Below, in pieces: positions 1-64,000 of a stretch of 64,000 nt of DNA. Every line of letters starts with the position of its first letter. Positions within the stretch are counted from its first letter, which is position 1. The notes under the pieces were generated by a model that did no database searches, was not told where the DNA came from, and saw nothing but the letters and a program-made list of their open reading frames with translations. The DNA comes from Cryobacterium sp. M96 (GTDB lineage Bacteria > Actinomycetota > Actinomycetes > Actinomycetales > Microbacteriaceae): assembly GCF_002929845.1 (NCBI RefSeq), contig NZ_PJJS01000038.1:1-64000 (forward strand). The letters are read 5' to 3'. A program made the translations under genes and the position numbers.

Positions 1-1
1 C

Positions 2-667
2 GAAGAAGAACAAGCGCGCATGGCGGCCGGGCAGCTGATCCCGGGGGCGGAGGCCGCGGCCCTCAGCGACGACCGTAACGGCGGTCAGAAACGCGCCGAC
101 ATCCTCCGTGGTGTGTTCGAAGCCGCCACCCGTGACCCGGGGACCCCGACCATGGGCGGCGCCGCCCCCACCGTCATGATCCACGTCAACCAGGCCGACC
201 TGACCGCCGACCATGGGGTGGGTTGGATCGACGGCGTCGAAGCGCCGATCTCGCTGACAAGTGTGAAGCAGGCGCTCTGCGCCGGCGGATTTCAGGAGAT
301 CCGGTTCGGGCCGCACAACGAGGTCCTCAGCCTCAGCACCGAGAATCGTTTCTTCAACCGGGCCCAACGCCGCGCCATCGCCGCCCGCGACGGCGGCTGC
401 ACCATTCCGGGGTGCACCGTGCCCGCCGCCTGGTGCGAAGTACACCACGTCACCCCCTGGTACCGCGGCGGAAAAACCGAGATCACCAACGGGGTCCTGC
501 TGTGTTGGTACCACCACCACAGCATCGACACCTCCGGCTGGAACATCCGCATGATCCGCGGCACACCCGAAGTCAGGGCACCCTACTGCTACGACCCCAC
601 CCGCACCTGGCGGCCTGGGGGAGGGGACCGGTTGGGGGCTCGACAGGCTCAACCAACGTTGGCGTGA
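2..667 (+). CDS. HNH endonuclease, DUF222/13E12 family, C-terminal part (5' end outside window)
   Basis: The frame is open to the left edge, so the first ATG inside the window (position 20) is probably not the true start; this is the C-terminal half of a longer protein. It ends in an HNH nuclease module: an FFNRAQRRA stretch, then CTIPGC, the EVHH metal and catalytic histidines, and LCWYHHH. This arrangement is typical of the large actinobacterial DUF222/13E12 family, whose members occur in many divergent copies per genome and whose cellular role is unclear. The last ten or so codons run through a copy of the short R3 repeat, so the C-terminus (GARQAQPTLA) is repeat-derived. Family assignment is firm; function beyond nuclease fold is not. 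Confidence 0.85.
   Translation, partial: EEEQARMAAGQLIPGAEAAALSDDRNGGQKRADILRGVFEAATRDPGTPTMGGAAPTVMIHVNQADLTADHGVGWIDGVEAPISLTSVKQALCAGGFQEIRFGPHNEVLSLSTENRFFNRAQRRAIAARDGGCTIPGCTVPAAWCEVHHVTPWYRGGKTEITNGVLLCWYHHHSIDTSGWNIRMIRGTPEVRAPYCYDPTRTWRPGGGDRLGARQAQPTLA
631..659. repeat. R3 short dispersed repeat (CTCGACAGGCTCAACCA type)
   Basis: This copy of a short motif (consensus near CTCGACAAGCTCAACCACC) lies over the last codons and stop of the HNH gene. Related copies are at 8278-8312, 17934-18025 and 51770-51832. Similar motifs are, to my knowledge, common between genes in Microbacteriaceae. Confidence 0.5.
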
Positions 668-806
668 TTTTTCGGGATCGGGTCACCAAATGGCTCAGAC
701 ACGGACGTTGGTTAGAGCCTCCGGAATCGAGTCACAGGTGCGTTCCGGGACAGAAAAACCCCCGCACCAAGTGAGAAAAACCGGGATGCGGAGGAACGAG
801 AAGCGC

Positions 807-896
807 GGAGACGGTGGGATTTGAACCCACGGTACCCCGTGAAGGGTACTCCACCTTAGCAGGGTGGTGCACTAAGCCGTACTATGCGACGTCTCC
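807..896 (-). tRNA. tRNA-Ser (anticodon GCU)
   Basis: Read on the minus strand, the 7-bp acceptor arms GGAGACG and CGTCTCC pair. The anticodon stem CCACC/GGTGG encloses the loop CTGCTAA, giving anticodon GCU (serine AGC/AGU codons). A long variable arm (GTACCCTTCACGGGGTAC) marks a class II tRNA, and the T-arm GTGGGTTCAAATCCCAC is canonical. The discriminator base would be G at 806. The 3' CCA is not encoded. Confidence 0.96.
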
Positions 897-985
897 TTGG
901 GGTCTGCAGCGCAAACCCACGTAGGCAAGCATAACGGTACTGACGGCATCCGCACGAACCGAGGACTGCGGGCGCCGCCCGGAGA

Positions 986-2230
986 CTACTGGTCCTCGAG
1001 CGACCGGCCTGCAGAGCAGGTGACGTCTCCGGCGGTCTGGCCCTGGACTGAATCGGAAAGCACTGCGGTCGGGGGCGTCGCGGCCGGATCCGGGACCGGT
1101 GCGGCCGGATCGGTCGTGGCATCGGGATCCGGGATCGCAGCCGGGTCCTCCGCAGCCGGGTCTCCGGCCAGTTGGAGCGAGTCGTCATCTTCGACGGCGG
1201 TGAACAGGTCGTCGAAGTCCGGCTGGATGGGTTCCACGCCGCCGTCAACATTGCCGGTCGGGGCCTGCACGAAGACCACCTTGCTGAGGTCGATGTCCTT
1301 CAGGGCCACGGCGATCGACGCCAGGGTGGAGACGTCGTTGAGACTCGTGGACAGGTTCATGTTGGCCGTGACGGCCTTGGCCAGCGAGTACACCTTGACG
1401 GGATCGGAGAGTGTGGACGCACTCTTCACGGTTCGTACGAGGGAGGACAGGAACACCTGCTGGTTGCTGATCCGCGTCAGGTCGCTGCCGTCGCCGACGC
1501 CGTGGCGGGTGCGCAGGAACTGCAGCGCCTCCAGACCCTCGAGCGTGTGCATTCCGGCCGGAAGGTAGGTGTTCGTGTACTCGTCTTCGATGTCTTCGGC
1601 GACACAGACCGGCACGCCGCCGACGGCCGTCGACATGGCCATGACGCCGTCGAACTGCACCTCTGCCGCGTAGGGGATGCTCAAACCGGTGAGCTTCTCG
1701 ACCGTGAGCACGGTGCAAGCCAGGCCACCGTAGGTGAGCGTGGTGTTGATTTTCTGGCTGCTCATCGCGTCGAAGGTGCCGCCGGCAGGGTCCGGGCACT
1801 CGGGGATGGGAACATACATGTCCCGGGGGAAGCTGATCACGGAGGCGTTGGTGTGGTCTTCGGAGATGTGCAGCAGCATGGTGACATCGTTGAGGTCGCC
1901 GGTGGAATCCTCCGGCCCGAAGGAGGCATCCTGACCCTTTCGGCTGTCACTGCCGACCACCAGCAGGTTCACGCCGCCCGGGATCGCATCGATCTTGGGG
2001 GCGGGACCCTCGGTCTCGTTGGCCAGGGGCACGCTCTCCTGCACACTCGACGCGACATCGTAGGTCGCGATCGCGGCGACGGATGCACCACTCACGAGCA
2101 GCACGGCCAGTGACGCGGCGAGCACCTTGGCCACGGTCACGAACGGGTTGGAGCGGCGCAGCCGGCCATGGCGGGCGATGGTACTGAGCTTCTTCGATCG
2201 TGTCGAGCGGGGGCGTAATTCGTCGCTCAC
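986..2230 (-). CDS. LytR-CpsA-Psr (LCP) family cell-wall glycopolymer ligase
   Basis: LCP enzymes transfer undecaprenyl-linked glycopolymers (teichoic-acid-like or arabinogalactan-like) onto peptidoglycan outside the membrane. The 414-residue product has a basic cytoplasmic N-terminus, one membrane segment at about residues 32-55, then the LCP core: VVGSDSR, ISFPRDMYVPIP, KINTTLTYGG, and the late FLRTRHGVGDGSDLTRISNQQ block with the conserved Arg and Asp residues. A Pro/Ala/Asp-rich tail of about 70 residues follows the domain. The start is GTG at 2230, preceded by a GAAGGGA Shine-Dalgarno sequence. The gene sits between two tRNA-Ser genes on the same strand. The precise polymer cannot be told from sequence. 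Confidence 0.93.
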   Translation of the reverse strand: MSDELRPRSTRSKKLSTIARHGRLRRSNPFVTVAKVLAASLAVLLVSGASVAAIATYDVASSVQESVPLANETEGPAPKIDAIPGGVNLLVVGSDSRKGQDASFGPEDSTGDLNDVTMLLHISEDHTNASVISFPRDMYVPIPECPDPAGGTFDAMSSQKINTTLTYGGLACTVLTVEKLTGLSIPYAAEVQFDGVMAMSTAVGGVPVCVAEDIEDEYTNTYLPAGMHTLEGLEALQFLRTRHGVGDGSDLTRISNQQVFLSSLVRTVKSASTLSDPVKVYSLAKAVTANMNLSTSLNDVSTLASIAVALKDIDLSKVVFVQAPTGNVDGGVEPIQPDFDDLFTAVEDDDSLQLAGDPAAEDPAAIPDPDATTDPAAPVPDPAATPPTAVLSDSVQGQTAGDVTCSAGRSLEDQ

Positions 2231-2272
2231 TCAGGTCCCTTCGTTTGTGCAGGTCGTGCAGAATCGAGGTGC

Positions 2273-2356
2273 GGAGGGCGTGGGATTCGAACCCACGAGA
2301 CATCTCTGCCCACCAGTTTTCAAGACTGGCTCCATCGGCCGCTCGGACAGCCCTCC
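2273..2356 (-). tRNA. tRNA-Ser (anticodon UGA)
   Basis: On the minus strand, acceptor arms GGAGGGC and GCCCTCC pair, the anticodon stem CCAGT/ACTGG holds the loop CTTGAAA (anticodon UGA, serine UCN codons), and there is a class II long variable arm. The T-arm CGTGGGTTCGAATCCCACG is canonical. CCA is not encoded. Together with tRNA-Ser(GCU) and serS it makes a serine-decoding neighbourhood. Confidence 0.96.
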
Positions 2357-2477
2357 CGGTTCGCTGCCCGCGGCGCTGGTATAACACGCGGTCGCGGACT
2401 AACGAATACCGACCGATTCTAGCCGCTTGCAGGCTCACCACAGTGCCAGAGGATGCTGGCAGCGGGCTGGGCACCGC

Positions 2478-3290
2478 CTACAGGCTGCTCAGAACGAGCG
2501 CGAGCCCATCTTCGTGAACGGCGCCGGTGATCTCGCCGGCCGCCGCGAGCACCTCGTGCGGAGCCTGCCCCATGGCCACTCCCCGACCCTGGACCGACGC
2601 CCACTGCAGCATCTCGATGTCGTTGCGCCCGTCGCCGACGGCCATCACGCGGCTCCGCGGAATCCCGAACTCGGCGCGCACCCGCTCCATGGCGGTGGCC
2701 TTGTTCACGCCGTCGGGGGCGATATCGAGCCAGGCAGTCCAGCCGATCGCGTAGCTCACCCGGTTCAGCCCCATCCGGTCGACGATCTGAAGAAAATCCT
2801 CCATGTCGTGGTCAGGCGAGATGACGACCACCCGGGTGGCGTCCTGGCGCAGCAGATCGTCGAACTCGACGTGCTCGCTATCCAGCCCGATCGTGGCATC
2901 CGGGAACGGCTCCGTGTAGCGGTAGAAGCCGCGCTCGTCTTCGACGGCGTACCTGGCACCGACCAGGTGCGAGCGGATCTGCATCAACACATCGGTCGGA
3001 TCGAAGGTCTCGACCCATTCGCGCCGGTACCCGGTGGGGGAAGCCGGGTCGCGGTGCAGGGTGATCGCACCGTTCGAGCAGACCACGAAGCGCGGGGTGA
3101 TGTCCAGGCGCTCGAGCACGGGGAGCGTGGTGGCGGACGAGCGCCCGGTGGCGAGCATGACCTCATGACCGGCCGCGGCGAGCCGCCGCACCTGGTCGAG
3201 GACGCCGTCGCTGATCGTGCCATTCTCGTGCATGGTGGTGCCGTCGATGTCGAGGGCCACCAGCCAGGGGGCATCCGTCGGCGTCGTCAT
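2478..3290 (-). CDS. HAD-superfamily phosphatase, Cof type
   Basis: This 270-residue product carries the HAD signatures in order: motif I DIDGT at residues 14-18, a CSNGA segment in the cap-linking region, and the late [10 protein letters not shown] motif that binds magnesium. The domain layout fits Cof-type IIB phosphatases, which hydrolyse small phosphorylated metabolites such as sugar phosphates or pyridoxal phosphate. The ATG at 3290 overlaps the serS stop in an ATGA, which decides the start against a longer frame open to 3551. It is therefore translationally coupled to serS. Substrate unknown. Confidence 0.9.
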
Positions 3291-4555
3291 GCGCCCACCG
3301 GCCGAATGACGTCGAGGCCGCCCAGCCAGGGGCGCAGCGCCTCGGGGATGAGTACCGAGCCATCCGCTTGTTGGTGCGTTTCGAGCAGGGCCACAATCCA
3401 GCGGGTCGTCGCCAGGGTGCCGTTGAGGGTTGCGACCGGCGTGGTCTTGCCCGACTCGGTGCGGTAACGGATATCGAGCCGGCGCGCCTGGTAGGTCGTG
3501 CAGTTGCTCGTGCTGGTCAGTTCGCGGTAGGCGTTCTGGGTGGGGACCCACGCCTCGATGTCGAACTTGCGGGCGGCGCTGGAGCCGAGGTCGCCGGCGG
3601 CCACGTCGATGACGCGGTAGCTGAGGCCGAGCGCCTGAAGCATGTCCTCCTGCAGGGCGACGAGGCGGTCGTGCTCGGCCTCGGCATTCTCCGGCAGCAC
3701 GTAGGTGAACATCTCCAGCTTGTTGAACTGGTGCACCCGGATGATGCCGCGGGTGTCCTTGCCGCCCGAACCGGCCTCGCGCCGATAGCAGGTGGACCAG
3801 CCGGCGTAGCGGAGCGGTCCGCCGGACAGGTCCAGGATCTCGTCCGAGTGGTAGCCGGCGAGCGCGACCTCGCTGGTGCCGGTGAGGTAGAGATCGTCGG
3901 CGGGGAGGAAGTAGACCTCGTCGGCGTGCTCGCCGAGGAACCCGGTGCCGTCCATGATCTCGGGCCGCACCAGGGTGGGCGTGATCAGGGGGATGAAGCC
4001 GGCCGCCAGCGCCCGGTCGAGCGCCATGTTCATCAGCGCGATCTCGAGGCGGGCGCCGATGCCGCGCAGGAAGTAGAACCGGGCGCCGGACACTTTGGCC
4101 CCTCGGGCCATGTCGATGGCACCGAGCAGTTCGCCCAGCTCGAGGTGGTCGCGCGGCTCGAAGTCGAAGGCGGGCACGGCGCCATGGGTGCGGAGGGTGA
4201 CGAAGTTCTCTTCACCGCCGGCCGGTACGCCGTCGATGACGGGGTTCGCGAGGGTGCGCACGACCGCGGTGAACAGCGCCTCGGCCTCGCTCGAGGCGGC
4301 CGCGGCGGACTTGACGTCGGCAGCGAGGCTCTGTGCCTGGGCGACGAGGGCCTTCTTCTCCGCGGGAGGCGCGGAGGCCACTTGCTTGCCGAACTGGTTC
4401 TGGGCGGCACGCAGCGCCTCGAACGCCCGGATAGTGGCGCGACGCTCCGCGTCGGCGGCGAGCGCGTCGTCGACCGCCTCGACCGACGCACCGCGCGCTT
4501 TCTGCGAACGCTTGATGAGGTCAGGATTCTCTCGCAGCAGCACAGGATCAATCAC
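3287..4555 (-). CDS. serS: serine--tRNA ligase
   Basis: Class II seryl-tRNA synthetase of 422 residues, charging the tRNA-Ser species, two of which lie just downstream. Visible parts are the N-terminal antiparallel coiled-coil arm (about residues 30-100, rich in Ala/Glu/Lys), motif 2 with [22 protein letters not shown], the [12 protein letters not shown] serine-binding region, and motif 3 [12 protein letters not shown]. The start is GTG at 4555. A TAGACT hexamer on the minus strand (4562-4567) ends 6 nt before it, and there is no Shine-Dalgarno sequence, so the transcript is probably leaderless. Divergent from the kinase gene at 4604 and coupled to the HAD gene downstream. Confidence 0.98.
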
Positions 4556-4603
4556 CGAATCAGTCTACAAGCGCATGGTCCGGCACCTTGCTAGCCTTAC
4601 CGC

Positions 4604-5599
4604 GTGGATACTCCCGATCAACCGACAGTTGTTCGGCGGGCGGCAATCGTCTACAACCCCACCAAAGTCGACCTGGACCGCCTGCGGGCGAGCGTGGCCC
4701 GCGCGGAGACCGCGTCGGACTGGGCCGGCTCGCTCTGGCTCCCGACCGCCGCGGACGACGCCGGCAGGCAAGCCGCCCGGCTCGCCCTGGCGAAGGGTGC
4801 GTCCCTGGTGCTCGTGGCGGGCGGCGACGGCACGATTCGCGCGATCGCCGACGTGCTCCGTGGCTCCGGTGTGCCCCTGGCCATCGTGCCCCTCGGCACC
4901 GGCAATCTGCTGGCCCGCAACCTGGGCCTGCCGCTGTCGAACCTTGACGAGGCCACCATGGTTGCCTTCACGGGCGGAAACAAGCCGATCGACGTGGGTG
5001 TGGCATCCGTGCGCACCGACGACGGCGCCCTGGCCGACCACGTCTTCCTCGTGATGGCGGGCATCGGCATCGACGCCCAGATGGTCGTGAGCACGCGGCC
5101 CGAACTGAAGCGGGCGGTGGGCTGGCTGGCCTACGTCGACGCCGTGGCGCGCGTGCTCCCCCGGGTCAAGCCGTTCCAGATCCGGTACAGCCTGAACGGG
5201 CGCCCGCACCGGCCGGCGCACGTGAGCACCATCCTGATCGGCAATTGCGGCCTGCTGCCGGGAAATATCCAGATTCTGCCGGATGCCCGCCTCGACGACG
5301 GCATCCTCGACATCGCCATGCTGCAGCCCAAGGGTGTGCTCGGCTGGCTCACAATCTGGCGCCGGGTGACGTGGGAGAACGGCGTTCTGCGCCGCTCGGC
5401 GGCCGGGCGTCGCATCATCGAGCGAACCGAATCGACCACTGCACGGGTGCTGACGACGCTGCACGCCGCCGATATCCGGATCGTGCTGGTCGAGGCGCAG
5501 GAGTTCGAGGTGGACGGCGACGCGCTCGGCCCGGTGCGCTCGGTGTCCCTGCGCACCGACCCTGCCGCCCTCGTCCTGCGGGTTCCCGTCGCGGCCTGA
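4604..5599 (+). CDS. diacylglycerol kinase family lipid kinase (DagK/YegS-like)
   Basis: Diacylglycerol-kinase catalytic domain protein of 331 residues. The ATP-binding GGDGT motif is at residues 73-77, followed by PLGTGNLLARNLGLP, and a C-terminal beta-sandwich ends with the EFEVDGDALGP block typical of the family. Such proteins phosphorylate diacylglycerol or related lipids at the inner membrane face. Start is GTG at 4604; TAGCCT at 4592-4597 ends 6 nt upstream, suggesting leaderless transcription. The 48-bp gap to serS holds both divergent promoters. Exact lipid substrate not known. Confidence 0.92.
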   Translation: MDTPDQPTVVRRAAIVYNPTKVDLDRLRASVARAETASDWAGSLWLPTAADDAGRQAARLALAKGASLVLVAGGDGTIRAIADVLRGSGVPLAIVPLGTGNLLARNLGLPLSNLDEATMVAFTGGNKPIDVGVASVRTDDGALADHVFLVMAGIGIDAQMVVSTRPELKRAVGWLAYVDAVARVLPRVKPFQIRYSLNGRPHRPAHVSTILIGNCGLLPGNIQILPDARLDDGILDIAMLQPKGVLGWLTIWRRVTWENGVLRRSAAGRRIIERTESTTARVLTTLHAADIRIVLVEAQEFEVDGDALGPVRSVSLRTDPAALVLRVPVAA

Positions 5600-5605
5600 G
5601 GGCCG

Positions 5606-5658
5606 GGCCGGGCTGGACTGGGCTGGGCTGGGCTGGGCTGGGCTGGGCAGGGCTGGTG
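5606..5658. repeat. GGGCT pentanucleotide tandem repeat
   Basis: About six consecutive GGGCT units, with degenerate flanks, fill the gap between the convergent lipid kinase and pheA genes. It is G-rich on the plus strand. No coding role; it may be a slippage-prone tract. Confidence 0.7.
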
Positions 5659-5664
5659 GGACCG

Positions 5665-6606
5665 TCAGACCGCGGGCTCGCCGAGCAGGCCGCGCAGCCA
5701 GGCGCGCGCACCGATGAAAACGTTGTCGTTGTAGCGCGAGGTGAACTCGATCGGCTGCTTGTCGGCCCGCGGGTACGAGCCGAGGAAGATCACCTGGGGG
5801 CTGAACCGGCGCAGGCCGAGCAGCGCGTCGGCCACGCGTTCGTCGTGGATATGACCGTCGGCATCGATCACGAACCGGTAGCGCCCCAGGGCGTCGCCGA
5901 TGGGGCGCGACTGGATCAGGCTGAGGTTGACGCCCCGGGTGGCGAACTGCTCGAGCATCTCGAGCAGGGCGCCTGAGCGGTCTTCGGGCAGCTCCACGAT
6001 CAGGCTGGTCTTGTCGGCGCCAGTGCGGGGCGGCACGGTGGTGGTTCGGCTGACGAGCACGAAGCGGGTGACCGCGTTGGCGTTGTCGCCGATACTGCGG
6101 GCGAGCACGACCACATCGTGGTGCTTCTCGATGCCGGGCGGGGCGATGGCAGCATCCGCCTGCCCTGATTCGACCAGCGACGCGGCGGCGGCCACGTTGC
6201 TCGACGCCGGAAGGTGGCCGTGGTGCGGCAGATTGGATTCCAGCCAGCGGCGGCACTGCGCATAGGCGACCGGATGCGCGTTGACGATCTTCACATCGGC
6301 CAGCGCGGTGCCCGGGCGAGCCACCAGGACGAAGTTCACCGGAACCAGGTACTCGCCGATGATGCGCAGGTCGGGCACGCTCGCGAGGGCATCCTGCGTG
6401 GCGGACACGCCACCGTCGACGGAGTTCTCGATCGCGATCATCGCGGCCACACTACGGCCGGACACGACGTCGTCGAACGCCTCGCCGACATTGTTCACGG
6501 CCCGCCACGGCTTGCCCTGGGCTTCGACGACCTGGGTGAGGGCTGCCTCGGTGAAGGTGCCCGTCGGCCCAAGGAAGCTGTAGCTGACATTGCGCGACTC
6601 GGACAT
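5665..6606 (-). CDS. pheA: prephenate dehydratase
   Basis: Converts prephenate to phenylpyruvate for phenylalanine synthesis. The 313-residue monofunctional enzyme opens with [13 protein letters not shown] and [14 protein letters not shown], has the catalytic TRF triad (AVTRFVLVS), then a C-terminal ACT domain from about residue 205. The usual phenylalanine-sensing ESRP motif of the ACT domain reads QSRP here. The ATG at 6606 is preceded by minus-strand TAGGCT (6614-6619) with a 7-nt gap, so the mRNA is likely leaderless. The frame stays open far upstream (to 8205) only because it is antisense to pgm. Divergent from pgm. Confidence 0.96.
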
Positions 6607-6642
6607 GCAGATCAGCCTAGTTGCAGTGCAAGACTGGACACC

Positions 6643-8259
6643 ATGAACGAACGCGCGGGCACAGCGGCCCTGGAATCTGACCTTGTCGATGTCGAAGCGC
6701 TGGTGAAGGCGTACTACGACCTGAAACCGGATGTCACGGTGCCAGGCCAGCGAGTGGCCTTCGGCACCTCCGGTCACCGAGGGAGCTCCCTCAACACGGC
6801 CTTCAATGAAGACCACATCATCGCGACCACGCAGGCGATCGTTGAATTCCGCGCCATGCAGGGCATCACCGGGCCGCTCTTCATCGGCACCGACCCGCAC
6901 GCCCTGAGCGCGCCAGCCTATACGACCGCCCTCGAAGTGCTCGTCGCGAACGGCGTGCGCGTGCTGGTCGACGAGTTCGACGACTATGTGCCTACTCCGG
7001 CCCTCTCGCACGCGATCCTGGCCTACAACCGGGCCGGGAACAGCGACGAGGCCGATGGGATCGTGGTCACCCCGAGCCACAACCCGCCCTCCGACGGCGG
7101 CTTCAAATACAACCCACCGCACGGCGGACCGGCCGACAGCGACGCCACCTCGTGGATCGCCGCCCGGGCCAACGAACTCATCGCCGCCGGGCTCAATGAT
7201 GTCAAAAAAAGCGAGCCCAGCGCGGTCGAGACCTACGACTTCCGCGGTGGGTACGTGAATGACCTTGAGAACATCATCGACATGGCCGCCATCAAGGCCA
7301 GCGGCATTCGTATCGGAGCCGACCCGCTCGGCGGCGCGAGCGTGGGCTACTGGGGTGCGATTCGCGACCGCTACGAGCTCAACCTGACCGTGATCAACCC
7401 CCACGTCGACCCCACCTGGCGCTTCATGACCCTGGACTGGGACGGCAAGATCCGGATGGATCCGTCGAGCCCGTCCGTGATGGCATCCGTCGCCGCCCAC
7501 AAGGACGAGTTCGACATCGTCACCGGCAACGACGCCGACGCCGACCGGCACGGTATCGTCACCCCCGACGGCGGGCTGATGAACCCGAACCACTTCCTGG
7601 CCGTGGCCATCGACTACCTGTACAGCCACCGCGAAGGCTGGCGGGCGGATGCCGCGATCGGCAAGACGCTCGTCTCCTCCACCATGATCGACCGCGTCGC
7701 GGGTTTCCTCGGCCGCGACCTCTGGGAGGTGCCGGTCGGATTCAAGTGGTTCGTTCCGGGCCTGATCGACGGCTCGGTCGCCTTCGGCGGCGAGGAGAGC
7801 GCCGGCGCCAGCTTCGTGCGCTTTGACGGAACCGTCTGGACCACCGATAAAGACGGCATCCTGCTGGCCCTGCTCGCCTCGGAGATTCTCGCCGTGACCG
7901 GCAAGACGCCCAGCCAACGCTACGCCGAGCTGGCCGAGCACTTCGGCGACCCGGCCTACGCTCGCGTGGACGCGGCCGCGACGCCCGCCCAGAAGGCGCA
8001 GCTGTCCAAGCTCGACGGAGCCGCCATCACGGCCACCGAACTCGCCGGCGAGAAGATCATCGCCAAGCTGAGTCACGCTCCCGGCAACGGTGCGGCAATC
8101 GGCGGCGTCAAGGTCGTCACCGAGAACGCCTGGTTCGCGGCCCGGCCGAGTGGCACCGAGGACGTTTACAAGATCTACGCCGAGTCCTTCACTGGCCCGG
8201 AACACCTGAAGCAGGTTCAGATCGAGGCCAAGGCCATCGTTGACGGCGCCATCGCCTGA
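6643..8259 (+). CDS. pgm: phosphoglucomutase (alpha-D-glucose 1,6-bisphosphate-dependent)
   Basis: Interconverts glucose 1-phosphate and glucose 6-phosphate. The 538-residue length matches bacterial Pgm of the alpha-phosphohexomutase family. Key sites are FGTSGHRG near the N-terminus, the phosphoserine loop [11 protein letters not shown] (Ser145), the magnesium loop [10 protein letters not shown], sugar-binding [10 protein letters not shown], and the phosphate-binding [10 protein letters not shown] near the C-terminus. The start at 6643 matches the family N-terminus; only a weak AAGACT hexamer lies upstream. It could take glucose 1-phosphate from the putative phosphorylase encoded at 12988. 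Confidence 0.97.
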
Positions 8260-8277
8260 CGCGTCTGGTCCGGACCG

Positions 8278-8312
8278 GCTTGACCACCGCGGCGGTCGAG
8301 CCTGTCGGGACC
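8278..8312. repeat. R3 short dispersed repeat, two facing half-copies
   Basis: GGCTTGACCACC and GGTCGAGCCTGTCGGGACC lie face to face just after the pgm stop, between pgm and the converging amidase gene. They may form a small hairpin with a terminator-like role (inference). Confidence 0.45.
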
Positions 8313-8342
8313 GGAGATCAGCAGTAGGGAGTGCTTCGGTAC

Positions 8343-9053
8343 CTAGGGAATGCTCCAGTAGTACGCCGTGGCGCCCGGGTGCTTCTCGGTGATCGCGTAG
8401 TCGACCGACCGGAAGTCGGTGTCGTCGGTGTGGCCGGCATAGTAGATTTGGATGTCGTCGCCCGACCCCTCGATCCGGGTGACGACCCCGGTGTGGTCGC
8501 GGTCCCCGGAGTTGTCCCAGTCGAACTGGGCGACGTCGCCGAGCTTGACCTGGTCGCGCTGGTCATCCGTGAGGGCGGTGGCGCGGCCGGACTGCGCGAC
8601 GTAGTCCCGGAACGCGGTTGAGCTGATCCACGGTGACGAGGTGTCGAAGTCGGAGCCGATTCCCTCTGCGTACCACTGGTCGTCCATGGTCCAGCCCCGC
8701 TCAATCAGGGATTGGCTGGTGAAATTGACGCAGTCGTTGTCGGTGATGACGCCGTAGCCATCCGTGTTGTAGTCGGTCCAGTGGGCGAGCATGTAACTCA
8801 CCTGCGCCTGCACCTGGGCGTCGATGGGAACCGGCTCTGCGGCCTCCGCGGGGGCGACCCGATCTGCAGCCGTCGCGTCAGACGCGGCCGCATCGGCCTT
8901 CGGCGCCGTTTGCGTGGAGTCAGCAGCCGGGGTCGGAGTCGCCGAGACGACGGGTTCATCCCCAGTCATCCCGGCCACGGCGGCCGTTCCGGCCACGAGA
9001 CCGCCCAGAACGAGGACGGCAGCGACGATGCGGAAGCGTCGGGTCAGAACCAC
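8343..9053 (-). CDS. secreted amidase-domain protein (Amidase_6-like)
   Basis: The 236-residue product begins with a basic stretch and a hydrophobic segment (about residues 8-30), consistent with a signal peptide or membrane anchor, then a Ser/Thr/Ala/Pro-rich linker. The C-terminal half matches the putative amidase domain often called Amidase_6: GVITDNDCVNFTSQ with the presumed catalytic Cys near residue 108, then DHTGVVT and a conserved YYAGHTDD. Start is GTG at 9053 with AGAGAG upstream; the frame is open further up but lacks a signal. A role in peptidoglycan or peptide cleavage outside the cell is inferred. It lies beside another cell-wall enzyme gene on the same strand. Confidence 0.82.
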   Translation of the reverse strand: MVLTRRFRIVAAVLVLGGLVAGTAAVAGMTGDEPVVSATPTPAADSTQTAPKADAAASDATAADRVAPAEAAEPVPIDAQVQAQVSYMLAHWTDYNTDGYGVITDNDCVNFTSQSLIERGWTMDDQWYAEGIGSDFDTSSPWISSTAFRDYVAQSGRATALTDDQRDQVKLGDVAQFDWDNSGDRDHTGVVTRIEGSGDDIQIYYAGHTDDTDFRSVDYAITEKHPGATAYYWSIP

Positions 9054-9207
9054 AGATTTCTCTCTTCGTTCGGGGTGCCACCGGGGTGTGTGGCAGACAC
9101 GCCCTGTTCGGGGGACGGTTCCCAGACAATCACACTTATCCGGGAAATGCCCGGGTGGACGACACACCGGCCCTGCGCCGATCAGGAAACGGGATTGGGG
9201 AACGAGA

Positions 9208-10077
9208 TCAGTGGTAGCCGGGAGCCGCCGGGAGCCCGAAGAATTCCTCGAGGGTGGCGGTTCCGGTGGCGTGCATCTCCGTGGCCAGTTCCGTTCCGAT
9301 GTAGCGGAAGTGCCAGGGCTCGTAGCCGTAGCCGGTGATGGCCACCTTGTCGGCCGGGTAGCGCAGCAGGAACCCGAAACGCCAGGCATTCCCGGCAAGC
9401 CACTGCCCCTGTGGGGTGTCGCCGAAGCAGGCATCCAGCGAACAGATCCGGGGCAGTGCGCTGATGTCGATGGCCAGACCGGTCTGGTGCTCGCTGTTTC
9501 CCGGCCGGGCCGTGCTGGTGTCGGCGAACGCCTGTCCGTTCGCGGCGACATCCGCGTCGTAGACCATCACCTGGGCCGCGAAGCTCCGGTAGGCGCTGTG
9601 GGACTGCAGCTTCAGCCCGGTCTCCGCCTCGAACGCGGAGAACAGGGCCACGGTTGCGTCCGACGCCTCCCGGCGAAGTTGCGGGCTCCAGACGTGAGCC
9701 ACCGGGACGTCGACGAGGTCGGTCGGAGCGTAGTCGGTGGGGTTCAGCGGGCGGGTCTTGTCAACGACGACCCAGAGGCTGGCCGGGTCGTCGAGTGAGC
9801 GCGCGGAACGGTCAAAGGTAGGCATCACGGCCGGCTCCGGGGAACCTGTCGGGGCGGAACGAGGCGGGGTGGGGGTGGCGCTCGGTTCGACACGGGCAAT
9901 CAGCGTCGGAGCGACGGCGGAACCGACGACGGGCGGCGCGGTTTCCCCGGTCAGGGCTCCGGCCGCCACCGCACCGGCGGCGAGTACAGAGATGGCGATG
10001 GACAGCACGACGATACGCCTCCGCCGTAACGGATGCGCGACCCCCACTGCCCGATCTGCCCACACGATGCTGAGCAT
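9208..10077 (-). CDS. D-alanyl-D-alanine carboxypeptidase, VanY-like (peptidase M15B)
   Basis: Trims the terminal D-Ala of peptidoglycan stems. The 289-residue protein has an N-terminal membrane segment (about residues 20-45), a Thr/Pro-rich linker, and the zinc peptidase fold: SAYRSFAAQ, the SEHQTGLAIDI metal site (His and Asp ligands), and EPWHFRYIG with the third metal-binding His. I place the start at the ATG at 10077; a longer frame to 10158 would run under the promoter of the divergent exporter gene. Codirectional with the amidase gene 154 bp downstream. Confidence 0.9.
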   Translation of the reverse strand: MLSIVWADRAVGVAHPLRRRRIVVLSIAISVLAAGAVAAGALTGETAPPVVGSAVAPTLIARVEPSATPTPPRSAPTGSPEPAVMPTFDRSARSLDDPASLWVVVDKTRPLNPTDYAPTDLVDVPVAHVWSPQLRREASDATVALFSAFEAETGLKLQSHSAYRSFAAQVMVYDADVAANGQAFADTSTARPGNSEHQTGLAIDISALPRICSLDACFGDTPQGQWLAGNAWRFGFLLRYPADKVAITGYGYEPWHFRYIGTELATEMHATGTATLEEFFGLPAAPGYH

Positions 10078-10120
10078 AGACCGGAGCGGGTTCCCCCAGC
10101 CTCCGACGGCCCGCAGGCGC

Positions 10121-10149
10121 TTGAAGATTGTTTGCCCATCGTGTAACTT
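10121..10149 (+). promoter_or_regulatory. promoter TTGAAG-N17-TAACTT for the exporter gene
   Basis: The -35 hexamer TTGAAG (10121-10126) and -10 hexamer TAACTT (10144-10149) are spaced by exactly 17 bp. The -10 ends 8 nt before the ATG at 10158, so transcription should begin at or next to the start codon. Confidence 0.75.
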
Positions 10150-10157
10150 TGCGCACA

Positions 10158-11936
10158 ATGCAAACTTCTCCCGCTCTCGCCGCCCCGCCGCTGATGTCCC
10201 ACCGGCAGATTCTCTTCGTCATCTTCGGACTGATGGCCGGAATGTTCCTCTCCGCCCTCGATCAGACCATTGTCGGAACATCGATGCGCACCATCGCCGA
10301 CGACCTCGACGGCATGGCGCTGCAGGCCTGGGTGACGACCGCCTACCTGATCGTGTCGTGCATCAGCACGCCGATCTACGGCAAACTCAGCGACATTTTC
10401 GGGCGCCGCCCGCTGTTCCTGATCGCGATCACAATCTTCCTCATCGGCTCGCTCCTGGCCGGCCTGGCGAACTCGATGTACGAGCTCGCGATCTTCCGGG
10501 CCATCCAGGGGCTCGGCGCCGGCGGCCTGATGGCTCTCCCCCTGACGATCATGGGCGACATGCTGGCACCCCGGGAGCGGGCGAAATACCAGGGGTACTT
10601 CCTGGCCGTCTTCGGGGTCTCCAGCGTGATCGGCCCGCTCATCGGCGGCGTCCTGTCGGGCTCGGACACGATCCTCGGAATCACGGGCTGGCGGTGGGTC
10701 TTCCTGATCAACCTCCCGATCGGCATCATCGCCCTCGCAATCGTGCTGAAGTTTCTACACGTTCCCCACTTCGCCCGGCCCGTTCGCATCGACTGGTGGG
10801 GAGCGGTGACCGTGATCCTTGCAGCCGCGCCGCTGCTGCTCGTGGCCGAGCAGGGCCGCACCTGGGGCTGGGGTTCGATCCCCTCGATCGCCTGCTACGT
10901 GATCGGACTCTTCAGCATCGCGGCCTTCATCCTCGCCGAGCGGCTGATGGGCGACGACGCGCTCATCCCGCTGAAACTGTTCCGTTCGTCCACGTTCAGG
11001 ATGGCGACCATCCTGGGCGTCTTCGTCGGCTTCGGCATGTTCGGCGCCATGATGACGGTGCCGCTCTACCTGCAGCTCGTGAACGGGGCCACCCCGACGG
11101 AGAGCGGCTTCCTGATGCTGCCGATGATCGCAGGCCTGATGATCTCCTCCATTGTGAGCGGCCAGCTGATCGCCCGTACCGGCCGCTACAAGGTTTTCCC
11201 CACCATCGGCACTGCCTTCATGTCGGCAGGCTTCCTGCTCTTCACATTCGCCACCGCCGACAAGCCGGTCGGATTCATGATGGCCGGGATGCTCCTGATC
11301 GGCCTCGGCCTCGGCCAGCTGATGCAGACGCTCACCATCGCCAGCCAGAATTCGGTCGGCCCTCGGGATATCGGCGTGGCCACATCCGCCGCGACGTTTT
11401 TCCGCCAGATCGGCGGCACGCTCGGCACCGCCGTGCTCTTTTCGGTGCTGTTCACCCGCATCCCCGACACGATCGGCGCGGCCTTCGACAACCCGACCAT
11501 CGTCTCCGGGGTCAGGGACGCTGCAACGGACCCGGCCGTGCAGGCCGACCCGGCGAACACCGGCATCCTGGCCCTGTTGGCCAACCCGGGCAGCGTGGGC
11601 GGCGCCCTCGACGGCGACACCTCGTTCCTCAACACGGCCGACCCGCGGCTCGCAGAGCCGTTCCTCGTCGGCTTCAACGACGCATCCGTCACCGTCTTCT
11701 GGGTGAGCCTGGCCGTCGTGCTGGTCGCATTCGTACTGAGCTTCTTCCTCACGGCGCCGCCGCTGCGCAACACCTCCGCCCTGCAGGAGGCCGCGGACGA
11801 GAACGCGGCCGAGCTGACCGCGCAGGCCGAGCTGACCCGGGACGCGCAGCGGGCCGCCGACAGGATGGGCGCCCTGGTCGAGCCGGGGATCGACGTCGAC
11901 GAGTTCGAGCGCGAGGCCCGCACCCAGCCCCGCTAG
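10158..11936 (+). CDS. MFS multidrug exporter, DHA2 (EmrB/QacA) family, 14 TM
   Basis: Proton-driven drug exporter of 592 residues. Family marks are [17 protein letters not shown] in TM1, the loop motif [11 protein letters not shown] between TM2 and TM3, and [16 protein letters not shown] in TM4. Hydrophobicity fits 14 segments, with a large extracellular loop (about residues 445-510) before the last helix, and a charged cytoplasmic tail. The start at 10158 is set by the promoter 8 nt upstream. No regulator is adjacent. An R1 repeat follows the stop. Substrates cannot be predicted. Confidence 0.92.
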
Positions 11937-11938
11937 CA

Positions 11939-12031
11939 CCCGAACGAATTCGACGGAGATTTTGCTCCTACCGCCCCATTTAGGCCTCAAATCGTCACTT
12001 TGTGGCAAAATCTCCGTCGAATGCGCACAGG
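11939..12031 (+). repeat. R1 element, copy 1 (93 bp, right end diverged)
   Basis: The left arm CGAACGAATTCGACGGAGAT (11941-11960) is inverted in the right arm GCAAAATCTCCGTCGAAT (12005-12022). The outermost bases of the right end have drifted from the family. It begins two bases after the exporter stop. In all four copies the distance from the first base of the left end to the end of the inner right arm is 84 bp. Confidence 0.9.
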
Positions 12032-12101
12032 GCGCGCAGTCACGGATGGCCCGGTCCGGGCGTTGGGGAATTGTGGGGACCGTCGGGGCGTTGTATTGGT
12101 A

Positions 12102-12782
12102 ATGCGCATTGTTATTGCAGGTGGACATGGAAAAATCGCCCGGCAGCTCACGCGGGAGCTCACGAAGAACGGCCACGAGGTCCTCGGGCTGATCCGCACG
12201 GAGGAACAGAGGGCGGACCTCGTCGCTGACGGAGCCGTTCCGGTGGTGTTCGACCTCGAAAAGACCTCATCGGCCGAGGCGGCGCACCTCTTGGCCGGTG
12301 CCGACGTCGCGGTGTTCGCCGCGGGCGCCGGAGCCGACGGCAGCGAGGAGCGCCGTCAGGCCGTCGACTTCGGCGGCTCCGTGCGACTGGCCGACGCGGC
12401 TGAGTCCGCCGGCGTGGTGCGCTTCATCCAGATCTCGTCGACCGGCACCGAGAAGGTGCGGGACGGTCAGACCCCGGCGGATGTACCGGCGGACTTCCTG
12501 GGCTACCTGCAGGCCAAACTGGCGGCCGAGGAAGACCTGATCGCTCGGCCCCTGGCTTGGACGATCGTTCGCCCCGGCGGCCTCGTCGACGACGCAGGAA
12601 CCGGACTGGTGCGCCTGAACCCGGCCGGCCCCGGCCTGCCGGAAGATCGCGCGACTGTGCCCCGCGCGGACGTCGCGGCCGTGCTGGCCGCACTCATCGA
12701 GACCGGCGCCGCCGAGCGCCGGGTGCTGCACCTGGTCTCCGGCGACGAACCCGTCGCTGTTGCCGTAGCCGCGTTCGCCTAA
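12102..12782 (+). CDS. NAD(P)-binding atypical short-chain dehydrogenase/epimerase-like protein
   Basis: The 226-residue protein has a Rossmann fold with the GGHGKIARQL glycine motif at residues 7-16, an IQISSTGTEK segment, and a YLQAKLAAEEDL helix with the Tyr-x-x-x-Lys pair used by SDR enzymes. Downstream RPGGLVDD and the late DVAAVLAALIE helix match the NAD(P)H-binding (NmrA/YwnB-like) group. Such proteins are oxidoreductases or redox sensors; no substrate can be given. The upstream frame is open but includes part of the R1 element, so the ATG at 12102 is preferred. Confidence 0.82.
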   Translation: MRIVIAGGHGKIARQLTRELTKNGHEVLGLIRTEEQRADLVADGAVPVVFDLEKTSSAEAAHLLAGADVAVFAAGAGADGSEERRQAVDFGGSVRLADAAESAGVVRFIQISSTGTEKVRDGQTPADVPADFLGYLQAKLAAEEDLIARPLAWTIVRPGGLVDDAGTGLVRLNPAGPGLPEDRATVPRADVAAVLAALIETGAAERRVLHLVSGDEPVAVAVAAFA

Positions 12783-12908
12783 GGCTTCGGCCGCCAGGCG
12801 GGCCCCCGCCGGTCGACCCGGTGCACCTTCAGCCGACCCAGCGCCGGCCCTCCGCACAACACCGCGGGGGGCCGGCGCTTGAATGCGCGGTAGATGTCTG
12901 GCAGTCTG

Positions 12909-12922
12909 TGAGAGCGCTCTCA
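12909..12922. promoter_or_regulatory. LacI-family operator O1 (TGAGAGCGCTCTCA)
   Basis: A perfect 14-bp palindrome 65 bp upstream of the large GH94-like gene. It differs at two symmetric positions from the CebR/CelR box known in Streptomyces and Thermobifida (TGGGAGCGCTCCCA). Two related sites lie before the binding-protein gene. Confidence 0.85.
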
Positions 12923-12987
12923 TCAGTGAGATGGTGGAGCACTCGCCGGCCGGAACATCCGCCGGAGTGAATCCAATGGAGGATCGC

Positions 12988-15900
12988 ATGCCCCTCGAGA
13001 CCATCATTCAGCCCATCGGCCGGGGCGAGATCCCGTTCGACCCCGCAGATGGCACTGACCCTGCGGAGGGCACCGTCCGGGGCGGACCGGTCGATCTGGA
13101 CGGGCGCCGGTTCTACCGGATCGAGGCCTACGACCAGATGCCGCCGTTCTTCATGACCCTTGTCGGCGCGAGCAACGTCTGGCTCTTCATCTCGAGCACG
13201 GGCGGCCTGACGGCAGGACGGGTCGACGCCGATCGGGCCCTGTTCCCGTATTACACCGACGACAAGGTCACCGAGAGCGGCGGCCGAACCGGTGGGCTCA
13301 GCGTGCTGCTCGTTCGACGCCCCGACGGGACCGGGATTCACTGGCAGCCGTTCGCGGAGGTGCGTCCCGGCGATCAGGCCGTGCAGCGCACGCTGTACAA
13401 GGACGCCCTCGGCACGACCCTGGTCTTCGAGGAGACCCGCCCGGATCTCGGCCTGCGCCTGCGCGTGACCTGGCAGACGAGTGCCCGCTTCGGCGTCGTG
13501 CGCAGCTGCGCCCTGACCTCGCTCACCGACCAGAAGCTCACCGGCGAGCAGCTCGGCGAAACGCTCGACGTCGACCTCCTCGACGGCCTGGTGAACATCC
13601 TTCCCGCCGGAGCCCTCAAGAAGACGCAGAACGAGCTGAGCGTGCTGCTGGACGCCTACAAGCGGGCCGAACTCGACTCTTCGACGGGCCTCGGGCTGCT
13701 GACGCTGAACGCGACGCTCTCCGACCTCGCCGAGCCCAGCGAGTCGCTGCAGGCCAACGTGGCCTGGCAGGTAGGGCTGGGCAACGCCGAGCACCTGCTC
13801 TCGATCAGCCAGGTGGCTGCCTTCGCCCGGGGCCGGGGCATCACCGCCGAGACGGATGTCCGCGGCCAGCGCGGCGCTTACCTCGTGCACGCGCGGATCA
13901 CGCTGGCCCCCGGAAGCACGCAGCGCTGGCAGATCGTCGCCGACGTCAACCAGGACGCGGCCGATGTCGTCGCCCTGCGCGAGAAGCTGCGAGATCCTGC
14001 CGGGCTCGCCGAGGAGCTCGCGGCCGACATCGTCGGCACCCGGTCCGACCTGGAGACGATCCTCGCGGCCACCGACGCCGCCCAGCACAGCGGCGACGAG
14101 CTCGCGACCATCCACCACACCGCCAACGTGCTTTTCAACACGATGCGCGGCGGCGTTCCGGCCGAGGGCTACACGGTGGAGTTGAGCGACGTGCGGGCGT
14201 TCATCATTCAGCGGAGTAAGTCGACCGCCCAGCGCTGCGCCGGCGTGCTGGCGGCGCTGCCCGAGCGGCTGCGCTCCGACGAACTCATCGCCATCGCCCA
14301 GGAGTACGGCGACGTAGACCTGTGGCGCCTCGCCACGGAATACCTGCCGCTCACGTTCAGCCGCCGGCACGGCGATCCGAGCCGGCCGTGGAATCAGTTC
14401 CGGATCGTTCTGAAAGACGAGAGTGGCATCCGTCGCCTGGAATACCAAGGCAACTGGCGGGACATCTTCCAGAACTGGGAGGCGCTGGCCTGGTCATTCC
14501 CCGAATACGTGGAGTCGATGGTCACGATCTTCCTTGACGCCACGACCGCCGACGGCTACAACCCGTACCGGATCTCTCGCGAGGGCATCGACTGGGAGGT
14601 CCCCGAGCCCGAAGACCCCTGGGCCAACATCGGTTACTGGAGCGACCACCAGATCATCTACCTGCTCAAGTTGCTCGAGACCTCCCGCCGATTCCACCCG
14701 GGGCGCCTCGACGCGCTCATCAACCGGGCGGCCTTCACCCACGCCGACGTGCCGTACCGGATCGCCGCCTATGCGGACATCCTCACGGACCCGTACAACA
14801 CCATCACCTTCGACGACGAGCGGCAGCGCACGATCACGCGGCGGGTCGCCGAGGAGGGCTCGGACGGTCGGCTCGTGCACGGTGCCGACGGCGACCTCGT
14901 GCGGGTAACGCTGGCCGAGAAGGTGCTGCTGCTCCTGCTGGCCAAGCTCGTCAATCTGGTGCCGGACGGCGGCATCTGGATGACGACCCAGCGCCCGGAA
15001 TGGAACGACGCCAACAACGCGCTCGTCGGCCGTGGCCTGTCGGTGGTCACCCTCGCCTATCTGCGCCGCTACCTCGTCTTCGTGCAGGACCTCCTGACGG
15101 TCGACGTCGAGCTCTCGAGCGAGCTCGCCGGACTGCTCACCGCGGTGCGCGACGTGCTCTTCGAGCATGCGGACGGCCTGGCCGGCGGGTTCGATTCCAC
15201 TCGCCGCCGGGCCGTGATGGACGGCCTGGGCGAGGCAGGGACCTCCTATCGCGAGCGGGTCTACGCGGGGTTCGATGGGGAGCGGTCGACGGTCGCCGCG
15301 GGAGACGTCGCCGAGCTGCTCGATCTGGCTCGGCGCTTCATCGAGTCCGGCCTGCACGCCAACCGGCGGGACGACGGGCTCGTGCACTCCTACAACGTGC
15401 TGGAGTTCGGGGACGATGGGGCCGATGTGCGTCGGCTCGCGGAGATGCTCGAGGGCCAGGTCGCCATCCTTTCCTCCGGCCTGCTCGGCCCGGAAGAGAC
15501 GCTGGACCTGCTCGGTGCCCTGCGCACGAGCCGGCTGTACCGCGCCGACCAGCACAGCTACATCCTCTATCCCGACAAGGACCTTTCGTCCTTCCTCGCC
15601 CGCAACACCTTCAGTGCGGCACGGGCCGCCGACTGCCCTCTCGCCCTGCGCCTCATCGCTGCCGGCGACCGCAGCATAGTTGTGCGGGATGTTCAGGGCG
15701 ACCTGCACTTCGCCGCCCACATCCGAAACGCCAGGGGCGTTTCGGATGCGCTCGACCGGCTCAGCGCCGACCCGACGCTGCAGGGCGCCGTGGAACAGGA
15801 CCGGGCCGAACTGCTCACCATCTTCGAGGAAGTCTTCCGGCATGCGGAATTCACCGGGCGCTCCGGCTCGTTCTTCGCCTACGAGGGCCTCGGCAGCATC

Positions 15901-16503
15901 TACTGGCACATGGTCGCGAAGCTGCTGCTCGCGGTGCAGGAGACACTCGACCGGGCCGTCGCCGAGCAGGCGGATGAAACTTCGATCCAGGGGCTGATGG
16001 CGGCGTACGAGGACGTGCGTGCCGGCATCGGCTACCGCAAGGATCCGCTCACCTACGGTGCGTTCCCCACCGATCCTTACTCGCACACGCCCGCCGGCCA
16101 GGGCGCCCGGCAGCCGGGGATGACCGGGCAGGTCAAAGAGGAGGTGCTCACCCGCCTGGGCGAGCTCGGCCTGCGGGTCGAAGGCGGTCGCATCCGTTTG
16201 CGGCCCACCCTGCTGCGGGCCGGCGAGTGGACCACGGCTCCCGGCACGTTCGCCTACCGGGATGTCCTCGGCGAGCAGCACAGCGTCGAGCTGCCCGCGG
16301 ACACGCTCGCGTTCACGTTCTGTCAGGTCCCGGTCGTGTTCCACCGCGGCGGCCCGCTCGAGATGGTCGCACACCTCGCCGACGGCGCCCAGGTGCCCGG
16401 TCCCGGCGGCACGCTCGACGCCGACGTGAGCGCGAGCGTCTTCCGCCGCGACGGCCGGGTGCGCTCCCTCACGGTGACCGTACCGGACCAAGACGGACTC
16501 TGA
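12988..16503 (+). CDS. large cytosolic protein of a beta-glucoside operon, GH94-like (putative oligosaccharide phosphorylase)
   Basis: This 1171-residue protein has no signal peptide or membrane segment, so it acts inside the cell. The N-terminal third looks like a beta-rich carbohydrate-binding domain; the rest is helix-rich. Conserved-looking blocks include NWRDIFQNWEALAWSFPEY, GYWSDHQIIYLLKLLE and RPEWNDANNAL. The last recalls the DWND motif carrying the general acid of GH94 phosphorylases (here W672-N673-D674). Size, cytosolic location and neighbours resemble 1,2-beta-oligoglucan phosphorylase operons, but I cannot prove GH94 membership. The start at 12988 is chosen because GGAGG lies 6 nt upstream. 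Operator O1 precedes it. First gene of the cluster; alternative: an uncharacterised conserved (alpha/alpha)6-barrel hydrolase. Confidence 0.6.
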   Translation: MPLETIIQPIGRGEIPFDPADGTDPAEGTVRGGPVDLDGRRFYRIEAYDQMPPFFMTLVGASNVWLFISSTGGLTAGRVDADRALFPYYTDDKVTESGGRTGGLSVLLVRRPDGTGIHWQPFAEVRPGDQAVQRTLYKDALGTTLVFEETRPDLGLRLRVTWQTSARFGVVRSCALTSLTDQKLTGEQLGETLDVDLLDGLVNILPAGALKKTQNELSVLLDAYKRAELDSSTGLGLLTLNATLSDLAEPSESLQANVAWQVGLGNAEHLLSISQVAAFARGRGITAETDVRGQRGAYLVHARITLAPGSTQRWQIVADVNQDAADVVALREKLRDPAGLAEELAADIVGTRSDLETILAATDAAQHSGDELATIHHTANVLFNTMRGGVPAEGYTVELSDVRAFIIQRSKSTAQRCAGVLAALPERLRSDELIAIAQEYGDVDLWRLATEYLPLTFSRRHGDPSRPWNQFRIVLKDESGIRRLEYQGNWRDIFQNWEALAWSFPEYVESMVTIFLDATTADGYNPYRISREGIDWEVPEPEDPWANIGYWSDHQIIYLLKLLETSRRFHPGRLDALINRAAFTHADVPYRIAAYADILTDPYNTITFDDERQRTITRRVAEEGSDGRLVHGADGDLVRVTLAEKVLLLLLAKLVNLVPDGGIWMTTQRPEWNDANNALVGRGLSVVTLAYLRRYLVFVQDLLTVDVELSSELAGLLTAVRDVLFEHADGLAGGFDSTRRRAVMDGLGEAGTSYRERVYAGFDGERSTVAAGDVAELLDLARRFIESGLHANRRDDGLVHSYNVLEFGDDGADVRRLAEMLEGQVAILSSGLLGPEETLDLLGALRTSRLYRADQHSYILYPDKDLSSFLARNTFSAARAADCPLALRLIAAGDRSIVVRDVQGDLHFAAHIRNARGVSDALDRLSADPTLQGAVEQDRAELLTIFEEVFRHAEFTGRSGSFFAYEGLGSIYWHMVAKLLLAVQETLDRAVAEQADETSIQGLMAAYEDVRAGIGYRKDPLTYGAFPTDPYSHTPAGQGARQPGMTGQVKEEVLTRLGELGLRVEGGRIRLRPTLLRAGEWTTAPGTFAYRDVLGEQHSVELPADTLAFTFCQVPVVFHRGGPLEMVAHLADGAQVPGPGGTLDADVSASVFRRDGRVRSLTVTVPDQDGL

Positions 16504-16516
16504 CCGCCGAGCCAGG

Positions 16517-16530
16517 AGAGAGCGCTCTCT
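16517..16530. promoter_or_regulatory. LacI-family operator O2 (AGAGAGCGCTCTCT)
   Basis: A perfect palindrome with the same AGAGCGCTCT core as O1 and O3. Its last base is the first base of the -35 hexamer, so a bound repressor would block RNA polymerase. O2 and O3 centres are 56 bp apart. Confidence 0.85.
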
Positions 16531-16559
16531 TGACAAACCATCGATGCGCGCACTAACGT
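16530..16559 (+). promoter_or_regulatory. promoter TTGACA-N18-TAACGT of the transport operon
   Basis: A consensus -35 (TTGACA, 16530-16535) and TAACGT -10 (16554-16559) with 18-bp spacing. It sits between operators O2 and O3, 85 bp upstream of the binding-protein start. Confidence 0.8.
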
Positions 16560-16572
16560 AAGCACCACCACG

Positions 16573-16586
16573 TGAGAGCGCTCTCA
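16573..16586. promoter_or_regulatory. LacI-family operator O3 (TGAGAGCGCTCTCA)
   Basis: Identical to O1. It begins 14 bp after the -10 hexamer, over the early transcribed region. Confidence 0.88.
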
Positions 16587-16643
16587 CGGCACAATGAGAG
16601 CGACCTTGCATCCACCCATCAGCACGCACACAAGGGAGTGACC

Positions 16644-17921
16644 GTGAAGCGTTTCCCGCGCACCACACTTGCAGTAACAGTCGCCGGAGCAGCATCCTTC
16701 GCACTGGTTCTATCCGGTTGTTCAGCGAACGCCGGCGGAGAGCAGTCGACCGACGAAAACGTCAAACTGACCGTCGCGACGTTCAACGAATTCGGCTATG
16801 ACGACCTGTTCGCCGAGTACGAGAAGGCCAACCCGAACGTCACCATCACGCACAAGAAGGCTGCCACCTCCAACGAGGCCCGCGACAACCTCACGACCCG
16901 TCTCGCCGCAGGCAGCGGCCTGAGCGACATCGAGGCCATCGAGGTCGACTGGCTGCCGGAACTGCTCCAATACTCCGACCAGTTCATCGACCTCGCCTCT
17001 GACGACGTCGACGAGCGCTGGCTCGACTGGAAGACCGAGGCCGCGACGGATGCCGACGGCCGCCTGATCGCCTACGGCACCGACATCGGTCCGGAAGCCG
17101 TCTGCTACCGCTCCGACCTGTTCGCCGCCGCCGGTCTTCCGACCGACCGCGCCGAGGTCGCCGCACTCCTCGGCACCAGCTGGGAGAGCTACTACGCAGC
17201 CGGTGAGAAGTTCGCTGCTGCCGGCACGAACGTGCCGTGGTTCGACTCTGCCGGAGCCACCTGGCAGGGCGTCGTCAACCAGATCCCCAACGCCTATGAA
17301 GAAGAAGACGGCACCATCATCGCCACCGGGAACCCGGAGGTGAAGAAGGCCTACACGAGCGTGCTCGAGGCCAGCAGCACGCTGTCCGCGCACCTCGGAC
17401 AGTGGAGCGACGACTGGACCGCCAGCTTCCAGAACGACGGCTTCGCCACGATGCTCTGCCCGGGCTGGATGCTCGGCGTGATCTCCGGCAACGCTGAAGG
17501 CGTCGCCGGCTGGGACATCGCCGACACGTTCCCCGGCGGCGGCGGCAACTGGGGCGGCTCGTACCTGACCGTTCCCGAGCAATCCAAGAACCAGGCCGAG
17601 GCCCAGAAGCTCGCTTCCTGGCTGACCGCCCCGGAGCAGCAGCTCAAGGCGTTCGCGTCCAAGGGCACGTTTCCGAGCCAGCTCGAAGCCCTCGAGAGCG
17701 ACGAACTCCTCGGCGCCACGAACGAGTTCTTCAACAACGCGCCGACCGGTGAGATCCTTGCCAACCGCGCCGCCGCTGTCGACGTGACCCCGTACAAGGG
17801 CGAGTTCTACTTCGCGATCAACGACGCCATGCAGCAGGCGCTCACCCGCGTCGAAGACGGCACCATGACGGCTGACGAGTCGTGGGCTCAGTGGGTCACC
17901 GACGTCGAGTCGCTCGGCTAA
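16644..17921 (+). CDS. sugar ABC transporter substrate-binding lipoprotein (family 1)
   Basis: Extracellular receptor of a CUT1-type carbohydrate importer, 425 residues. A basic start, hydrophobic stretch and lipobox LSGC near residue 27 mark a lipoprotein. The mature part has the family 1 solute-binding layout, with aromatic residues (W at several sugar-facing positions) consistent with oligosaccharide binding. Start is GTG at 16644 with AAGGGAG upstream. It follows the O2-promoter-O3 control region. Two permeases follow after a 113-bp gap filled with R3 repeats. No ATPase is encoded here, so a shared ATPase of the MsiK type is likely (inference). Confidence 0.93.
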   Translation: MKRFPRTTLAVTVAGAASFALVLSGCSANAGGEQSTDENVKLTVATFNEFGYDDLFAEYEKANPNVTITHKKAATSNEARDNLTTRLAAGSGLSDIEAIEVDWLPELLQYSDQFIDLASDDVDERWLDWKTEAATDADGRLIAYGTDIGPEAVCYRSDLFAAAGLPTDRAEVAALLGTSWESYYAAGEKFAAAGTNVPWFDSAGATWQGVVNQIPNAYEEEDGTIIATGNPEVKKAYTSVLEASSTLSAHLGQWSDDWTASFQNDGFATMLCPGWMLGVISGNAEGVAGWDIADTFPGGGGNWGGSYLTVPEQSKNQAEAQKLASWLTAPEQQLKAFASKGTFPSQLEALESDELLGATNEFFNNAPTGEILANRAAAVDVTPYKGEFYFAINDAMQQALTRVEDGTMTADESWAQWVTDVESLG

Positions 17922-17933
17922 CCAGCACCATCC

Positions 17934-18025
17934 CACCGGTCGGGCCTGTCGAGACCACCTGGTCCCGGCCGGCCCGACCCCGGTCTCGACCGGCTCACCC
18001 GGGCCTCGACAAGCTCAACCACCGA
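17934..18025. repeat. R3 repeat cluster between binding-protein and permease genes, with alternative hairpins
   Basis: Three R3-like units lie in mixed orientation. GGTCGGGCC (17939-17947) pairs with GGCCCGACC (17972-17980), and GTCGAGACC (17949-17957) with GGTCTCGAC (17983-17991). The two pairings interleave, so they are mutually exclusive or form a pseudoknot. The position suits lowering permease expression relative to binding protein (inference). Confidence 0.65.
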
Positions 18026-18034
18026 AGGACTTTC

Positions 18035-19021
18035 ATGACTACCGTTGCCGCTGTCGAGGTGAATGCCCGCAGCATCCGCCGCATCGCCCTCAGCCACACA
18101 CTGAGCCGCTGGGATGTGCGCTTCTCGCCCTACCTCTACATCTCCCCCTTCTTCCTCGTCTTCGCCGTCATGGGCCTCTTCCCGCTGCTGTACACGGCGT
18201 GGGTGTCGGTGCACGACTGGAACCTCATCGGCGGCCAGGGCGACTTCGTCGGCCTGGAGAACTTCGTCACGGTGCTGAGCCAGGGATACTTCTGGAACTC
18301 CCTGCGCAACACCTTCAGCATCTTCCTGCTCTCGAGCATCCCCCAGATCATCGTCGCGCTCGGCATCGCCGCCGTGCTCGACTTCAACCTGCGCGGAAAG
18401 ACCTTCTGGCGCATGGGCGTGCTCCTTCCCTACGTCGTGGCCCCGGTCGCCGTCGCACTCATCTTCAACGACCTCTTCGGCGACAAGTTCGGCTTGATCA
18501 ACAGCGCGATCATGAGCCTGGGCCTCGAGCCCGTGCGCTGGCACGTCGACGTGATCCCCAGCCACCTCGCCATCGCCACAATGGTGAACTTCCGCTGGAC
18601 CGGTTACAACGCCCTTATCTTCCTCGCCGCCATGCAGGCCGTCCCGCGCGATTACTACGAGGCCGCCATCATCGACGGCGCCAACCGCTGGCGCACCTTC
18701 GGGTCGATCACCCTGCCGCTGCTGCGACCGATCATCATCTTCGTCATCCTGACCTCGACGATCGGCGGGCTGCAGATCTTCGACGAGGCACGCATGTTCG
18801 ACAACGTCGGCCAGGGCGGAGCCAGTCGCCAGTGGCAGACGCTCACCCTGTACATCTACGAACTCGGCTGGAACCAGCGCAACTTCGGCCGGGCGTCCGC
18901 CGTGGCCTGGCTCCTGTTCCTGATCATCATCCTCATCGCTGTCATCAACTTCCTCATCACCCGTCGCATCGCGGGCACCGGCGACCGCAAGCTGCGCGTC
19001 CGCGCGAAAGGCATCTCATGA
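18035..19021 (+). CDS. carbohydrate ABC transporter permease, MalF type
   Basis: First membrane subunit of the CUT1 importer, 328 residues with about six transmembrane helices. The first helix region YLYISPFFLVFAVMGLFPLLY is typical, and the cytoplasmic EAA loop is seen as YYEAAIIDGANRWRTFGSITLPLLRP, which contacts the ATPase. The start at 18035 has GAAGGAC upstream; the longer open frame is repeat DNA. Its stop overlaps the next ATG by four bases. Confidence 0.95.
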   Translation: MTTVAAVEVNARSIRRIALSHTLSRWDVRFSPYLYISPFFLVFAVMGLFPLLYTAWVSVHDWNLIGGQGDFVGLENFVTVLSQGYFWNSLRNTFSIFLLSSIPQIIVALGIAAVLDFNLRGKTFWRMGVLLPYVVAPVAVALIFNDLFGDKFGLINSAIMSLGLEPVRWHVDVIPSHLAIATMVNFRWTGYNALIFLAAMQAVPRDYYEAAIIDGANRWRTFGSITLPLLRPIIIFVILTSTIGGLQIFDEARMFDNVGQGGASRQWQTLTLYIYELGWNQRNFGRASAVAWLLFLIIILIAVINFLITRRIAGTGDRKLRVRAKGIS

Positions 19022-19856
19022 GCAAGACCATCATCGGCGGGCACGACCGTCGGCCGTCCCTCTGGGTCTACGGCATCCTGATCGCGGTTATCCTCGGCTC
19101 GGCCTTCCCGATCTGGTGGTCGTTCCTGATCGGCAGCCAGGATGCCTCCGCGCTGAACCAGAACGGGATGATGTGGATCCCGGGCGGTAACTTCATCGCC
19201 AACGCGGCCACGGTCATCGACAGCATCCCGTTCTGGACGGCGCTCGGCAACAGCATCATCGTGTCGTCCGTGGTGTCGCTCAGCGTCGTGATGTTCTCGA
19301 CGCTCGCCGGCTACGCCTTCGCCAAGCTGAAGTTCCGCGGCCGGGAAGGTCTGCTCATCTTCGTGATCGCGACCATGGCCGTGCCGACCCAGCTCGGCGT
19401 CGTGCCCCTGTTCATCGTCATGTCAAGGCTCGGCTGGACCGGCAGCCTCTGGGCCGTCATCGCGCCCGCCATGGTGACCGCGTTCGGCGTGTTCTGGATG
19501 ACCCAGTACCTGCGCGACGCACTGCCCGACGAGCTGATCGAGGCGGTGCGCATGGACGGAGCGTCGATGATCCGCAGCTTCTGGCACATCGGTCTCCCGG
19601 CCGCCCGCCCGGCCGCGGCGATGCTCGCCCTGTTCACGTTCATCGGCACCTGGACCAACTTCTTCTGGCCGTTCATCGTGCTCGGCCCCGGCAACCCGAC
19701 CCTCCCGGTTGCACTGCAGCAGCTGCAGGCCGCCTTCTACGTCGACTACTCGCTCGTGCTGGCCGGCGTGGTGCTCTCGATCATCCCGCTGATCCTGGTC
19801 TTCATCTTCCTGGGTAAGCAGCTCGTGGCCGGAATCATGCAGGGCGCGGTCAAGGG

Positions 19857-19860
<4 letters not shown>
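19018..19860 (+). CDS. carbohydrate ABC transporter permease, MalG type
   Basis: Second membrane subunit, 280 residues and about six helices. The EAA loop reads ELIEAVRMDGASMIRSFWHIGLPAARP. It overlaps the upstream permease stop (ATGA) and its own stop overlaps the beta-glucosidase start (ATGA), so the three genes are translationally coupled. Confidence 0.95.
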
Positions 19861-21314
<1,454 letters not shown>

Positions 21315-21354
21315 ACCGGAACCGCGAGGGATGCGGGCAAAATATAATGGCGTC

Positions 21355-22383
21355 ATGATAACGAGTGTGCGCCAGGTCCGTCCTTCGCAGCCCACCCTGG
21401 AAATGGTGGCCGAGGTGGCCGGGGTTTCCCGGGCCACCGTGAGCCGGGTCGTGAACGGGTCCACCAGGGTCAGCCCAGAGATCGTCGCCTCGGTGACGGA
21501 CGCCATCAACCAGCTCAACTATGTTCCGAACCGGGCGGCCCGCTCGCTCGCGAGCCGGCAGACCGAGGCCGTGGCCCTGGTCGTGCCTGAGGATATGACC
21601 CGGTTCTTCGGTGATCCCTACTTCGCCGCGGTCGTGCAGGGCATCACCCGCCGACTCGACCAAAGTGATTACACGCTCAACCTGCTCGTTGCGTCGAGCG
21701 ACCCACGGCACAAGACTCTGCGCTACCTGCGCTCGGGCAACGTCGACGGAGCGCTCATCATCTCGCACCACACCGGCGACGACTTCGTGGCCGAACTCGA
21801 CAAGACCATGCCGGTGGTCTTCGGCGGCCGGCCGTCGAACGCGGACAACCTCGCCGCCTACTTCGTTGACGTCGACAACGCGGCGGGTGCCGAGACGGGC
21901 ACCCAGCACCTCGTCGACATCGGGCGCCGCCGCATCGGCTCGATCGCCGGCGCGGTGGACATGCCGGCCGGCATCGACCGCCTCACCGGGTTCGAGCGCA
22001 CGCTGGAGCGGGCCGGGCTGCCCGCGGATGCCGTCGAACTCGCCGACTTCACAGCCGCCGGTGGCGCGGCAGCCACCCGCCGGCTGCTGGAGCGGTGCCC
22101 CGACATCGACGGCCTCTTCGTGGCGAGCGACCTGATGGCCACCGGGGCGGTGGATGTGCTGCGTGAGCTCGGCCGCTCTGTGCCCGGCGACGTGGCCATC
22201 GTCGGGTTCGACGACAGCCCGGCCGCGACGAGCGGCCCGGTGCCGCTGACTACGGTGAGCCAGCCCTCCGAGGAAATGGGCTACGCGATGGCGGACATTC
22301 TGCTGCGCCGGCTCGCCGCCGACGAGAGCATGCCGCACCGCACCCTCATGCCGACCCGTTTGGTACTACGCGAGTCGGCGTGA
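21355..22383 (+). CDS. LacI-family transcriptional regulator (CebR-like)
   Basis: The 342-residue repressor has an N-terminal helix-turn-helix (LEMVAEVAGVSRATVSRVVNG, about residues 15-35), the hinge region around YVPNRAARSLASRQT, and a periplasmic-binding-protein-like sensor domain ending in the usual dimer region. The start is the ATG at 21355. A perfect TATAAT -10 (21343-21348) ends 6 nt upstream, so the message is leaderless and the ATG at 21331 cannot be used from this promoter. It is last in the beta-glucoside cluster and most likely binds the three TGAGAGCGCTCTCA-type sites. No such site lies at its own promoter. Confidence 0.93.
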   Translation: MITSVRQVRPSQPTLEMVAEVAGVSRATVSRVVNGSTRVSPEIVASVTDAINQLNYVPNRAARSLASRQTEAVALVVPEDMTRFFGDPYFAAVVQGITRRLDQSDYTLNLLVASSDPRHKTLRYLRSGNVDGALIISHHTGDDFVAELDKTMPVVFGGRPSNADNLAAYFVDVDNAAGAETGTQHLVDIGRRRIGSIAGAVDMPAGIDRLTGFERTLERAGLPADAVELADFTAAGGAAATRRLLERCPDIDGLFVASDLMATGAVDVLRELGRSVPGDVAIVGFDDSPAATSGPVPLTTVSQPSEEMGYAMADILLRRLAADESMPHRTLMPTRLVLRESA

Positions 22384-22402
22384 CACGCGCGGCTTCCCCG
22401 GT

Positions 22403-22461
22403 GCGGGTGCTGCGCCGTTGCGCGCGTGGCGCGCCGGCAGCGTAGCGGCGCAGCACCCGCG
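22403..22461. repeat. R2 palindromic repeat, copy 1
   Basis: GCGGGTGCTGCGCCG (22403-22417) is perfectly inverted at 22447-22461. The 52 bp at 22403-22454 match 38789-38840 with four differences. It lies between the convergent lacI and LLM oxidoreductase genes and could act as a bidirectional terminator. Confidence 0.85.
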
Positions 22462-22502
22462 CACCGGCAATACCGGCGGGACCGGCAGGACGGGCAGGGC
22501 GG

Positions 22503-23429
22503 TCAGGCCAGCTGAGGCATGACCTCGCGGGCGATGAAGTCCAAGTGGCCGAGGTCGGACAGGTCCATGATCTGCAGGTAGACGCACTCGACCCCGTCGT
22601 GGGCGAGGGCGCCGAGGCGGTCCACGACCTCGGACGCCGTGCCGGCCACGCCGTGCGCCCGCAGCTCGGCCGGTTCCCGGCCCGCGGCCGCGGCCCGGCG
22701 AATGAAGTCTGCCTCGTTCGCGCCCGCGACGGCGATCAGCGCCGCCGAGTACACCAGCTCACGGGGATCGCGACCGATGGCCGCGCATGCAGCGCGCACG
22801 CCGGCGAACTTGGCCGGGACATCCGCGAAATCCGGGAACGGCAGGTTGAACTCGGTGGCGAAGCGGGCAGCCAGGGCCGGGGTACGCCTGGCGCCGCCAC
22901 CGCCCACGATCACCGGGATGCGGGCCTGCACGGGCTTGGGCAGGGCGGGCGAGTCGACGAGCGTGTAGTGCTCGCCGGCGAAGCTGTAGCGGTCGCCGAC
23001 CGGGGTCTCCCAGAGCCCGGTCACGATCTCCAGCTGCTCCTCGAGCATGCCGAACCGCCTGGCCGGGAACGGGATGCCGTAGGCCAGGTGTTCCTGCTCG
23101 AACCAGCCGGTGCCGAGGCCGAGCTCGACCCGCCCGCCCGACATCTGGTCGACCTGCGCCACCTGGATCGCGAGGATCCCCGGCGGACGGTAGGTCACCG
23201 ACGAGACCAAAGTGCCGAGGCGGATGCGCCGGGTCTCCCGGGCGAGGCCCGCCAGGGTGGTCCACGCATCCGTCGGCCCCGGCAGCACGGGAGCCGTGTC
23301 TCCCATCGCGAGGTAGTGGTCGGAGCGGAAGAACGCGTCGAAGCCGAGCGTCTCCGTGGCCTGGGCCACGGCGAGGATGTCGTCGTAGGAGGCACCCTGC
23401 TGCGGTTCGGTGAAAATGCGAAGTCTCAT
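22503..23429 (-). CDS. LLM-class F420-dependent oxidoreductase
   Basis: A luciferase-like monooxygenase-fold enzyme of 308 residues. Typical parts are RSDHYLAMG, the TLVSSVTYRPPGILA strand, the GRVELGLGTGWFEQEH loop, and PVIVGGGGARRTPALAARFA near residue 190. Members use reduced F420 or FMN on diverse substrates; none can be named here. The ATG at 23429 overlaps the stop of the upstream DNA methyltransferase gene (ATGA), so the two are cotranslated despite having no obvious functional link. Confidence 0.9.
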   Translation of the reverse strand: MRLRIFTEPQQGASYDDILAVAQATETLGFDAFFRSDHYLAMGDTAPVLPGPTDAWTTLAGLARETRRIRLGTLVSSVTYRPPGILAIQVAQVDQMSGGRVELGLGTGWFEQEHLAYGIPFPARRFGMLEEQLEIVTGLWETPVGDRYSFAGEHYTLVDSPALPKPVQARIPVIVGGGGARRTPALAARFATEFNLPFPDFADVPAKFAGVRAACAAIGRDPRELVYSAALIAVAGANEADFIRRAAAAGREPAELRAHGVAGTASEVVDRLGALAHDGVECVYLQIMDLSDLGHLDFIAREVMPQLA

Positions 23430-24436
23430 GCTCCCAGCCTCGCCCCGGGCCGGTCGGCGCCGAAATCGAACAGCGCCGGCTGGGCCGGCTCCGGCGCGGC
23501 CGGCTCGGGCACGGCCGGCTCGGGCACGGCCGGCTCGAATCCGCCGGGCAGGAACTCCACCGCGGGCAGTAGCGCGAAGCGCGTGCGCATGACCTGGATC
23601 GACTCGGGGTTCTGGTCCACCAGCACGAAGCGGCGGCCGAGGGCCGCGGCAACCGCACCCGTCGTGCCGCTGCCGGCGAAGAAGTCGAGCACCCAGTCCC
23701 CCTCGCGGCTGGACGCCTGGATCATACGGCGCAGGATGCCGACGGGCTTCTGGGTGGGATAACCGGTCTTTTCCTTGCCGGTGGGCGACACGATCGTGTG
23801 CCACCAGACATCCGTCGGCAGCTTGCCCTTCGCGACCTTCTCGGGGGTGACCAGACCGGGCGCCATATAGGGCTCACGGTCGACCGTGGTCGAGTCGAAG
23901 TAGTACCGGGCCGGGTTCTTCACGTAGACCAGGATCGTGTCGTGCTTGGTCGGCCAGCGGTTCTTCGACTTCGCGCCGTAATCGTAGGCCCAGATCAGCT
24001 CGTTCAGGAAGCAGTCCCGGCCGAAGAGGGCGTCGAGCAACACCTTGGCGTAGTGCGCCTCGCGGTAGTCGAGGTGCAGGTAGAGGGTGCCGTCATCGGA
24101 CAGGAGGCGCCAGGCCTCGATCAGGCGCGGCTCGAGGAAGGCCCAATAGTCCTCGAACTGGTCGTCGTAGCCGAGCAGGTCACCCTTGATCCGCTCATAC
24201 CGCTGGCCCTTGAAGCCGGTGATGATGCCCGCGGCGTCCGCACCCAGGGCGACGGATACCGGGCTCGCCGGTGCGCGCACCGACGTCGTGGTCTGCCGGT
24301 TCTGCTTGCGCCCCGTGTTGAACGGCGGGTCCAGGTAGATCAGCGTGAAGGCCGCGTCGGGCAGCTGCGGCAGAACCTCGAGGTTGTTCGCGTGGACGAC
24401 ACGGCTGGGGGAGGAGGGAGACCACGCGATCGGCAT
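23426..24436 (-). CDS. orphan DNA (adenine or cytosine-N4) methyltransferase, beta class
   Basis: Modifies DNA with S-adenosylmethionine. The catalytic motif IV DPPF is at residues 36-39 and the AdoMet motif I FAGSGTT near residue 252. This IV-then-I order is that of beta-class amino-methyltransferases, with the target-recognition region between. The C-terminus has an in-frame repeat of a VPEPA-type pentapeptide followed by QPALFDFG. No restriction endonuclease is next to it, so it is solitary in this window. The start ATG at 24436 has AAGGA upstream. Recognition sequence unknown. Confidence 0.88.
   Translation of the reverse strand: MPIAWSPSSPSRVVHANNLEVLPQLPDAAFTLIYLDPPFNTGRKQNRQTTTSVRAPASPVSVALGADAAGIITGFKGQRYERIKGDLLGYDDQFEDYWAFLEPRLIEAWRLLSDDGTLYLHLDYREAHYAKVLLDALFGRDCFLNELIWAYDYGAKSKNRWPTKHDTILVYVKNPARYYFDSTTVDREPYMAPGLVTPEKVAKGKLPTDVWWHTIVSPTGKEKTGYPTQKPVGILRRMIQASSREGDWVLDFFAGSGTTGAVAAALGRRFVLVDQNPESIQVMRTRFALLPAVEFLPGGFEPAVPEPAVPEPAAPEPAQPALFDFGADRPGARLGA
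23466..23536. repeat. 15-bp in-frame tandem repeat in the methyltransferase gene
   Basis: Roughly three to four units of CACGGCCGGCTCGGG encode the repeated Pro-Glu-Pro-Ala stretch. The unit is five codons, so copy-number change would not shift the frame. Confidence 0.75.
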
Positions 24437-24470
24437 TCCTTCATTGTGTCAGGCAGCCTACGCTGAGGGG

Positions 24471-24803
24471 ATGACACCAGATGCAGCATCCCCGGAAACG
24501 ACCGGGGAATCCGACTCGGTCGTATTCCGTCACGAACCGGCCCTGGCCCGGTACACGCTCGAGCTCGCCGGCACCACCGTGGGCTTCGCCGACTACGAGG
24601 TCGCCGGCCAGGATGTGCTGTTCACCCACGTCGAGGTGGACCCGGCGCACCGGGGCGAAGGTCTGGCGGGCATCCTCGTCGAGCAGGCGCTCGACGATGT
24701 TCGCACCCGCACCACGCTCACGGTCGTGCCGGTGTGCCCCTACGTTGTGCGCTGGATCGACCTGCACGCCGAGTACCAGGACCTGCTCACGCGCGGACGG
24801 TAG
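24471..24803 (+). CDS. small GNAT-like N-acetyltransferase (YjdJ type)
   Basis: The 110-residue protein has the compact GNAT fold of the short YjdJ/GTLF3B type: FTHVEVDPAHRGEGLAGILVEQAL carries the acetyl-CoA pyrophosphate loop (RGEGLA), and VVPVCPYVVRWI follows as in the family. Substrate unknown. TACGCT at 24459-24464 ends 6 nt before the ATG, suggesting a leaderless transcript; GAGGGG directly before the ATG is too close to be a good Shine-Dalgarno. Divergent from the methyltransferase gene with 34 bp between. Confidence 0.88.
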   Translation: MTPDAASPETTGESDSVVFRHEPALARYTLELAGTTVGFADYEVAGQDVLFTHVEVDPAHRGEGLAGILVEQALDDVRTRTTLTVVPVCPYVVRWIDLHAEYQDLLTRGR

Positions 24804-24827
24804 CCCGCGCATTGACGGCCCCGTGGC

Positions 24828-25877
24828 CTAGGGAACCCGCCCGATCCACTCTTCGGTGCCGAACTTGGTCTCTACCAGCTCGGTCGCCCTGGCATATTCC
24901 GCTTCGGTGATCTCTCCGGCGACGGCGCCATAGAGCCCGGTGAAGGTCGCCTTCATCCGGTCGATGATCGCATCCCGGCTGAGGCCGGTCTGGCTGCGCA
25001 GCGGGTCGACGCGCTTCGCGGCGCTCGTGATGCCCTTGTCGCTGAGTTTCTCCCGGCCGATGCGGAGCACCTGCACCATCTTGTCGCCGTCCATGTCGTA
25101 GCTCATGGTGACGTGGTGCAGCACGGCGCCGCTGCCGAGACGTTTCTGCGCGGCCCCGCCGATCTTGCCCTTGGGGCTCGTGATGTCGTTCAGCGGCTGG
25201 TAGTAAGCGTCGATGCCGAGGGATTTGAGCGCCGTGAGCACCCACTCGTCGAGGAATGCATAGGAGTCAGCGAACGTCATGCCCTGAACGAGGTCGGTCG
25301 GTGCGTAGATCGAGTAGGTGATGACCGAGCCGGCTTCCATGAACATGGCGCCGCCGCCGCTGATCCGGCGCACGACGGTGAAGCCGTGCTTGGCGGCCTG
25401 GACCGGGTCGACCTCGTTCTTCAGGGACTGGAAGCTGCCGATGACGACGGCCGGCTCCGTCCATTCCCAGATCCGCATCGTGGGGTTGCGGCGCCCCTCG
25501 CCAACCTCGATCGCGAGCACCTCGTCAAGCGCCATCTGCATGACGGGAGCGACAGCCTTGGTGTGGATCAGCTGCCACTCGTAGTCGCGCCAGCCGCTGG
25601 CCTGGGCGAGGGAGCGACGGATGGCCACCGCCACCGATTCGGGCGAGAACCCGAGCAGCGTGGCATGGGCCGGGAGCGCGGCGCGCACTGCGGCGGCGAT
25701 GCTGACCGCGTCGCTGTCGGCGGACAGGCCGTTCACGGCCGCGTTGATGTCGCCGAGCGCACTGTCGGGCTCGAGGAAGAAATCACCGGCCAGCCGGAAG
25801 TCGACGATCGTGTTGTCAACGACATCGAGATCGACGACGACGAGCTTGCCGCCTGGAACTTTATATTCACCGTGCAT
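24828..25877 (-). CDS. lplA: lipoate--protein ligase family protein
   Basis: Attaches lipoate to the E2 and GcvH proteins of 2-oxoacid dehydrogenases. The 349-residue protein shows the ligase core: RRISGGGAMF near residue 168 and KIGGAAQKR near residue 236 with the conserved Lys. Unusually compared with E. coli LplA, the small accessory domain (about residues 1-90, starting MHGEYKVPGGKLVVVD) precedes the catalytic domain; this order occurs in other actinobacterial ligases. Minus-strand TAGGCT (25884-25889) ends 6 nt before the ATG, so probably leaderless. Confidence 0.88.
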   Translation of the reverse strand: MHGEYKVPGGKLVVVDLDVVDNTIVDFRLAGDFFLEPDSALGDINAAVNGLSADSDAVSIAAAVRAALPAHATLLGFSPESVAVAIRRSLAQASGWRDYEWQLIHTKAVAPVMQMALDEVLAIEVGEGRRNPTMRIWEWTEPAVVIGSFQSLKNEVDPVQAAKHGFTVVRRISGGGAMFMEAGSVITYSIYAPTDLVQGMTFADSYAFLDEWVLTALKSLGIDAYYQPLNDITSPKGKIGGAAQKRLGSGAVLHHVTMSYDMDGDKMVQVLRIGREKLSDKGITSAAKRVDPLRSQTGLSRDAIIDRMKATFTGLYGAVAGEITEAEYARATELVETKFGTEEWIGRVP

Positions 25878-25886
25878 GACGCCAGC

Positions 25887-26738
25887 CTAATCGGCGCGCA
25901 CGGCAAAACGTTTGGCCAGCCACCCGATCAGGTCGTCGAAGACATCCTCACGGTTCGTCTCGTTGAACACCTCGTGGCGGGCACCGGGGTAGGTGATGAC
26001 CCGGATGTCCCGAAGTCCCGACCGCCCGGAATAGGCCCGAACCAGCCTGCGAGCGCTGCGCTCCCCGCCCACGATGTCGTCACCGCCGACCAGGATGAGC
26101 AGCGGCAGGCCCGGCGGCAGGTCGCGGCCCGGCCTGCCGAAGAGGCGCGCCGCCTCTCGCAGCCCGAACAGCTTGGCCAGCGGGGTCGTGGTCGTGAGCG
26201 GGTCGGCGATGAAAGCGCGGGCCACCTCTGGATCGCGGCTGAGCCACTCCACCCCGGTGTCGCCGAGGTGCTTGTGTCGGCGGTTGAGGTCGCCGCTGTC
26301 CAGGTAGCCGGGCATCCGGTAGGCCGTGCCGCTGAGCACGACCGCGTCGTAATCGGCGGCGTGCGCGTTGACGATCATCTGGACCATGAAGGACCCCCAG
26401 CTGTGGCCGAGCAGCACGAGCGGCAGGTCAGGGTGAGTGGCGCGGATGATCCCACTCAGCTGGCGTACGCCGGCCACTGCCGCGCGCAGTCCGCCGGGGC
26501 CGAGGCGGCCGAGGCGGGACAGGTCGCCGTCATACTGGTGCACTCCGGTCTGGCCGTGGCCGCGGTGGTCGTCGGCGTAGACCGTGTAGCCGGCCGTGTT
26601 CAGTCGGGTGGCGAGCTCCGCATACCGCTGCGCATGCTCACCGACCCCGTGAGCGAGCTGCACGATTGCCCGCGGGCGATCGACCGGCCAGGTGAAATAC
26701 GTGATCGAGACGCCAAAGTCATCCGTGTAGGTAGGCAC
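25887..26738 (-). CDS. alpha/beta hydrolase, monoacylglycerol lipase-like
   Basis: Serine hydrolase of 283 residues. The oxyanion region is LAHGVGEHAQRY, then DHRGHGQT, the nucleophile elbow GHSWGS (Ser near 113), an Asp in LVGGDDIVGG, and catalytic His in PGARHEVFNE. This pattern is that of the Hydrolase_4/monoacylglycerol lipase group, so a lysophospholipid or monoacylglycerol substrate is plausible. Start is GTG at 26738, with a minus-strand CAGACT ending 6 nt upstream. It lies just upstream of lplA on the same strand, with separate promoters. Confidence 0.88.
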   Translation of the reverse strand: MPTYTDDFGVSITYFTWPVDRPRAIVQLAHGVGEHAQRYAELATRLNTAGYTVYADDHRGHGQTGVHQYDGDLSRLGRLGPGGLRAAVAGVRQLSGIIRATHPDLPLVLLGHSWGSFMVQMIVNAHAADYDAVVLSGTAYRMPGYLDSGDLNRRHKHLGDTGVEWLSRDPEVARAFIADPLTTTTPLAKLFGLREAARLFGRPGRDLPPGLPLLILVGGDDIVGGERSARRLVRAYSGRSGLRDIRVITYPGARHEVFNETNREDVFDDLIGWLAKRFAVRAD

Positions 26739-26824
26739 GAGGCCAGTCTGGCAGGACTCGCCCCGCGCGTCTCTGGATTCCGGTTCTTTGCCGTCGATCC
26801 TGAACTAGGCTGCGAGCAGGGAAT

Positions 26825-26841
26825 ACTTAGCGAGGCTAAGT
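26825..26841. promoter_or_regulatory. MarR operator candidate (ACTTAGCGAGGCTAAGT)
   Basis: A perfect 7-bp inverted repeat with a 3-bp spacer ends 3 bp before the TAGGGT -10 hexamer (26845-26850) of the marR gene. A dimer bound there would cover the -35/-10 spacer, giving autorepression of the marR-MFS operon. Confidence 0.7.
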
Positions 26842-26858
26842 GGTTAGGGTGGGTAGCT

Positions 26859-27335
26859 ATGGAATCTTCACCGACATCTCACGTGCTTGCGCCGGAGGTC
26901 TCCCCTGGTCGACGTGCGACGGTAGCCGAGTTGAGTCACGATTTCCGGCTGGCCAACGGCCGGCTGGCCCGCCGCCTGCGGCAGGAGAAGGCCGACAATG
27001 AGCTCAGCTCGAGCCAGTTCTCGGCCCTCGGCACCCTGTTTTTCCATGGCCCGTTCACCCTCCGCGAGCTCAGCGAACGCGAGCGGGTCACGCCGCCGTC
27101 GATGAATCGCACGGTCAACGCGCTGGTCGAGGCTGGCCTCGTGAACCGGGCCGGCTCTGCCGACGACGGCCGCAAGGTGGTGCTCACGGTGACCGACCAG
27201 GGGCGCACCCTGATGCGGGAGACGCGCAAACGCCGGGATGCCTGGCTCGCCCAGCGCATCGTCACGCTCAGCCCCGACCAGCGCCGGATCCTCACCGAGG
27301 CCGTCGACATCATGAAGGAACTCGCCAACAGTTGA
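26859..27335 (+). CDS. MarR-family transcriptional regulator
   Basis: The 158-residue winged-helix protein shows LSSSQFSALGTLFFHGPFTLRELSERERVTPPSMNRTVNALVEAGLV (helix-turn-helix, roughly residues 48-93) and the wing SADDGRKVVLTVT. The ATG at 26859 is preceded by TAGGGT ending 8 nt upstream; a much longer frame upstream is antisense to the two minus-strand genes. Its stop overlaps the start of the MFS gene, so it most likely controls that exporter. Inducer unknown. Confidence 0.92.
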   Translation: MESSPTSHVLAPEVSPGRRATVAELSHDFRLANGRLARRLRQEKADNELSSSQFSALGTLFFHGPFTLRELSERERVTPPSMNRTVNALVEAGLVNRAGSADDGRKVVLTVTDQGRTLMRETRKRRDAWLAQRIVTLSPDQRRILTEAVDIMKELANS

Positions 27336-28654
27336 ACAACATGTTTCGCTCCCTGAGCATCCCGAACTATCGAATCTGGTTCGCGGGGGCCCTCGTGTCG
27401 AACATCGGAACCTGGATGCAGCGCACGGCCCAGGACTGGATCGTGCTGACCGAACTGACCGATTACAACGCCACCGCGGTGGGCATCGTGATGGCTTTGC
27501 AATTCGGGCCCCAGCTCGTGCTGATGCCCTGGTCCGGCCTCATCGCGGACCGGTTCAACCGGCGCAGACTGCTCATCCTGACGCAGACCCTGATGGGCCT
27601 GCTCGCCCTCGGCCTCGGTGTGATCACCGTCGCCGGAGTCGCGGAGTTGTGGCACGTCTACCTCTTCGCCCTGGGCCTCGGGATCGTCGCGGCGATCGAC
27701 GCCCCCGCCCGCCAGACCTTCGTGTCGGAGCTGGTCTCCGACAACGACCTCCCGAACGCCGTGGCCCTCAACTCCGCATCGTTCAACGGCGCCCGGCTGA
27801 TCGGACCGGCCGCCGCGGGGCTGCTCACGGTCGCCGTCGGCGCCGGCTGGGTCTTCATGATCAACTCGGCGACGTTCGCGGCGACGGTGCTCGCGATGAC
27901 TCTTCTGCGCACCGTTCAGCTGAGGCCGCAGCCGCGGGCCACCCGCGAGCGGGGACAGCTGATGGCTGGCTTCCGGTACGTGTCCCGCCGGCCAGACATC
28001 ATCGTCGTGTTGATCACCGTCTTCCTGGTGGGCACCTTCGGCTTCAACTTCGCGATCTTCACGGCAACGATGGCCACGGTCGAGTTCGGCATGGGTGCCA
28101 GCGAGTTCGGGCTGCTCAGTTCGATCATGGCCATCGGCTCCGTCGCGGGCGCGCTGATGGCCGCCCGTCGCGGCCGGCCGCGGCTGCGTCTGGTCATCGT
28201 CGGATCCTTCGCGTTCGGCCTGTCCTGCGCTGTGGCCGCGGTGATGCCCAACTACCTGACCTTCGCGATCTCCCTGACCTTCGTCGGCCTGTCCTCGCTG
28301 ACCCTGATGACCACCGCGAACGCCTACGTGCAGACCACGACGCGGCCGGCCATGCGCGGCCGGGTGATGGCGCTCTATATGGCGATCTTCGCCGGCGGCA
28401 CGCCACTCGGGGCGCCCCTGGTGGGCTGGGTAGCCGACCAGTTCGGCCCGCGCTGGGCGCTGGGCGTGGCCGCGCTCTCGGGCCTCCTCGCGGCCGGGGC
28501 GGTGCTCTTCTGGATGGTGCGCTACCGCAGCCTGCGGGTACGGTTCCGCCGGGGCATGACCCCACGAATGCGGGTGCACCACGACGGAGACGGCCGCACC
28601 GCCGAGACCGCCACCCGCGAAATCGCGATCGTCGAGGCCACGGCGACGCGCTAG
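27332..28654 (+). CDS. MFS transporter, MFS_3/EntS-like, 12 TM
   Basis: Exporter-type major facilitator of 440 residues, beginning FRSLSIPNYRIWFAGALVSNIGTWMQRTAQDWIVL, a signature of the EntS/MFS_3 group. The loop motif LIADRFNRRRLLIL follows TM2. Start is TTG at 27332 overlapping the marR stop; an ATG at 27341 is the alternative. The C-terminal tail is arginine-rich and cytoplasmic. Coupling to a MarR regulator suggests drug or toxic-compound efflux (inference). Confidence 0.88.
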   Translation: MNNMFRSLSIPNYRIWFAGALVSNIGTWMQRTAQDWIVLTELTDYNATAVGIVMALQFGPQLVLMPWSGLIADRFNRRRLLILTQTLMGLLALGLGVITVAGVAELWHVYLFALGLGIVAAIDAPARQTFVSELVSDNDLPNAVALNSASFNGARLIGPAAAGLLTVAVGAGWVFMINSATFAATVLAMTLLRTVQLRPQPRATRERGQLMAGFRYVSRRPDIIVVLITVFLVGTFGFNFAIFTATMATVEFGMGASEFGLLSSIMAIGSVAGALMAARRGRPRLRLVIVGSFAFGLSCAVAAVMPNYLTFAISLTFVGLSSLTLMTTANAYVQTTTRPAMRGRVMALYMAIFAGGTPLGAPLVGWVADQFGPRWALGVAALSGLLAAGAVLFWMVRYRSLRVRFRRGMTPRMRVHHDGDGRTAETATREIAIVEATATR

Positions 28655-28689
28655 CGGAGTGAGACCCGACGAGCCTGGCGGCAGTTCTC

Positions 28690-28782
28690 CCCGAACGAAT
28701 TCGACGGAGATTCTGCCCAAATCGTTGCCATAAGGCCCGAAAAAGCAGGTTTCGCTCAGATTCTCCGTCGAATTGGTTCAAC
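28690..28782 (+). repeat. R1 element, copy 2 (93 bp)
   Basis: End A (CCCGAACGAATTCGACGGAG) starts at 28690; end B, inverted, finishes with CTCCGTCGAATTGGTTCAAC at 28782. The element lies between the convergent MFS and peptide-transporter genes. Confidence 0.95.
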
Positions 28783-28895
28783 ACCGGACACCGCGCCCCC
28801 CTTGCTGAACAGAGTCCGCGCGGTGCAGCCGGCTCTGAGCCTGTGGGGCGCAACACAACGAATCGCTTGGCATCCACTCGGCTGACGGATGCCGG

Positions 28896-30362
28896 TCAGC
28901 GCACGCCGTTCATCAGCCGCAGGATCGGTCGGGCGATCAGTGCGAGCAACAGCCCGAGCACGATCGCGACCCCGCCGATCACGCTGAAGTAGACCGTCTC
29001 CGACACCGATGTGTACCACTCGGCGAGCCAGCCGGACACCGCGGTGCCCAGGGCGATCGAGAGGAAGAACAGCGCGACCATCTGGGTCTTGAAGGGTTCC
29101 GGGGCGAGCCGCGTCGTGACGGCCAGGCCGACCGGTCCGATCAGAAGCTCCGCCACCGTGAGCACGAACAGGATCGCGATCATCGCGAGCAGTGGCGTCG
29201 AATTCGGGCCGCCGTCGACGAACGGGAGGAACAGCAGGAACGCGGAACCCATCAGCGCGGTGCCGAACGCGAACTTGACCGGGGTGGACGGCTGACGGGA
29301 ACCCCAGCGCGTCCACAGCGCGGCGAAGGCACCCGAGAGCAGGATGATGAAGACCGGGTTGAACGACTGCACCCACGACACCGGCAGCTCCCAGCCGAAC
29401 ACGTCGCGGTTGAGCCGTTCGTCGGTGTAGATGGTCACCACCGTGAACTGCTGCTGGGAGAGGGACCAGAACGCGGCACTGGCCACGAACAGCGGCATGA
29501 ACGCGTAGACGCGTTTGCGCTCGAGGGCGGTGATCTGACGGTTGCGCAGGATGACCACGAAGTAGCAGACCGTGGCGATCAGGGTCAGCGCGATAACGAT
29601 GGTGACCAGGCCGGATGCCGTGATCACGCCGAGCAGGACCAGCACCACGATCACGGCGGTCGTTGCGATCGCGGCCCAGAGGTAGCCGGCGTGGCGCGAC
29701 GCCGGCAGCGGGTTCGGCACCTCGTGCACGATGGCCGGCAGGCGCTTGCGGCCGAAGGAGTACTGCACCAGGCCGATCGCCATCCCCACGGCGGCGAGCC
29801 CGAACCCGTAGTGGAAGCCGAGGGTCGTCTGCAGCAGGCCGGTCAGGACCGGCCCGAAGAAGGCACCCAGGTTGATGCCGAGGTAGAAGAGCGAGAAGCC
29901 CGCGTCGAGCCGAGGGTCGTCCTTGGCGTAGAGCGCGCCCACGACGCTGGTCGCGTTGGCCTTGAGCCCGCCGCTGCCCAGCGCGATCAGGATGAGCCCG
30001 GTCGCCACGCCGCCGATGCCCGGCAGGAGAGCGAGTGCCACGTGCCCCACCGCGATCACGATGGCGCTGCAGAAGAGCACCCGCTCCGAGCCCACCAGGC
30101 GGTCGGCCACCCAGGCTCCCAGAATGGTCGACAGGTAAACGCCGCCGCCGTAGGCCCCCACGATGCCTGCCGCGGTGGCCTGCGGGATCCCGAGGCCGCC
30201 GTCGGCCGCGGAGTAGTACAAATAGAGCAGCAGGATGCCCTGCATCCCGTAGAACGAAAACCGCTCCCACATCTCGACGCCGAACACGTTGGCGAGGGCG
30301 CGAGGCTGTCCGAGGAAGCTTCGGTCGTCACGGGTGGGAGATTGTTCAACAACCGAGCTCAT
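28896..30362 (-). CDS. proton-dependent oligopeptide transporter (POT/PTR2 family)
   Basis: Imports di- and tripeptides with protons. The 488-residue protein has the family signature EMWERFSFYGMQGILLLYL in TM1 (ExxERF proton-coupling motif), GAWVADRLVGSERVL, and the PTR2 motif FYLGINLGAFFGP. About 14 transmembrane segments are visible. A minus-strand TAAGGT (30369-30374) ends 6 nt before the ATG at 30362, so leaderless. No neighbouring peptidase. Confidence 0.94.
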   Translation of the reverse strand: MSSVVEQSPTRDDRSFLGQPRALANVFGVEMWERFSFYGMQGILLLYLYYSAADGGLGIPQATAAGIVGAYGGGVYLSTILGAWVADRLVGSERVLFCSAIVIAVGHVALALLPGIGGVATGLILIALGSGGLKANATSVVGALYAKDDPRLDAGFSLFYLGINLGAFFGPVLTGLLQTTLGFHYGFGLAAVGMAIGLVQYSFGRKRLPAIVHEVPNPLPASRHAGYLWAAIATTAVIVVLVLLGVITASGLVTIVIALTLIATVCYFVVILRNRQITALERKRVYAFMPLFVASAAFWSLSQQQFTVVTIYTDERLNRDVFGWELPVSWVQSFNPVFIILLSGAFAALWTRWGSRQPSTPVKFAFGTALMGSAFLLFLPFVDGGPNSTPLLAMIAILFVLTVAELLIGPVGLAVTTRLAPEPFKTQMVALFFLSIALGTAVSGWLAEWYTSVSETVYFSVIGGVAIVLGLLLALIARPILRLMNGVR

Positions 30363-30478
30363 TGCTTGACCTTACCGTGTGCCCCCAGACCTGGGGGCAT
30401 CGGCAGGGTCGCGGCATCCGGCCCGGAGGGCACGGTACGATTTTGCCCGTACCGTTACGACGACCGGGAAGGGGCAAC

Positions 30479-30874
30479 GTGGATACTTTCTCGCTCGTTT
30501 CCCTCCTCAGCGAGGTGCTGACCCTGATCGGCCTGGCCGTCGGCGGGGCACTCTTCGCGGCCGGTCTCGTCGCGCGCGGCGTGAAGGGTCGCTGGGTACT
30601 GACGGATGGCGTCATCGCGTCCTCCCGGGCCGGAACGGTCATCCGCTGGTTCGACCGTGACGGCGAGGTGCACGAGTGCCCGGCGAACACACACGAGACG
30701 CACGGGCTCGCGCCCGGCGACGACGTGCCGGTCTGGTTCAGCCTCCGCACCCCCTCCCGGTGTCGCACCCACACCCCGGAGGCCGAGGGCCGGGCACTGC
30801 GCCTGACCGGCCTGATCCTGCTCGGCATCGGTGCCGCGTCCGGCGTGCTCGGCATCGTGCTGCTCTTCATCTGA
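30479..30874 (+). CDS. small membrane protein, DUF3592-like
   Basis: The 131-residue protein has an N-terminal membrane helix (about residues 10-33), a roughly 75-residue soluble segment containing GVIASSRAGTVIRWFDRDGEVHEC, and a C-terminal helix (about 110-131). This two-helix layout with a small beta domain is seen in DUF3592 proteins; function unknown. Start is GTG at 30479 with GAAGGGG upstream. Confidence 0.72.
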   Translation: MDTFSLVSLLSEVLTLIGLAVGGALFAAGLVARGVKGRWVLTDGVIASSRAGTVIRWFDRDGEVHECPANTHETHGLAPGDDVPVWFSLRTPSRCRTHTPEAEGRALRLTGLILLGIGAASGVLGIVLLFI

Positions 30875-31025
30875 GATCCTCTGCGTTCGCACGGAGCCCG
30901 CCGCCGTGACCAGGCCCGGTCAGCGCTCGGAACGATCTCTCCACCCCGGCCACGTCCGGTTCGCAGCGTGGAGAACCGGAGGCGGACTGCCGCCGGTTCA
31001 CGCAACTCCAGGGGAACCACGCAAT

Positions 31026-31560
31026 GTGCTCAATCCTGATCGCGGCGGCCGCGGCCAGTGGACCGAGGAATCACTGACCGCCTTCGCCGGGTCTCCCGAG
31101 TTGGGTGTGAGCACACTCGAGCTGGACACCCATTTGTCCAGTGCCAACCAGGTGGTGGTGTGGCACGACGACGTGATGACGTCCAGCAAATGCGCCGACG
31201 CCGCTCCCGCGTTCCCCGGCGACTCGGCCTTTCCCTATGCCGACGACCGGGTGCGCGACCTGAGCCTGGCCGAGATCCGCACCCTGGACTGCGGCTACCA
31301 GCAGTCGCCGGGCTTCCCTGAGCAGGCGAACACCCCCGGCAGTCGGATCGGTCAGTCCTGCAGAGCTTCGACTGGGCGTCACTGAACCTCACCCGGCAAA
31401 TCGCCCCGGATCTGACCCTGGGGGCCCGATCGAGCGGGGATTCCTGACCGGGCGTCGGGCAGCCCGAATCCAGCCCGAACCTGGGCGGCCTCGGCCTCCC
31501 AGTCGTCCCGTGGACGGTGAACGAGACCGCGGACTTGACCAGCCTGAGTGCGGCCTGAAG
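31026..31560 (+). pseudogene. decayed glycerophosphodiester phosphodiesterase (GDPD)
   Basis: A GDPD gene is recognisable in pieces. The first part (frame through 31385) reads NPDRGGRGQWTEESLTAF, LELDTHLSSANQVVVWHDD and IRTLDCGYQQSPGFPEQ. A second part in another frame has QSFDWASLNLTRQIAPDLTL from 31361 until a TGA near 31445, and VVPWTVNETADLTSL from 31502. The middle of the barrel and the C-terminus are missing. The catalytic His of the N-terminal HRG motif is Asp (one-base change CAT to GAT). No Shine-Dalgarno sequence is seen. Secreted GDPD enzymes hydrolyse glycerophosphodiesters; this copy should be inactive. Confidence 0.8.
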
Positions 31561-31630
31561 GTGCCGGCGGCGTATACCCGGTGACTGATGCGCCGCGGGC
31601 GCTGGTGCGCATCGGGCGCGTCGTGTAGCG

Positions 31631-31645
31631 TGTGGTCAGACCACA
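31631..31645. promoter_or_regulatory. FadR/LldR-type operator (TGTGGTCAGACCACA)
   Basis: A perfect 15-bp palindrome with the TGGTC-N-GACCA core of FadR-family regulators such as LldR and PdhR. The -10 hexamer TAGCGT (31626-31631) abuts it, so the operator covers the transcription start, giving autoregulation of the gntR-lldD unit. Confidence 0.8.
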
Positions 31646-31707
31646 CCGCCCGACGCATGATCCCCGCCGGGCACACCGCATGCCACCCCAACGTCGAGGA
31701 GGAGCCC

Positions 31708-32508
31708 ATGAGCATCGAACGCCGTGCCTGGGAAGTCGTGTTGCAGAACATCGAGCTGGATCTCCTCAGTGGGCGACTACGCCCGGGTGACCATCTTCCG
31801 CCCGAGCGGGCCCTCGCCGCCGAGCTGGGCGTCGGACGGTCCAGCGTGCGCGAGGCCATCCGGGTGCTCGAAGTGCTCGGGCTGCTTCGCACGTCCGCCG
31901 GGTCGGGGCCCACGGCGGGTGCGATCATCGTGGCCCTGCCCGGCGGCGGCATGTCGGCGCTGATGCGTCTGCAGGTGGCGGCGCAGGGGTTCCCCGTCTC
32001 TGACGTGGTCAAGACCCGGCTGGTGCTCGAGGCCTCGGTCGTGACCGAGCTGGCGGAGGCATCCGCCCAGGCCAGTTCCACCATGGACGCCAACGCCTCC
32101 CTGCACCCCGACCTGACGACGCCCGAGCTGCTGCTCTGCGCCATGGAGTCTCCCGCGCTGACCGAGGGGGAATTCCTGGCCCTCGACGCCGCGTTCCACC
32201 TGGCCCTGGCCACCGCATCGGGCAACCAGGTCGTGACCGCCACGATGGCGGGGCTGCGCAGTGCCATCGAGGGCTATGTGCGGGCGGGCGCGACCAGCCT
32301 CACTTCCTGGCCCGACACCTCCGCCCGTCTCCGCACCGAACACCGCGCGATCCTCGGCGCGATCGAGGCCGGCGATCCCCCGGCCGCCCGCAGCCTCGTG
32401 CAGTCCCATATCGCGGGTTACTACGCCGAAACCCACCTTGCCAACCACCTGCCCGACCTCTTCGCCAACGACCACACGGATGCCAACGGGCACCCGGTGG
32501 CCCGATAG
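31708..32508 (+). CDS. GntR-family (FadR subgroup) regulator, probable lactate-responsive
   Basis: The 266-residue protein has the GntR winged helix (about residues 8-70: [28 protein letters not shown]) and an all-helical FadR-type FCD effector domain with the metal-binding His/Asp positions ([24 protein letters not shown]). GAGGAGG lies before the ATG. It is 16 bp upstream of lldD, so by context it is the lactate-responsive repressor of that gene. The palindromic operator is in its own leader. Confidence 0.88.
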
Positions 32509-32524
32509 AAAGGACCCTTCGACC

Positions 32525-33784
32525 ATGGTTCAACGACGCATCCCGAAGATCAAAGACCTTGCCCCGCTGATGCACTTCAAGACCCCCGAACTGAACGCGA
32601 AGAAGCGCCGCCTCGAGGGCGCGCTCACCATCTACGACCTGCGCGACATCGCCAAGAAGCGCACCCCCAAGGCCGCGTTCGACTACACCGACGGCGCCGC
32701 CGAGGCTGAGCTGTCGCTGGGCCGTGCCCGCCAGGCCTTCGAGGACATCGAGTTCAACCCGTCGATCCTGCGGGACGTGTCGGCCGTGTCGACGGGCTGG
32801 GACGTGCTCGGCGCCCCCGTGGCCCAGCCCTTCGGAATCGCCCCGACCGGGTTCACCCGGATGATGCAGACCGAGGGTGAGATCGCGGGCGCCCACGTCG
32901 CGGCCCGGGCCGGCATTCCCTTCTCCCTGTCGACCATGGGCACCACGTCGATCGAGGACGTCAAGGCCGCGAACCCCCACGGGCGCAACTGGTTCCAGCT
33001 CTACATGTGGAAGGACCGCGACCGCTCGATGGCGCTCGTGGACCGGGCCGCGAAGGCCGGCTACGACACCCTGCTGGTGACTGTGGACGTGCCCGTGGCC
33101 GGCGCGCGCCTGCGCGACAAGCGCAACGGTTTCTCGATCCCGCCGGCCCTGACCGCCGGAACGGTCATCAACGCACTGCCGCGGCCGGAGTGGTGGATCA
33201 ACTTCCTCACCACCGAACCGCTCGCCTTCGCCAGCCTGGACCGCTGGAGCGGCACAGTCGCCGACCTGCTCGACACCATGTTCGACCCCACCGTCACCTT
33301 CGAGGACCTGGCCTGGATCAAGGCGCAGTGGCCCGGCAAGATCGTCGTCAAGGGCGTACAGAGCCTGGCGGATGCGCGCACGCTCGCCGCCCTCGGCGTG
33401 GACGGCATCATCCTCTCCAACCACGGCGGGCGCCAGCTCGACCGCGCCCCGATCCCGTTCCACCTGCTGCCGAACGTCGTGCGCGAGGTCGGCAGCGAAT
33501 ACGAGGTGCACCTGGACACGGGCATCATGAGCGGCGCCGACATCGTCGCGTCCGTTGCCCTCGGTGCCCGCTTCACCCTGATCGGCCGCGCCTACCTCTA
33601 CGGCCTGATGGCCGGCGGCGAGGCCGGCGTCGACCGGGCCGTCCAGATCCTCTCCGAGCAGGTCTCCCGCACCATGCGACTGCTCGGCGTGAACAGCCTG
33701 GAGGAGCTCGAGCCGGGCCACGTCACCCAGCTCGCACGCCTCGGCCGCATCGCGCAGCCGGTGGCGGCATCCGTCGGCGTGTAG
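32525..33784 (+). CDS. lldD: L-lactate dehydrogenase (FMN, quinone-dependent)
   Basis: Oxidises L-lactate to pyruvate, feeding electrons to the respiratory chain. The 419-residue TIM-barrel alpha-hydroxy-acid oxidase starts the fold at [24 protein letters not shown], has [16 protein letters not shown] and [20 protein letters not shown], and the catalytic SNHGGRQLD with His300. GAAAGGA precedes the ATG. It is cotranscribed with the GntR regulator and ends at a strong hairpin. A related alpha-hydroxy acid (glycolate, mandelate) is possible, but lactate fits family and regulator best. Confidence 0.9.
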
Positions 33785-33828
33785 TGTCGTGGCCGCCCGG
33801 CCGGTCGCACCTCGCCGAGTGTCGGCGT

Positions 33829-33870
33829 TTGTGCCGAGCTGACCCGTTCCAGCGGGTCAACTCGGCACAA
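33829..33870. terminator. strong hairpin between convergent lldD and rocD
   Basis: TTGTGCCGAGCTGACCCG pairs with 33853-33870 across a 6-nt loop (TTCCAG), with one G-T mismatch in 18 bp. It has no long U tract on the plus strand. A bidirectional terminator is the simplest reading. Confidence 0.7.
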
Positions 33871-33892
33871 GCGGGATAACTCGGCGGCTCGG

Positions 33893-35149
33893 CTACGCGG
33901 CGGCGAGCTCTGCGAGCACGGCGGCCAATTGCTCGACCGCCCAGTCGAGGTCGGCCTCGGAGACCACGATCGGCGGGGCCAACCGGATGGTGAAGCCGTG
34001 GGTGTCCTTCGCGAGCACGCCGCGGGCCAGGAGGGCCTCGCAGACCACCCGGCCGGGGGCCAGCGTCGGGTCGATGTCGATGCCGGCCCAGAGGCCGGCG
34101 CCACGCACGGCCACGACGCCCTGGCCGATCAACCCGGTCAGCCCGTCGTGCAGGCGGGCGCCGAGAACACGCGCGCGCTCCTGCTGCTCGCCGGTGGCCA
34201 GCAGTTTCACCACGGCGAGGCCGACGGCCGCCGCCAGCGGGTTGCCGCCGAAGGTCGAGCCGTGCTCGCCGGGGCGGAGCACACCGAGGATGTCCCGATT
34301 GCCGACGACCGCCGAGACCGGCACGATGCCGCCGCCGAGTGCCTTGCCGAGCAGGTAGAGGTCAGGAACGACGCCCACCAGGTCGCAAGCGAAGGTCGCT
34401 CCCGTGCGGCCGAGGCCGGACTGGATCTCGTCGGCGATGAACAGCACATTGTGGCGGTTCGTGATCTCGCGCACGGCCGGCAGGTAGTCGGCCGGCGGCA
34501 CGACGATGCCGGCCTCGCCCTGGATGGGCTCGAGCAGCACCGCGACCGTGTTCGCGTCGATCGCAGCCTCGAGGGCCGCGGCGTCTCCGTAGGGAACCGT
34601 GCGGAACCCCGGCGTGAACGGCCCGAAATCCTTACGGGCCGACTCGTCGTCGGAGAAGCTGACGATCGTGGTGGTGCGGCCGTGAAAGTTCTCCCCGGCC
34701 ACGATGATGTTCGCCATCCCGGCGGCGACGCCCTTGACCCGATAGCCCCAGGCGCGGGCCACCTTGATGCCGGACTCCACCGCCTCGGCGCCCGTGTTCA
34801 TCGGCAGGACCATGTCCTTGCCGGAGAGCTCGGCGAGCGCGGTCACGAACGGGCCGAGCTGGTCGTTGTGGAAGGCGCGGCTGGTGAGCGTGATGCGGCC
34901 CAGTTGCTCGCGAGCGGCGTCCAACAGGAGCGGGTTGGAGTGGCCGAAGTTGACCGCGGAGTACGCGGCCAGGCAGTCCAGGTAGCGGCGGCCGTCGACA
35001 TCCGTCACCCAGGCGCCGTCGCCGGACGCGACGACCACGGGCAGCGGATGGTAATTGTGGGCCGCGTGCTCGTCTTCCAGCGCGATATACGCGGCCTGTC
35101 CGAGCGCGGCGGCCGGGGCGGTGGCCTGGTCGGTCATCGGGTCGGTCAT
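33893..35149 (-). CDS. rocD: ornithine--oxo-acid transaminase
   Basis: Converts ornithine and 2-oxoglutarate to glutamate semialdehyde and glutamate. The 418-residue class III aminotransferase has the PLP site FIADEIQSGLGRTG followed by LLGKALGGG (Lys near residue 268), plus NTGAEAVESGIK and FHGRTTTIVSFS. The ATG at 35149 overlaps the ddaH stop (ATGA), which decides the start. Together with ddaH upstream and the divergent Lrp regulator it forms an arginine/ornithine degradation module. Its product feeds the same pool as the P5C dehydrogenase of PutA. Confidence 0.93.
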   Translation of the reverse strand: MTDPMTDQATAPAAALGQAAYIALEDEHAAHNYHPLPVVVASGDGAWVTDVDGRRYLDCLAAYSAVNFGHSNPLLLDAAREQLGRITLTSRAFHNDQLGPFVTALAELSGKDMVLPMNTGAEAVESGIKVARAWGYRVKGVAAGMANIIVAGENFHGRTTTIVSFSDDESARKDFGPFTPGFRTVPYGDAAALEAAIDANTVAVLLEPIQGEAGIVVPPADYLPAVREITNRHNVLFIADEIQSGLGRTGATFACDLVGVVPDLYLLGKALGGGIVPVSAVVGNRDILGVLRPGEHGSTFGGNPLAAAVGLAVVKLLATGEQQERARVLGARLHDGLTGLIGQGVVAVRGAGLWAGIDIDPTLAPGRVVCEALLARGVLAKDTHGFTIRLAPPIVVSEADLDWAVEQLAAVLAELAAA

Positions 35150-36024
35150 CGGCGCAGCTCCAGGGTGCAGCACTTCACGCCTCCTCCACCGAGCAGCAGC
35201 TCGGACAGGTCGACCCCGATCGGGTTGAAGCCGCGGGCGCGCAGTTGGGCCTCGAAGCCCTTCGCCCGCGCGGCGATGACCACGTTGTAGCCGTCGGAAT
35301 AGGAGTTGAGGCCGAGGATGGCCGCGTCCTCCTCGGCGACGATGATGGCGTCCGGGAATCGCTCGCGCAGGATGGCCAGGCTCGGCTCGTCGAACGCGCT
35401 CGGCAGGTAGGCGATCTCGCCGTTGCCCGTGGCCGGCGACGCGTCGAGCACGGCGATGGCCGTGTCGAGGTGGTAAAAGCTCGGATTGATCAGGTTGAGC
35501 GTGATCACGGGGCGGCCGTAGATCGCCGACACCTCTTCATGGCTGTTCGAGGCGCTGCGGAACCCGGTGCCCGCGAGGATCACGTCGCCCACGAGCAGGA
35601 AGTCGCCCTCGCCCTCGTTGATCTCCGCCGGCACGCGCACGTCGAAGCCGTTGGCACCGAACCAGTCCATGTAGGCCGGACCTTCCGGCTGGCGTTCGGC
35701 GTAGGTGAAGGCCGCGCCGTAGGAGATGTTGTCGATGACGAATCCGCCATTGGCCGCGTAGACCATGTCCGGCAGGCCGTCGACGGGTTCGATCAGGTGC
35801 ACGTCGAAGCCGAGGCCGACATAGGTGTCGTGAAGCGTTTGCCACTGGGCGACGGCGAGCGCGGTGTCCGTCGGGATGGCGGGATCCATCCAGGGGTTGA
35901 TGCGATAGACGACGGAAAAGAATTCGGGCTTGCACATCAGCACGATGCGCTTGACGGGCGTGCGCACGGGGAGGGTCGGCGAGACGAGCTCGTCCAGGTT
36001 CGGGGCGGTGAGGTTGGTCGACAT
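35146..36024 (-). CDS. ddaH: dimethylargininase / amidinohydrolase
   Basis: A pentein-fold amidinotransferase-family enzyme of 292 residues that by family releases citrulline from methylated arginine or a similar guanidino substrate. Conserved segments: MCKPEFFSVVYRINPWM at the N-terminus, EGEGDFLLVGDVILAG, YHLDTAIAVLD with the active-site His, and the C-terminal GGGGVKCCTLELRR with the nucleophile Cys (285 or 286). AAGGAG precedes the ATG at 36024. Upstream of and coupled to rocD. Because it lies beside ornithine aminotransferase, a direct arginine-catabolic substrate is possible. Confidence 0.87.
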   Translation of the reverse strand: MSTNLTAPNLDELVSPTLPVRTPVKRIVLMCKPEFFSVVYRINPWMDPAIPTDTALAVAQWQTLHDTYVGLGFDVHLIEPVDGLPDMVYAANGGFVIDNISYGAAFTYAERQPEGPAYMDWFGANGFDVRVPAEINEGEGDFLLVGDVILAGTGFRSASNSHEEVSAIYGRPVITLNLINPSFYHLDTAIAVLDASPATGNGEIAYLPSAFDEPSLAILRERFPDAIIVAEEDAAILGLNSYSDGYNVVIAARAKGFEAQLRARGFNPIGVDLSELLLGGGGVKCCTLELRR

Positions 36025-36371
36025 GGTGACTCCTTCGGCGGCCATCCGCCCCCTTCGGGTGAGGTCGGCTGGCGGGGTGGATGGCGGACCAGGTCACTCA
36101 CGAGAGCTCTGCCGGCACGAAACGCCTGGGCAGAGACGCCATACTTAGTCTCACACAGCACGAATCGGATGTGCACCCCACTCTGCGCCGAAAACGTGCG
36201 CGCGTCCGGCACCTCACGCAGTTTTCCGCCACAACGGGCGATGACGGATGCCGCACGTCCGCCCGTTGCTCCGCTCGCCACGGCGCAGCTATCCAGTGAA
36301 TTGCGCTATCGGGCGCGGGTTTTCTGCGTTAATGCGTGCGCCAGCGCAACGATGCCCCCTAGACTCTCGGC
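36025..36371. other. divergent control region between ddaH and the Lrp gene
   Basis: This 347-bp gap holds no credible gene. It carries the promoter of the Lrp gene (TAGACT at 36360-36365, 6 nt before the ATG), and TTGCGC (36301) with GCGCAA further on, a possible Lrp-type site. A weak AT-rich minus-strand stretch near 36140-36150 could be the ddaH -10 region. Long gaps of this kind are usual for Lrp-controlled divergent units. Confidence 0.5.
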
Positions 36372-36809
36372 ATGGACAACCTCGACCGTGGCATTCTCGA
36401 CCTGCTCCGCCAGAACGCCCGGGCGGGATACGGCGATATCGGCTCGGTCGTCGGACTCTCGGCGTCGGCCGTGAAACGCCGGGTCGACCGGCTCGTGGCC
36501 GACCGCGTCATCCGCGGTTTCACCATCCAGGTGGATCCGGCCATCGACGGCATGAGCACCGAGGCCTACGTCGAGCTGTTCTGCCGCGGCACCGTGGCGC
36601 CCGAGGAATTACTGCGCATCCTGTCCGGGGTGCCAGAGGTCGTGGACGCCGGAACCGTCACGGGCAGCGCCGACGCCATCGTGCACATCCGGGCCCGGGA
36701 CATCCCCGGTCTGGAGGCGGCGCTGGAAAAGGTGCGTTTGGCACCCAACGTGGACCACACCCGCAGCGCGATCGTGCTCTCCCGGCTGATTCACCGCTCC
36801 GCCGAGTAG
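36372..36809 (+). CDS. Lrp/AsnC-family transcriptional regulator
   Basis: The 145-residue protein has an N-terminal helix-turn-helix (LDRGILDLLRQNARAGYGDIGSVVGLSASAVKRRVDRL) and a C-terminal RAM effector domain from about residue 62. TAGACT ends 6 nt before the ATG, so leaderless. Divergent from ddaH-rocD, it is the likely amino-acid-responsive regulator of that operon. Confidence 0.92.
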   Translation: MDNLDRGILDLLRQNARAGYGDIGSVVGLSASAVKRRVDRLVADRVIRGFTIQVDPAIDGMSTEAYVELFCRGTVAPEELLRILSGVPEVVDAGTVTGSADAIVHIRARDIPGLEAALEKVRLAPNVDHTRSAIVLSRLIHRSAE

Positions 36810-36871
36810 CCGCCCGGCTCCCAGCAGGATCGGACCGGCCGGCGCCGAGGACATCAGCGCGGCGCGTGTCG

Positions 36872-37645
36872 CTAGCCCGGCACCGGGACGGGGCGCCGGG
36901 TCACGGGGGCCAGCAGGTGGATCAGGGCGACCGCCGCGATCGATCCGGCGCAGAGGATGCCGGCAAGCACCACGATCTGGAACCGCCCTGCCTCGAGCGG
37001 CGAGGCTCCACCGAAAATCGCTCCCACGAAGGCTCCGGGCAGCGTGACCAGCCCGGTGGTCTTCGTCTGGTCGGTCGAGGGGATCAGGGCGAAGTACACC
37101 GCGCGGCAGGCCAGTTCTCGGGTGGACTGGCGCGGGGTGGCGCCGAGGGCCAGCCAGCCCTCGACCTCCTCCCAGTGCTCGGTCACGCCCTCGGTGAAGC
37201 GCCGGCCGGAGAGCGTGGCGATCGACATGGCGTTGCCGATGATGATGCCGCCGAACGACAACACGTAGCGCGGCGTGAACTCGAGCGCGCCGGTGCCGAA
37301 GACCACGAGGAGGGTGACCATCACGCCCAGGCCCATCGAGGCGGCCACCCAGGCCGCGTGCCGCCGGGTGGCGCCGATCCGGCGGGTGACCGTGCCGACC
37401 GCAGCGGTGAACATGACCGCCAGACCCACGCCGACCCAGAACGGGTCGGAGATGATGCCGCTGAGGATCAGGCTGATCGCGGCGAGCTGCAGGGCGCCGC
37501 GCAGCACGGCGAGGGCCGGTGCGAACGGATGCGGCACCCGGTAGCCGCGCAGCACCAGCGTGACGATCGCGATGAGCAGCGCGATCCCGAGCAGGGTCGG
37601 CGCCAGTCCGGCCAGCTGGGCGGGGAGGTCGCGGGGCCAGGTCAC
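36872..37645 (-). CDS. ABC transporter permease, UPF0014/FetB-like
   Basis: The 257-residue membrane protein has about seven hydrophobic helices and the family block FGGIIIGNAMSIATLSGRRF followed by EVEGWLALGATPRQSTRE and IPSTDQTKTTGLVTLPGAFVGAIFGGASP. E. coli FetB with ATPase FetA exports iron; here no FetA homologue is adjacent, so the ATPase must be elsewhere. Start is GTG at 37645; minus-strand TAGGCT (37652-37657) ends 6 nt before it, so leaderless. Confidence 0.88.
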   Translation of the reverse strand: MTWPRDLPAQLAGLAPTLLGIALLIAIVTLVLRGYRVPHPFAPALAVLRGALQLAAISLILSGIISDPFWVGVGLAVMFTAAVGTVTRRIGATRRHAAWVAASMGLGVMVTLLVVFGTGALEFTPRYVLSFGGIIIGNAMSIATLSGRRFTEGVTEHWEEVEGWLALGATPRQSTRELACRAVYFALIPSTDQTKTTGLVTLPGAFVGAIFGGASPLEAGRFQIVVLAGILCAGSIAAVALIHLLAPVTRRPVPVPG

Positions 37646-37791
37646 GTGACGAGCCTAGCGAGCCGCCGCGCCCGGCAGGCCCCGGTGATCGGAATCCGTC
37701 AACGACTGGGCTCCGTCAGCGCGCGGAAGGGGCGCTGGCGATCGCACGGACGGCCCTGGGCATCCGTTGAGGCCGCCAGTGCCCGAGAAAG

Positions 37792-38760
37792 CTAGCCGTC
37801 GTACGAGGCGGCGAGGCGGCGGAAGCCCTCATCGAGGCTCACCGCGGGCGTCCACCGCAGCTCGGACCGGGTGCGGCGCTGGTCGAACCAGTGCGCGGTC
37901 GAGAGCTGCTCGGCCAGGAACCGGGTCATCGGCGGCTCGTCGGCGCCCGGACGGATGCGCCAGGCCGCCTCGATCAGCGCCCCCGCACCGCGGGCAACTG
38001 CGGCCGGGACCCGCCAGGCCGGCGCCGGCACGCCGGCGGCCCGGCACATGCCCGCGAGCAGTTCGGCGACCGGCCGCGGCTCCCCGTTCGTGATCACGTA
38101 GGAGCGGCCGTGCACGGCGTCGGCCTGATCGAGGGCTGCCGCGATGGCCGTGGCGGCGTTGTCGATGTAGGTGGTGTCGATCAGGGCGGCGCCGTGGCCG
38201 AGCAGCGGCAGGCGTCCGGCGCGGGCGCGCTCGACGATCCGGGCCACGAGCTGGGTGTCTCCCGGGCCCCAGACCAGGTGCGGCCGCACGGCGACCACGC
38301 GCAGGGCGGCCGAATCCGCGGCGAGGGCGACCAGTTCGGCCTCGGCCTTGGTGCGGGCGTAGGGACCGCGGGCTTCGGCCGGGTCGGCCGGCTCGGCTTC
38401 GCTGCCGACAATGGATGCCCCGGTGTGGGCGACCGAGGGCGACGACACGAAGACGAAGCGGGAGGCTCCGGCATCCGCGGCCGCGGCCAGCAGGGTGCGC
38501 GTGCCGCCCACGTTCACGGCGGCGAACTCGGCCGGGCTGCCGGCCAGGGACACCTTGGCGGCCAGGTGCACGACCGCGTCCATTCCGGCGACGGCGCGCC
38601 GGGCCTCGGCGGGCGCGGTGACCGAGCCGAGCAGGTCGGTCACGCCGGGCACGCCCGACGGGCGCCGCTGGAAGGCTCGCACCTCGTGTCCGGCGGCCGC
38701 GATCTCGGCCGCGACGGCCCGGCCGAGGAAGCCGCTGGCCCCGGTGACAAGCACCCTCAC
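37792..38760 (-). CDS. oleD: NAD-dependent 2-alkyl-3-ketoacid reductase of olefin synthesis
   Basis: The 322-residue extended SDR has the GASGFLGRAVA nucleotide loop at residues 7-17, VSSPSVAHTG and the catalytic YARTK. By family it reduces the 2-alkyl-3-ketoacid made by OleA to the beta-hydroxy acid. Assignment rests on the 3-beta-HSD-like sequence (RPHLVWGPGD, YIDNAATAI) and on position downstream of oleA and oleBC on the same strand. An R2 repeat sits in the 103-bp gap before it. Confidence 0.82.
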   Translation of the reverse strand: MRVLVTGASGFLGRAVAAEIAAAGHEVRAFQRRPSGVPGVTDLLGSVTAPAEARRAVAGMDAVVHLAAKVSLAGSPAEFAAVNVGGTRTLLAAAADAGASRFVFVSSPSVAHTGASIVGSEAEPADPAEARGPYARTKAEAELVALAADSAALRVVAVRPHLVWGPGDTQLVARIVERARAGRLPLLGHGAALIDTTYIDNAATAIAAALDQADAVHGRSYVITNGEPRPVAELLAGMCRAAGVPAPAWRVPAAVARGAGALIEAAWRIRPGADEPPMTRFLAEQLSTAHWFDQRRTRSELRWTPAVSLDEGFRRLAASYDG

Positions 38761-38788
38761 GGCAGCACCGTCGGCGAAAATGTGCTGC

Positions 38789-38840
38789 GCGGGTGCTGCG
38801 CCGCTGCGCGCGTGGCGTGCCGGCAGCGGAGGGGCGCAGC
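38789..38840. repeat. R2 palindromic repeat, copy 2
   Basis: Same 52-bp length as 22403-22454, differing at four positions. It lies between oleBC and oleD, inside an apparent operon, so it may weaken oleD expression or stabilise the upstream mRNA (inference). Confidence 0.85.
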
Positions 38841-38863
38841 CTGCGCGTGACGAGAGAGGCGCC

Positions 38864-41677
38864 TCACGGGCGAGTCATCCGCGCACCGGAAAGGATGCCG
38901 CCGGCCCAGCGCCCCAGCCGGGTGCGGTCGATCTTCGAGTTGTGACGGATGTCCGTGGGCAGGTGCGGCACGACCAGCACCGCGGCCAGCGGCAGCCCCG
39001 CGACGGCACGCACGGCGGCGGCCAGCCCGGGGTCGGCCAGCGCAACCCGGCGGGTCGGCGTGCGGGTCTCGACCACGGCGACCACCTGCTGGGTGCCGGT
39101 CGGCCCAACCCCGACGACGGCGGCCCGGGCCACCGCTGCGACGGACTCGATGCGCTGCTCGGGACCGACCGGGGTCACGACGCCGATCGCCGTCGTGATC
39201 ACATGCGGCAGGCGCCCTTCCACCCAGAGGCGTCCGGCGTCGTCGAAGTGCCCGACGTCGCCCGTGCGGTGCCAGCGTTCACCGGGCACGGCGCCGCTGC
39301 GGGCGGCCCGGTCGGTCAGCCACAGGCGGTCGTAGTGGTCCTCGACGTGCGGCGCGGAGACCACGATCTCGCCGGTGACCCCGGCGGCCTCCGACAGCTC
39401 GCCGGTGGCGTGCCCCTCGGCGTCGAGGGCGCTCGTGCGGATGCGCGTGGTCGCCGTCGCGCGGCCGACGCAGACCCCGCCGGGGCCGGCCGGGGCATCC
39501 GTCGCCGTCGCGGCAGAGGACAAGGCAGACGGCGAGACCCCCGGCGTGGTCGCCGTGGCCATCGCCTCGCGGATGCCGTCGAGCGAGATGTCGGCCATCA
39601 GCAGCCCCTCGGTCATGCCGTAGGGCGTGTGCGCGGAGGCCGACGGCATCAGCCGGGCCGCGGCCGCGAGCAGTGGCTCGGAGACGGGGGCACCAGCGGA
39701 GAGAAAGCTCGACACGCCGGCGAGGCTGACATGGTCGGCGGCGGTCAGGCTGCCGGCGGTGGCCACGACGTTGGCCAGCGCGGCCGGCGACAGGAATACC
39801 ACGGTCGCGTCGATGGCGGCGACCGCGGCGGCGACGGATGCGGCGGTCAGGGTCTTCGGCTTCGTCACGTCCATGTCCGGGGTCACCGAGCGGGCGCCGA
39901 GGGCCGGGCCGAGCAGCGCGAACGGGGCGAAGCCGGCCACCAGGCCGGTGCCGCGGCCCACGCCGTACTGCGCGAACAGCGCGTGGCTGACCGCGGCGAG
40001 CTGGCCGTGCGTGTAGACGACGCCCTTGGCCGGCCCGGTCGAGCCGGAGGTGAACAGCACGGCGGCAGTGTCTCCGGGTTCCGGCGGCGGCGGAAGCTGC
40101 TCGTCCCCGCCGAGCGCGATCAGCTCGGCGAGGGTGGCGGAGATGTCGAGGGCGCGCATGGCGGCGCGGGGAAACCGCGCCACGGAGATCTTCTGGCCGG
40201 GCCAGTCGAGGGCCCGGGCGGCGAGCAGCCCGGGGACGGCGCCGATCACGTGGTCGGGGCGCGCGCCGCGCACGGCGCGGGTCAGCCCGCGTAGGCCGAG
40301 GCCGGCATCCGCGACCACCACGACCGCGCCGATCCGCACGCAGGCGTAGAGCACCGCGGTCAGGTCGGCGCCGGGTGGAACGAGCAGCGAGACCCGGTCG
40401 CCTTTCCGCACGCCGATACGATCGAGGCCGCAGGCGAGCTGCCGCACCCGCCGGGAGAGCAGGCGCCAGCTGACGACGCGGGGTGCGCCGCCCCCGGGCG
40501 GGGCCATGTCGATCAGCGCGGTCTCGTCGCTGTTCTGCAGTTCCTCCAGATAGTGCCAGAGCGGATGCCGCTCGCCGGCCGCCCAGCCGTCCACACCCTG
40601 TTCGACCGAAACGGCAACCTGAGGGGCAGCGGAGGAAGCGGCGGAGGCGGCAGCGGCGATTGCAGCGGCAGGCACCGCGCGGTCGCCGAGCCAGGTCAGG
40701 GCGGCCGCGGCGTAGTCGACGTCTTCCATGACGAGATGCCCGGCACCCTCGAAGCGATGCACGTCCGCGTGCGGCAGGCGGTCCACGAGGTCGTCGAGGT
40801 AGCGATCGCTGAAGATCGGGTCGGTCGGGCCCCAGAGCATCAGGGCCGGTACGGTCAGGTCGCGGATGCCGCCGGAGATGCGGGCGATTTCGGCCGCGCT
40901 TTCGTGTGCGCCATGCACCGGGATGTCGGCGACGAACGCGCCGATCCCGCCGCGGCGGGCCGCGCCGCGGTAGGGCGCGCGATACGCCTGCTTCACCGCG
41001 GCCGGAAGCGGCGGGTGCGCCAGTGCCAGTGTCGTCTCCAGAAACGCCGGCGTGGCCACAGTGCCGGAGCCGAGCACGCTGCTCCGCAGGGCCAGCCGCA
41101 GCGGGGCCGGCACCGGCGCATCGCTCGGCTGGTGCACGGCCGTGTTCAGCAGCATGACCCCGGCGAGCACGTCCGGGTGGTCGACGGCCCAGCCGAGCGA
41201 GATCGACCCGCCCCAGTCGTGACCGAAGGTGACCACCGGGCCGGCCAGGCCGAGGGTGTCGGTGAGCTCGCCCAGGTCCCGCACGCGCGTGGCGAGCGGG
41301 CGCACCGCGCCGCTTCGCTCGGAGAAGCCCATCTCGAGCTGGTCGACGGCGATGACGCGCCAGGCCTCGCCGCCGTGACAGGCCGCATCCGTCGCCGCCG
41401 TGACGAACTCGCGCCACAGGTAGGACCAGGTGGGGTTACCGTGCACGCAGAGCACCGTGCCCACGGGGGTGACGCCCAGCTCGGCGAGACGCTCCGCGTT
41501 GTCGAGCAGGTGCCAGGTGCGGGTGACCGGATGCCCGGAGGCGGTCGACACGACCGGCACCAGGCGCGAGAACGCGGCATCGAGCCCCGACAGGCCGGCC
41601 GGCGGCAGGGACGCGGGCGCCGGCGTCGCCGCGGCGCGCGGGAGACGGTAGGACACGGGGGCAGAGCCGCGCTTCAC
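38864..41677 (-). CDS. oleBC: fused beta-lactone decarboxylase / beta-lactone synthetase (OleB-OleC)
   Basis: A two-enzyme fusion of 937 residues. The N-terminal OleB part (about 1-340) is an alpha/beta hydrolase of the haloalkane-dehalogenase type with nucleophile Asp in GHDWGGS (about residue 154) and AGHLVMED; OleB removes CO2 from a beta-lactone to give the alkene. An Ala-rich linker (about 340-380) leads to the OleC part, an adenylate-forming enzyme with FTSGSTGPAKG (about 540), TPYGMTEG and RTGDVGHFDDAGRLWVEGR; OleC makes the beta-lactone with ATP. Such OleBC fusions are known from Micrococcus luteus and relatives. The ATG overlaps the oleA stop (ATGA). Confidence 0.9.
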   Translation of the reverse strand: MKRGSAPVSYRLPRAAATPAPASLPPAGLSGLDAAFSRLVPVVSTASGHPVTRTWHLLDNAERLAELGVTPVGTVLCVHGNPTWSYLWREFVTAATDAACHGGEAWRVIAVDQLEMGFSERSGAVRPLATRVRDLGELTDTLGLAGPVVTFGHDWGGSISLGWAVDHPDVLAGVMLLNTAVHQPSDAPVPAPLRLALRSSVLGSGTVATPAFLETTLALAHPPLPAAVKQAYRAPYRGAARRGGIGAFVADIPVHGAHESAAEIARISGGIRDLTVPALMLWGPTDPIFSDRYLDDLVDRLPHADVHRFEGAGHLVMEDVDYAAAALTWLGDRAVPAAAIAAAASAASSAAPQVAVSVEQGVDGWAAGERHPLWHYLEELQNSDETALIDMAPPGGGAPRVVSWRLLSRRVRQLACGLDRIGVRKGDRVSLLVPPGADLTAVLYACVRIGAVVVVADAGLGLRGLTRAVRGARPDHVIGAVPGLLAARALDWPGQKISVARFPRAAMRALDISATLAELIALGGDEQLPPPPEPGDTAAVLFTSGSTGPAKGVVYTHGQLAAVSHALFAQYGVGRGTGLVAGFAPFALLGPALGARSVTPDMDVTKPKTLTAASVAAAVAAIDATVVFLSPAALANVVATAGSLTAADHVSLAGVSSFLSAGAPVSEPLLAAAARLMPSASAHTPYGMTEGLLMADISLDGIREAMATATTPGVSPSALSSAATATDAPAGPGGVCVGRATATTRIRTSALDAEGHATGELSEAAGVTGEIVVSAPHVEDHYDRLWLTDRAARSGAVPGERWHRTGDVGHFDDAGRLWVEGRLPHVITTAIGVVTPVGPEQRIESVAAVARAAVVGVGPTGTQQVVAVVETRTPTRRVALADPGLAAAVRAVAGLPLAAVLVVPHLPTDIRHNSKIDRTRLGRWAGGILSGARMTRP

Positions 41678-42696
41678 CAGGCGAGTTCCATCATGGCCGT
41701 GTTCAGGCCACTGCCGACGCCCATCAGCAGCACCCGGTCGCCGGTCCTGAGCCGCGCGGCTTCCTCGGCCAGGGTGATCGGGATCGACGCGGGCCCCACA
41801 TTGCCGTACAGCGGGTAGGTGAGCGGCACCCGGCTGCGGTCCAGCCCGGTCGCCTTCACGATCGCGTCGGTGTGCACATCCGACACCTGGTGCAGGATGT
41901 ACCGGTCCATGCCCGACCAGTTCCAGTCGCGTTTGGCCTCGGTCCAGGCCGAAACGACGAGCTCCATGCCACCCTTGAGCAGCGCCTTGGCGTCGGTGAA
42001 CATGCCGTCGACGCTGCCGACGCAGAGGCCGTTGAACTCGGTGGCGGCGCGGGTCACGCCGCCGAGGATGCGGTGCCCCTCCGGATGCGCGTCGGCCCGA
42101 CCGAGCACGGCCGCGGCCGCGCCGGAGCCGAGCGTCAGGCTCGCGAACTCGCTCATGAAGTCCTTGCGGTTGATGTCCGGGCGGCCGAGGCGCTCGATCG
42201 TGTTGGTCTGGATCTCGTCGGCGTCCTCCCCGTCGATGATCACGGCGTACTGCACCTGGCCGGAGTCGATCAGCTGTGCGGCCAGGGTCATGCCGTTGAC
42301 GAAACCGAGGCAGGCGTTCGCGATGTCGAAGTTCGTGGCCGAGGAGGGCAGGCCGAGGCCGTGGTGGATGCGCACGGCCACCGAGGGCTCGAGGTGCTTG
42401 CGGGTCACCGAGGTGTTGATCATCAGGCCGACCTGGCCCGGTTGGATGCCGGCGGCGGCCAGGGCGCGCGTGCCGGCCGCGACGGCCGCGTCGTCGAAGG
42501 CCTGGCCGGGCGCCCAGTTGCGGCGCTCATGCACGCCCGCCACCCGCTGGAGCAGGCCGCTCGGCAGCTTCAGCCGTTTGAGGGCCGGCTGCAGGCGACG
42601 ATCGATGTCCACCGAGGTCGTGACCTGCGGGGCGAGCTCGGTCGCCACCGACAGCAGGGCGACATTGCGGTGCGTCGTCGTTGCGTTACCGTCCAA
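41674..42696 (-). CDS. oleA: thiolase-fold acyl-CoA condensing enzyme OleA
   Basis: Joins two fatty acyl-CoA molecules head to head to give a 2-alkyl-3-ketoacid. The 340-residue KAS III-like protein has the catalytic Cys in FDIANACLGFVNG (about residue 127), His in HQVSDVHTDAIVK, and Asn in YPLYGNVGPASIP. The start is set at TTG 42696 (DGNATTTHRNVALLSV), which matches the N-terminus of other OleA proteins and has AGGGGAT upstream; a GTG at 42777 would add an unlikely 27 residues. First gene of oleA-oleBC-oleD, making long-chain internal olefins in the membrane. Confidence 0.88.
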   Translation of the reverse strand: MDGNATTTHRNVALLSVATELAPQVTTSVDIDRRLQPALKRLKLPSGLLQRVAGVHERRNWAPGQAFDDAAVAAGTRALAAAGIQPGQVGLMINTSVTRKHLEPSVAVRIHHGLGLPSSATNFDIANACLGFVNGMTLAAQLIDSGQVQYAVIIDGEDADEIQTNTIERLGRPDINRKDFMSEFASLTLGSGAAAAVLGRADAHPEGHRILGGVTRAATEFNGLCVGSVDGMFTDAKALLKGGMELVVSAWTEAKRDWNWSGMDRYILHQVSDVHTDAIVKATGLDRSRVPLTYPLYGNVGPASIPITLAEEAARLRTGDRVLLMGVGSGLNTAMMELAW

Positions 42697-42869
42697 CTGT
42701 GGATCCCCTGTCGAATTGCAGCAGTGGTCAGCCGCGCCTCGATCATTGTGCACCAGAAGCCTGATCGTTGTCCGCACTCCTGCTGGTGCAGTCGACCGCA
42801 GACTGCGGCCACCAAAATCCTATTTTAGCCTTGTGGTCGACCGCCGTCGCACGGGCCGCAGCCCGGCCC

Positions 42870-45800
42870 CTAGATGATCCCCTCGGAGAGTGTGCTCGGG
42901 TTGCCGAAGCGGTGCGCCGTGATCGAGATCGCCTGCTCGCGCAGGAACGGGAGCAGCTCGACCCGGCCGGCCTGGGTGACGGGGTGTGCGTACACCGCGA
43001 TGTCCGGGCTGCCGCCGAGCGCGTGGGCCAGGCGGGAGGCCTCCGCCTGCGCCCCTGTCAGGCGGTCCCCGCCGATCAGGCGCACCCGGCTGGTGCGGAT
43101 GCCACCGGCCTCGGCCCGCTGCAGCCATTCGTCGTCGCTCTCGACCGAGACCGCGATCTCGCGCTCGGCGAGCACGTTGCGCACCATCGGCGGCACCGGG
43201 ATGGCGCTGGAGACCTCGAACGACGCCGTCGACAGGGTCGCGGCAATGATCACGCGCAGCAGGTCGGCGAGGGTGCCGGCCTCGGTCAGGCGCACGGTGA
43301 CGGGCAGCGGGCGGTAGCGGAACAGGTTGCGTTCGAGACCGAGGTCTGAGACGTCCCTGACCGCGCCGAACTCGTCGCGCCAGGCCAGCGCGTCACTCAG
43401 CGCCGACCGGCGCAGCACGTCGAAGTCCGCGTAGTCGAGCACGGTCTGCGCCGCCTCTATCAGGGCGGTGACGGTTTGGTCGAGGCCGCGCAGGTGGAGC
43501 GTCGAGCTGTTGCGGCCGGCTTCGCTCACCCAGCTGCCGAACCCGTACAGGTAGTTCGGGCCGCCGGCCTTGGTGCCCGGTCCCACGGCCGAGCGCTTCC
43601 AGCCGCCGAAGGGCTGGCGCTGCACGATCGCGCCGGTGATGCCACGATTCACGTAGAGGTTGCCGGCCTCGATCGTGTCCAGCCATTCGGTCAGCTCGGC
43701 CGGGTCGAGCGAGTGCAGCCCCGAGGTGAGGCCGTAGTCGACCGCGTTCTGGAAACGGATGGCTTCCGCCAGGTTGCGGGCGTGCATCACTCCGAGCACG
43801 GGCCCGAAGAACTCGGTCAGGTGCACGTAGGAGCCGGGCAGCACCCCGGTGCGGATGCCCGGCGACCAGAGGGTGCCGGACTCGTCGAGCTGCTGGGGCT
43901 CGACCAGCCACTTTTCGCCGACGCCGAGCGTGGTGAGGGCGTGGCGCAGCTTGCCCTCGGCCGGCTCGATGATGGGGCCCATCTGGGTGACCGGGTCGGA
44001 GGGGCGGCCGACGCGCAGGGAGGTCGCGGCATCCGTCAACTGACTGATGAAGCGCTCCGATTTGGCGACCGATCCGACCAGGATGACCAGGCTCGCGGCC
44101 GAGCACTTCTGCCCGGCGTGCCCGAAGGCGCTTTTGATGACATCGGCGGCGGCGAGGTCGAGGTCGGCGGAGGGAGTGACGATGATGGCGTTCTTGCCGC
44201 TTGTCTCGGCCAGGAGGGGCAGGTCCTCGCGGAAGCTGCGGAACAGCTGCGCGGTCTCGTAGCCCCCGGTCAGGATGACGCGGTCGACGGCCGGGTGCGA
44301 GATCAGGCGGGTACCCAGTTCCCGGTCGGCGAGGTCCACGAGCACGAGCAGGTCGCGCGGCACGCCGGCTTCCCAGAGCGCCTCGACCATGACCGCGCCG
44401 GAACGCTGGGCGAGCTTGGCGGGCTTGACGATGACGCCGGAGCCGGCCGCGAGGGCGGCGAGCACGCCGCCGGCGGAGATGGCTACCGGGAAATTCCACG
44501 GCGGGGTGACCACGGTCAGCTTCGAGGGCACGAAGATCGCGCCCTGCACGGCGTCGAGGTCGCGGGCCCGTTCGGCGTAGTAGTGGGCGAAGTCGATCGC
44601 CTCGCTGACCTCGGGGTCACCCTCGGCGATGGTCTTACCGGTTTCGGCGGCCATCACCTCGATCAGGCGGTCGCGGTTCGCGGCGAGCGCGAGCCCGGCC
44701 CGGTGAAGCACTGCGGCGCGCTCCGCTCCGGTGCGCTGCCCCCAGGCGGCGCCGCAGGCCGCCGCGGCCTCAATCAGGCGGTCCAGCTCGGCCGGGTCGC
44801 TGACCCGGGCGTCACGGATGGCGTCCAGCCCGAGCGTGGAGGTCTCGACCCGGCTCAGGATGTGACGACCCCAGGCCCGGTTCGCGGGCAGGGACGGGTC
44901 TGTGTCGGGTTCGTTGTGGAAACCGGGGTGCGGCAGGCTCTCGACCGAGCCGCGGGTGAGCCCGAGCACGGCTGCGGTGAGCCCGACGCCGGACTCGTCG
45001 CCGAATTCATCCTCGTCATCGCCGGATTCGCTTGCGGGTACCTCGCCGCGGCCGGCTGCATCGAGCTGGGTGACCTGGGTACGGTCCTGGCGGCGGTTCG
45101 GCTGTGGGACGACCGCGTCGAGGCCCGCGAGAGAGGCCAGGAACCGCTCCTTCTCGCGGTCGAAGAGCTGCGGGGAACTCGTCAGCTCGAACACCGCCGA
45201 CATGAAGTTGTCCTGGCTGGCGTTCTCCTCGAGGCGGCGGATCAGGTAGCTGATGGCCACGTCGAATTCGGCCGGGTTCACGACGGGCGTGTAGAGCAGG
45301 AGGCGGCCGACGTCGCGGCTCACGGCCTCGGCCTGGCTGGTGGCCATGCCCAGCAGCATCTCGAACTCGACCCGGTCGTCCACGCCGCGCTTCGTGGCCA
45401 GGAGGTGGGCCCAGGCCACGTCGAAGAGGTTGTGGCCGGCGACGCCGATCTTGACGGCATCCGTGTTCTGCGGGGTGAAGGCCCAGTCGAGCACGCGCTT
45501 GTAGTTCGTGTCGCTGTCCTGCTTGGTGGAGTAGGTCGCCAGCGGCCAGTCGTGCACGGCCGAGTCGACGTGTTCCATGGCCAGGTTGGCGCCCTTGACG
45601 ACGCGCACCTTGATCGGGGCTCCGCCCGCGGCCCGGCGGCCCTGCGCCCAGTGGGTAAGACCCTGCAGGGCCCCGAGGGCGTCGGGCAGATAGGCCTGCA
45701 GCACGATGCCGGCCTCCAAGTGCAGCAGCTGAGGCTGGTCGAGGATGCGCTCGAACACCGCGATGGTGAGGTCGAGGTCGCGGTACTCCTCCATGTCGAG

Positions 45801-46490
45801 GTTGATGAACTTGGCCCCGGTGGTGGAGCCGCCCCCGGTGGTCGAACCGCCCCCCGCCGCCAGCTCGTAGAGCGGGGTCAGGCGTTCGACGACGCGGTCG
45901 ACGGCCTCGTCGAAGGACCACATCGACAGTTGGCTGGCGATGGAGGAGACCTTGATCGAGACGTAGTCCACGTCGTCGCGGGCCAGCAGGGCGCGGGTTC
46001 CCTCGAGGCGGCGCAGCGCCTCCTTCTCCCCGAGCACGGCCTCGCCGAGCAGGTTGATGTTGAGCCGGTTGCCGGACTCGCGCAGGTGGGCGATCGCCGG
46101 ACCGAGCTTCTCGGGCGTGGCGTCCACGACCAGGTGCCCGACCATCTGGCGCAGCACCTTTCGCGCGGCGGGGATGACCACCCAGGGCACCACCGGGCCG
46201 AGCACGCCGCCGAGGCCGATGGCCGCGCGCAGGTAGGAGGGCAGGAAGCCGGGCGCCTGTTTCGCAACCTTCTGCAGGTTGTAGCCGGCGACCATGAGGT
46301 CTTCCGGGCGCATGACGCCGTCGACGAAGCCCACGGTGAAGTCGAGCCCGTTCGGGTCTTTCAGCACGCCGGCGAGGCGCTGGGCCGACAGGTCGGCGGG
46401 GATCGTGGCGCTCTCGGCGAGCCACTTCTGCACGAGGGCGACCACATCGGCGCTGAGATCGTGCTGCACGGATGGAGTGGAGTTGGTCAT
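42870..46490 (-). CDS. putA: bifunctional proline dehydrogenase / P5C dehydrogenase
   Basis: Oxidises proline to glutamate in two steps. The 1206-residue protein has the PRODH FAD barrel (about residues 90-430), then an aldehyde dehydrogenase domain with ETSGKNAIIV (Glu near 760) and GHAGQKCSAASL (Cys near 795), and a C-terminal region of about 200 residues. It lacks an N-terminal ribbon-helix-helix DNA-binding domain. A Gly/Ser/Thr repeat GGGSTTGGGSTTG is inserted around residues 212-224 within the PRODH barrel. The start at ATG 46490 is favoured over 46517, as minus-strand TAGCCT (46498-46503) ends 7 nt before it. Divergent from a LysR gene. Confidence 0.94.
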   Translation of the reverse strand: MTNSTPSVQHDLSADVVALVQKWLAESATIPADLSAQRLAGVLKDPNGLDFTVGFVDGVMRPEDLMVAGYNLQKVAKQAPGFLPSYLRAAIGLGGVLGPVVPWVVIPAARKVLRQMVGHLVVDATPEKLGPAIAHLRESGNRLNINLLGEAVLGEKEALRRLEGTRALLARDDVDYVSIKVSSIASQLSMWSFDEAVDRVVERLTPLYELAAGGGSTTGGGSTTGAKFINLDMEEYRDLDLTIAVFERILDQPQLLHLEAGIVLQAYLPDALGALQGLTHWAQGRRAAGGAPIKVRVVKGANLAMEHVDSAVHDWPLATYSTKQDSDTNYKRVLDWAFTPQNTDAVKIGVAGHNLFDVAWAHLLATKRGVDDRVEFEMLLGMATSQAEAVSRDVGRLLLYTPVVNPAEFDVAISYLIRRLEENASQDNFMSAVFELTSSPQLFDREKERFLASLAGLDAVVPQPNRRQDRTQVTQLDAAGRGEVPASESGDDEDEFGDESGVGLTAAVLGLTRGSVESLPHPGFHNEPDTDPSLPANRAWGRHILSRVETSTLGLDAIRDARVSDPAELDRLIEAAAACGAAWGQRTGAERAAVLHRAGLALAANRDRLIEVMAAETGKTIAEGDPEVSEAIDFAHYYAERARDLDAVQGAIFVPSKLTVVTPPWNFPVAISAGGVLAALAAGSGVIVKPAKLAQRSGAVMVEALWEAGVPRDLLVLVDLADRELGTRLISHPAVDRVILTGGYETAQLFRSFREDLPLLAETSGKNAIIVTPSADLDLAAADVIKSAFGHAGQKCSAASLVILVGSVAKSERFISQLTDAATSLRVGRPSDPVTQMGPIIEPAEGKLRHALTTLGVGEKWLVEPQQLDESGTLWSPGIRTGVLPGSYVHLTEFFGPVLGVMHARNLAEAIRFQNAVDYGLTSGLHSLDPAELTEWLDTIEAGNLYVNRGITGAIVQRQPFGGWKRSAVGPGTKAGGPNYLYGFGSWVSEAGRNSSTLHLRGLDQTVTALIEAAQTVLDYADFDVLRRSALSDALAWRDEFGAVRDVSDLGLERNLFRYRPLPVTVRLTEAGTLADLLRVIIAATLSTASFEVSSAIPVPPMVRNVLAEREIAVSVESDDEWLQRAEAGGIRTSRVRLIGGDRLTGAQAEASRLAHALGGSPDIAVYAHPVTQAGRVELLPFLREQAISITAHRFGNPSTLSEGII

Positions 46491-46570
46491 GGTCACGAGG
46501 CTAGTTCTTTCGTTCACGGCGGACGGCTGATCTCAGTGTGAGGTTTTCGTTCCTTTAGCAAAAGCGAATC

Positions 46571-46610
46571 TTTATGATCGATATTGATTAGCATTTATGA
46601 TCAGTATTGA
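46571..46610. promoter_or_regulatory. LysR-type direct repeats in the putA/lysR gap
   Basis: TTTATGATCGATATTGA (46571-46587) recurs as TTTATGATCAGTATTGA (46594-46610), 23 bp apart. The region is strikingly AT-rich for this genome. It sits between the divergent putA and LysR starts, so it is the best candidate for the regulator's binding site. Confidence 0.7.
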
Positions 46611-46631
46611 GACGATCGAGGAGGGTGACGG

Positions 46632-47546
46632 ATGCTGGATGTGCGCCGACTGCGTCTGCTGCACGAGCTCAAGATCCGCGGCACCCTGGCGGGAGTCGCC
46701 GAGGCCCTCGCTTACAGCCCGTCCGCCGTGTCGCAGCAGCTCGCGCTACTGGAGAAAGAGGCCGGGGTTTCCCTGTTGCAGAAGGTCGGGCGCCGGGTGC
46801 GGCTCACCCCGCAGGCCGAGGTTCTGGTGCTGCACACGACCTACCTGCTCGAACGGCTGGAACTGGCCGAGGCGGAGATGACCGCGTCGCTGACGACCGT
46901 GTCCGGCACGGTGCGCGTGGCCCTGTTCCAGTCCGCGGCGCACGCCCTCATCCCTCAGGCCCTCACGTTGCTCGCCGAGGAGTTCCCCGAACTGCGGGTC
47001 GAGGTCACCGAGCGCGAGCCGGAGCGCGGCCTGTTCGAGGTGTCTGCGCGCGATTTCGACCTCGTGCTCGCCGAACAGTATCCCGGGCACACCCGGGTGC
47101 ACTGGCCTGACCTGGACCGTGTGAACCTGGCGACGGATGCGCTCCGGCTGGCCGTTCCGCCCTCGCGCGGCGGCCGCGCGGCGGCAGCGTCGCTCGCCGA
47201 CGCCGCCGATCTGCCCTGGGTGATGGAGCCGGAAGGAACCGCCTCACGGCACTGGGCGACCCAGCTCTGCCGGTCGGCGGGATTCGAGCCCGACGTGAGG
47301 TTCGAGACGGCCGACCTGATCGCGCACATCCGCCTGATCGAATCCGGCAATGCCGTCGGCATCCTGCCGGACCTGATCTGGGCCGGGAAGATGCCGACCG
47401 TTCGCGGTGTCGAGCTGCCCGGCGGGCCGCTCCGCACCGTATTCTCCTCGGCCCGGCGCTCGAGTGCCAGCCGACCGGGCGTGCTCGCCGTGCGCGACGC
47501 CCTGGCCCGCGCCGTGGAACTGGTCGCCGCCCCGGTGACAGGCTGA
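46632..47546 (+). CDS. LysR-family regulator, probable putA regulator
   Basis: The 304-residue protein has an N-terminal winged helix (LRLLHELKIRGTLAGVAEALAYSPSAVSQQLALLEKEAG) and a periplasmic-binding-like effector domain from about residue 88 (SGTVRVALFQSAAHALIPQAL). It is divergent from putA across 141 bp that carry paired direct repeats, so proline-responsive control of putA is the natural reading. This layout resembles ArgP/LysG-type regulators; the effector is inferred. Confidence 0.9.
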   Translation: MLDVRRLRLLHELKIRGTLAGVAEALAYSPSAVSQQLALLEKEAGVSLLQKVGRRVRLTPQAEVLVLHTTYLLERLELAEAEMTASLTTVSGTVRVALFQSAAHALIPQALTLLAEEFPELRVEVTEREPERGLFEVSARDFDLVLAEQYPGHTRVHWPDLDRVNLATDALRLAVPPSRGGRAAAASLADAADLPWVMEPEGTASRHWATQLCRSAGFEPDVRFETADLIAHIRLIESGNAVGILPDLIWAGKMPTVRGVELPGGPLRTVFSSARRSSASRPGVLAVRDALARAVELVAAPVTG

Positions 47547-47618
47547 CCTTCCCCGGCTTTGATCGTTGAACGGGCGCGTCCGACGGCTCGCGTCGACACC
47601 CGTGAACGGAGCCCCACC

Positions 47619-47777
47619 ATGACGAAGCCAACCGCTGTGCTCGCCTTCGCCGCCGTCGCCCTCGCGCTGGGCCTGACCGGATGCTCCACCGGCACCGACG
47701 GCTGCAACCGGCTCGTCGGCACCTGGTCGATGAGCGGCGACGCCGTCGAGCTCAGCACGCTCGCACGTGCCGACTGA
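47619..47777 (+). CDS. very small lipoprotein (possibly a truncated lipocalin-like gene)
   Basis: The 52-residue product has a full lipoprotein signal (MTKPTAVLAFAAVALALGLTGCSTG) with lipobox LTGC at residues 19-22, and then only about 30 residues: CNRLVGTWSMSGDAVELSTLARAD. The LVGTW segment resembles the first strand of lipocalin-like domains, so this may be the remnant of a longer gene cut short. No homologue is named. It lies alone between the LysR and FAD oxidoreductase genes. Existence as a translated gene is moderately likely. Confidence 0.5.
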   Translation: MTKPTAVLAFAAVALALGLTGCSTGTDGCNRLVGTWSMSGDAVELSTLARAD

Positions 47778-47848
47778 CCCGGCCGGGCGGTCAAGCTGCG
47801 CGGGCCCGACGCCCCGGGCTGGCCTCGGTTCCTGAGTAGTCTCGGTGC

Positions 47849-49471
47849 ATGAGCGAACCCACACACGATGTCGTGATCATCGGCGGCGGACACAACGGCC
47901 TGACGGCCGCCGCCTATCTGGCCCTGGCCGGCAAAAGCGTTCTCCTGCTCGAGCAGGGCGAACACGTCGGAGGCGCGGCCATCTCCGCCCCGGCCTTCCC
48001 CGGCGTCGACGCGCGGCTCTCGCGCTACTCCTACCTGGTCAGCCTGCTGCCGCAGCGAATCATCGACGAACTCGGTCTCGAGATCGGGCTGGCCCGGCGC
48101 CGGTACTCCTCGTACACCCCCGATCCGGCCGACACCCGAACCGGACTCCTGGTCGACCGCGGCGACGAGCCGGCCACCCGCGCCAGCTTCGACCGGGTCG
48201 GCGCGGCCGCCGATTTTTCTGCCTGGAATGCCTTCTACCGTGACACGGAGAGCGTTGCCCGGGCGCTCTTCCCCACCGTCTGCGAGCCGCTGCCCACGCG
48301 CTCGGAGGCCAGGACCCTTCTCGGAGACGACATGCTTTGGGAGCAGTTCTTCGAGCGGCCGCTCGGCGGCGCGCTCCGTGATCGCTTCCAGAACGACCTC
48401 GTGCGCGGGGTGGTCGCCACCGACGGCCTGATCGGCACCTTCACGTCGCTGGACAGCGCGGAGCTCGACGCGAACCGCTGCTTCCTGTACCACGTCATCG
48501 GCAACGGGACCGGGGACTGGGACGTGCCGGTCGGCGGCATGGGTGCCGTCTCCGGCGAGCTGGAGAAGGCCGCCCGGCAGGCCGGCGCCCGAATCGTGAC
48601 GGAGGCCGAGGTCACCGGCGTCACGCCGGAGGGCGAGGTGAGCTACCGGCACGGCGGCGCCCTGCGGGTCGTTCAGGGCCGGCACGTGCTCGCCAACGTC
48701 GCCCCGTGGGTGCTGCGGGGTCTCCTCGGCGAGGCCGCGCCGGCATCCGTGCGCCCCGACGTCGAGCCGGGTGCCGGCCCGAGTGCCGGGCCGAGCGCGG
48801 GGCCCGACGCCAAACCGGAGGGCGCGCAGGTCAAGGTGAACCTGCTGCTCCGCCGACTGCCGCTGCTGCGCGACGAGGACGTGTCCCCCGAGGCCGCGTT
48901 CGGCGGCACCTTCCACATCAACGAGACCCTGACCCAGCTGGAGAGCGCCTACGACCAGGCCGACCACGACGGCTTCCCCGAGCTGCTGCCCTGCGAGATC
49001 TACTGCCACTCGCTCAGCGACCCGAGCATCCTCTCCCCCGAGCTCGTCGCCGCCGGCGCGCAGACCCTCACGGTGTTCGCGCTGCACGCCCCGCACCGCT
49101 GGCTCACCGAGGAGAACAACGACGTCAGCCGCGACCGGCTGCAAGCCGCCGTTCTGGCGTCGCTGAATTCCGTTCTGGCCGAACCCATCGAGGACCTCTT
49201 GCTGAGCGATGCCGCCGGCCGGCCCTGCATCGAGACGAAGACCACGCTCGACCTGGAGCACGCCCTCAACCTCCCCGGCGGCAACATCTTCCACGGTCCT
49301 CTGGAATGGCCGTTCCTCGAGGACGACGCGCCGCGATCCACCGCGGCCGAGCGTTGGGGGGTGGCGACGGAGCATCCGCGGATTCTGATCTGTGGGGCGG
49401 GCGCCAGACGCGGCGGCGGCGTCAGCGGCATCGGCGGTCACAATGCGGCGATGGCGGTGCTCGAGGGGTAG
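47849..49471 (+). CDS. FAD-dependent oxidoreductase, PYROXD2/phytoene-desaturase-like
   Basis: The 540-residue protein begins with the dinucleotide motif VVIIGGGHNGLTAAAYLALAG and LLEQGEHVGGAA, and closes with a C-terminal FAD segment ILICGAGARRGGGVSGIGGHNAA. It belongs to the carotenoid-desaturase-like group (PYROXD2, CrtI superfamily), but no carotenoid genes are nearby, so the substrate is unknown. A Gly/Ala/Pro/Ser-rich insertion (around residues 307-328) interrupts the fold. TAGTCT (47837-47842) ends 6 nt before the ATG, so leaderless. Confidence 0.88.
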   Translation: MSEPTHDVVIIGGGHNGLTAAAYLALAGKSVLLLEQGEHVGGAAISAPAFPGVDARLSRYSYLVSLLPQRIIDELGLEIGLARRRYSSYTPDPADTRTGLLVDRGDEPATRASFDRVGAAADFSAWNAFYRDTESVARALFPTVCEPLPTRSEARTLLGDDMLWEQFFERPLGGALRDRFQNDLVRGVVATDGLIGTFTSLDSAELDANRCFLYHVIGNGTGDWDVPVGGMGAVSGELEKAARQAGARIVTEAEVTGVTPEGEVSYRHGGALRVVQGRHVLANVAPWVLRGLLGEAAPASVRPDVEPGAGPSAGPSAGPDAKPEGAQVKVNLLLRRLPLLRDEDVSPEAAFGGTFHINETLTQLESAYDQADHDGFPELLPCEIYCHSLSDPSILSPELVAAGAQTLTVFALHAPHRWLTEENNDVSRDRLQAAVLASLNSVLAEPIEDLLLSDAAGRPCIETKTTLDLEHALNLPGGNIFHGPLEWPFLEDDAPRSTAAERWGVATEHPRILICGAGARRGGGVSGIGGHNAAMAVLEG

Positions 49472-49570
49472 GCGCCGGGTCCCGGCCGGAGGGCGTGGCT
49501 GTTGATCCCCGCCCGGAGAAGGGCATAGTTTTGTACTGAGGCCCGTGCCTCACTCACCGTGGAGGTTCGC

Positions 49571-50083
49571 ATGTCATTCAAGCCAACCGGACGCCTTGCC
49601 TATCGCGAAGACGGTCTGTACCTCATGCTCGACCGGCTCTTCAGCGCGTCGAAGGACGACGTGTGGGCGAGCGTGAGCCGGTCCGCCGGTCTCCACGGCT
49701 GGATCGGAACCTACACGGGCGCTCCCGAGACCGGCGCCGTGCGATTCAAGTTGGACGAAGCGGATGCCGAGTGGGAGTACGTGAGCATTATCAAGTGCAT
49801 CCCGCCGAAGCGGTTCACCGCCGACATCGGCGAGGGTGCCGCCGCCCGGCACGTGATTCTGCACCTCGTCGAGGGGGCGGGGATGACCACCCTCACCTTC
49901 GGCCAGCGCCTGCACTCCGCCGCGGAGGCCGCCACCGTCGGCCCGTTCTGGGACTACTACTTCGACCGTCTCGTTGCGGCGCGCACCGGTCAGCCGATAC
50001 CCGCCCGGACCCACTACAAGCCCCACGTCGAGTACTACAGTGAGCTCATCCCGCCCAAGAAGGCCACCGAACCCACCGTCTAG
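49571..50083 (+). CDS. SRPBCC/AHSA1-like small ligand-binding protein
   Basis: The 170-residue protein looks like a START/Bet v 1-type fold: RLFSASKDDVWASVS early, a central set of beta strands, and a C-terminal helix FWDYYFDRLVAARTG. No enzymatic residues are evident. The start at 49571 has GGAGG 5 nt upstream; an ATG four codons earlier in the frame would overlap that site. Function unknown. Confidence 0.75.
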   Translation: MSFKPTGRLAYREDGLYLMLDRLFSASKDDVWASVSRSAGLHGWIGTYTGAPETGAVRFKLDEADAEWEYVSIIKCIPPKRFTADIGEGAAARHVILHLVEGAGMTTLTFGQRLHSAAEAATVGPFWDYYFDRLVAARTGQPIPARTHYKPHVEYYSELIPPKKATEPTV

Positions 50084-50193
50084 TCCTGATCGATTGGTTG
50101 TGTCGCTCGCGGAGGATCAGAGCTGATCGCCCCGCGTGGACGCTGGTCGCCCGCGTGGACGCTGGTCAGCACAGGCGCCACGCCAGGCCCGGC

Positions 50194-50286
50194 GTCGAAC
50201 CAATTCGACGGAGATTCTCGGGCAAAACTGCATTTCCGTATTGTTTCGGGTTGATTCGGGCAGAATCTCCGTCGAATTCGTTCGGG
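50194..50286 (-). repeat. R1 element, copy 3 (93 bp, inverted orientation)
   Basis: End B (GTCGAACCAATTCGACGGAG) starts at 50194, and end A, inverted, ends with CTCCGTCGAATTCGTTCGGG at 50286. It is between the convergent SRPBCC and thioesterase genes. Confidence 0.95.
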
Positions 50287-50356
50287 CTACGGGCGGGGGT
50301 GCCGCAGGACCCCCGGGCTCGGCTGACACGGCAGACACGGCGCGTGGCGCTCCCAC

Positions 50357-50920
50357 TCAGGTCCAGTGGCTGGGCGCGGCGGCGCGGGTGGCGGGCATCG
50401 CGACATCCGCGCTCCACTCGAGCAGCCAGGCCGGCACCGTCACGTCCTCGGGCACCGCGCCCACGGCGTCGACGAGCTCGTCGATGCCCACGACCCCTCC
50501 GCTGCGCTTCAGGAACCGTCCGCGGATGAAGCCCTGCGCGTAGATCTCCGGGGTTCCGTCGGCGTCCGGCCGCACGAACCGCTGCTCCACGTAGACGGCC
50601 TTCTCGTCGAAGCCCAGGATGCGCGACTCCACCGTGAACTTCTGGCCGAGGGTCAGCGACTTGCGGAAACTAATCGTCTCCGACACCACCACCGGGTACC
50701 AGCCGCGCTTCAGGAAGATCGCCCAGATGCCGGTACGGTGCAGCATGTCGAAGCGGGCGATGTCCATGATCGACAGGTATACGCCGTTGTTCATATGCCG
50801 AAGGATGTCCTGGTCGGTCGGCAAAGTGATGAACCGGGTGCTGGCCACGTCGTAGTGGCCCAGGCGCGGGCCGAAGCGGGAGAGGACGGAGTGCAGGAGG
50901 GTGCGCCAGAGCATGTGCAT
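50357..50920 (-). CDS. acyl-CoA thioesterase, 4HBT hotdog fold
   Basis: The 187-residue protein has the hotdog-fold pattern DILRHMNNGVYLSIMDIARFDMLHRTG (active-site helix), then SETISFRKSLTLGQKFTVESRILGFDEKAVYVEQRFVR. It would hydrolyse fatty acyl-CoA; chain length unknown. A minus-strand TAGCCT (50927-50932) ends 6 nt before the ATG at 50920, so leaderless. Confidence 0.87.
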   Translation of the reverse strand: MHMLWRTLLHSVLSRFGPRLGHYDVASTRFITLPTDQDILRHMNNGVYLSIMDIARFDMLHRTGIWAIFLKRGWYPVVVSETISFRKSLTLGQKFTVESRILGFDEKAVYVEQRFVRPDADGTPEIYAQGFIRGRFLKRSGGVVGIDELVDAVGAVPEDVTVPAWLLEWSADVAMPATRAAAPSHWT

Positions 50921-51122
50921 CTTGAGAGGCTAGCCACCGGCGGTGCCGGGGCGCATTCTGCTGCCGCGAGCCACAAGCATCCGGGCCCGCACGACCGGAA
51001 CCTGCACGATTACCACAGTGCCTCCGGTTGAGCGTGCCCGTTCCGCGGGTCACTCTCGACCGGACCAGGCACACTCGCGACAGCGGATGCCCCGGACTCC
51101 CGGCCGGGTTAACCTTTCGTAT

Positions 51123-51761
51123 ATGGTCCCATTGCCCAACCTGCTGACGTTCGCGCTGGCATCCGTCGCCCTGATCGTGCTGCCCGGACCCACCGTGCTG
51201 TTCGTGATCGGGCGGTCCCTGGCGCTCGGACGCCTCGGCGGCCTGCTGAGCGTGCTCGGCAACGCCCTCGGGCTGATCCCGGTGGTCGCGGCCGTCGCGC
51301 TGGGCCTCGGCGCAATCGTGACCGGGTCGATCGTGGTGTTCACGACGATCAAGTTCGCCGGCGCCGCGTACATCGTCTACCTCGGCGTGCAGGCCATCCG
51401 GCACCGGCACGCGGCCGCCCGGAGCATCGGTCTGAGCAGCGTGCCGAAGACGAAGTGGCGCCTGCTGGCCGAGGGATCGGTCGTGGGGATCAGCAACCCC
51501 AAGTCGATCGTGTTCTTCGTGGCCGTGCTGCCCCAGTTCGTGGACTACTCGGCCGGGGCCGTCCCGCTTCAGCTGCTGACCCTGGGCCTTGTGTTCGTGC
51601 TGCTTGCCCTGCTCGGCGACAGCGTGTGGGCCCTCGCGGCAGGCTCGGCCCGCGATTGGTTCGCCTCGTCCCCCCGCCGCATGGAGCACCTCTCCGCGGG
51701 CGGCGGCGTCATGATGATCGGCCTCGGCGGCGTGCTCGCCGCCACGGGCGCCCAAGCCTGA
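51123..51761 (+). CDS. LysE/RhtB-family amino-acid exporter
   Basis: The 212-residue protein has about six membrane helices and the LysE-family N-terminal pattern FALASVALIVLPGPTVLFVIGRSLALGRLGGLLSVLGNALG, and GISNPKSIVFFVAVLPQFVD in the middle. Such carriers export amino acids or homoserine lactone. TAACCT (51110-51115) ends 7 nt before the ATG at 51123, so leaderless. No regulator next to it. Confidence 0.92.
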   Translation: MVPLPNLLTFALASVALIVLPGPTVLFVIGRSLALGRLGGLLSVLGNALGLIPVVAAVALGLGAIVTGSIVVFTTIKFAGAAYIVYLGVQAIRHRHAAARSIGLSSVPKTKWRLLAEGSVVGISNPKSIVFFVAVLPQFVDYSAGAVPLQLLTLGLVFVLLALLGDSVWALAAGSARDWFASSPRRMEHLSAGGGVMMIGLGGVLAATGAQA

Positions 51762-51769
51762 CCTTGCCC

Positions 51770-51832
51770 CCGGTGGTCGACCGCGGTTCCGATATCGGCC
51801 CCGAAAGTCGGGCCTGTCGGACCCGGTGAGCC
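51770..51832. repeat. R3 short dispersed repeat, two half-copies
   Basis: GGTGGTCGACCGCGGTTCC (51770-51788) and TCGGGCCTGTCGGACCCGG (51809-51827) lie just after the LysE gene. They are related to the R3 motif. Confidence 0.45.
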
Positions 51833-51869
51833 GATGTCCGAAGGTTTCTCTGCGGCCCGCATTGGTCGC

Positions 51870-51929
51870 GGCGCACCCGGTGGAAGCTGGCGGACCGTAG
51901 AACATGCGCCGGCTTCCACAGGGTGCGCC
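51870..51929. terminator. two-block stem-loop between lysE and the esterase remnant
   Basis: GGCGCACCC (51870-51878) pairs with GGGTGCGCC (51921-51929), and TGGAAGC (51881-51887) with GCTTCCA (51912-51918), leaving a 24-nt loop. A weaker outer pairing TAGAAC/GTTCTA lies at 51898-51903 and 51935-51940. It probably acts as a terminator, or it is the relic of a mobile repeat. Confidence 0.6.
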
Positions 51930-51938
51930 ATGAACGTT

Positions 51939-52554
51939 CTAAGCGACGGTTGCGACGGTTGCGACGGTTGCGACGGCCGCGAGCGGCACCCCGGCGACGC
52001 GGCGCACGAAGGCACCCAGGCGGCGGTAGACCTCTTGCGATTCCGGATGTGCGGCGTCCTGCTGCCAGGTGTGGCGCGTGTTGGTCTGCTTCCGGTCGTA
52101 GATCAGCGCGTCGACCGCGATGGAGCGCCGGCGCAGCGCAGCGATGAAATTGAGGTTCGCCCGGTAGAAGTGGTCACGCTCCGAGGTGGTCACGAACACC
52201 GGCGGGAACCCGCGCTCGAGCCACTCGATCGGGGACATGAACCGGGCCGCGGTACGCAGCACGACCCCGCGGCCGCGCTCCGGCAGCAGCATCCGCAGAA
52301 GATTCAGGCTCAGCACGAATCCGCGCTCGAACATCACCGAGATGTCGGCGATGTTCGAGCACGATCCGGTGGGGATCCCCGCCGAACTCCTCGATGTGGC
52401 GGGCCACCCAGCACAACACCTCGTTGCCGTCGTCCAACATGTGCTTCAGCTGGAAGCGCGTCGCCATCCGGTAGTTCGCGTTGACGACGATCATGCCGTC
52501 GACCGCCTGGCTGGCCGCGTACTCCGTCAGCGGCGCCTTGTCGCCCGTGGACAA
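51939..52554 (-). pseudogene. broken alpha/beta hydrolase (esterase)
   Basis: Two frames on the minus strand together give one alpha/beta hydrolase-3-like esterase. The first part (from 52554) is TGDKAPLTEYAASQAVDGMIVVNANYRMATRF to EEFGGDPHRIVL. The second (about 52355 down to 51939) is ISVMFERGFVLSLN to RHTWQQDAAHPESQEVYRRL. The frame breaks near 52356, exactly where the nucleophile elbow GDSAG should be; about 20 bp coding for it appear deleted. The N-terminal HGG oxyanion part is also missing. The C-terminus ends in a 9-bp repeat giving VATVATVATVA (51947-51973). Inactive. Confidence 0.82.
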
Positions 52555-52571
52555 CCTCGGAAGACCTCAGC

Positions 52572-53117
52572 TCAGGGGTTGTGGGCGGCTCCTCCGTGCA
52601 CACCCGTGGCCTCGAGCACCGCGCGCGCCAGGGTGTGGAAGTGCAGGTTGAACCCCAGCACGGCCGGCGTGGAGTCCGGGTCGATGTCGAGCCGGGCCAC
52701 GTCGACCGCGTGCACGATGAACTGGTACCGGTGCGTGCCGGTGCCGGCCGGAGGGCTCGCACCGACGAAAGCCGACTGACGGCCTTCATTGGGCAGGGTC
52801 ACGGCACCCCTCGGCAGCAGCCGGCCGCCCGGAGCGCCGGCGTCTGCGGGCAGGGCCACGCAGTCGGCCGGCAGGTTGACGACCGCCCAATGCCAGAATC
52901 CGGACCCGGTCGGAGCGTCCGGGTCGTACAGGGTCACCGCGAAACTCTTCGTGTCGGCCGGGAATCCCGACCACTCCAGGTGCGGGGACAGGTTCCGGCC
53001 GCCGGAGCCGGTGCCGTACTGCGCCGCGGTGAGGGGCACTCCGTCGGTCATGTCCGTGCTCGTCAGCGTGAATAGCGGTACAGCGCCGAACCGGGCGAGA
53101 GGATCGTTCTGGGCCAT
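52572..53117 (-). CDS. YbhB/YbcL-family PEBP-like protein
   Basis: The 181-residue phosphatidylethanolamine-binding-protein homologue has the family marks LSPHLEWSGFPADTKSFAVTLYDPDAPTGSGFWHWAVVNLPAD and HRYQFIVHAVD. Bacterial members are cytosolic, with unclear ligand. The ATG at 53117 has GGAGG upstream. It ends only 17 bp before the start of the esterase remnant. Confidence 0.92.
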   Translation of the reverse strand: MAQNDPLARFGAVPLFTLTSTDMTDGVPLTAAQYGTGSGGRNLSPHLEWSGFPADTKSFAVTLYDPDAPTGSGFWHWAVVNLPADCVALPADAGAPGGRLLPRGAVTLPNEGRQSAFVGASPPAGTGTHRYQFIVHAVDVARLDIDPDSTPAVLGFNLHFHTLARAVLEATGVHGGAAHNP

Positions 53118-53236
53118 TGGGCCTCCAATTGGTTGCCAGAAGCTTAGCCAGCCGGCCACCCGGCCCGCGCCCCCCACCCAGGCACCCACCCGGATATCAG
53201 CCGATTACCAGCCGGCGAACTCGGTAAAATGGCGCG

Positions 53237-54163
53237 GTGGCTATTCCGAAGATCCTGCTCTATTACGTCTTCACCCCGCTGGCCGACCCCGAGGCCGTGC
53301 GTCTCTGGCAGCGAGACCTGTGCGAATCGTTGGGCCTGCGCGGGCGAATCCTGATCTCCACCGACGGCCTCAACGGCACCGTCGGCGGCGATCTTCCCGC
53401 GATCAAGCGCTATCTGCGCAAGACTCGGGACTACGCCCCGTTCAAGAATCTCGACGTCAAGTGGAGCGAGGGCACCGGGCTCGATGAGCAGGGTTTGAGC
53501 CTCGACTTCCCCCGGCTGGTCGTGAAGGTGCGGGATGAGATCGTGAGCTTCGGCGCACCCGGCGAGTTGCGCGTCGACGCCGGCGGCGTGGTCGGCGGCG
53601 GCGCCAAGCTCTCCCCGGCCGAGCTGCACGCCCTCGTCGGTGAGCGAGGCGACGAGGTCGTTTTCTTTGACGGCCGCAACGCGTTCGAGGCCGAGATCGG
53701 CCGCTTCCAGAACGCGATCGTGCCGGATGTCGCCAACACCCGCGAGTTCGTGGCTGAGCTGGAGAGCGGCACGTACGACCACCTCAAGGACAAGCCCGTC
53801 GTCACCTACTGCACCGGCGGCATCCGCTGCGAGGTGCTCAGTTCCCTGATGAAGGAGCGCGGCTTCGGCGAGGTCTACCAGCTTGACGGCGGCGTCGTGC
53901 GCTACGGCGAGGCCTTCGGCGACGACGGCCTCTGGAACGGTTCGCTCTACGTCTTCGACCAGCGGATGTCGCTGGACTTCAGCGACCACACCGCCGTGAT
54001 CGGGCGCTGCTTGGTGTGCGGTGAACCGACGAAGAACCTGCTCAACTGCCGAGATGCCTCCTGCCGGGAACAGCTCGTCGTCTGCCCTGGCTGCGTCGCT
54101 GCCAAGGCCCCGGCGTGCGCGGCCCACGCCACCGCCCACGCTGACGCGCACACCGGGGCCTGA
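53237..54163 (+). CDS. trhO: tRNA uridine(34) hydroxylase (rhodanese-fold)
   Basis: Forms 5-hydroxyuridine at the wobble base of certain tRNAs (TrhO, formerly YceA). The 308-residue protein has an N-terminal ferredoxin-like domain ([35 protein letters not shown]), a central rhodanese domain with the active-site loop YCTGGIRCE (Cys192), and a Cys-rich C-terminus (CLVCGEP, CRDASC, CPGC) that likely binds zinc. Start is GTG at 53237; TAAAAT (53225-53230) ends 6 nt upstream, so leaderless. Confidence 0.93.
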
Positions 54164-54242
54164 CCGGCCGCGGTGCGCCCTCTCGCAGATGCCGACATGC
54201 TACTTCCCCGGGGCAGGAGGCGGGGCTGTGATTGGATGCACT

Positions 54243-55457
54243 GTGACCTTTGATGCGCAGACGATCCGACCCAGCTTTCCCGCCCTCGCCACCGGCACGG
54301 CCTTCTTCGACGGCCCGGGCGGCACCCAGACCCCCCTGGCGGTCGGTTCCGCGATCGCGTCGACCCTGACCGGTCCGCTCTCGATCCGGGGAACCGGAAG
54401 TACCTCCCAGCAGAACGCGGAGGACGCCGTCACCGGGTTCCGGAGCGCCATGGCGGATCTGCTCGGCGCCGAAGAACGCGGAATCGTCTACGGACGCAGC
54501 GCCACGCAGCTGACCTACGACCTGGCGAACGCCCTGTCCGCCGGATGGGGCCCGGGCGACGAGGTCGTGGTCACCCGGCTCGACCACGACGCGAACATCC
54601 GCCCGTGGATGCAGGCCGCCGACCGGGCCGGCGCCACGGTGCGTTGGGCGGACTTCGACCCGGCCACCGGTGAGCTGAGCGTCCCGGACATCGCCGCGGT
54701 CCTCAGCGAGCGCACCCGGCTGGTAGCCGTGACCGCCGCCTCCAACCTGATCGGCACGCGCCCGCCCGTGGCGGCGATCGCCCGGCTCGCACATTCCGTC
54801 GGCGCGCTCCTCTACGTCGACGGCGTGCACTACACGCCGCACGCGTCGGTGGACGTCGCGGCGCTGGGAGCAGACTTCTTCGTCTGCTCGGCCTACAAGT
54901 TCTTCGGTCCGCACTGCGGGATTCTCGCTTCCGCGCCCGCGCTGCTCGAAACAATATATCCCGACAAGCTGGTGCCCTCGAGCGACCAGGTGCCCGAGCG
55001 TTTCGAGCTGGGCACGCTCCCCTACGAGACGATGGCGGGGGTCACGGCTGCCGTCGAATTCCTCGCCGGCCTCGGCGACGCCGCGCCGGCCGGGGCCTCT
55101 CGGCGGGAGCGCCTGATCCGCTCGTCCCAGGCTCTCGAACACCACGAGGAGACCCTGCGCGGCAAACTGGAGGCCGGCCTGGCGGAGCTGCCGGGGGCGC
55201 GACTGCACTCGAGGGCTGCCGTGCGCACACCCACCGTGCTGGTCACGTTCACCGGCCACGACACCGCGGATGCGTCCCGCCACCTGTGCAAGCAGGGCAT
55301 CCTCGCCCCCGCCGGCTCGTTCTACGCCCTCGAAGCCTCCCGGCACCTCGGACTCGGCGACCGTGGCGGCCTGCGGATCGGCCTCGCCCCCTACAACACC
55401 GTCGATGAGGTGGCCCGGCTGCTCGCCGCACTGAGCGTCTTCCTCCGCGTCACCTGA
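54243..55457 (+). CDS. cysteine desulfurase-like PLP enzyme
   Basis: The 404-residue fold type I aminotransferase class V protein has DHDANIRPW, VDGVHYTPHASVD and PLP-binding Lys219 in CSAYKFFGPHCG. It matches the cysteine-desulfurase-like subfamily that lacks the usual SufS/IscS catalytic cysteine loop, so true desulfurase activity is unproven. I choose the GTG at 54243; an ATG at 54189 is possible but would add residues unlike the family. No Fe-S assembly genes nearby. Confidence 0.82.
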   Translation: MTFDAQTIRPSFPALATGTAFFDGPGGTQTPLAVGSAIASTLTGPLSIRGTGSTSQQNAEDAVTGFRSAMADLLGAEERGIVYGRSATQLTYDLANALSAGWGPGDEVVVTRLDHDANIRPWMQAADRAGATVRWADFDPATGELSVPDIAAVLSERTRLVAVTAASNLIGTRPPVAAIARLAHSVGALLYVDGVHYTPHASVDVAALGADFFVCSAYKFFGPHCGILASAPALLETIYPDKLVPSSDQVPERFELGTLPYETMAGVTAAVEFLAGLGDAAPAGASRRERLIRSSQALEHHEETLRGKLEAGLAELPGARLHSRAAVRTPTVLVTFTGHDTADASRHLCKQGILAPAGSFYALEASRHLGLGDRGGLRIGLAPYNTVDEVARLLAALSVFLRVT

Positions 55458-55541
55458 CCCGGTCGTCTCCGCCCCTAGGCTGGAACCAGATCCCAGAGAT
55501 CGACTATCAGCGCGGGACTACCAGCAACGAAGGGGGAACGG

Positions 55542-56462
55542 ATGCCGGTCGGCGCGGTCATCGAGTTCAGCAACATCACCAAGACGTTCGGCAACGTCAC
55601 CGCGGTGGACAACCTGTCCTTCACCGTGGAGCCCGGCCGGGTCACCGGCTTTCTCGGCCCCAACGGCGCCGGAAAGACCACCACGCTGCGCATGCTGCTC
55701 GGGCTGGTCGCGCCCACGTCCGGCACGGCCACCATCGACGGCATCCGCTACCGTGACCTGCCGCGCCCGCTGCAGACCGTCGGGGCCGCCCTGGAGGCAG
55801 CCAGCTTCCATCCCGGCCGCAGTGCCCGGAACCACCTGGCGGTCTACGCCATCGCGGCGGGGCTGCCCTCCGCCCGCATCGACGCGGTGCTGCACACGGT
55901 CGGCCTCGGCGCACACGGCGCCCAGCGTGTCGGCGGCTTCTCGCTCGGCATGCGGCAGCGGCTCGGCCTGGCCTTCACCCTGCTCGGCGACCCCGGCGTG
56001 CTCGTGTTGGACGAGCCGATCAACGGGCTCGACCCGGAGGGGATCAAATGGATCCGCGGCTTCCTCCGCACCATGGCCGACGAGGGGCGCACGGTCCTGG
56101 TCAGCTCCCACCTGCTCTCCGAGGTGCAGCAGAGCGTCGACGACGTGATCATCATCGCCGACGGAGCCCTCGTGCACCGAGGCACCCTGTCGAGCCTCGA
56201 GACCGAGGCGGCGCCGCGCATCCTGGTCGACTCCCCCGACCGCACTGCTCTTGAGGCCGCCCTCAGCCAGGCCGGCATCGAGTTTTCCACCGGGCGCACC
56301 GGGTTGTTCGCCGCTGCGCCCGACCCGGCCCTGATCGGCCACATCGCGTTCTCGGCCGGCGTGGAACTCAGCGCTTTGCACCGGGAGAGGAAGGGGCTCG
56401 AGGAGGCATTCCTCGCCCTCGTGAACGGCCACGCAAACGGAAACGGAGGCGAGTCGCGATGA
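55542..56462 (+). CDS. ABC transporter ATP-binding protein (ABC-2 type)
   Basis: The 306-residue ATPase shows Walker A GPNGAGKTT near residue 39, signature FSLGMRQRLGLAFTLL, and Walker B VLVLDEPINGLDPEG. It is of the drug/bacteriocin-type ABC-2 exporter class. GAAGGGGGA precedes the ATG. It overlaps the permease gene by four bases and works with it. Confidence 0.94.
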   Translation: MPVGAVIEFSNITKTFGNVTAVDNLSFTVEPGRVTGFLGPNGAGKTTTLRMLLGLVAPTSGTATIDGIRYRDLPRPLQTVGAALEAASFHPGRSARNHLAVYAIAAGLPSARIDAVLHTVGLGAHGAQRVGGFSLGMRQRLGLAFTLLGDPGVLVLDEPINGLDPEGIKWIRGFLRTMADEGRTVLVSSHLLSEVQQSVDDVIIIADGALVHRGTLSSLETEAAPRILVDSPDRTALEAALSQAGIEFSTGRTGLFAAAPDPALIGHIAFSAGVELSALHRERKGLEEAFLALVNGHANGNGGESR

Positions 56463-57301
56463 CGTCCTTCAGCCGCGCCCTCGGTGCCGAGTTCGCCAAG
56501 CTCGGCACAACGCGCCTGTGGTGGGTCCTCGCCGCGGTCATGTTCGGTTATATCGCCCTGCTCGCCGGCGGCCTCTCGGCGCTGTTCGCGGGGATCGAGA
56601 GCGGCGCGATCAGCCCGGATGCCGCCGGTACCGGATCCCAGGGACTCGCCGGGTTCGGCAGCCTCCCACCCCTGATCTACAGCTTCGCGTCATCCGTCGG
56701 CTATGTCTTCCCGGTTCTGCTCGGGACCCTCGCCACTACGGGCGAATTCCGGCACCAGACCCTCACCCCCACGTTCCTCGCCAATCCCCGGCGGGCCCAG
56801 GTGCTCGGGGCCAAGACGATCGCTCTCTTCGTGGTCGGCGCGGTCTTCGGGGTCGTCGCGCTGCTCGCATCCGTCGGCGTCGGCGCGCTCGTCATCAACG
56901 CGTTCGACGTCGACCCGCTGCTGGCCGATAGCGCTACCTGGGCGCTGATCGGCCGCACGGTTCTCGCCATGGCCATCTGGTCGACCATTGGTGTGGGCCT
57001 CGGCGTGCTCGTGCATAGCCAAGTGGCGTCGATCGTCATCGTGCTCGCCTTCACCCAGTTCGTCGAACCGCTGCTGCGCTTCGCATCCCTGTTCACCGAC
57101 GTGACGCGAGGGATCGGCAACTACCTGCCGGGGGCCGCCTCCGATGCCCTGGTCGGCGCGAGCTTTTTCACCCTCGCCGCGCCGGGAGGCACCCCGGCGG
57201 CGCTGCTCGAGTGGTGGCAGGGCGGGCTCGTCCTCCTGGCCTACATGCTCGCCGCGACCGTGATCGGCTATGCGGTCAGCTGGAAGCGCGACGTCACCTG
57301 A
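56459..57301 (+). CDS. ABC-2 type transporter permease
   Basis: The 280-residue membrane partner of the upstream ATPase has about six helices, opening with a short cytoplasmic SFSRALGAEFAKLGTTRLWWVLA. A GEFRHQTLTPTFLANPRR loop resembles the coupling region of the ABC-2 permease family. Overlapping ATGA start at 56459. Substrate unknown. Confidence 0.9.
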   Translation: MTSFSRALGAEFAKLGTTRLWWVLAAVMFGYIALLAGGLSALFAGIESGAISPDAAGTGSQGLAGFGSLPPLIYSFASSVGYVFPVLLGTLATTGEFRHQTLTPTFLANPRRAQVLGAKTIALFVVGAVFGVVALLASVGVGALVINAFDVDPLLADSATWALIGRTVLAMAIWSTIGVGLGVLVHSQVASIVIVLAFTQFVEPLLRFASLFTDVTRGIGNYLPGAASDALVGASFFTLAAPGGTPAALLEWWQGGLVLLAYMLAATVIGYAVSWKRDVT

Positions 57302-57335
57302 ACACCTGACCCGAACGCCCGCGTAGTCTCGACGC

Positions 57336-58352
57336 ATGGGTATTGAGACTGAGTTCCGGGCCATCGTCGTCGACCGCATCGAAAATGCCGAGGGCCGGAA
57401 GACGCAGAGCGCGGCCCTCCGCGTGGTTGACGACGGCTTCCTGATGGCCGGCGACGTCACCATCGCGGTCGAGTACTCAAGCATCAACTACAAGGACGGG
57501 CTCGCCCTGATGGGCCGCCCCGGGGTCGTGCGCGCCTGGCCCCTGGTCGCCGGGATCGACCTGGTCGGAACGGTCGAGCAGAGCGCCGACCCGCGCTGGT
57601 CGGCCGGAGACCAGGTCATCCTCAACGGGGCCGGTCTGAGCGAGACGCACCACGGCGGGTTGGCCGAACGGGCCCGCGTGTCGGGGGGCTCCCTGGTGCG
57701 GCTGCCGAGCGGTATCAGCGCCGTGCGGGCCGCCGCGATCGGCACGGCCGGGTTCACCGCCATGCTGTCCGTGCTCGGCCTCGAACGGGGTGGGGTCACG
57801 CCGGAGTCCGGTGCCGTGCTCGTGACCGGCGCTGCCGGCGGGGTCGGCAGCGTCGCCGTGGCACTGCTCGCCGCCCGCGGCTTCCAGGTGCACGCGTCAA
57901 CCGGCCGCATCGATGAGCTCGGGGACTACCTGCGCGGGCTCGGTGCCGTCGAACTCGTCGATCGCCGCACCCTCAGCGAGGCCGGCAAACCGCTGCAGGG
58001 CCAGCGCTGGGCCGGGGCCGTCGATTCGGTCGGCAGCGCGACCCTCGCCAACGTCCTCGCCCAGACGAACTACGGCGGAGTGGTCACCTCCTGCGGCCTG
58101 GCCCAGGGGGCCGACCTTCCGGCCACGGTCATGCCCTTCATCCTGCGCGCCGTCAGCCTGATCGGGATCAATTCGGTCGAGGCTCCGCTCGCCCAGCGCG
58201 AGGAGGCCTGGCAGCGCCTCGCCTCGGACCTCGACCTGGGCCTGCTCGACCACCTCACCCAGGTGATCCCGCTGGAGGCGAGCTTCGATGCCGCCGCGGG
58301 CATCCTCGCGGGCACCATGCACGGTCGAACCGTCGTCGACGTGCGCCGCTAG
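57336..58352 (+). CDS. zinc-independent MDR oxidoreductase, AcuI/YhdH type
   Basis: The 338-residue medium-chain reductase has SSINYKDGLALMGRPGVVR (substrate part) and the NADP-binding VTGAAGGVGSVAVALLAARGF. This fits the YhdH/AcuI group, which reduces acryloyl-CoA to propionyl-CoA. Specificity is inferred from family only. TAGTCT (57324-57329) ends 6 nt before the ATG, so leaderless. Confidence 0.87.
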   Translation: MGIETEFRAIVVDRIENAEGRKTQSAALRVVDDGFLMAGDVTIAVEYSSINYKDGLALMGRPGVVRAWPLVAGIDLVGTVEQSADPRWSAGDQVILNGAGLSETHHGGLAERARVSGGSLVRLPSGISAVRAAAIGTAGFTAMLSVLGLERGGVTPESGAVLVTGAAGGVGSVAVALLAARGFQVHASTGRIDELGDYLRGLGAVELVDRRTLSEAGKPLQGQRWAGAVDSVGSATLANVLAQTNYGGVVTSCGLAQGADLPATVMPFILRAVSLIGINSVEAPLAQREEAWQRLASDLDLGLLDHLTQVIPLEASFDAAAGILAGTMHGRTVVDVRR

Positions 58353-58364
58353 CACGCGACTCCG

Positions 58365-58417
58365 AGGCTGCGGCTGCGGCTGCCGCTGTGGCTGCCGCTG
58401 CCGCTGCCGCTGCGGCT
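58365..58417. repeat. CTGCCG/CTGCGG hexanucleotide tandem tract
   Basis: About eight imperfect hexamers just after the AcuI-like gene, immediately before R1 copy 4. Non-coding and probably slippage-prone. Confidence 0.7.
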
Positions 58418-58426
58418 TAACGTCGT

Positions 58427-58519
58427 CCCGAACGAATCCGACGGAGATTTTGCTCAAAACAGGCCCTAAACATCCGTCTCAGTCCGGAATCGGTAGAATC
58501 TCCGTCGAATCGGTTCGAC
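58427..58519 (+). repeat. R1 element, copy 4 (93 bp)
   Basis: End A CCCGAACGAATCCGACGGAG starts at 58427 and inverted end B ends with CTCCGTCGAATCGGTTCGAC at 58519. Between the convergent AcuI-like and PH-like genes. Confidence 0.95.
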
Positions 58520-58546
58520 AGCGGACGTGCTCGACCAGTGGGACGG

Positions 58547-58897
58547 TCAACCGCCGAGCTTGAGCGACGCGATCAGGTCCGGGGCGTGGTTGGTGGTCAG
58601 GATCACCCGGGAGAACTCGTCGTCAATGAGGTCGATCACGACCGCCTGGCGCTTGCGCTTGATCGCCAGGAAGTCCTTGCCGCCGCGGAACTTCCAGGTG
58701 CCCACCGCGACCACCAGCGGCAGGCCCACCCCGGGAGAACGGATCCCGCGGATCCAGATCCACGGGTCATCCGTGATCGTCACCGAACGGATGTTCCCGC
58801 GCGGTACGACGATGTCCTCGCGCCGCAGGGCGAGGGTCTTCTCCGCTTTCGTGAGGTGGATCTCAAGCCGGTCAGGGTGAACGCGGAGGGAAGCCAT
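58547..58897 (-). CDS. small conserved PH-like domain protein
   Basis: The 116-residue protein is predicted to be all beta with one C-terminal helix (DEFSRVILTTNHAPDLIASLKL). It resembles small actinobacterial proteins with a PH-like barrel that follow a MASLRVHPDRLEIHLT start. No function is known. A minus-strand CAGACT ends 6 nt before the ATG, so the transcript may be leaderless. Confidence 0.68.
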   Translation of the reverse strand: MASLRVHPDRLEIHLTKAEKTLALRREDIVVPRGNIRSVTITDDPWIWIRGIRSPGVGLPLVVAVGTWKFRGGKDFLAIKRKRQAVVIDLIDDEFSRVILTTNHAPDLIASLKLGG

Positions 58898-58985
58898 GCG
58901 TCTAGTCTGCCTGTTCCGGGACGAAATCCACCTGTCGGAACCTCACAAAGGAATAACTCCCGGGTGTACGGGTCACACCTGCGGG

Positions 58986-60317
58986 TCACACCTGCGGGGT
59001 CGCGGCGGCCGCGGCCTTCGCTGCGGCAGGGAGGGCGTCAAGGATCCAGCCGACCGCGCTCTCGTCGTGGGCGTTGGAGACGAACCAGGCCTCGAACACG
59101 GACGGCGGCAGCGAAACGCCCTGATCCAGCATGGAGTGGAAGAACGGACCGTAGCGGAACGTCTCCTGGCGCTGCACCTGAGCGTAGTTCCGAGGCGCGC
59201 TGGCGGCGGCTTCGGCACCGAATACGAAGCTGAACAGGTTGCCGGCCCGCTGCACGCTGTGCGCGACACCCTCGGCCGAGAAGGCGGCGGAGACGGCCTC
59301 GGAGAGCAGCAGCGCGGTGGCGTCGATGCGCTCGTAGACGCTCTCGTCCAGGGCCCGCAAGGTGGCGATGCCGGCGGCGACCGCCACCGGGTTCCCGGAG
59401 AGCGTGCCGGCCTGATAGACCGGGCCGTTCGGAGCCAGGAAGTCCATCACGTCGGCGCGACCGCCGAGGGCCGCCACCGGCAGGCCTCCGCCGATGACCT
59501 TGCCGTAGGTGAACAGGTCCGGCGTGTAGTCCGCCTGCCCCTGGCCCACGGTGTCCAGTCCCCAGTAGCCGGCCGGATGCACCCGGAAGCCGGTGAGGAC
59601 CTCGTCGATGATGAGGAGCGCGCCTTGCTCGTGCGCGAGGGCGGTGAGCGCGGCGTTGAAGCCGGCGTCGGGAGCCACGACACCCATGTTCGCCGCCGCC
59701 GCCTCGGTGATCACGGCGGCGATCCGGCCCGGGTGCGCCTCGAAGGCGACTCGTACGGCATCCAGGTCGTTGTACGGCAGCACGAGGGTCTGCGCGGCCG
59801 TCGCTGCCGTGACCCCGGCCGAGCCGGGCAGGGCCAACGTGGCCAGGCCGGACCCTGCCTGAGCCAGCAGTCCGTCCGAGTGACCGTGGTAATGCCCGGC
59901 GAACTTGATCAGCAGGTCGCGACCGGTGAAACCGCGGGCCAGACGGATGGCCGTCATGGTGGCCTCGGTGCCGGTCGAGACCAGGCGCAGCTTCTCGACC
60001 GCGCCGACGCGTTCCTCGATCAGTTCGGCCAGGATGGTCTCGCCGGGCGTAGAGGCACCGAAGGACAGGCCGAGCGCGGCGGCATCCTGCACCGCCTGCA
60101 CGACCTCCGGGTGGGCGTGGCCGAGGATGGCCGGGCCCCAGGAGCTGACCAGGTCGACGTATTCACGCCCGTCCGAGTCGGTGACGTAGGCACCCTTCGC
60201 TTTCACCAGGAACAGCGGGGTGCCCCCGACCGACCGGAAGGCCCGAACGGGTGAGTTCACTCCGCCGGGGATGGCGCGCTGCGCGCGGGCGAAGAGATCG
60301 TCGTTGCGGGACATCAT
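58986..60317 (-). CDS. hemL: glutamate-1-semialdehyde 2,1-aminomutase
   Basis: Makes 5-aminolevulinate from glutamate-1-semialdehyde. The 443-residue class III aminotransferase homologue has [15 protein letters not shown] at the N-terminus, [12 protein letters not shown], and the PLP Lys273 in [13 protein letters not shown]. It is the last gene of the heme operon in this window, its ATG overlapping the hemB stop. Confidence 0.97.
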
Positions 60318-61303
60318 CGGGCCTGTCTTTCGTTGAACCAGGTGGCCAGTTCGACCGCCCAGTAGGTGAGCACGGCGTCCGCTCCGGCGCGACGGATGCT
60401 GAGCACGGACTCCTCGACGGCCCGGCGGCGGTCGATCCAGCCGTGGGCGGCTGCGGCCTCAATCATCGCGTATTCACCGGACACCTGGTAGGCCCAGACC
60501 GGAACGTCACTGACGGCGGCGACCTCGGCGAGCACGTCGAGATAGCTGCCGGCGGGCTTCACCATCACGACGTCGGCGCCCTCCTGGATGTCGAGCCGGG
60601 CCTCGCGCACGCCCTCCCGGCGGTTCGCCGGGTCGAGCTGGTAGCTGCGCCGGTCACCGTCGAGGGTTGACTCCACCGCGTCGCGGAAGGGACCGTAGAA
60701 GGCCGAGGCGTACTTGGCCGAGTAGGCGAGCACGGCCGTATCGACGTAGCCGTTCTGGTCGAGCGCCTGGCGCACGGCGGCAACCTGGCCGTCCATCATT
60801 CCGCTCAGGCCGAGCAGCTGCGAGCCGGAGGCCGCCTGCACGAGCGCCATGTCGCAGTAGCGCTCGAGGGTGGAATCGTTGTCGACGCTGCCGTCTGCGC
60901 CGACCAATCCGCAGTGGCCGTGGTCGGTGAACTCGTCGAGGCAGAGGTCGGTCTGCACGACGAGGGCGTCGCCGACCTCGTCGGCCAGCGCGCGGGTGGC
61001 GGCGTTGAGGATGCCGTCGGGATCGGTCGCCCCGGAGCCGACGGCGTCGCGCACGGTCGGCACCCCGAAGAGCATGACGCCGCCGATGCCCGCTCCCGCG
61101 GCCTCGGTCACCGCCCGCCGGGCGCTGTCAATGGTGTGCTGAACCACCCCGGGCATCGACTGGATCGGCATCGGGTCGCCGCTGCCCTCCCGCACGAACA
61201 TCGGAAGAACCAATTCGGAGGGGTGCAGACGGATTTCGCTGGCCAGGCGACGGAGCGCGGGAGTGGTGCGCAACCGTCGCGGGCGGATGACGGGGTTTAT
61301 CAC
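60314..61303 (-). CDS. hemB: porphobilinogen synthase (delta-aminolevulinate dehydratase)
   Basis: Condenses two 5-aminolevulinates to porphobilinogen. The 329-residue protein has [14 protein letters not shown] (metal-binding region), active-site Lys in [13 protein letters not shown] and in [11 protein letters not shown]. Start is GTG at 61303; a minus-strand TAGCAT (61310-61315) ends 6 nt before it, suggesting a second internal promoter within the operon. Confidence 0.97.
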
Positions 61304-61343
61304 CCGTCAATGCTACGTCGCCGGGCCGGGCGTGCGCGAACCG

Positions 61344-62138
61344 TCAGCGGGATCGGGCGACGTGCACCAGGGCCTGGATCAAGGACTCGGCGCTGGGCGA
61401 GTCGGCCACGACGTCGACGCGCAGGCCGATGGCCGCCGCATCCCGCGCCGTGCGCGGCCCGATGCAGGCCACCACGGTCGATTCGGGGATCGGCCCGAGT
61501 TGGTCCTGCACCTGCTGCGCCACGCTTCCGGAGGTGACGAGCAGGGCCTGGACAGTGCCGGCCGCGACGTCCGCGACGACGCGCTGGTCGACCGGGACGC
61601 CGATGGTGCGGTATGCGACGACCGATTCGACGTCGTGGCCGATCCGGCGCAGCCCCTCGGTCAGCAGCGGCTTGGCGATTTCCGAGCGGAGAGTGAGGAT
61701 GCGCAGCGGCACCTGGCCCGAGGTGGCCGTTTCCCACTCCTCGAGGAGTCCGCGGGCCGAGTTGTCTTCGGAGGGGACGATGTCGACCCGGTAACCGGCC
61801 GCGATCAGGGCCGCGGCCGTTGTCTCGCCGACCGCCGCGATGCGCGTGGACGCGGCCACGACGGCACGGTGCGACGACAGAACGTCAACGGTCGTGGCGC
61901 TGGTCACGGTCATCCAGTCGAAGTCGCCCGCCGCGAGGCGTGCCAGGGCGGCCTCGAGCGCGGGGGCGTCGTCGGTCGGGGCGAAGTTGATCATGGGGGC
62001 CACGATCGGCTGGGCGCCCTTGGAACGCAGGTCGGCGGCGACGTGGTCGCCCCACGGGCCGCCGCGCGGCACGAGAACCCGCCAGCCGGTGAGCGGCTTG
62101 GCGAGGCTGGCTTTTGTCTTGTAACGCGAGTTCATCAC
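61344..62138 (-). CDS. hemD: uroporphyrinogen-III synthase
   Basis: Cyclises hydroxymethylbilane to uroporphyrinogen III. The family is weakly conserved; the 264-residue length, the VLVPRGGPWGDHVAADL start, VTSATTVDVL, GETTAAAL and the late LLVTSGSVAQQVQDQL fit it, and position after hemC confirms it. GTG start at 62138 overlaps the hemC stop by four bases (GTGA). Confidence 0.88.
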   Translation of the reverse strand: MMNSRYKTKASLAKPLTGWRVLVPRGGPWGDHVAADLRSKGAQPIVAPMINFAPTDDAPALEAALARLAAGDFDWMTVTSATTVDVLSSHRAVVAASTRIAAVGETTAAALIAAGYRVDIVPSEDNSARGLLEEWETATSGQVPLRILTLRSEIAKPLLTEGLRRIGHDVESVVAYRTIGVPVDQRVVADVAAGTVQALLVTSGSVAQQVQDQLGPIPESTVVACIGPRTARDAAAIGLRVDVVADSPSAESLIQALVHVARSR

Positions 62139-63088
62139 GAAGTCACCTTGATCGGGGCGAAGTCGGCAGCGCCGCCGGCGAGCAGGTCAAACGAAACACG
62201 GTTGGACACGTCTTGCGCGGCTTCGGCCAGGTGCGCAATGGAGTGGGAGTCGGGGGTGGCGGCATGGGAGCTCACGACGCTGCGGGAGCCGTCCGGGCTG
62301 TACACCGTGGCGGTGAGGAACAGGAGCCCGTCGTCGATCGCGGCCATGGCGCCGATGGGCGCGGCGCAGCCGGCTTCGAGCCGCTCCAGCACCAGACGCT
62401 CGGCCATGACGGTGGTCTGGCTGGTCGAGTGATTGATCGCAGTGAGGGCCGTGGCGAGAGTACGGTCGAGCTTCCCGTCGCGCACCTCGAGCGCGAGCGC
62501 GCCCTGGCCGGGAGCGGTCGGCCAATCCGACAGTTCCAGGTATTCGCCGTCCACGGACTCGAGCAGCGCCAGCCGGCTGAGGCCCGCGGCGGCGAGCACG
62601 ACGGCGTCGAGGTCGCCCTCGGCCACACGGTTCAGACGGGTCTCCACGTTGCCACGGATGTCCACGACGTCCAGGTCCGGGCGCAGCGATCGCAGCTGGG
62701 CGGCCCGGCGCGGTGACCCTGTGCCGACTCGCGCGCCCTCGGGCAGCGTGGTCAGGTTCAGCCCATCGCGGGCGCACAGCACGTCGCGCGCATCCGCCCG
62801 CTTCGGGGTGGCGCCGATTCGGAGGCCCGGGTAGGCGGCCGTCGGCAGATCCTTGAAGGAATGCACGACGACGTCGCATTCTTCGGCCAGGAGCGACTCC
62901 CGCAGGGCGCTGGCGAAGACGCCCGTGCCGCCCAGGCTTGACAGAGACTCGCGGGAGGTGTCGCCGTGCGTCGTGACCGTGACGATTTCGACCTCGGAGC
63001 CGGACGCGGTCGCGATGCGGTTCGCAATCGCAGTGGTCTGCGCCAGGGCGAGCGCGCTGCCACGGGTTCCGACGCGGATCAGGCTCAC
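62135..63088 (-). CDS. hemC: hydroxymethylbilane synthase
   Basis: Polymerises porphobilinogen to hydroxymethylbilane. The 317-residue enzyme begins IRVGTRGSALALAQT, has VHSFKDLPT, GTGSPRRAAQL, and the cofactor-binding Cys241 in EAGCAAPIG. The GTG at 63088 overlaps the hemH stop (GTGA); an upstream frame to 63142 would run deep into hemH, so it is rejected. Confidence 0.96.
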   Translation of the reverse strand: MSLIRVGTRGSALALAQTTAIANRIATASGSEVEIVTVTTHGDTSRESLSSLGGTGVFASALRESLLAEECDVVVHSFKDLPTAAYPGLRIGATPKRADARDVLCARDGLNLTTLPEGARVGTGSPRRAAQLRSLRPDLDVVDIRGNVETRLNRVAEGDLDAVVLAAAGLSRLALLESVDGEYLELSDWPTAPGQGALALEVRDGKLDRTLATALTAINHSTSQTTVMAERLVLERLEAGCAAPIGAMAAIDDGLLFLTATVYSPDGSRSVVSSHAATPDSHSIAHLAEAAQDVSNRVSFDLLAGGAADFAPIKVTS

Positions 63089-64000
63089 GGAGCCATCCCG
63101 GCGACGGCCGGTTTGAAGCCCAGGCGCACGTTCTCGCAGCAACCAGGGCGGCAGACGTCGTACCAGGGTCCGAGGTCGGTCTCGTGCGGACGAGCGTCGG
63201 CGGGGGTGTCGTTCATGCGCTCCTCAACCAGGTCGATGAGCCCGCTCACGAAGGCCGGGTCGACGCCGGGCGTCGGCACCCGCACGGACACCAGGCCGAG
63301 GTCCCCGGCGGTCTCGGTGGCCTCGTTGTCGAGGTCCCACATGACCTCCATGTGGTCACTGACGAAGCCGAGCGGCACGATGACGATGGCACGGATGCCC
63401 CGCTCCGGCAGCAACGCGATGGCGTCGTTGATGTCGGGCTCGAGCCACGGCATGGTGGGCGGCCCGCTGCGGGACTGGAAGACCAGCTGCCACGGGGTGT
63501 CCACCCCGACCATGACCTTCTGGGCGACGGCGAGGTGCTGCGCCGCGTAGGCGCCGCCCTCGCCGAAGCCGCGCTCGGCCGGGCCGCTCTTGTTGGCGTC
63601 GGTCATCGGGATCGAGTGGGTCGAGAACAGGATTTCGACCTCGGTGGCCAGGTCGATTCCGGGGACCTGGGCCACGACATCCGCGAGCCCCTTCTGGAGG
63701 GCGGTCACGAACGGGGTGACGAATCCGGGGTGGTCGAAGAACTGGCGCACCTTGTCGATGTGCACCACGCCCTCCAGCCCGGTCGCGGTCAGCGCGGCCG
63801 CGAAGTCCTCGCGGTACTGGCGGCAGCCGGAGTAGGAGCTGTAGGCGCTGGTGGCGATGGCCAGGAGCCGGGTCTGGCCGTTGTCGTTGGCCTCGCTGAT
63901 GGTGTCGCGCAGGTAGGGTGCCCAGTTGCGGTTGCCCCAGAGCACGGGCAGGTTGATGCCGCGGCGTTCGAGTTCGGCCTGGAGCGCGGCGCGAAGCACA
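63085..64000 (-). CDS. cpfC: coproporphyrin/protoporphyrin ferrochelatase, partial (5' end beyond window)
   Basis: Inserts iron into porphyrin. The visible 305 residues start at about one third of the protein: GNRNWAPYLRDTI, then ATSAYSSYSGCRQYRED, LFSTHSIPM with the catalytic His, VFQSRSGPPTMPWLEPDI and VPLGFVSDHMEV. Near the C-terminus CRPGCCENV and an earlier Cys fit the [2Fe-2S]-binding actinobacterial enzyme. In actinobacteria this enzyme usually acts in the coproporphyrin-dependent route. First gene of the visible overlapping operon, with more genes likely upstream of the window. Confidence 0.95.
   Translation of the reverse strand, partial: VLRAALQAELERRGINLPVLWGNRNWAPYLRDTISEANDNGQTRLLAIATSAYSSYSGCRQYREDFAAALTATGLEGVVHIDKVRQFFDHPGFVTPFVTALQKGLADVVAQVPGIDLATEVEILFSTHSIPMTDANKSGPAERGFGEGGAYAAQHLAVAQKVMVGVDTPWQLVFQSRSGPPTMPWLEPDINDAIALLPERGIRAIVIVPLGFVSDHMEVMWDLDNEATETAGDLGLVSVRVPTPGVDPAFVSGLIDLVEERMNDTPADARPHETDLGPWYDVCRPGCCENVRLGFKPAVAGMAP

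Follow-up and report, generated by a model that had tools for sequence, protein, structure and literature searches.

Within the window, the 64,000-nucleotide stretch of DNA analysed here, an open frame runs on the plus strand from position 12988 to 16503, encodes 1171 amino acids and ends in a TGA stop. The opposite strand in frame 1 contains a stop across the same interval, and the frame is a genuine gene. An alternative upstream start at 12883 would give 1206 amino acids; 12988 was preferred because the longer form would place the palindrome at 12910 within the coding region, and because family similarity begins only at about residue 29. The gene and its surroundings contain the following features.

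6214 to 8259, plus strand: phosphoglucomutase open reading frame, with the true start inside it (TIGR01132, 870 bits against a cut-off of 778.05)
12909 to 12922: operator-like palindrome TGAGAGCGCTCTCA, core at 12910 to 12921, upstream of the phosphorylase gene
12978 to 12982, plus strand: ribosome-binding-like GGAGG, 5 nt 5′ of the ATG at 12988, read by eye
12988 to 16503, plus strand: GH149 β-1,3-glucan phosphorylase, 1171 aa, as predicted from profile, PDB, alignment and model evidence
16518 to 16529: operator-like palindrome GAGAGCGCTCTC, abutting TTGACA
16530 to 16535, plus strand: TTGACA, a −35-like hexamer between two palindromes, seen by eye
16574 to 16585: operator-like palindrome GAGAGCGCTCTC, 56 bp past the previous copy and before the binding-protein gene
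16644 to 17921, plus strand: SBP_bac_8 extracellular solute-binding protein (profile match)
18035 to 19021, plus strand: ABC sugar permease 1, BPD_transp_1 (best NCBIfam models UgpA and MalF, under cut-offs)
19018 to 19860, plus strand: ABC sugar permease 2, BPD_transp_1 (best NCBIfam models UgpE, GlcU and MalG, under cut-offs)
19857 to 21314, plus strand: GH1 β-glucosidase (TIGR03356, 580.8 bits against a cut-off of 478.5; PF00232)
21355 to 22383, plus strand: LacI-family regulator (profile matches)

No ATPase gene for the ABC transporter was seen within the cluster. The phosphoglucomutase frame lies outside it, ending about 4.7 kb upstream of the phosphorylase gene, and its product is the likely consumer of glucose 1-phosphate. 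The core palindrome GAGAGCGCTCTC occurs exactly three times in the whole genome (3,296,130 bases), and all copies are in the phosphorylase cluster, one before the phosphorylase gene and two before the binding-protein gene. In extended form, the copies at 12909 and 16573 read TGAGAGCGCTCTCA and that at 16517 reads AGAGAGCGCTCTCT; both are variants of the CelR-like site found before putative cellobiose ABC transporter operons, according to the available text of PMC3377646. The cluster palindromes are therefore predicted to be CelR-like operators, and their co-occurrence with the regulator gene suggests that the LacI-family protein is likely to bind all three. A σ70 promoter scan of 12780 to 16700 returned no promoter-like site and no full consensus, so that the promoter reading comes from the one TTGACA seen by eye.

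The sequence-only reading had described a single β-glucoside operon with a CebR-like LacI regulator. Its gene content and order stand, while the separate palindrome-bearing upstream regions suggest that the phosphorylase and binding-protein genes may head separate units under common control instead of sharing a single operon. The regulator does belong to the LacI family, and the palindromes are of the CelR-like type; of the 19 NCBIfam models that match it, none exceeds its cut-off and none is named CebR or CelR, which leaves the CebR-like label weakly backed.

The 1171-residue protein is a full-length member of a known family, GH149. It scores 1492.4 bits with the NCBIfam equivalog NF058639, 342 bits above the curated cut-off of 1150, and the match joins residues 29–1165 to positions 4–1133 of the 1134 in the model. 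The solved GH149 enzyme Pro_7066 (PDB 6HQ6/6HQ8) aligns with 1038 bits across residues 30–1169, and the alignment passes through both inserted domains. A Pfam search of the protein returned no family at E 10, a result that alone could suggest an unassigned family; the NCBIfam and PDB matches settle the matter as GH149. The protein had earlier been taken for GH94-like, possibly of a family not previously assigned. Neither suggestion survives, as the profile score, the Pro_7066 alignment and the structure comparison all place it in GH149, a family that entered the literature in 2018 and whose crystal structure followed in 2019. The guess of a phosphorylase in a β-glucoside context, on the other hand, agrees with the predicted family, the modelled structure and the GH1 and transporter neighbours.

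The AlphaFold2 model of the protein (pLDDT 86.8, pTM 0.88) gave TM scores of 0.93/0.96 against 6HQ6 in Foldseek, and could be aligned with 6HQ8 (1138 long) over 1127 residues with a Z score of 51.2, an rmsd of 2.1 and 43% identity. The best GH161 chain reached a Z score of 37.9, and GH94 structures did not exceed 29.4. In the model, the predicted fold comprises an N-terminal β-sandwich, an (α/α)6 barrel, a C-terminal jelly roll and the inserted domains Dom 1 and Dom 2; the structure search proposed as a check on the earlier reading thus recovers a modelled barrel of GH94-related fold that is nearest to GH149. GH161 was also considered as a family and rejected, as its chain 9qqk matched with 44.4 bits compared to the 1038 bits for GH149.

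All seven active-site residues of Pro_7066, i.e. R470, D471, W651, N652, D653, E951, and H959, are kept as R491, D492, W672, N673, D674, E966, and H974, and they are invariant across a 34-row alignment, giving the RD, WND, E and H set of GH149. The EWND motif noted previously at 671–674 is where it was claimed to be, and its WND is the catalytic loop; members of the family typically have E before WND (92 of 93 aligned rows). The D of this WND, D674, aligns with D653, the predicted catalytic residue of Pro_7066, and would be the general acid. In contrast, the laminarihexaose-binding surface site of Pro_7066 is largely not conserved. Five of its eight positions are changed (H in place of Y841, A in place of E838 and of E990, E in place of Y993, and D in place of E994, so that the YE pair becomes ED), one is replaced conservatively (K831 by R846), and two are identical (E982 and R1062, kept as E997 and R1077), so the protein does not have a Pro_7066-type surface site. 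The site is not a defining trait of GH149, and varies according to the available part of PMC6771811; its loss means that chain-length preference may differ from that of Pro_7066.

The closest known systems share parts of this arrangement. In the portion of PMC5827456 available, Pro_7066 is closest to Bacteroidetes sequences, whereas the protein described here comes from a Gram-positive genus. The same text describes Type I clusters of Proteobacteria, in which GH149 likewise neighbours ABC transporter genes and a regulator of the LacI (or AraC) type; their transporter consists of a COG0747 binding protein, COG0601/1173 permeases and two ATPase genes, whereas our cluster has an SBP_bac_8 protein, UgpAE/MalFG-like permeases, no ATPase gene that we could see, and an added GH1 gene. 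The PapP cluster of Paenibacillus polymyxa is also Gram-positive and combines a β-1,3-glucan phosphorylase with transporter and GH1 genes, but PapP is a GH161 enzyme that needs acceptors of at least 2 units (PMC6484121, available text).

The GH149 gene is carried by 13 of 57 genomes of the genus, apparently Cryobacterium. Among related loci, drawn from the best 80 of at least 592 matching stretches, the exact palindrome core also precedes the GH149 gene in each of the 12 other GH149-bearing loci of the genus, and 4 of 16 examined loci that lack GH149 have the transporter, GH1 and regulator genes. From these four, the phosphorylase seems to have been added to a β-glucoside regulon that was already in place. 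A tentative scenario, which we hold to be possible rather than probable, is that a GH149 gene with its own operator joined the GH1/ABC/LacI regulon once in the genus, that the cassette was later exchanged between lineages at one conserved place, and that the surface site diverged, perhaps toward shorter chains scavenged in cold habitats.

Taken together, the protein is very probably a cytosolic inverting β-1,3-glucan phosphorylase of GH149 with a catabolic role beside an importer, its cytosolic location being that expected for the family. The enzyme would take the non-reducing-end glucose off the chain in the cytosol using inorganic phosphate: D674 would protonate the glycosidic oxygen and phosphate would attack C1 with inversion, to yield α-glucose 1-phosphate and a shortened chain. 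The reaction that characterises GH149 is the reversible phosphorolysis of β-1,3-gluco-oligosaccharides, for which glucose and longer sugars serve as acceptors. Phosphoglucomutase would convert glucose 1-phosphate to glucose 6-phosphate, and GH1 would hydrolyse the leftover disaccharide or other β-glucosides. Both transcription units would be repressed by the LacI regulator via the three palindromes, and a disaccharide inducer would release it.

A GH149 enzyme acting mainly on another β-glucan linkage, or on mixed-linkage oligosaccharides, would fit the cellobiose-type transporter and the CelR-like operator, a site variant known from putative cellobiose ABC operons in the available text of PMC3377646, and would also fit the loss of most of the surface glucan site. 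Moreover, some relatives have the orthologous transporter without GH149, and since transporter and palindromes occur together in the 4 of 16 GH149-free loci, the cargo need not be β-1,3-glucan. The genome-wide profile search covered GH94 (PF17167), GH16 (PF00722), GH64 (PF16483) and GH3 (PF00933). The GH16 profile PF00722 had no match in the genome and matched 6 of 14 control genomes, which counts against the β-1,3-glucan explanation; the GH64 profile PF16483 matched neither this genome nor any control genome and is hence uninformative. However, Pro_7066, EgP1, and GH149_H, the three enzymes in the available text of a review, are all β-1,3-acting, the catalytic residues are unchanged and the equivalog cut-off is exceeded widely, so we regard another linkage as improbable. 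Separately, the GH3 profile PF00933 found one match in the genome, at C23, with an internal stop.

Because GH149 reactions are reversible (PMC5827456, available text), the enzyme could instead work mainly in synthesis, building a β-1,3-glucan store from glucose 1-phosphate; the palindrome that it has in common with the importer and β-glucosidase is the layout of a catabolic locus, which makes this very unlikely. A GH94 enzyme, or one of a yet-unassigned family, has next to no probability. The fold is indeed related to that of the GH94 laminaribiose phosphorylase of Paenibacillus sp. YM-1 (6GH3, Z score 29.4), with which active-site motifs are common, as given in the available text of PMC6771811, and Pfam models find no match. 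Yet identity to 6GH3 is 16% across 826 aligned residues, 6GH3 is without the two extra domains of GH149 (same source), and the GH94 profile PF17167 has no match across the whole genome (in the control it matches 2 of 14 genomes, one above cut-off). With the NF058639 margin, the full-length Pro_7066 alignment and a structure nearest to GH149 by a wide margin, GH94 membership was ruled out.

As a find, the probably catabolic GH149 phosphorylase is ordinary, with host and gene arrangement modestly new. The members in the founding paper come from Proteobacteria, Bacteroidetes and Euglenophyceae (PMC5827456, available text); the part of the matching literature that was covered describes no actinobacterial GH149 locus, and a search pairing GH149 with Microbacteriaceae gave no match. 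A protein formerly read as an unknown GH94-like one gains a named, predicted activity from its profile and model, and the three exact palindromes, all around the phosphorylase and importer, delimit a candidate regulon well. This Gram-positive case of GH149, with genomes that carry or lack the gene at the same place, could show what a phosphorylase contributes to a hydrolytic sugar operon.

The sequence-only reading had placed a GH94-like protein at the head of a beta-glucoside operon. Its 1171-residue frame is open on the plus strand, the EWND motif lies at residues 671–674 as described, and the binding protein, two permeases, GH1 beta-glucosidase and LacI regulator are all present downstream:

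12988–16503, plus strand, phosphorylase, open frame of 1171 residues
16644–17921, plus strand, solute-binding protein, downstream of the phosphorylase
18035–19021, plus strand, ABC permease 1
19018–19860, plus strand, ABC permease 2
19857–21314, plus strand, GH1 beta-glucosidase
21355–22383, plus strand, LacI-family regulator

The genes 3′ of the phosphorylase are tightly spaced and all on the same strand. The transporter ATPase is absent from the cluster and is presumably a shared one encoded elsewhere, as in actinobacteria. The phosphoglucomutase ORF ends at 8259, with further genes separating it from the cluster.

A Pfam search with the phosphorylase returned no family match. The NCBIfam equivalog NF058639, titled '1,3-beta-D-glucan phosphorylase, GH149 family', matches it with 1492.4 bits (cut-off 1150) over profile positions 4–1133 of 1134. 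Among sequences of solved structures, the GH149 enzyme Pro_7066 (6HQ6/6HQ8) matches residues 30–1169 with 1038 bits, and only two other distinct sequences match, one annotated as a cellobiose phosphorylase (9h8v, 45.7 bits) and one as a GH161 phosphorylase (9qqk, 44.4 bits). An AlphaFold2 model was built from a 34-row alignment of the window's protein and 33 relatives, which we selected among the best 80 of at least 592 matching loci (pTM 0.88, mean pLDDT 86.8). It superposes best on GH149 6HQ8 (Z 51.2, rmsd 2.1 over 1127 residues), followed by GH161 (Z 37.9) and then by GH94, led by laminaribiose phosphorylase (Z 29.4), with other members of that family at Z of about 25 or less; Foldseek gives the same ranking of GH149, GH161 and GH94. 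The sequence-only reading had staked its proposal on a structure search finding an (alpha/alpha)6 barrel; this search decides for the fold, because the model matches GH149, GH161 and GH94 structures. Judged by sequence and predicted structure, the phosphorylase is a member of GH149, a further case of a known family.

The active-site residues of Pro_7066 are given in PMC6771811 as R470, D471, W651, N652, D653, E951 and H959, with D653 the predicted catalytic residue; numbering in the printed PDB chain is 19 higher. By alignment, their equivalents in the window are R491, D492, W672, N673, D674, E966 and H974, and all seven are invariant in 34/34 rows (the window and the 33 selected relatives). 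The residue preceding WND is E in 92 of 93 rows and D in one, in a set comprising the window, the best 80 of at least 592 loci and 12 genus loci, two rows, L091 (genome G399) and L004 (Cryobacterium algoritolerans), being identical. In contrast, few of the residues that form the laminarihexaose-binding surface site of Pro_7066 recur in the window's phosphorylase by alignment: of the eight that are named, two are the same, one is replaced conservatively and five are different. PMC6771811 describes this site as variable in bacterial members less similar to Pro_7066.

The operator-like palindrome GAGAGCGCTCTC occurs in the window at 12910, 16518 and 16574, the copy at 16518, first of a pair, directly adjoining TTGACA. 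When up to one mismatch was allowed, 3/100 shuffled windows reached three matches, so the count in the window alone is just mildly unusual. Across the whole genome (3,296,130 bases), the only exact copies are the window's three, and the reversed control pattern has none. The window's palindromes take both forms, TGAGAGCGCTCTCA and AGAGAGCGCTCTCT, that PMC3377646 describes as CelR-like sites 5′ of putative cellobiose transporters in Actinobacteria. The product of the cluster's LacI gene would be the natural candidate to bind them.

We fetched 28 loci at the cluster's place in Cryobacterium, 12 with GH149 and 16 without; 26 contain at least one exact palindrome, and L101 and L102 contain none. 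The palindrome lies 5′ of the phosphorylase gene in all 12 fetched loci with GH149. Counting the window, an exact pair precedes the binding-protein gene in 10 of 13 GH149-bearing loci, a single copy in two (L109, L115) and no exact copy in L111. The pair is spaced by 54–57 bp, a distance shared by the four loci that lack GH149 but have the orthologous transporter, and by 22–24 bp in genus loci with a diverged one. Among the best 80 of at least 592 loci, four have the exact palindrome (L001, L002, L004, L010), all from Actinomycetota; L003, with the same gene set, and L057 have no exact copy. L001 also carries a fourth exact copy within the GH149 coding range (10641–10652), either chance or an internal operator.

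GH149 lies above the cut-off in 13 of 57 Cryobacterium genomes, and in 4 of 398 sampled Microbacteriaceae genomes, all from this genus (1 of 85 genera; 10 listed Cryobacterium genomes are in the sample). In the gene tree (FastTree, local supports only, best 80 of at least 592 loci), the genus clusters with Actinomycetales bins (L001–L003, L010), beside one Chloroflexota row, and one Demequina bin (L057) is placed elsewhere. In L001–L003 the binding protein and permeases adjoin the phosphorylase in a different gene order, 61–70% identical to the window's. Separately, a GH149 gene in L014 (10001–13369) lies on a contig binned as the archaeal Candidatus Brockarchaeota and groups with an Acidobacteria bin; it could be a true archaeal case or a binning error.

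The 16 GH149-free loci, from 44 GH149-free genomes, were selected for an NAD-binding protein gene near an LLM-type oxidoreductase gene. Four (L105, L118, L120, L122) have the orthologous binding protein (77–84%), permeases, GH1, LacI and palindromes, 10 have a diverged binding protein (43–48% identical to the window's), L102 has GH1 only between the two flanking genes, and nothing was recognised there in L101. At the cluster's place, L097–L100, L103, L104, L119, L121, L123 and L124 carry a diverged sugar transporter with the same palindrome. Among GH149-bearing loci, no GH1 was found between permease 2 and LacI in L112 (3001–3044); phosphorylase and hydrolase are therefore separable in nature. 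In L115–L117 the phosphorylase and palindrome lie across the NAD-binding gene, on the opposite side, so gene order varies among lineages.

Three quick trees (SH-aLRT supports only) bear on the cassette's history. In the LacI tree (26 rows), 12 GH149-bearing rows, including that of genome G429, form one clade (95*); L117 is outside it because the fetched stretch stops short of LacI. The NAD-binding-protein tree (29 rows) places G429 with GH149-free genomes (99*), and a single clade (99*) unites the 12 other GH149-bearing rows. Resolution is poor in the oxidoreductase tree (26 rows), where GH149-bearing rows require three changes, one of them forced by starred branches. The cassette proteins of the G429 locus (L106, G429:C1:169600-182500) are 88–98% identical to those of window 12090–22381, whereas the NAD-binding protein next to them shares only 61% identity and clusters with GH149-free genomes, a sequence-level sign of cassette exchange within the genus. 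Blastn aligns the window to G429 in a single unbroken stretch (12090–22381, 87.4%), and a putative exchanged stretch therefore has no sharp edge at that end. The simplest reading is that GH149 joined an older regulon once within the genus and the cassette was then exchanged into the G429 lineage; loss in other lineages may also have occurred. The cluster's place is perhaps a hotspot for exchange of beta-glucoside uptake cassettes.

GH149 was founded in PMC5827456, which describes 'type I' clusters in Proteobacteria with an ABC transporter, a phosphorylase and a LacI or AraC regulator. The window's locus follows the same logic as those described there but differs in transporter type and in the added GH1.

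By analogy with the mechanism proposed in the literature for GH94/GH149, the phosphorylase would act by inverting phosphorolysis with D674 as general acid, and the alpha-glucose 1-phosphate released would be usable by phosphoglucomutase. A GH16 search of the genome gave no match. Cryobacterium is linked to cold habitats. The importer together with GH1 suggests scavenging of short oligosaccharides produced by other organisms.
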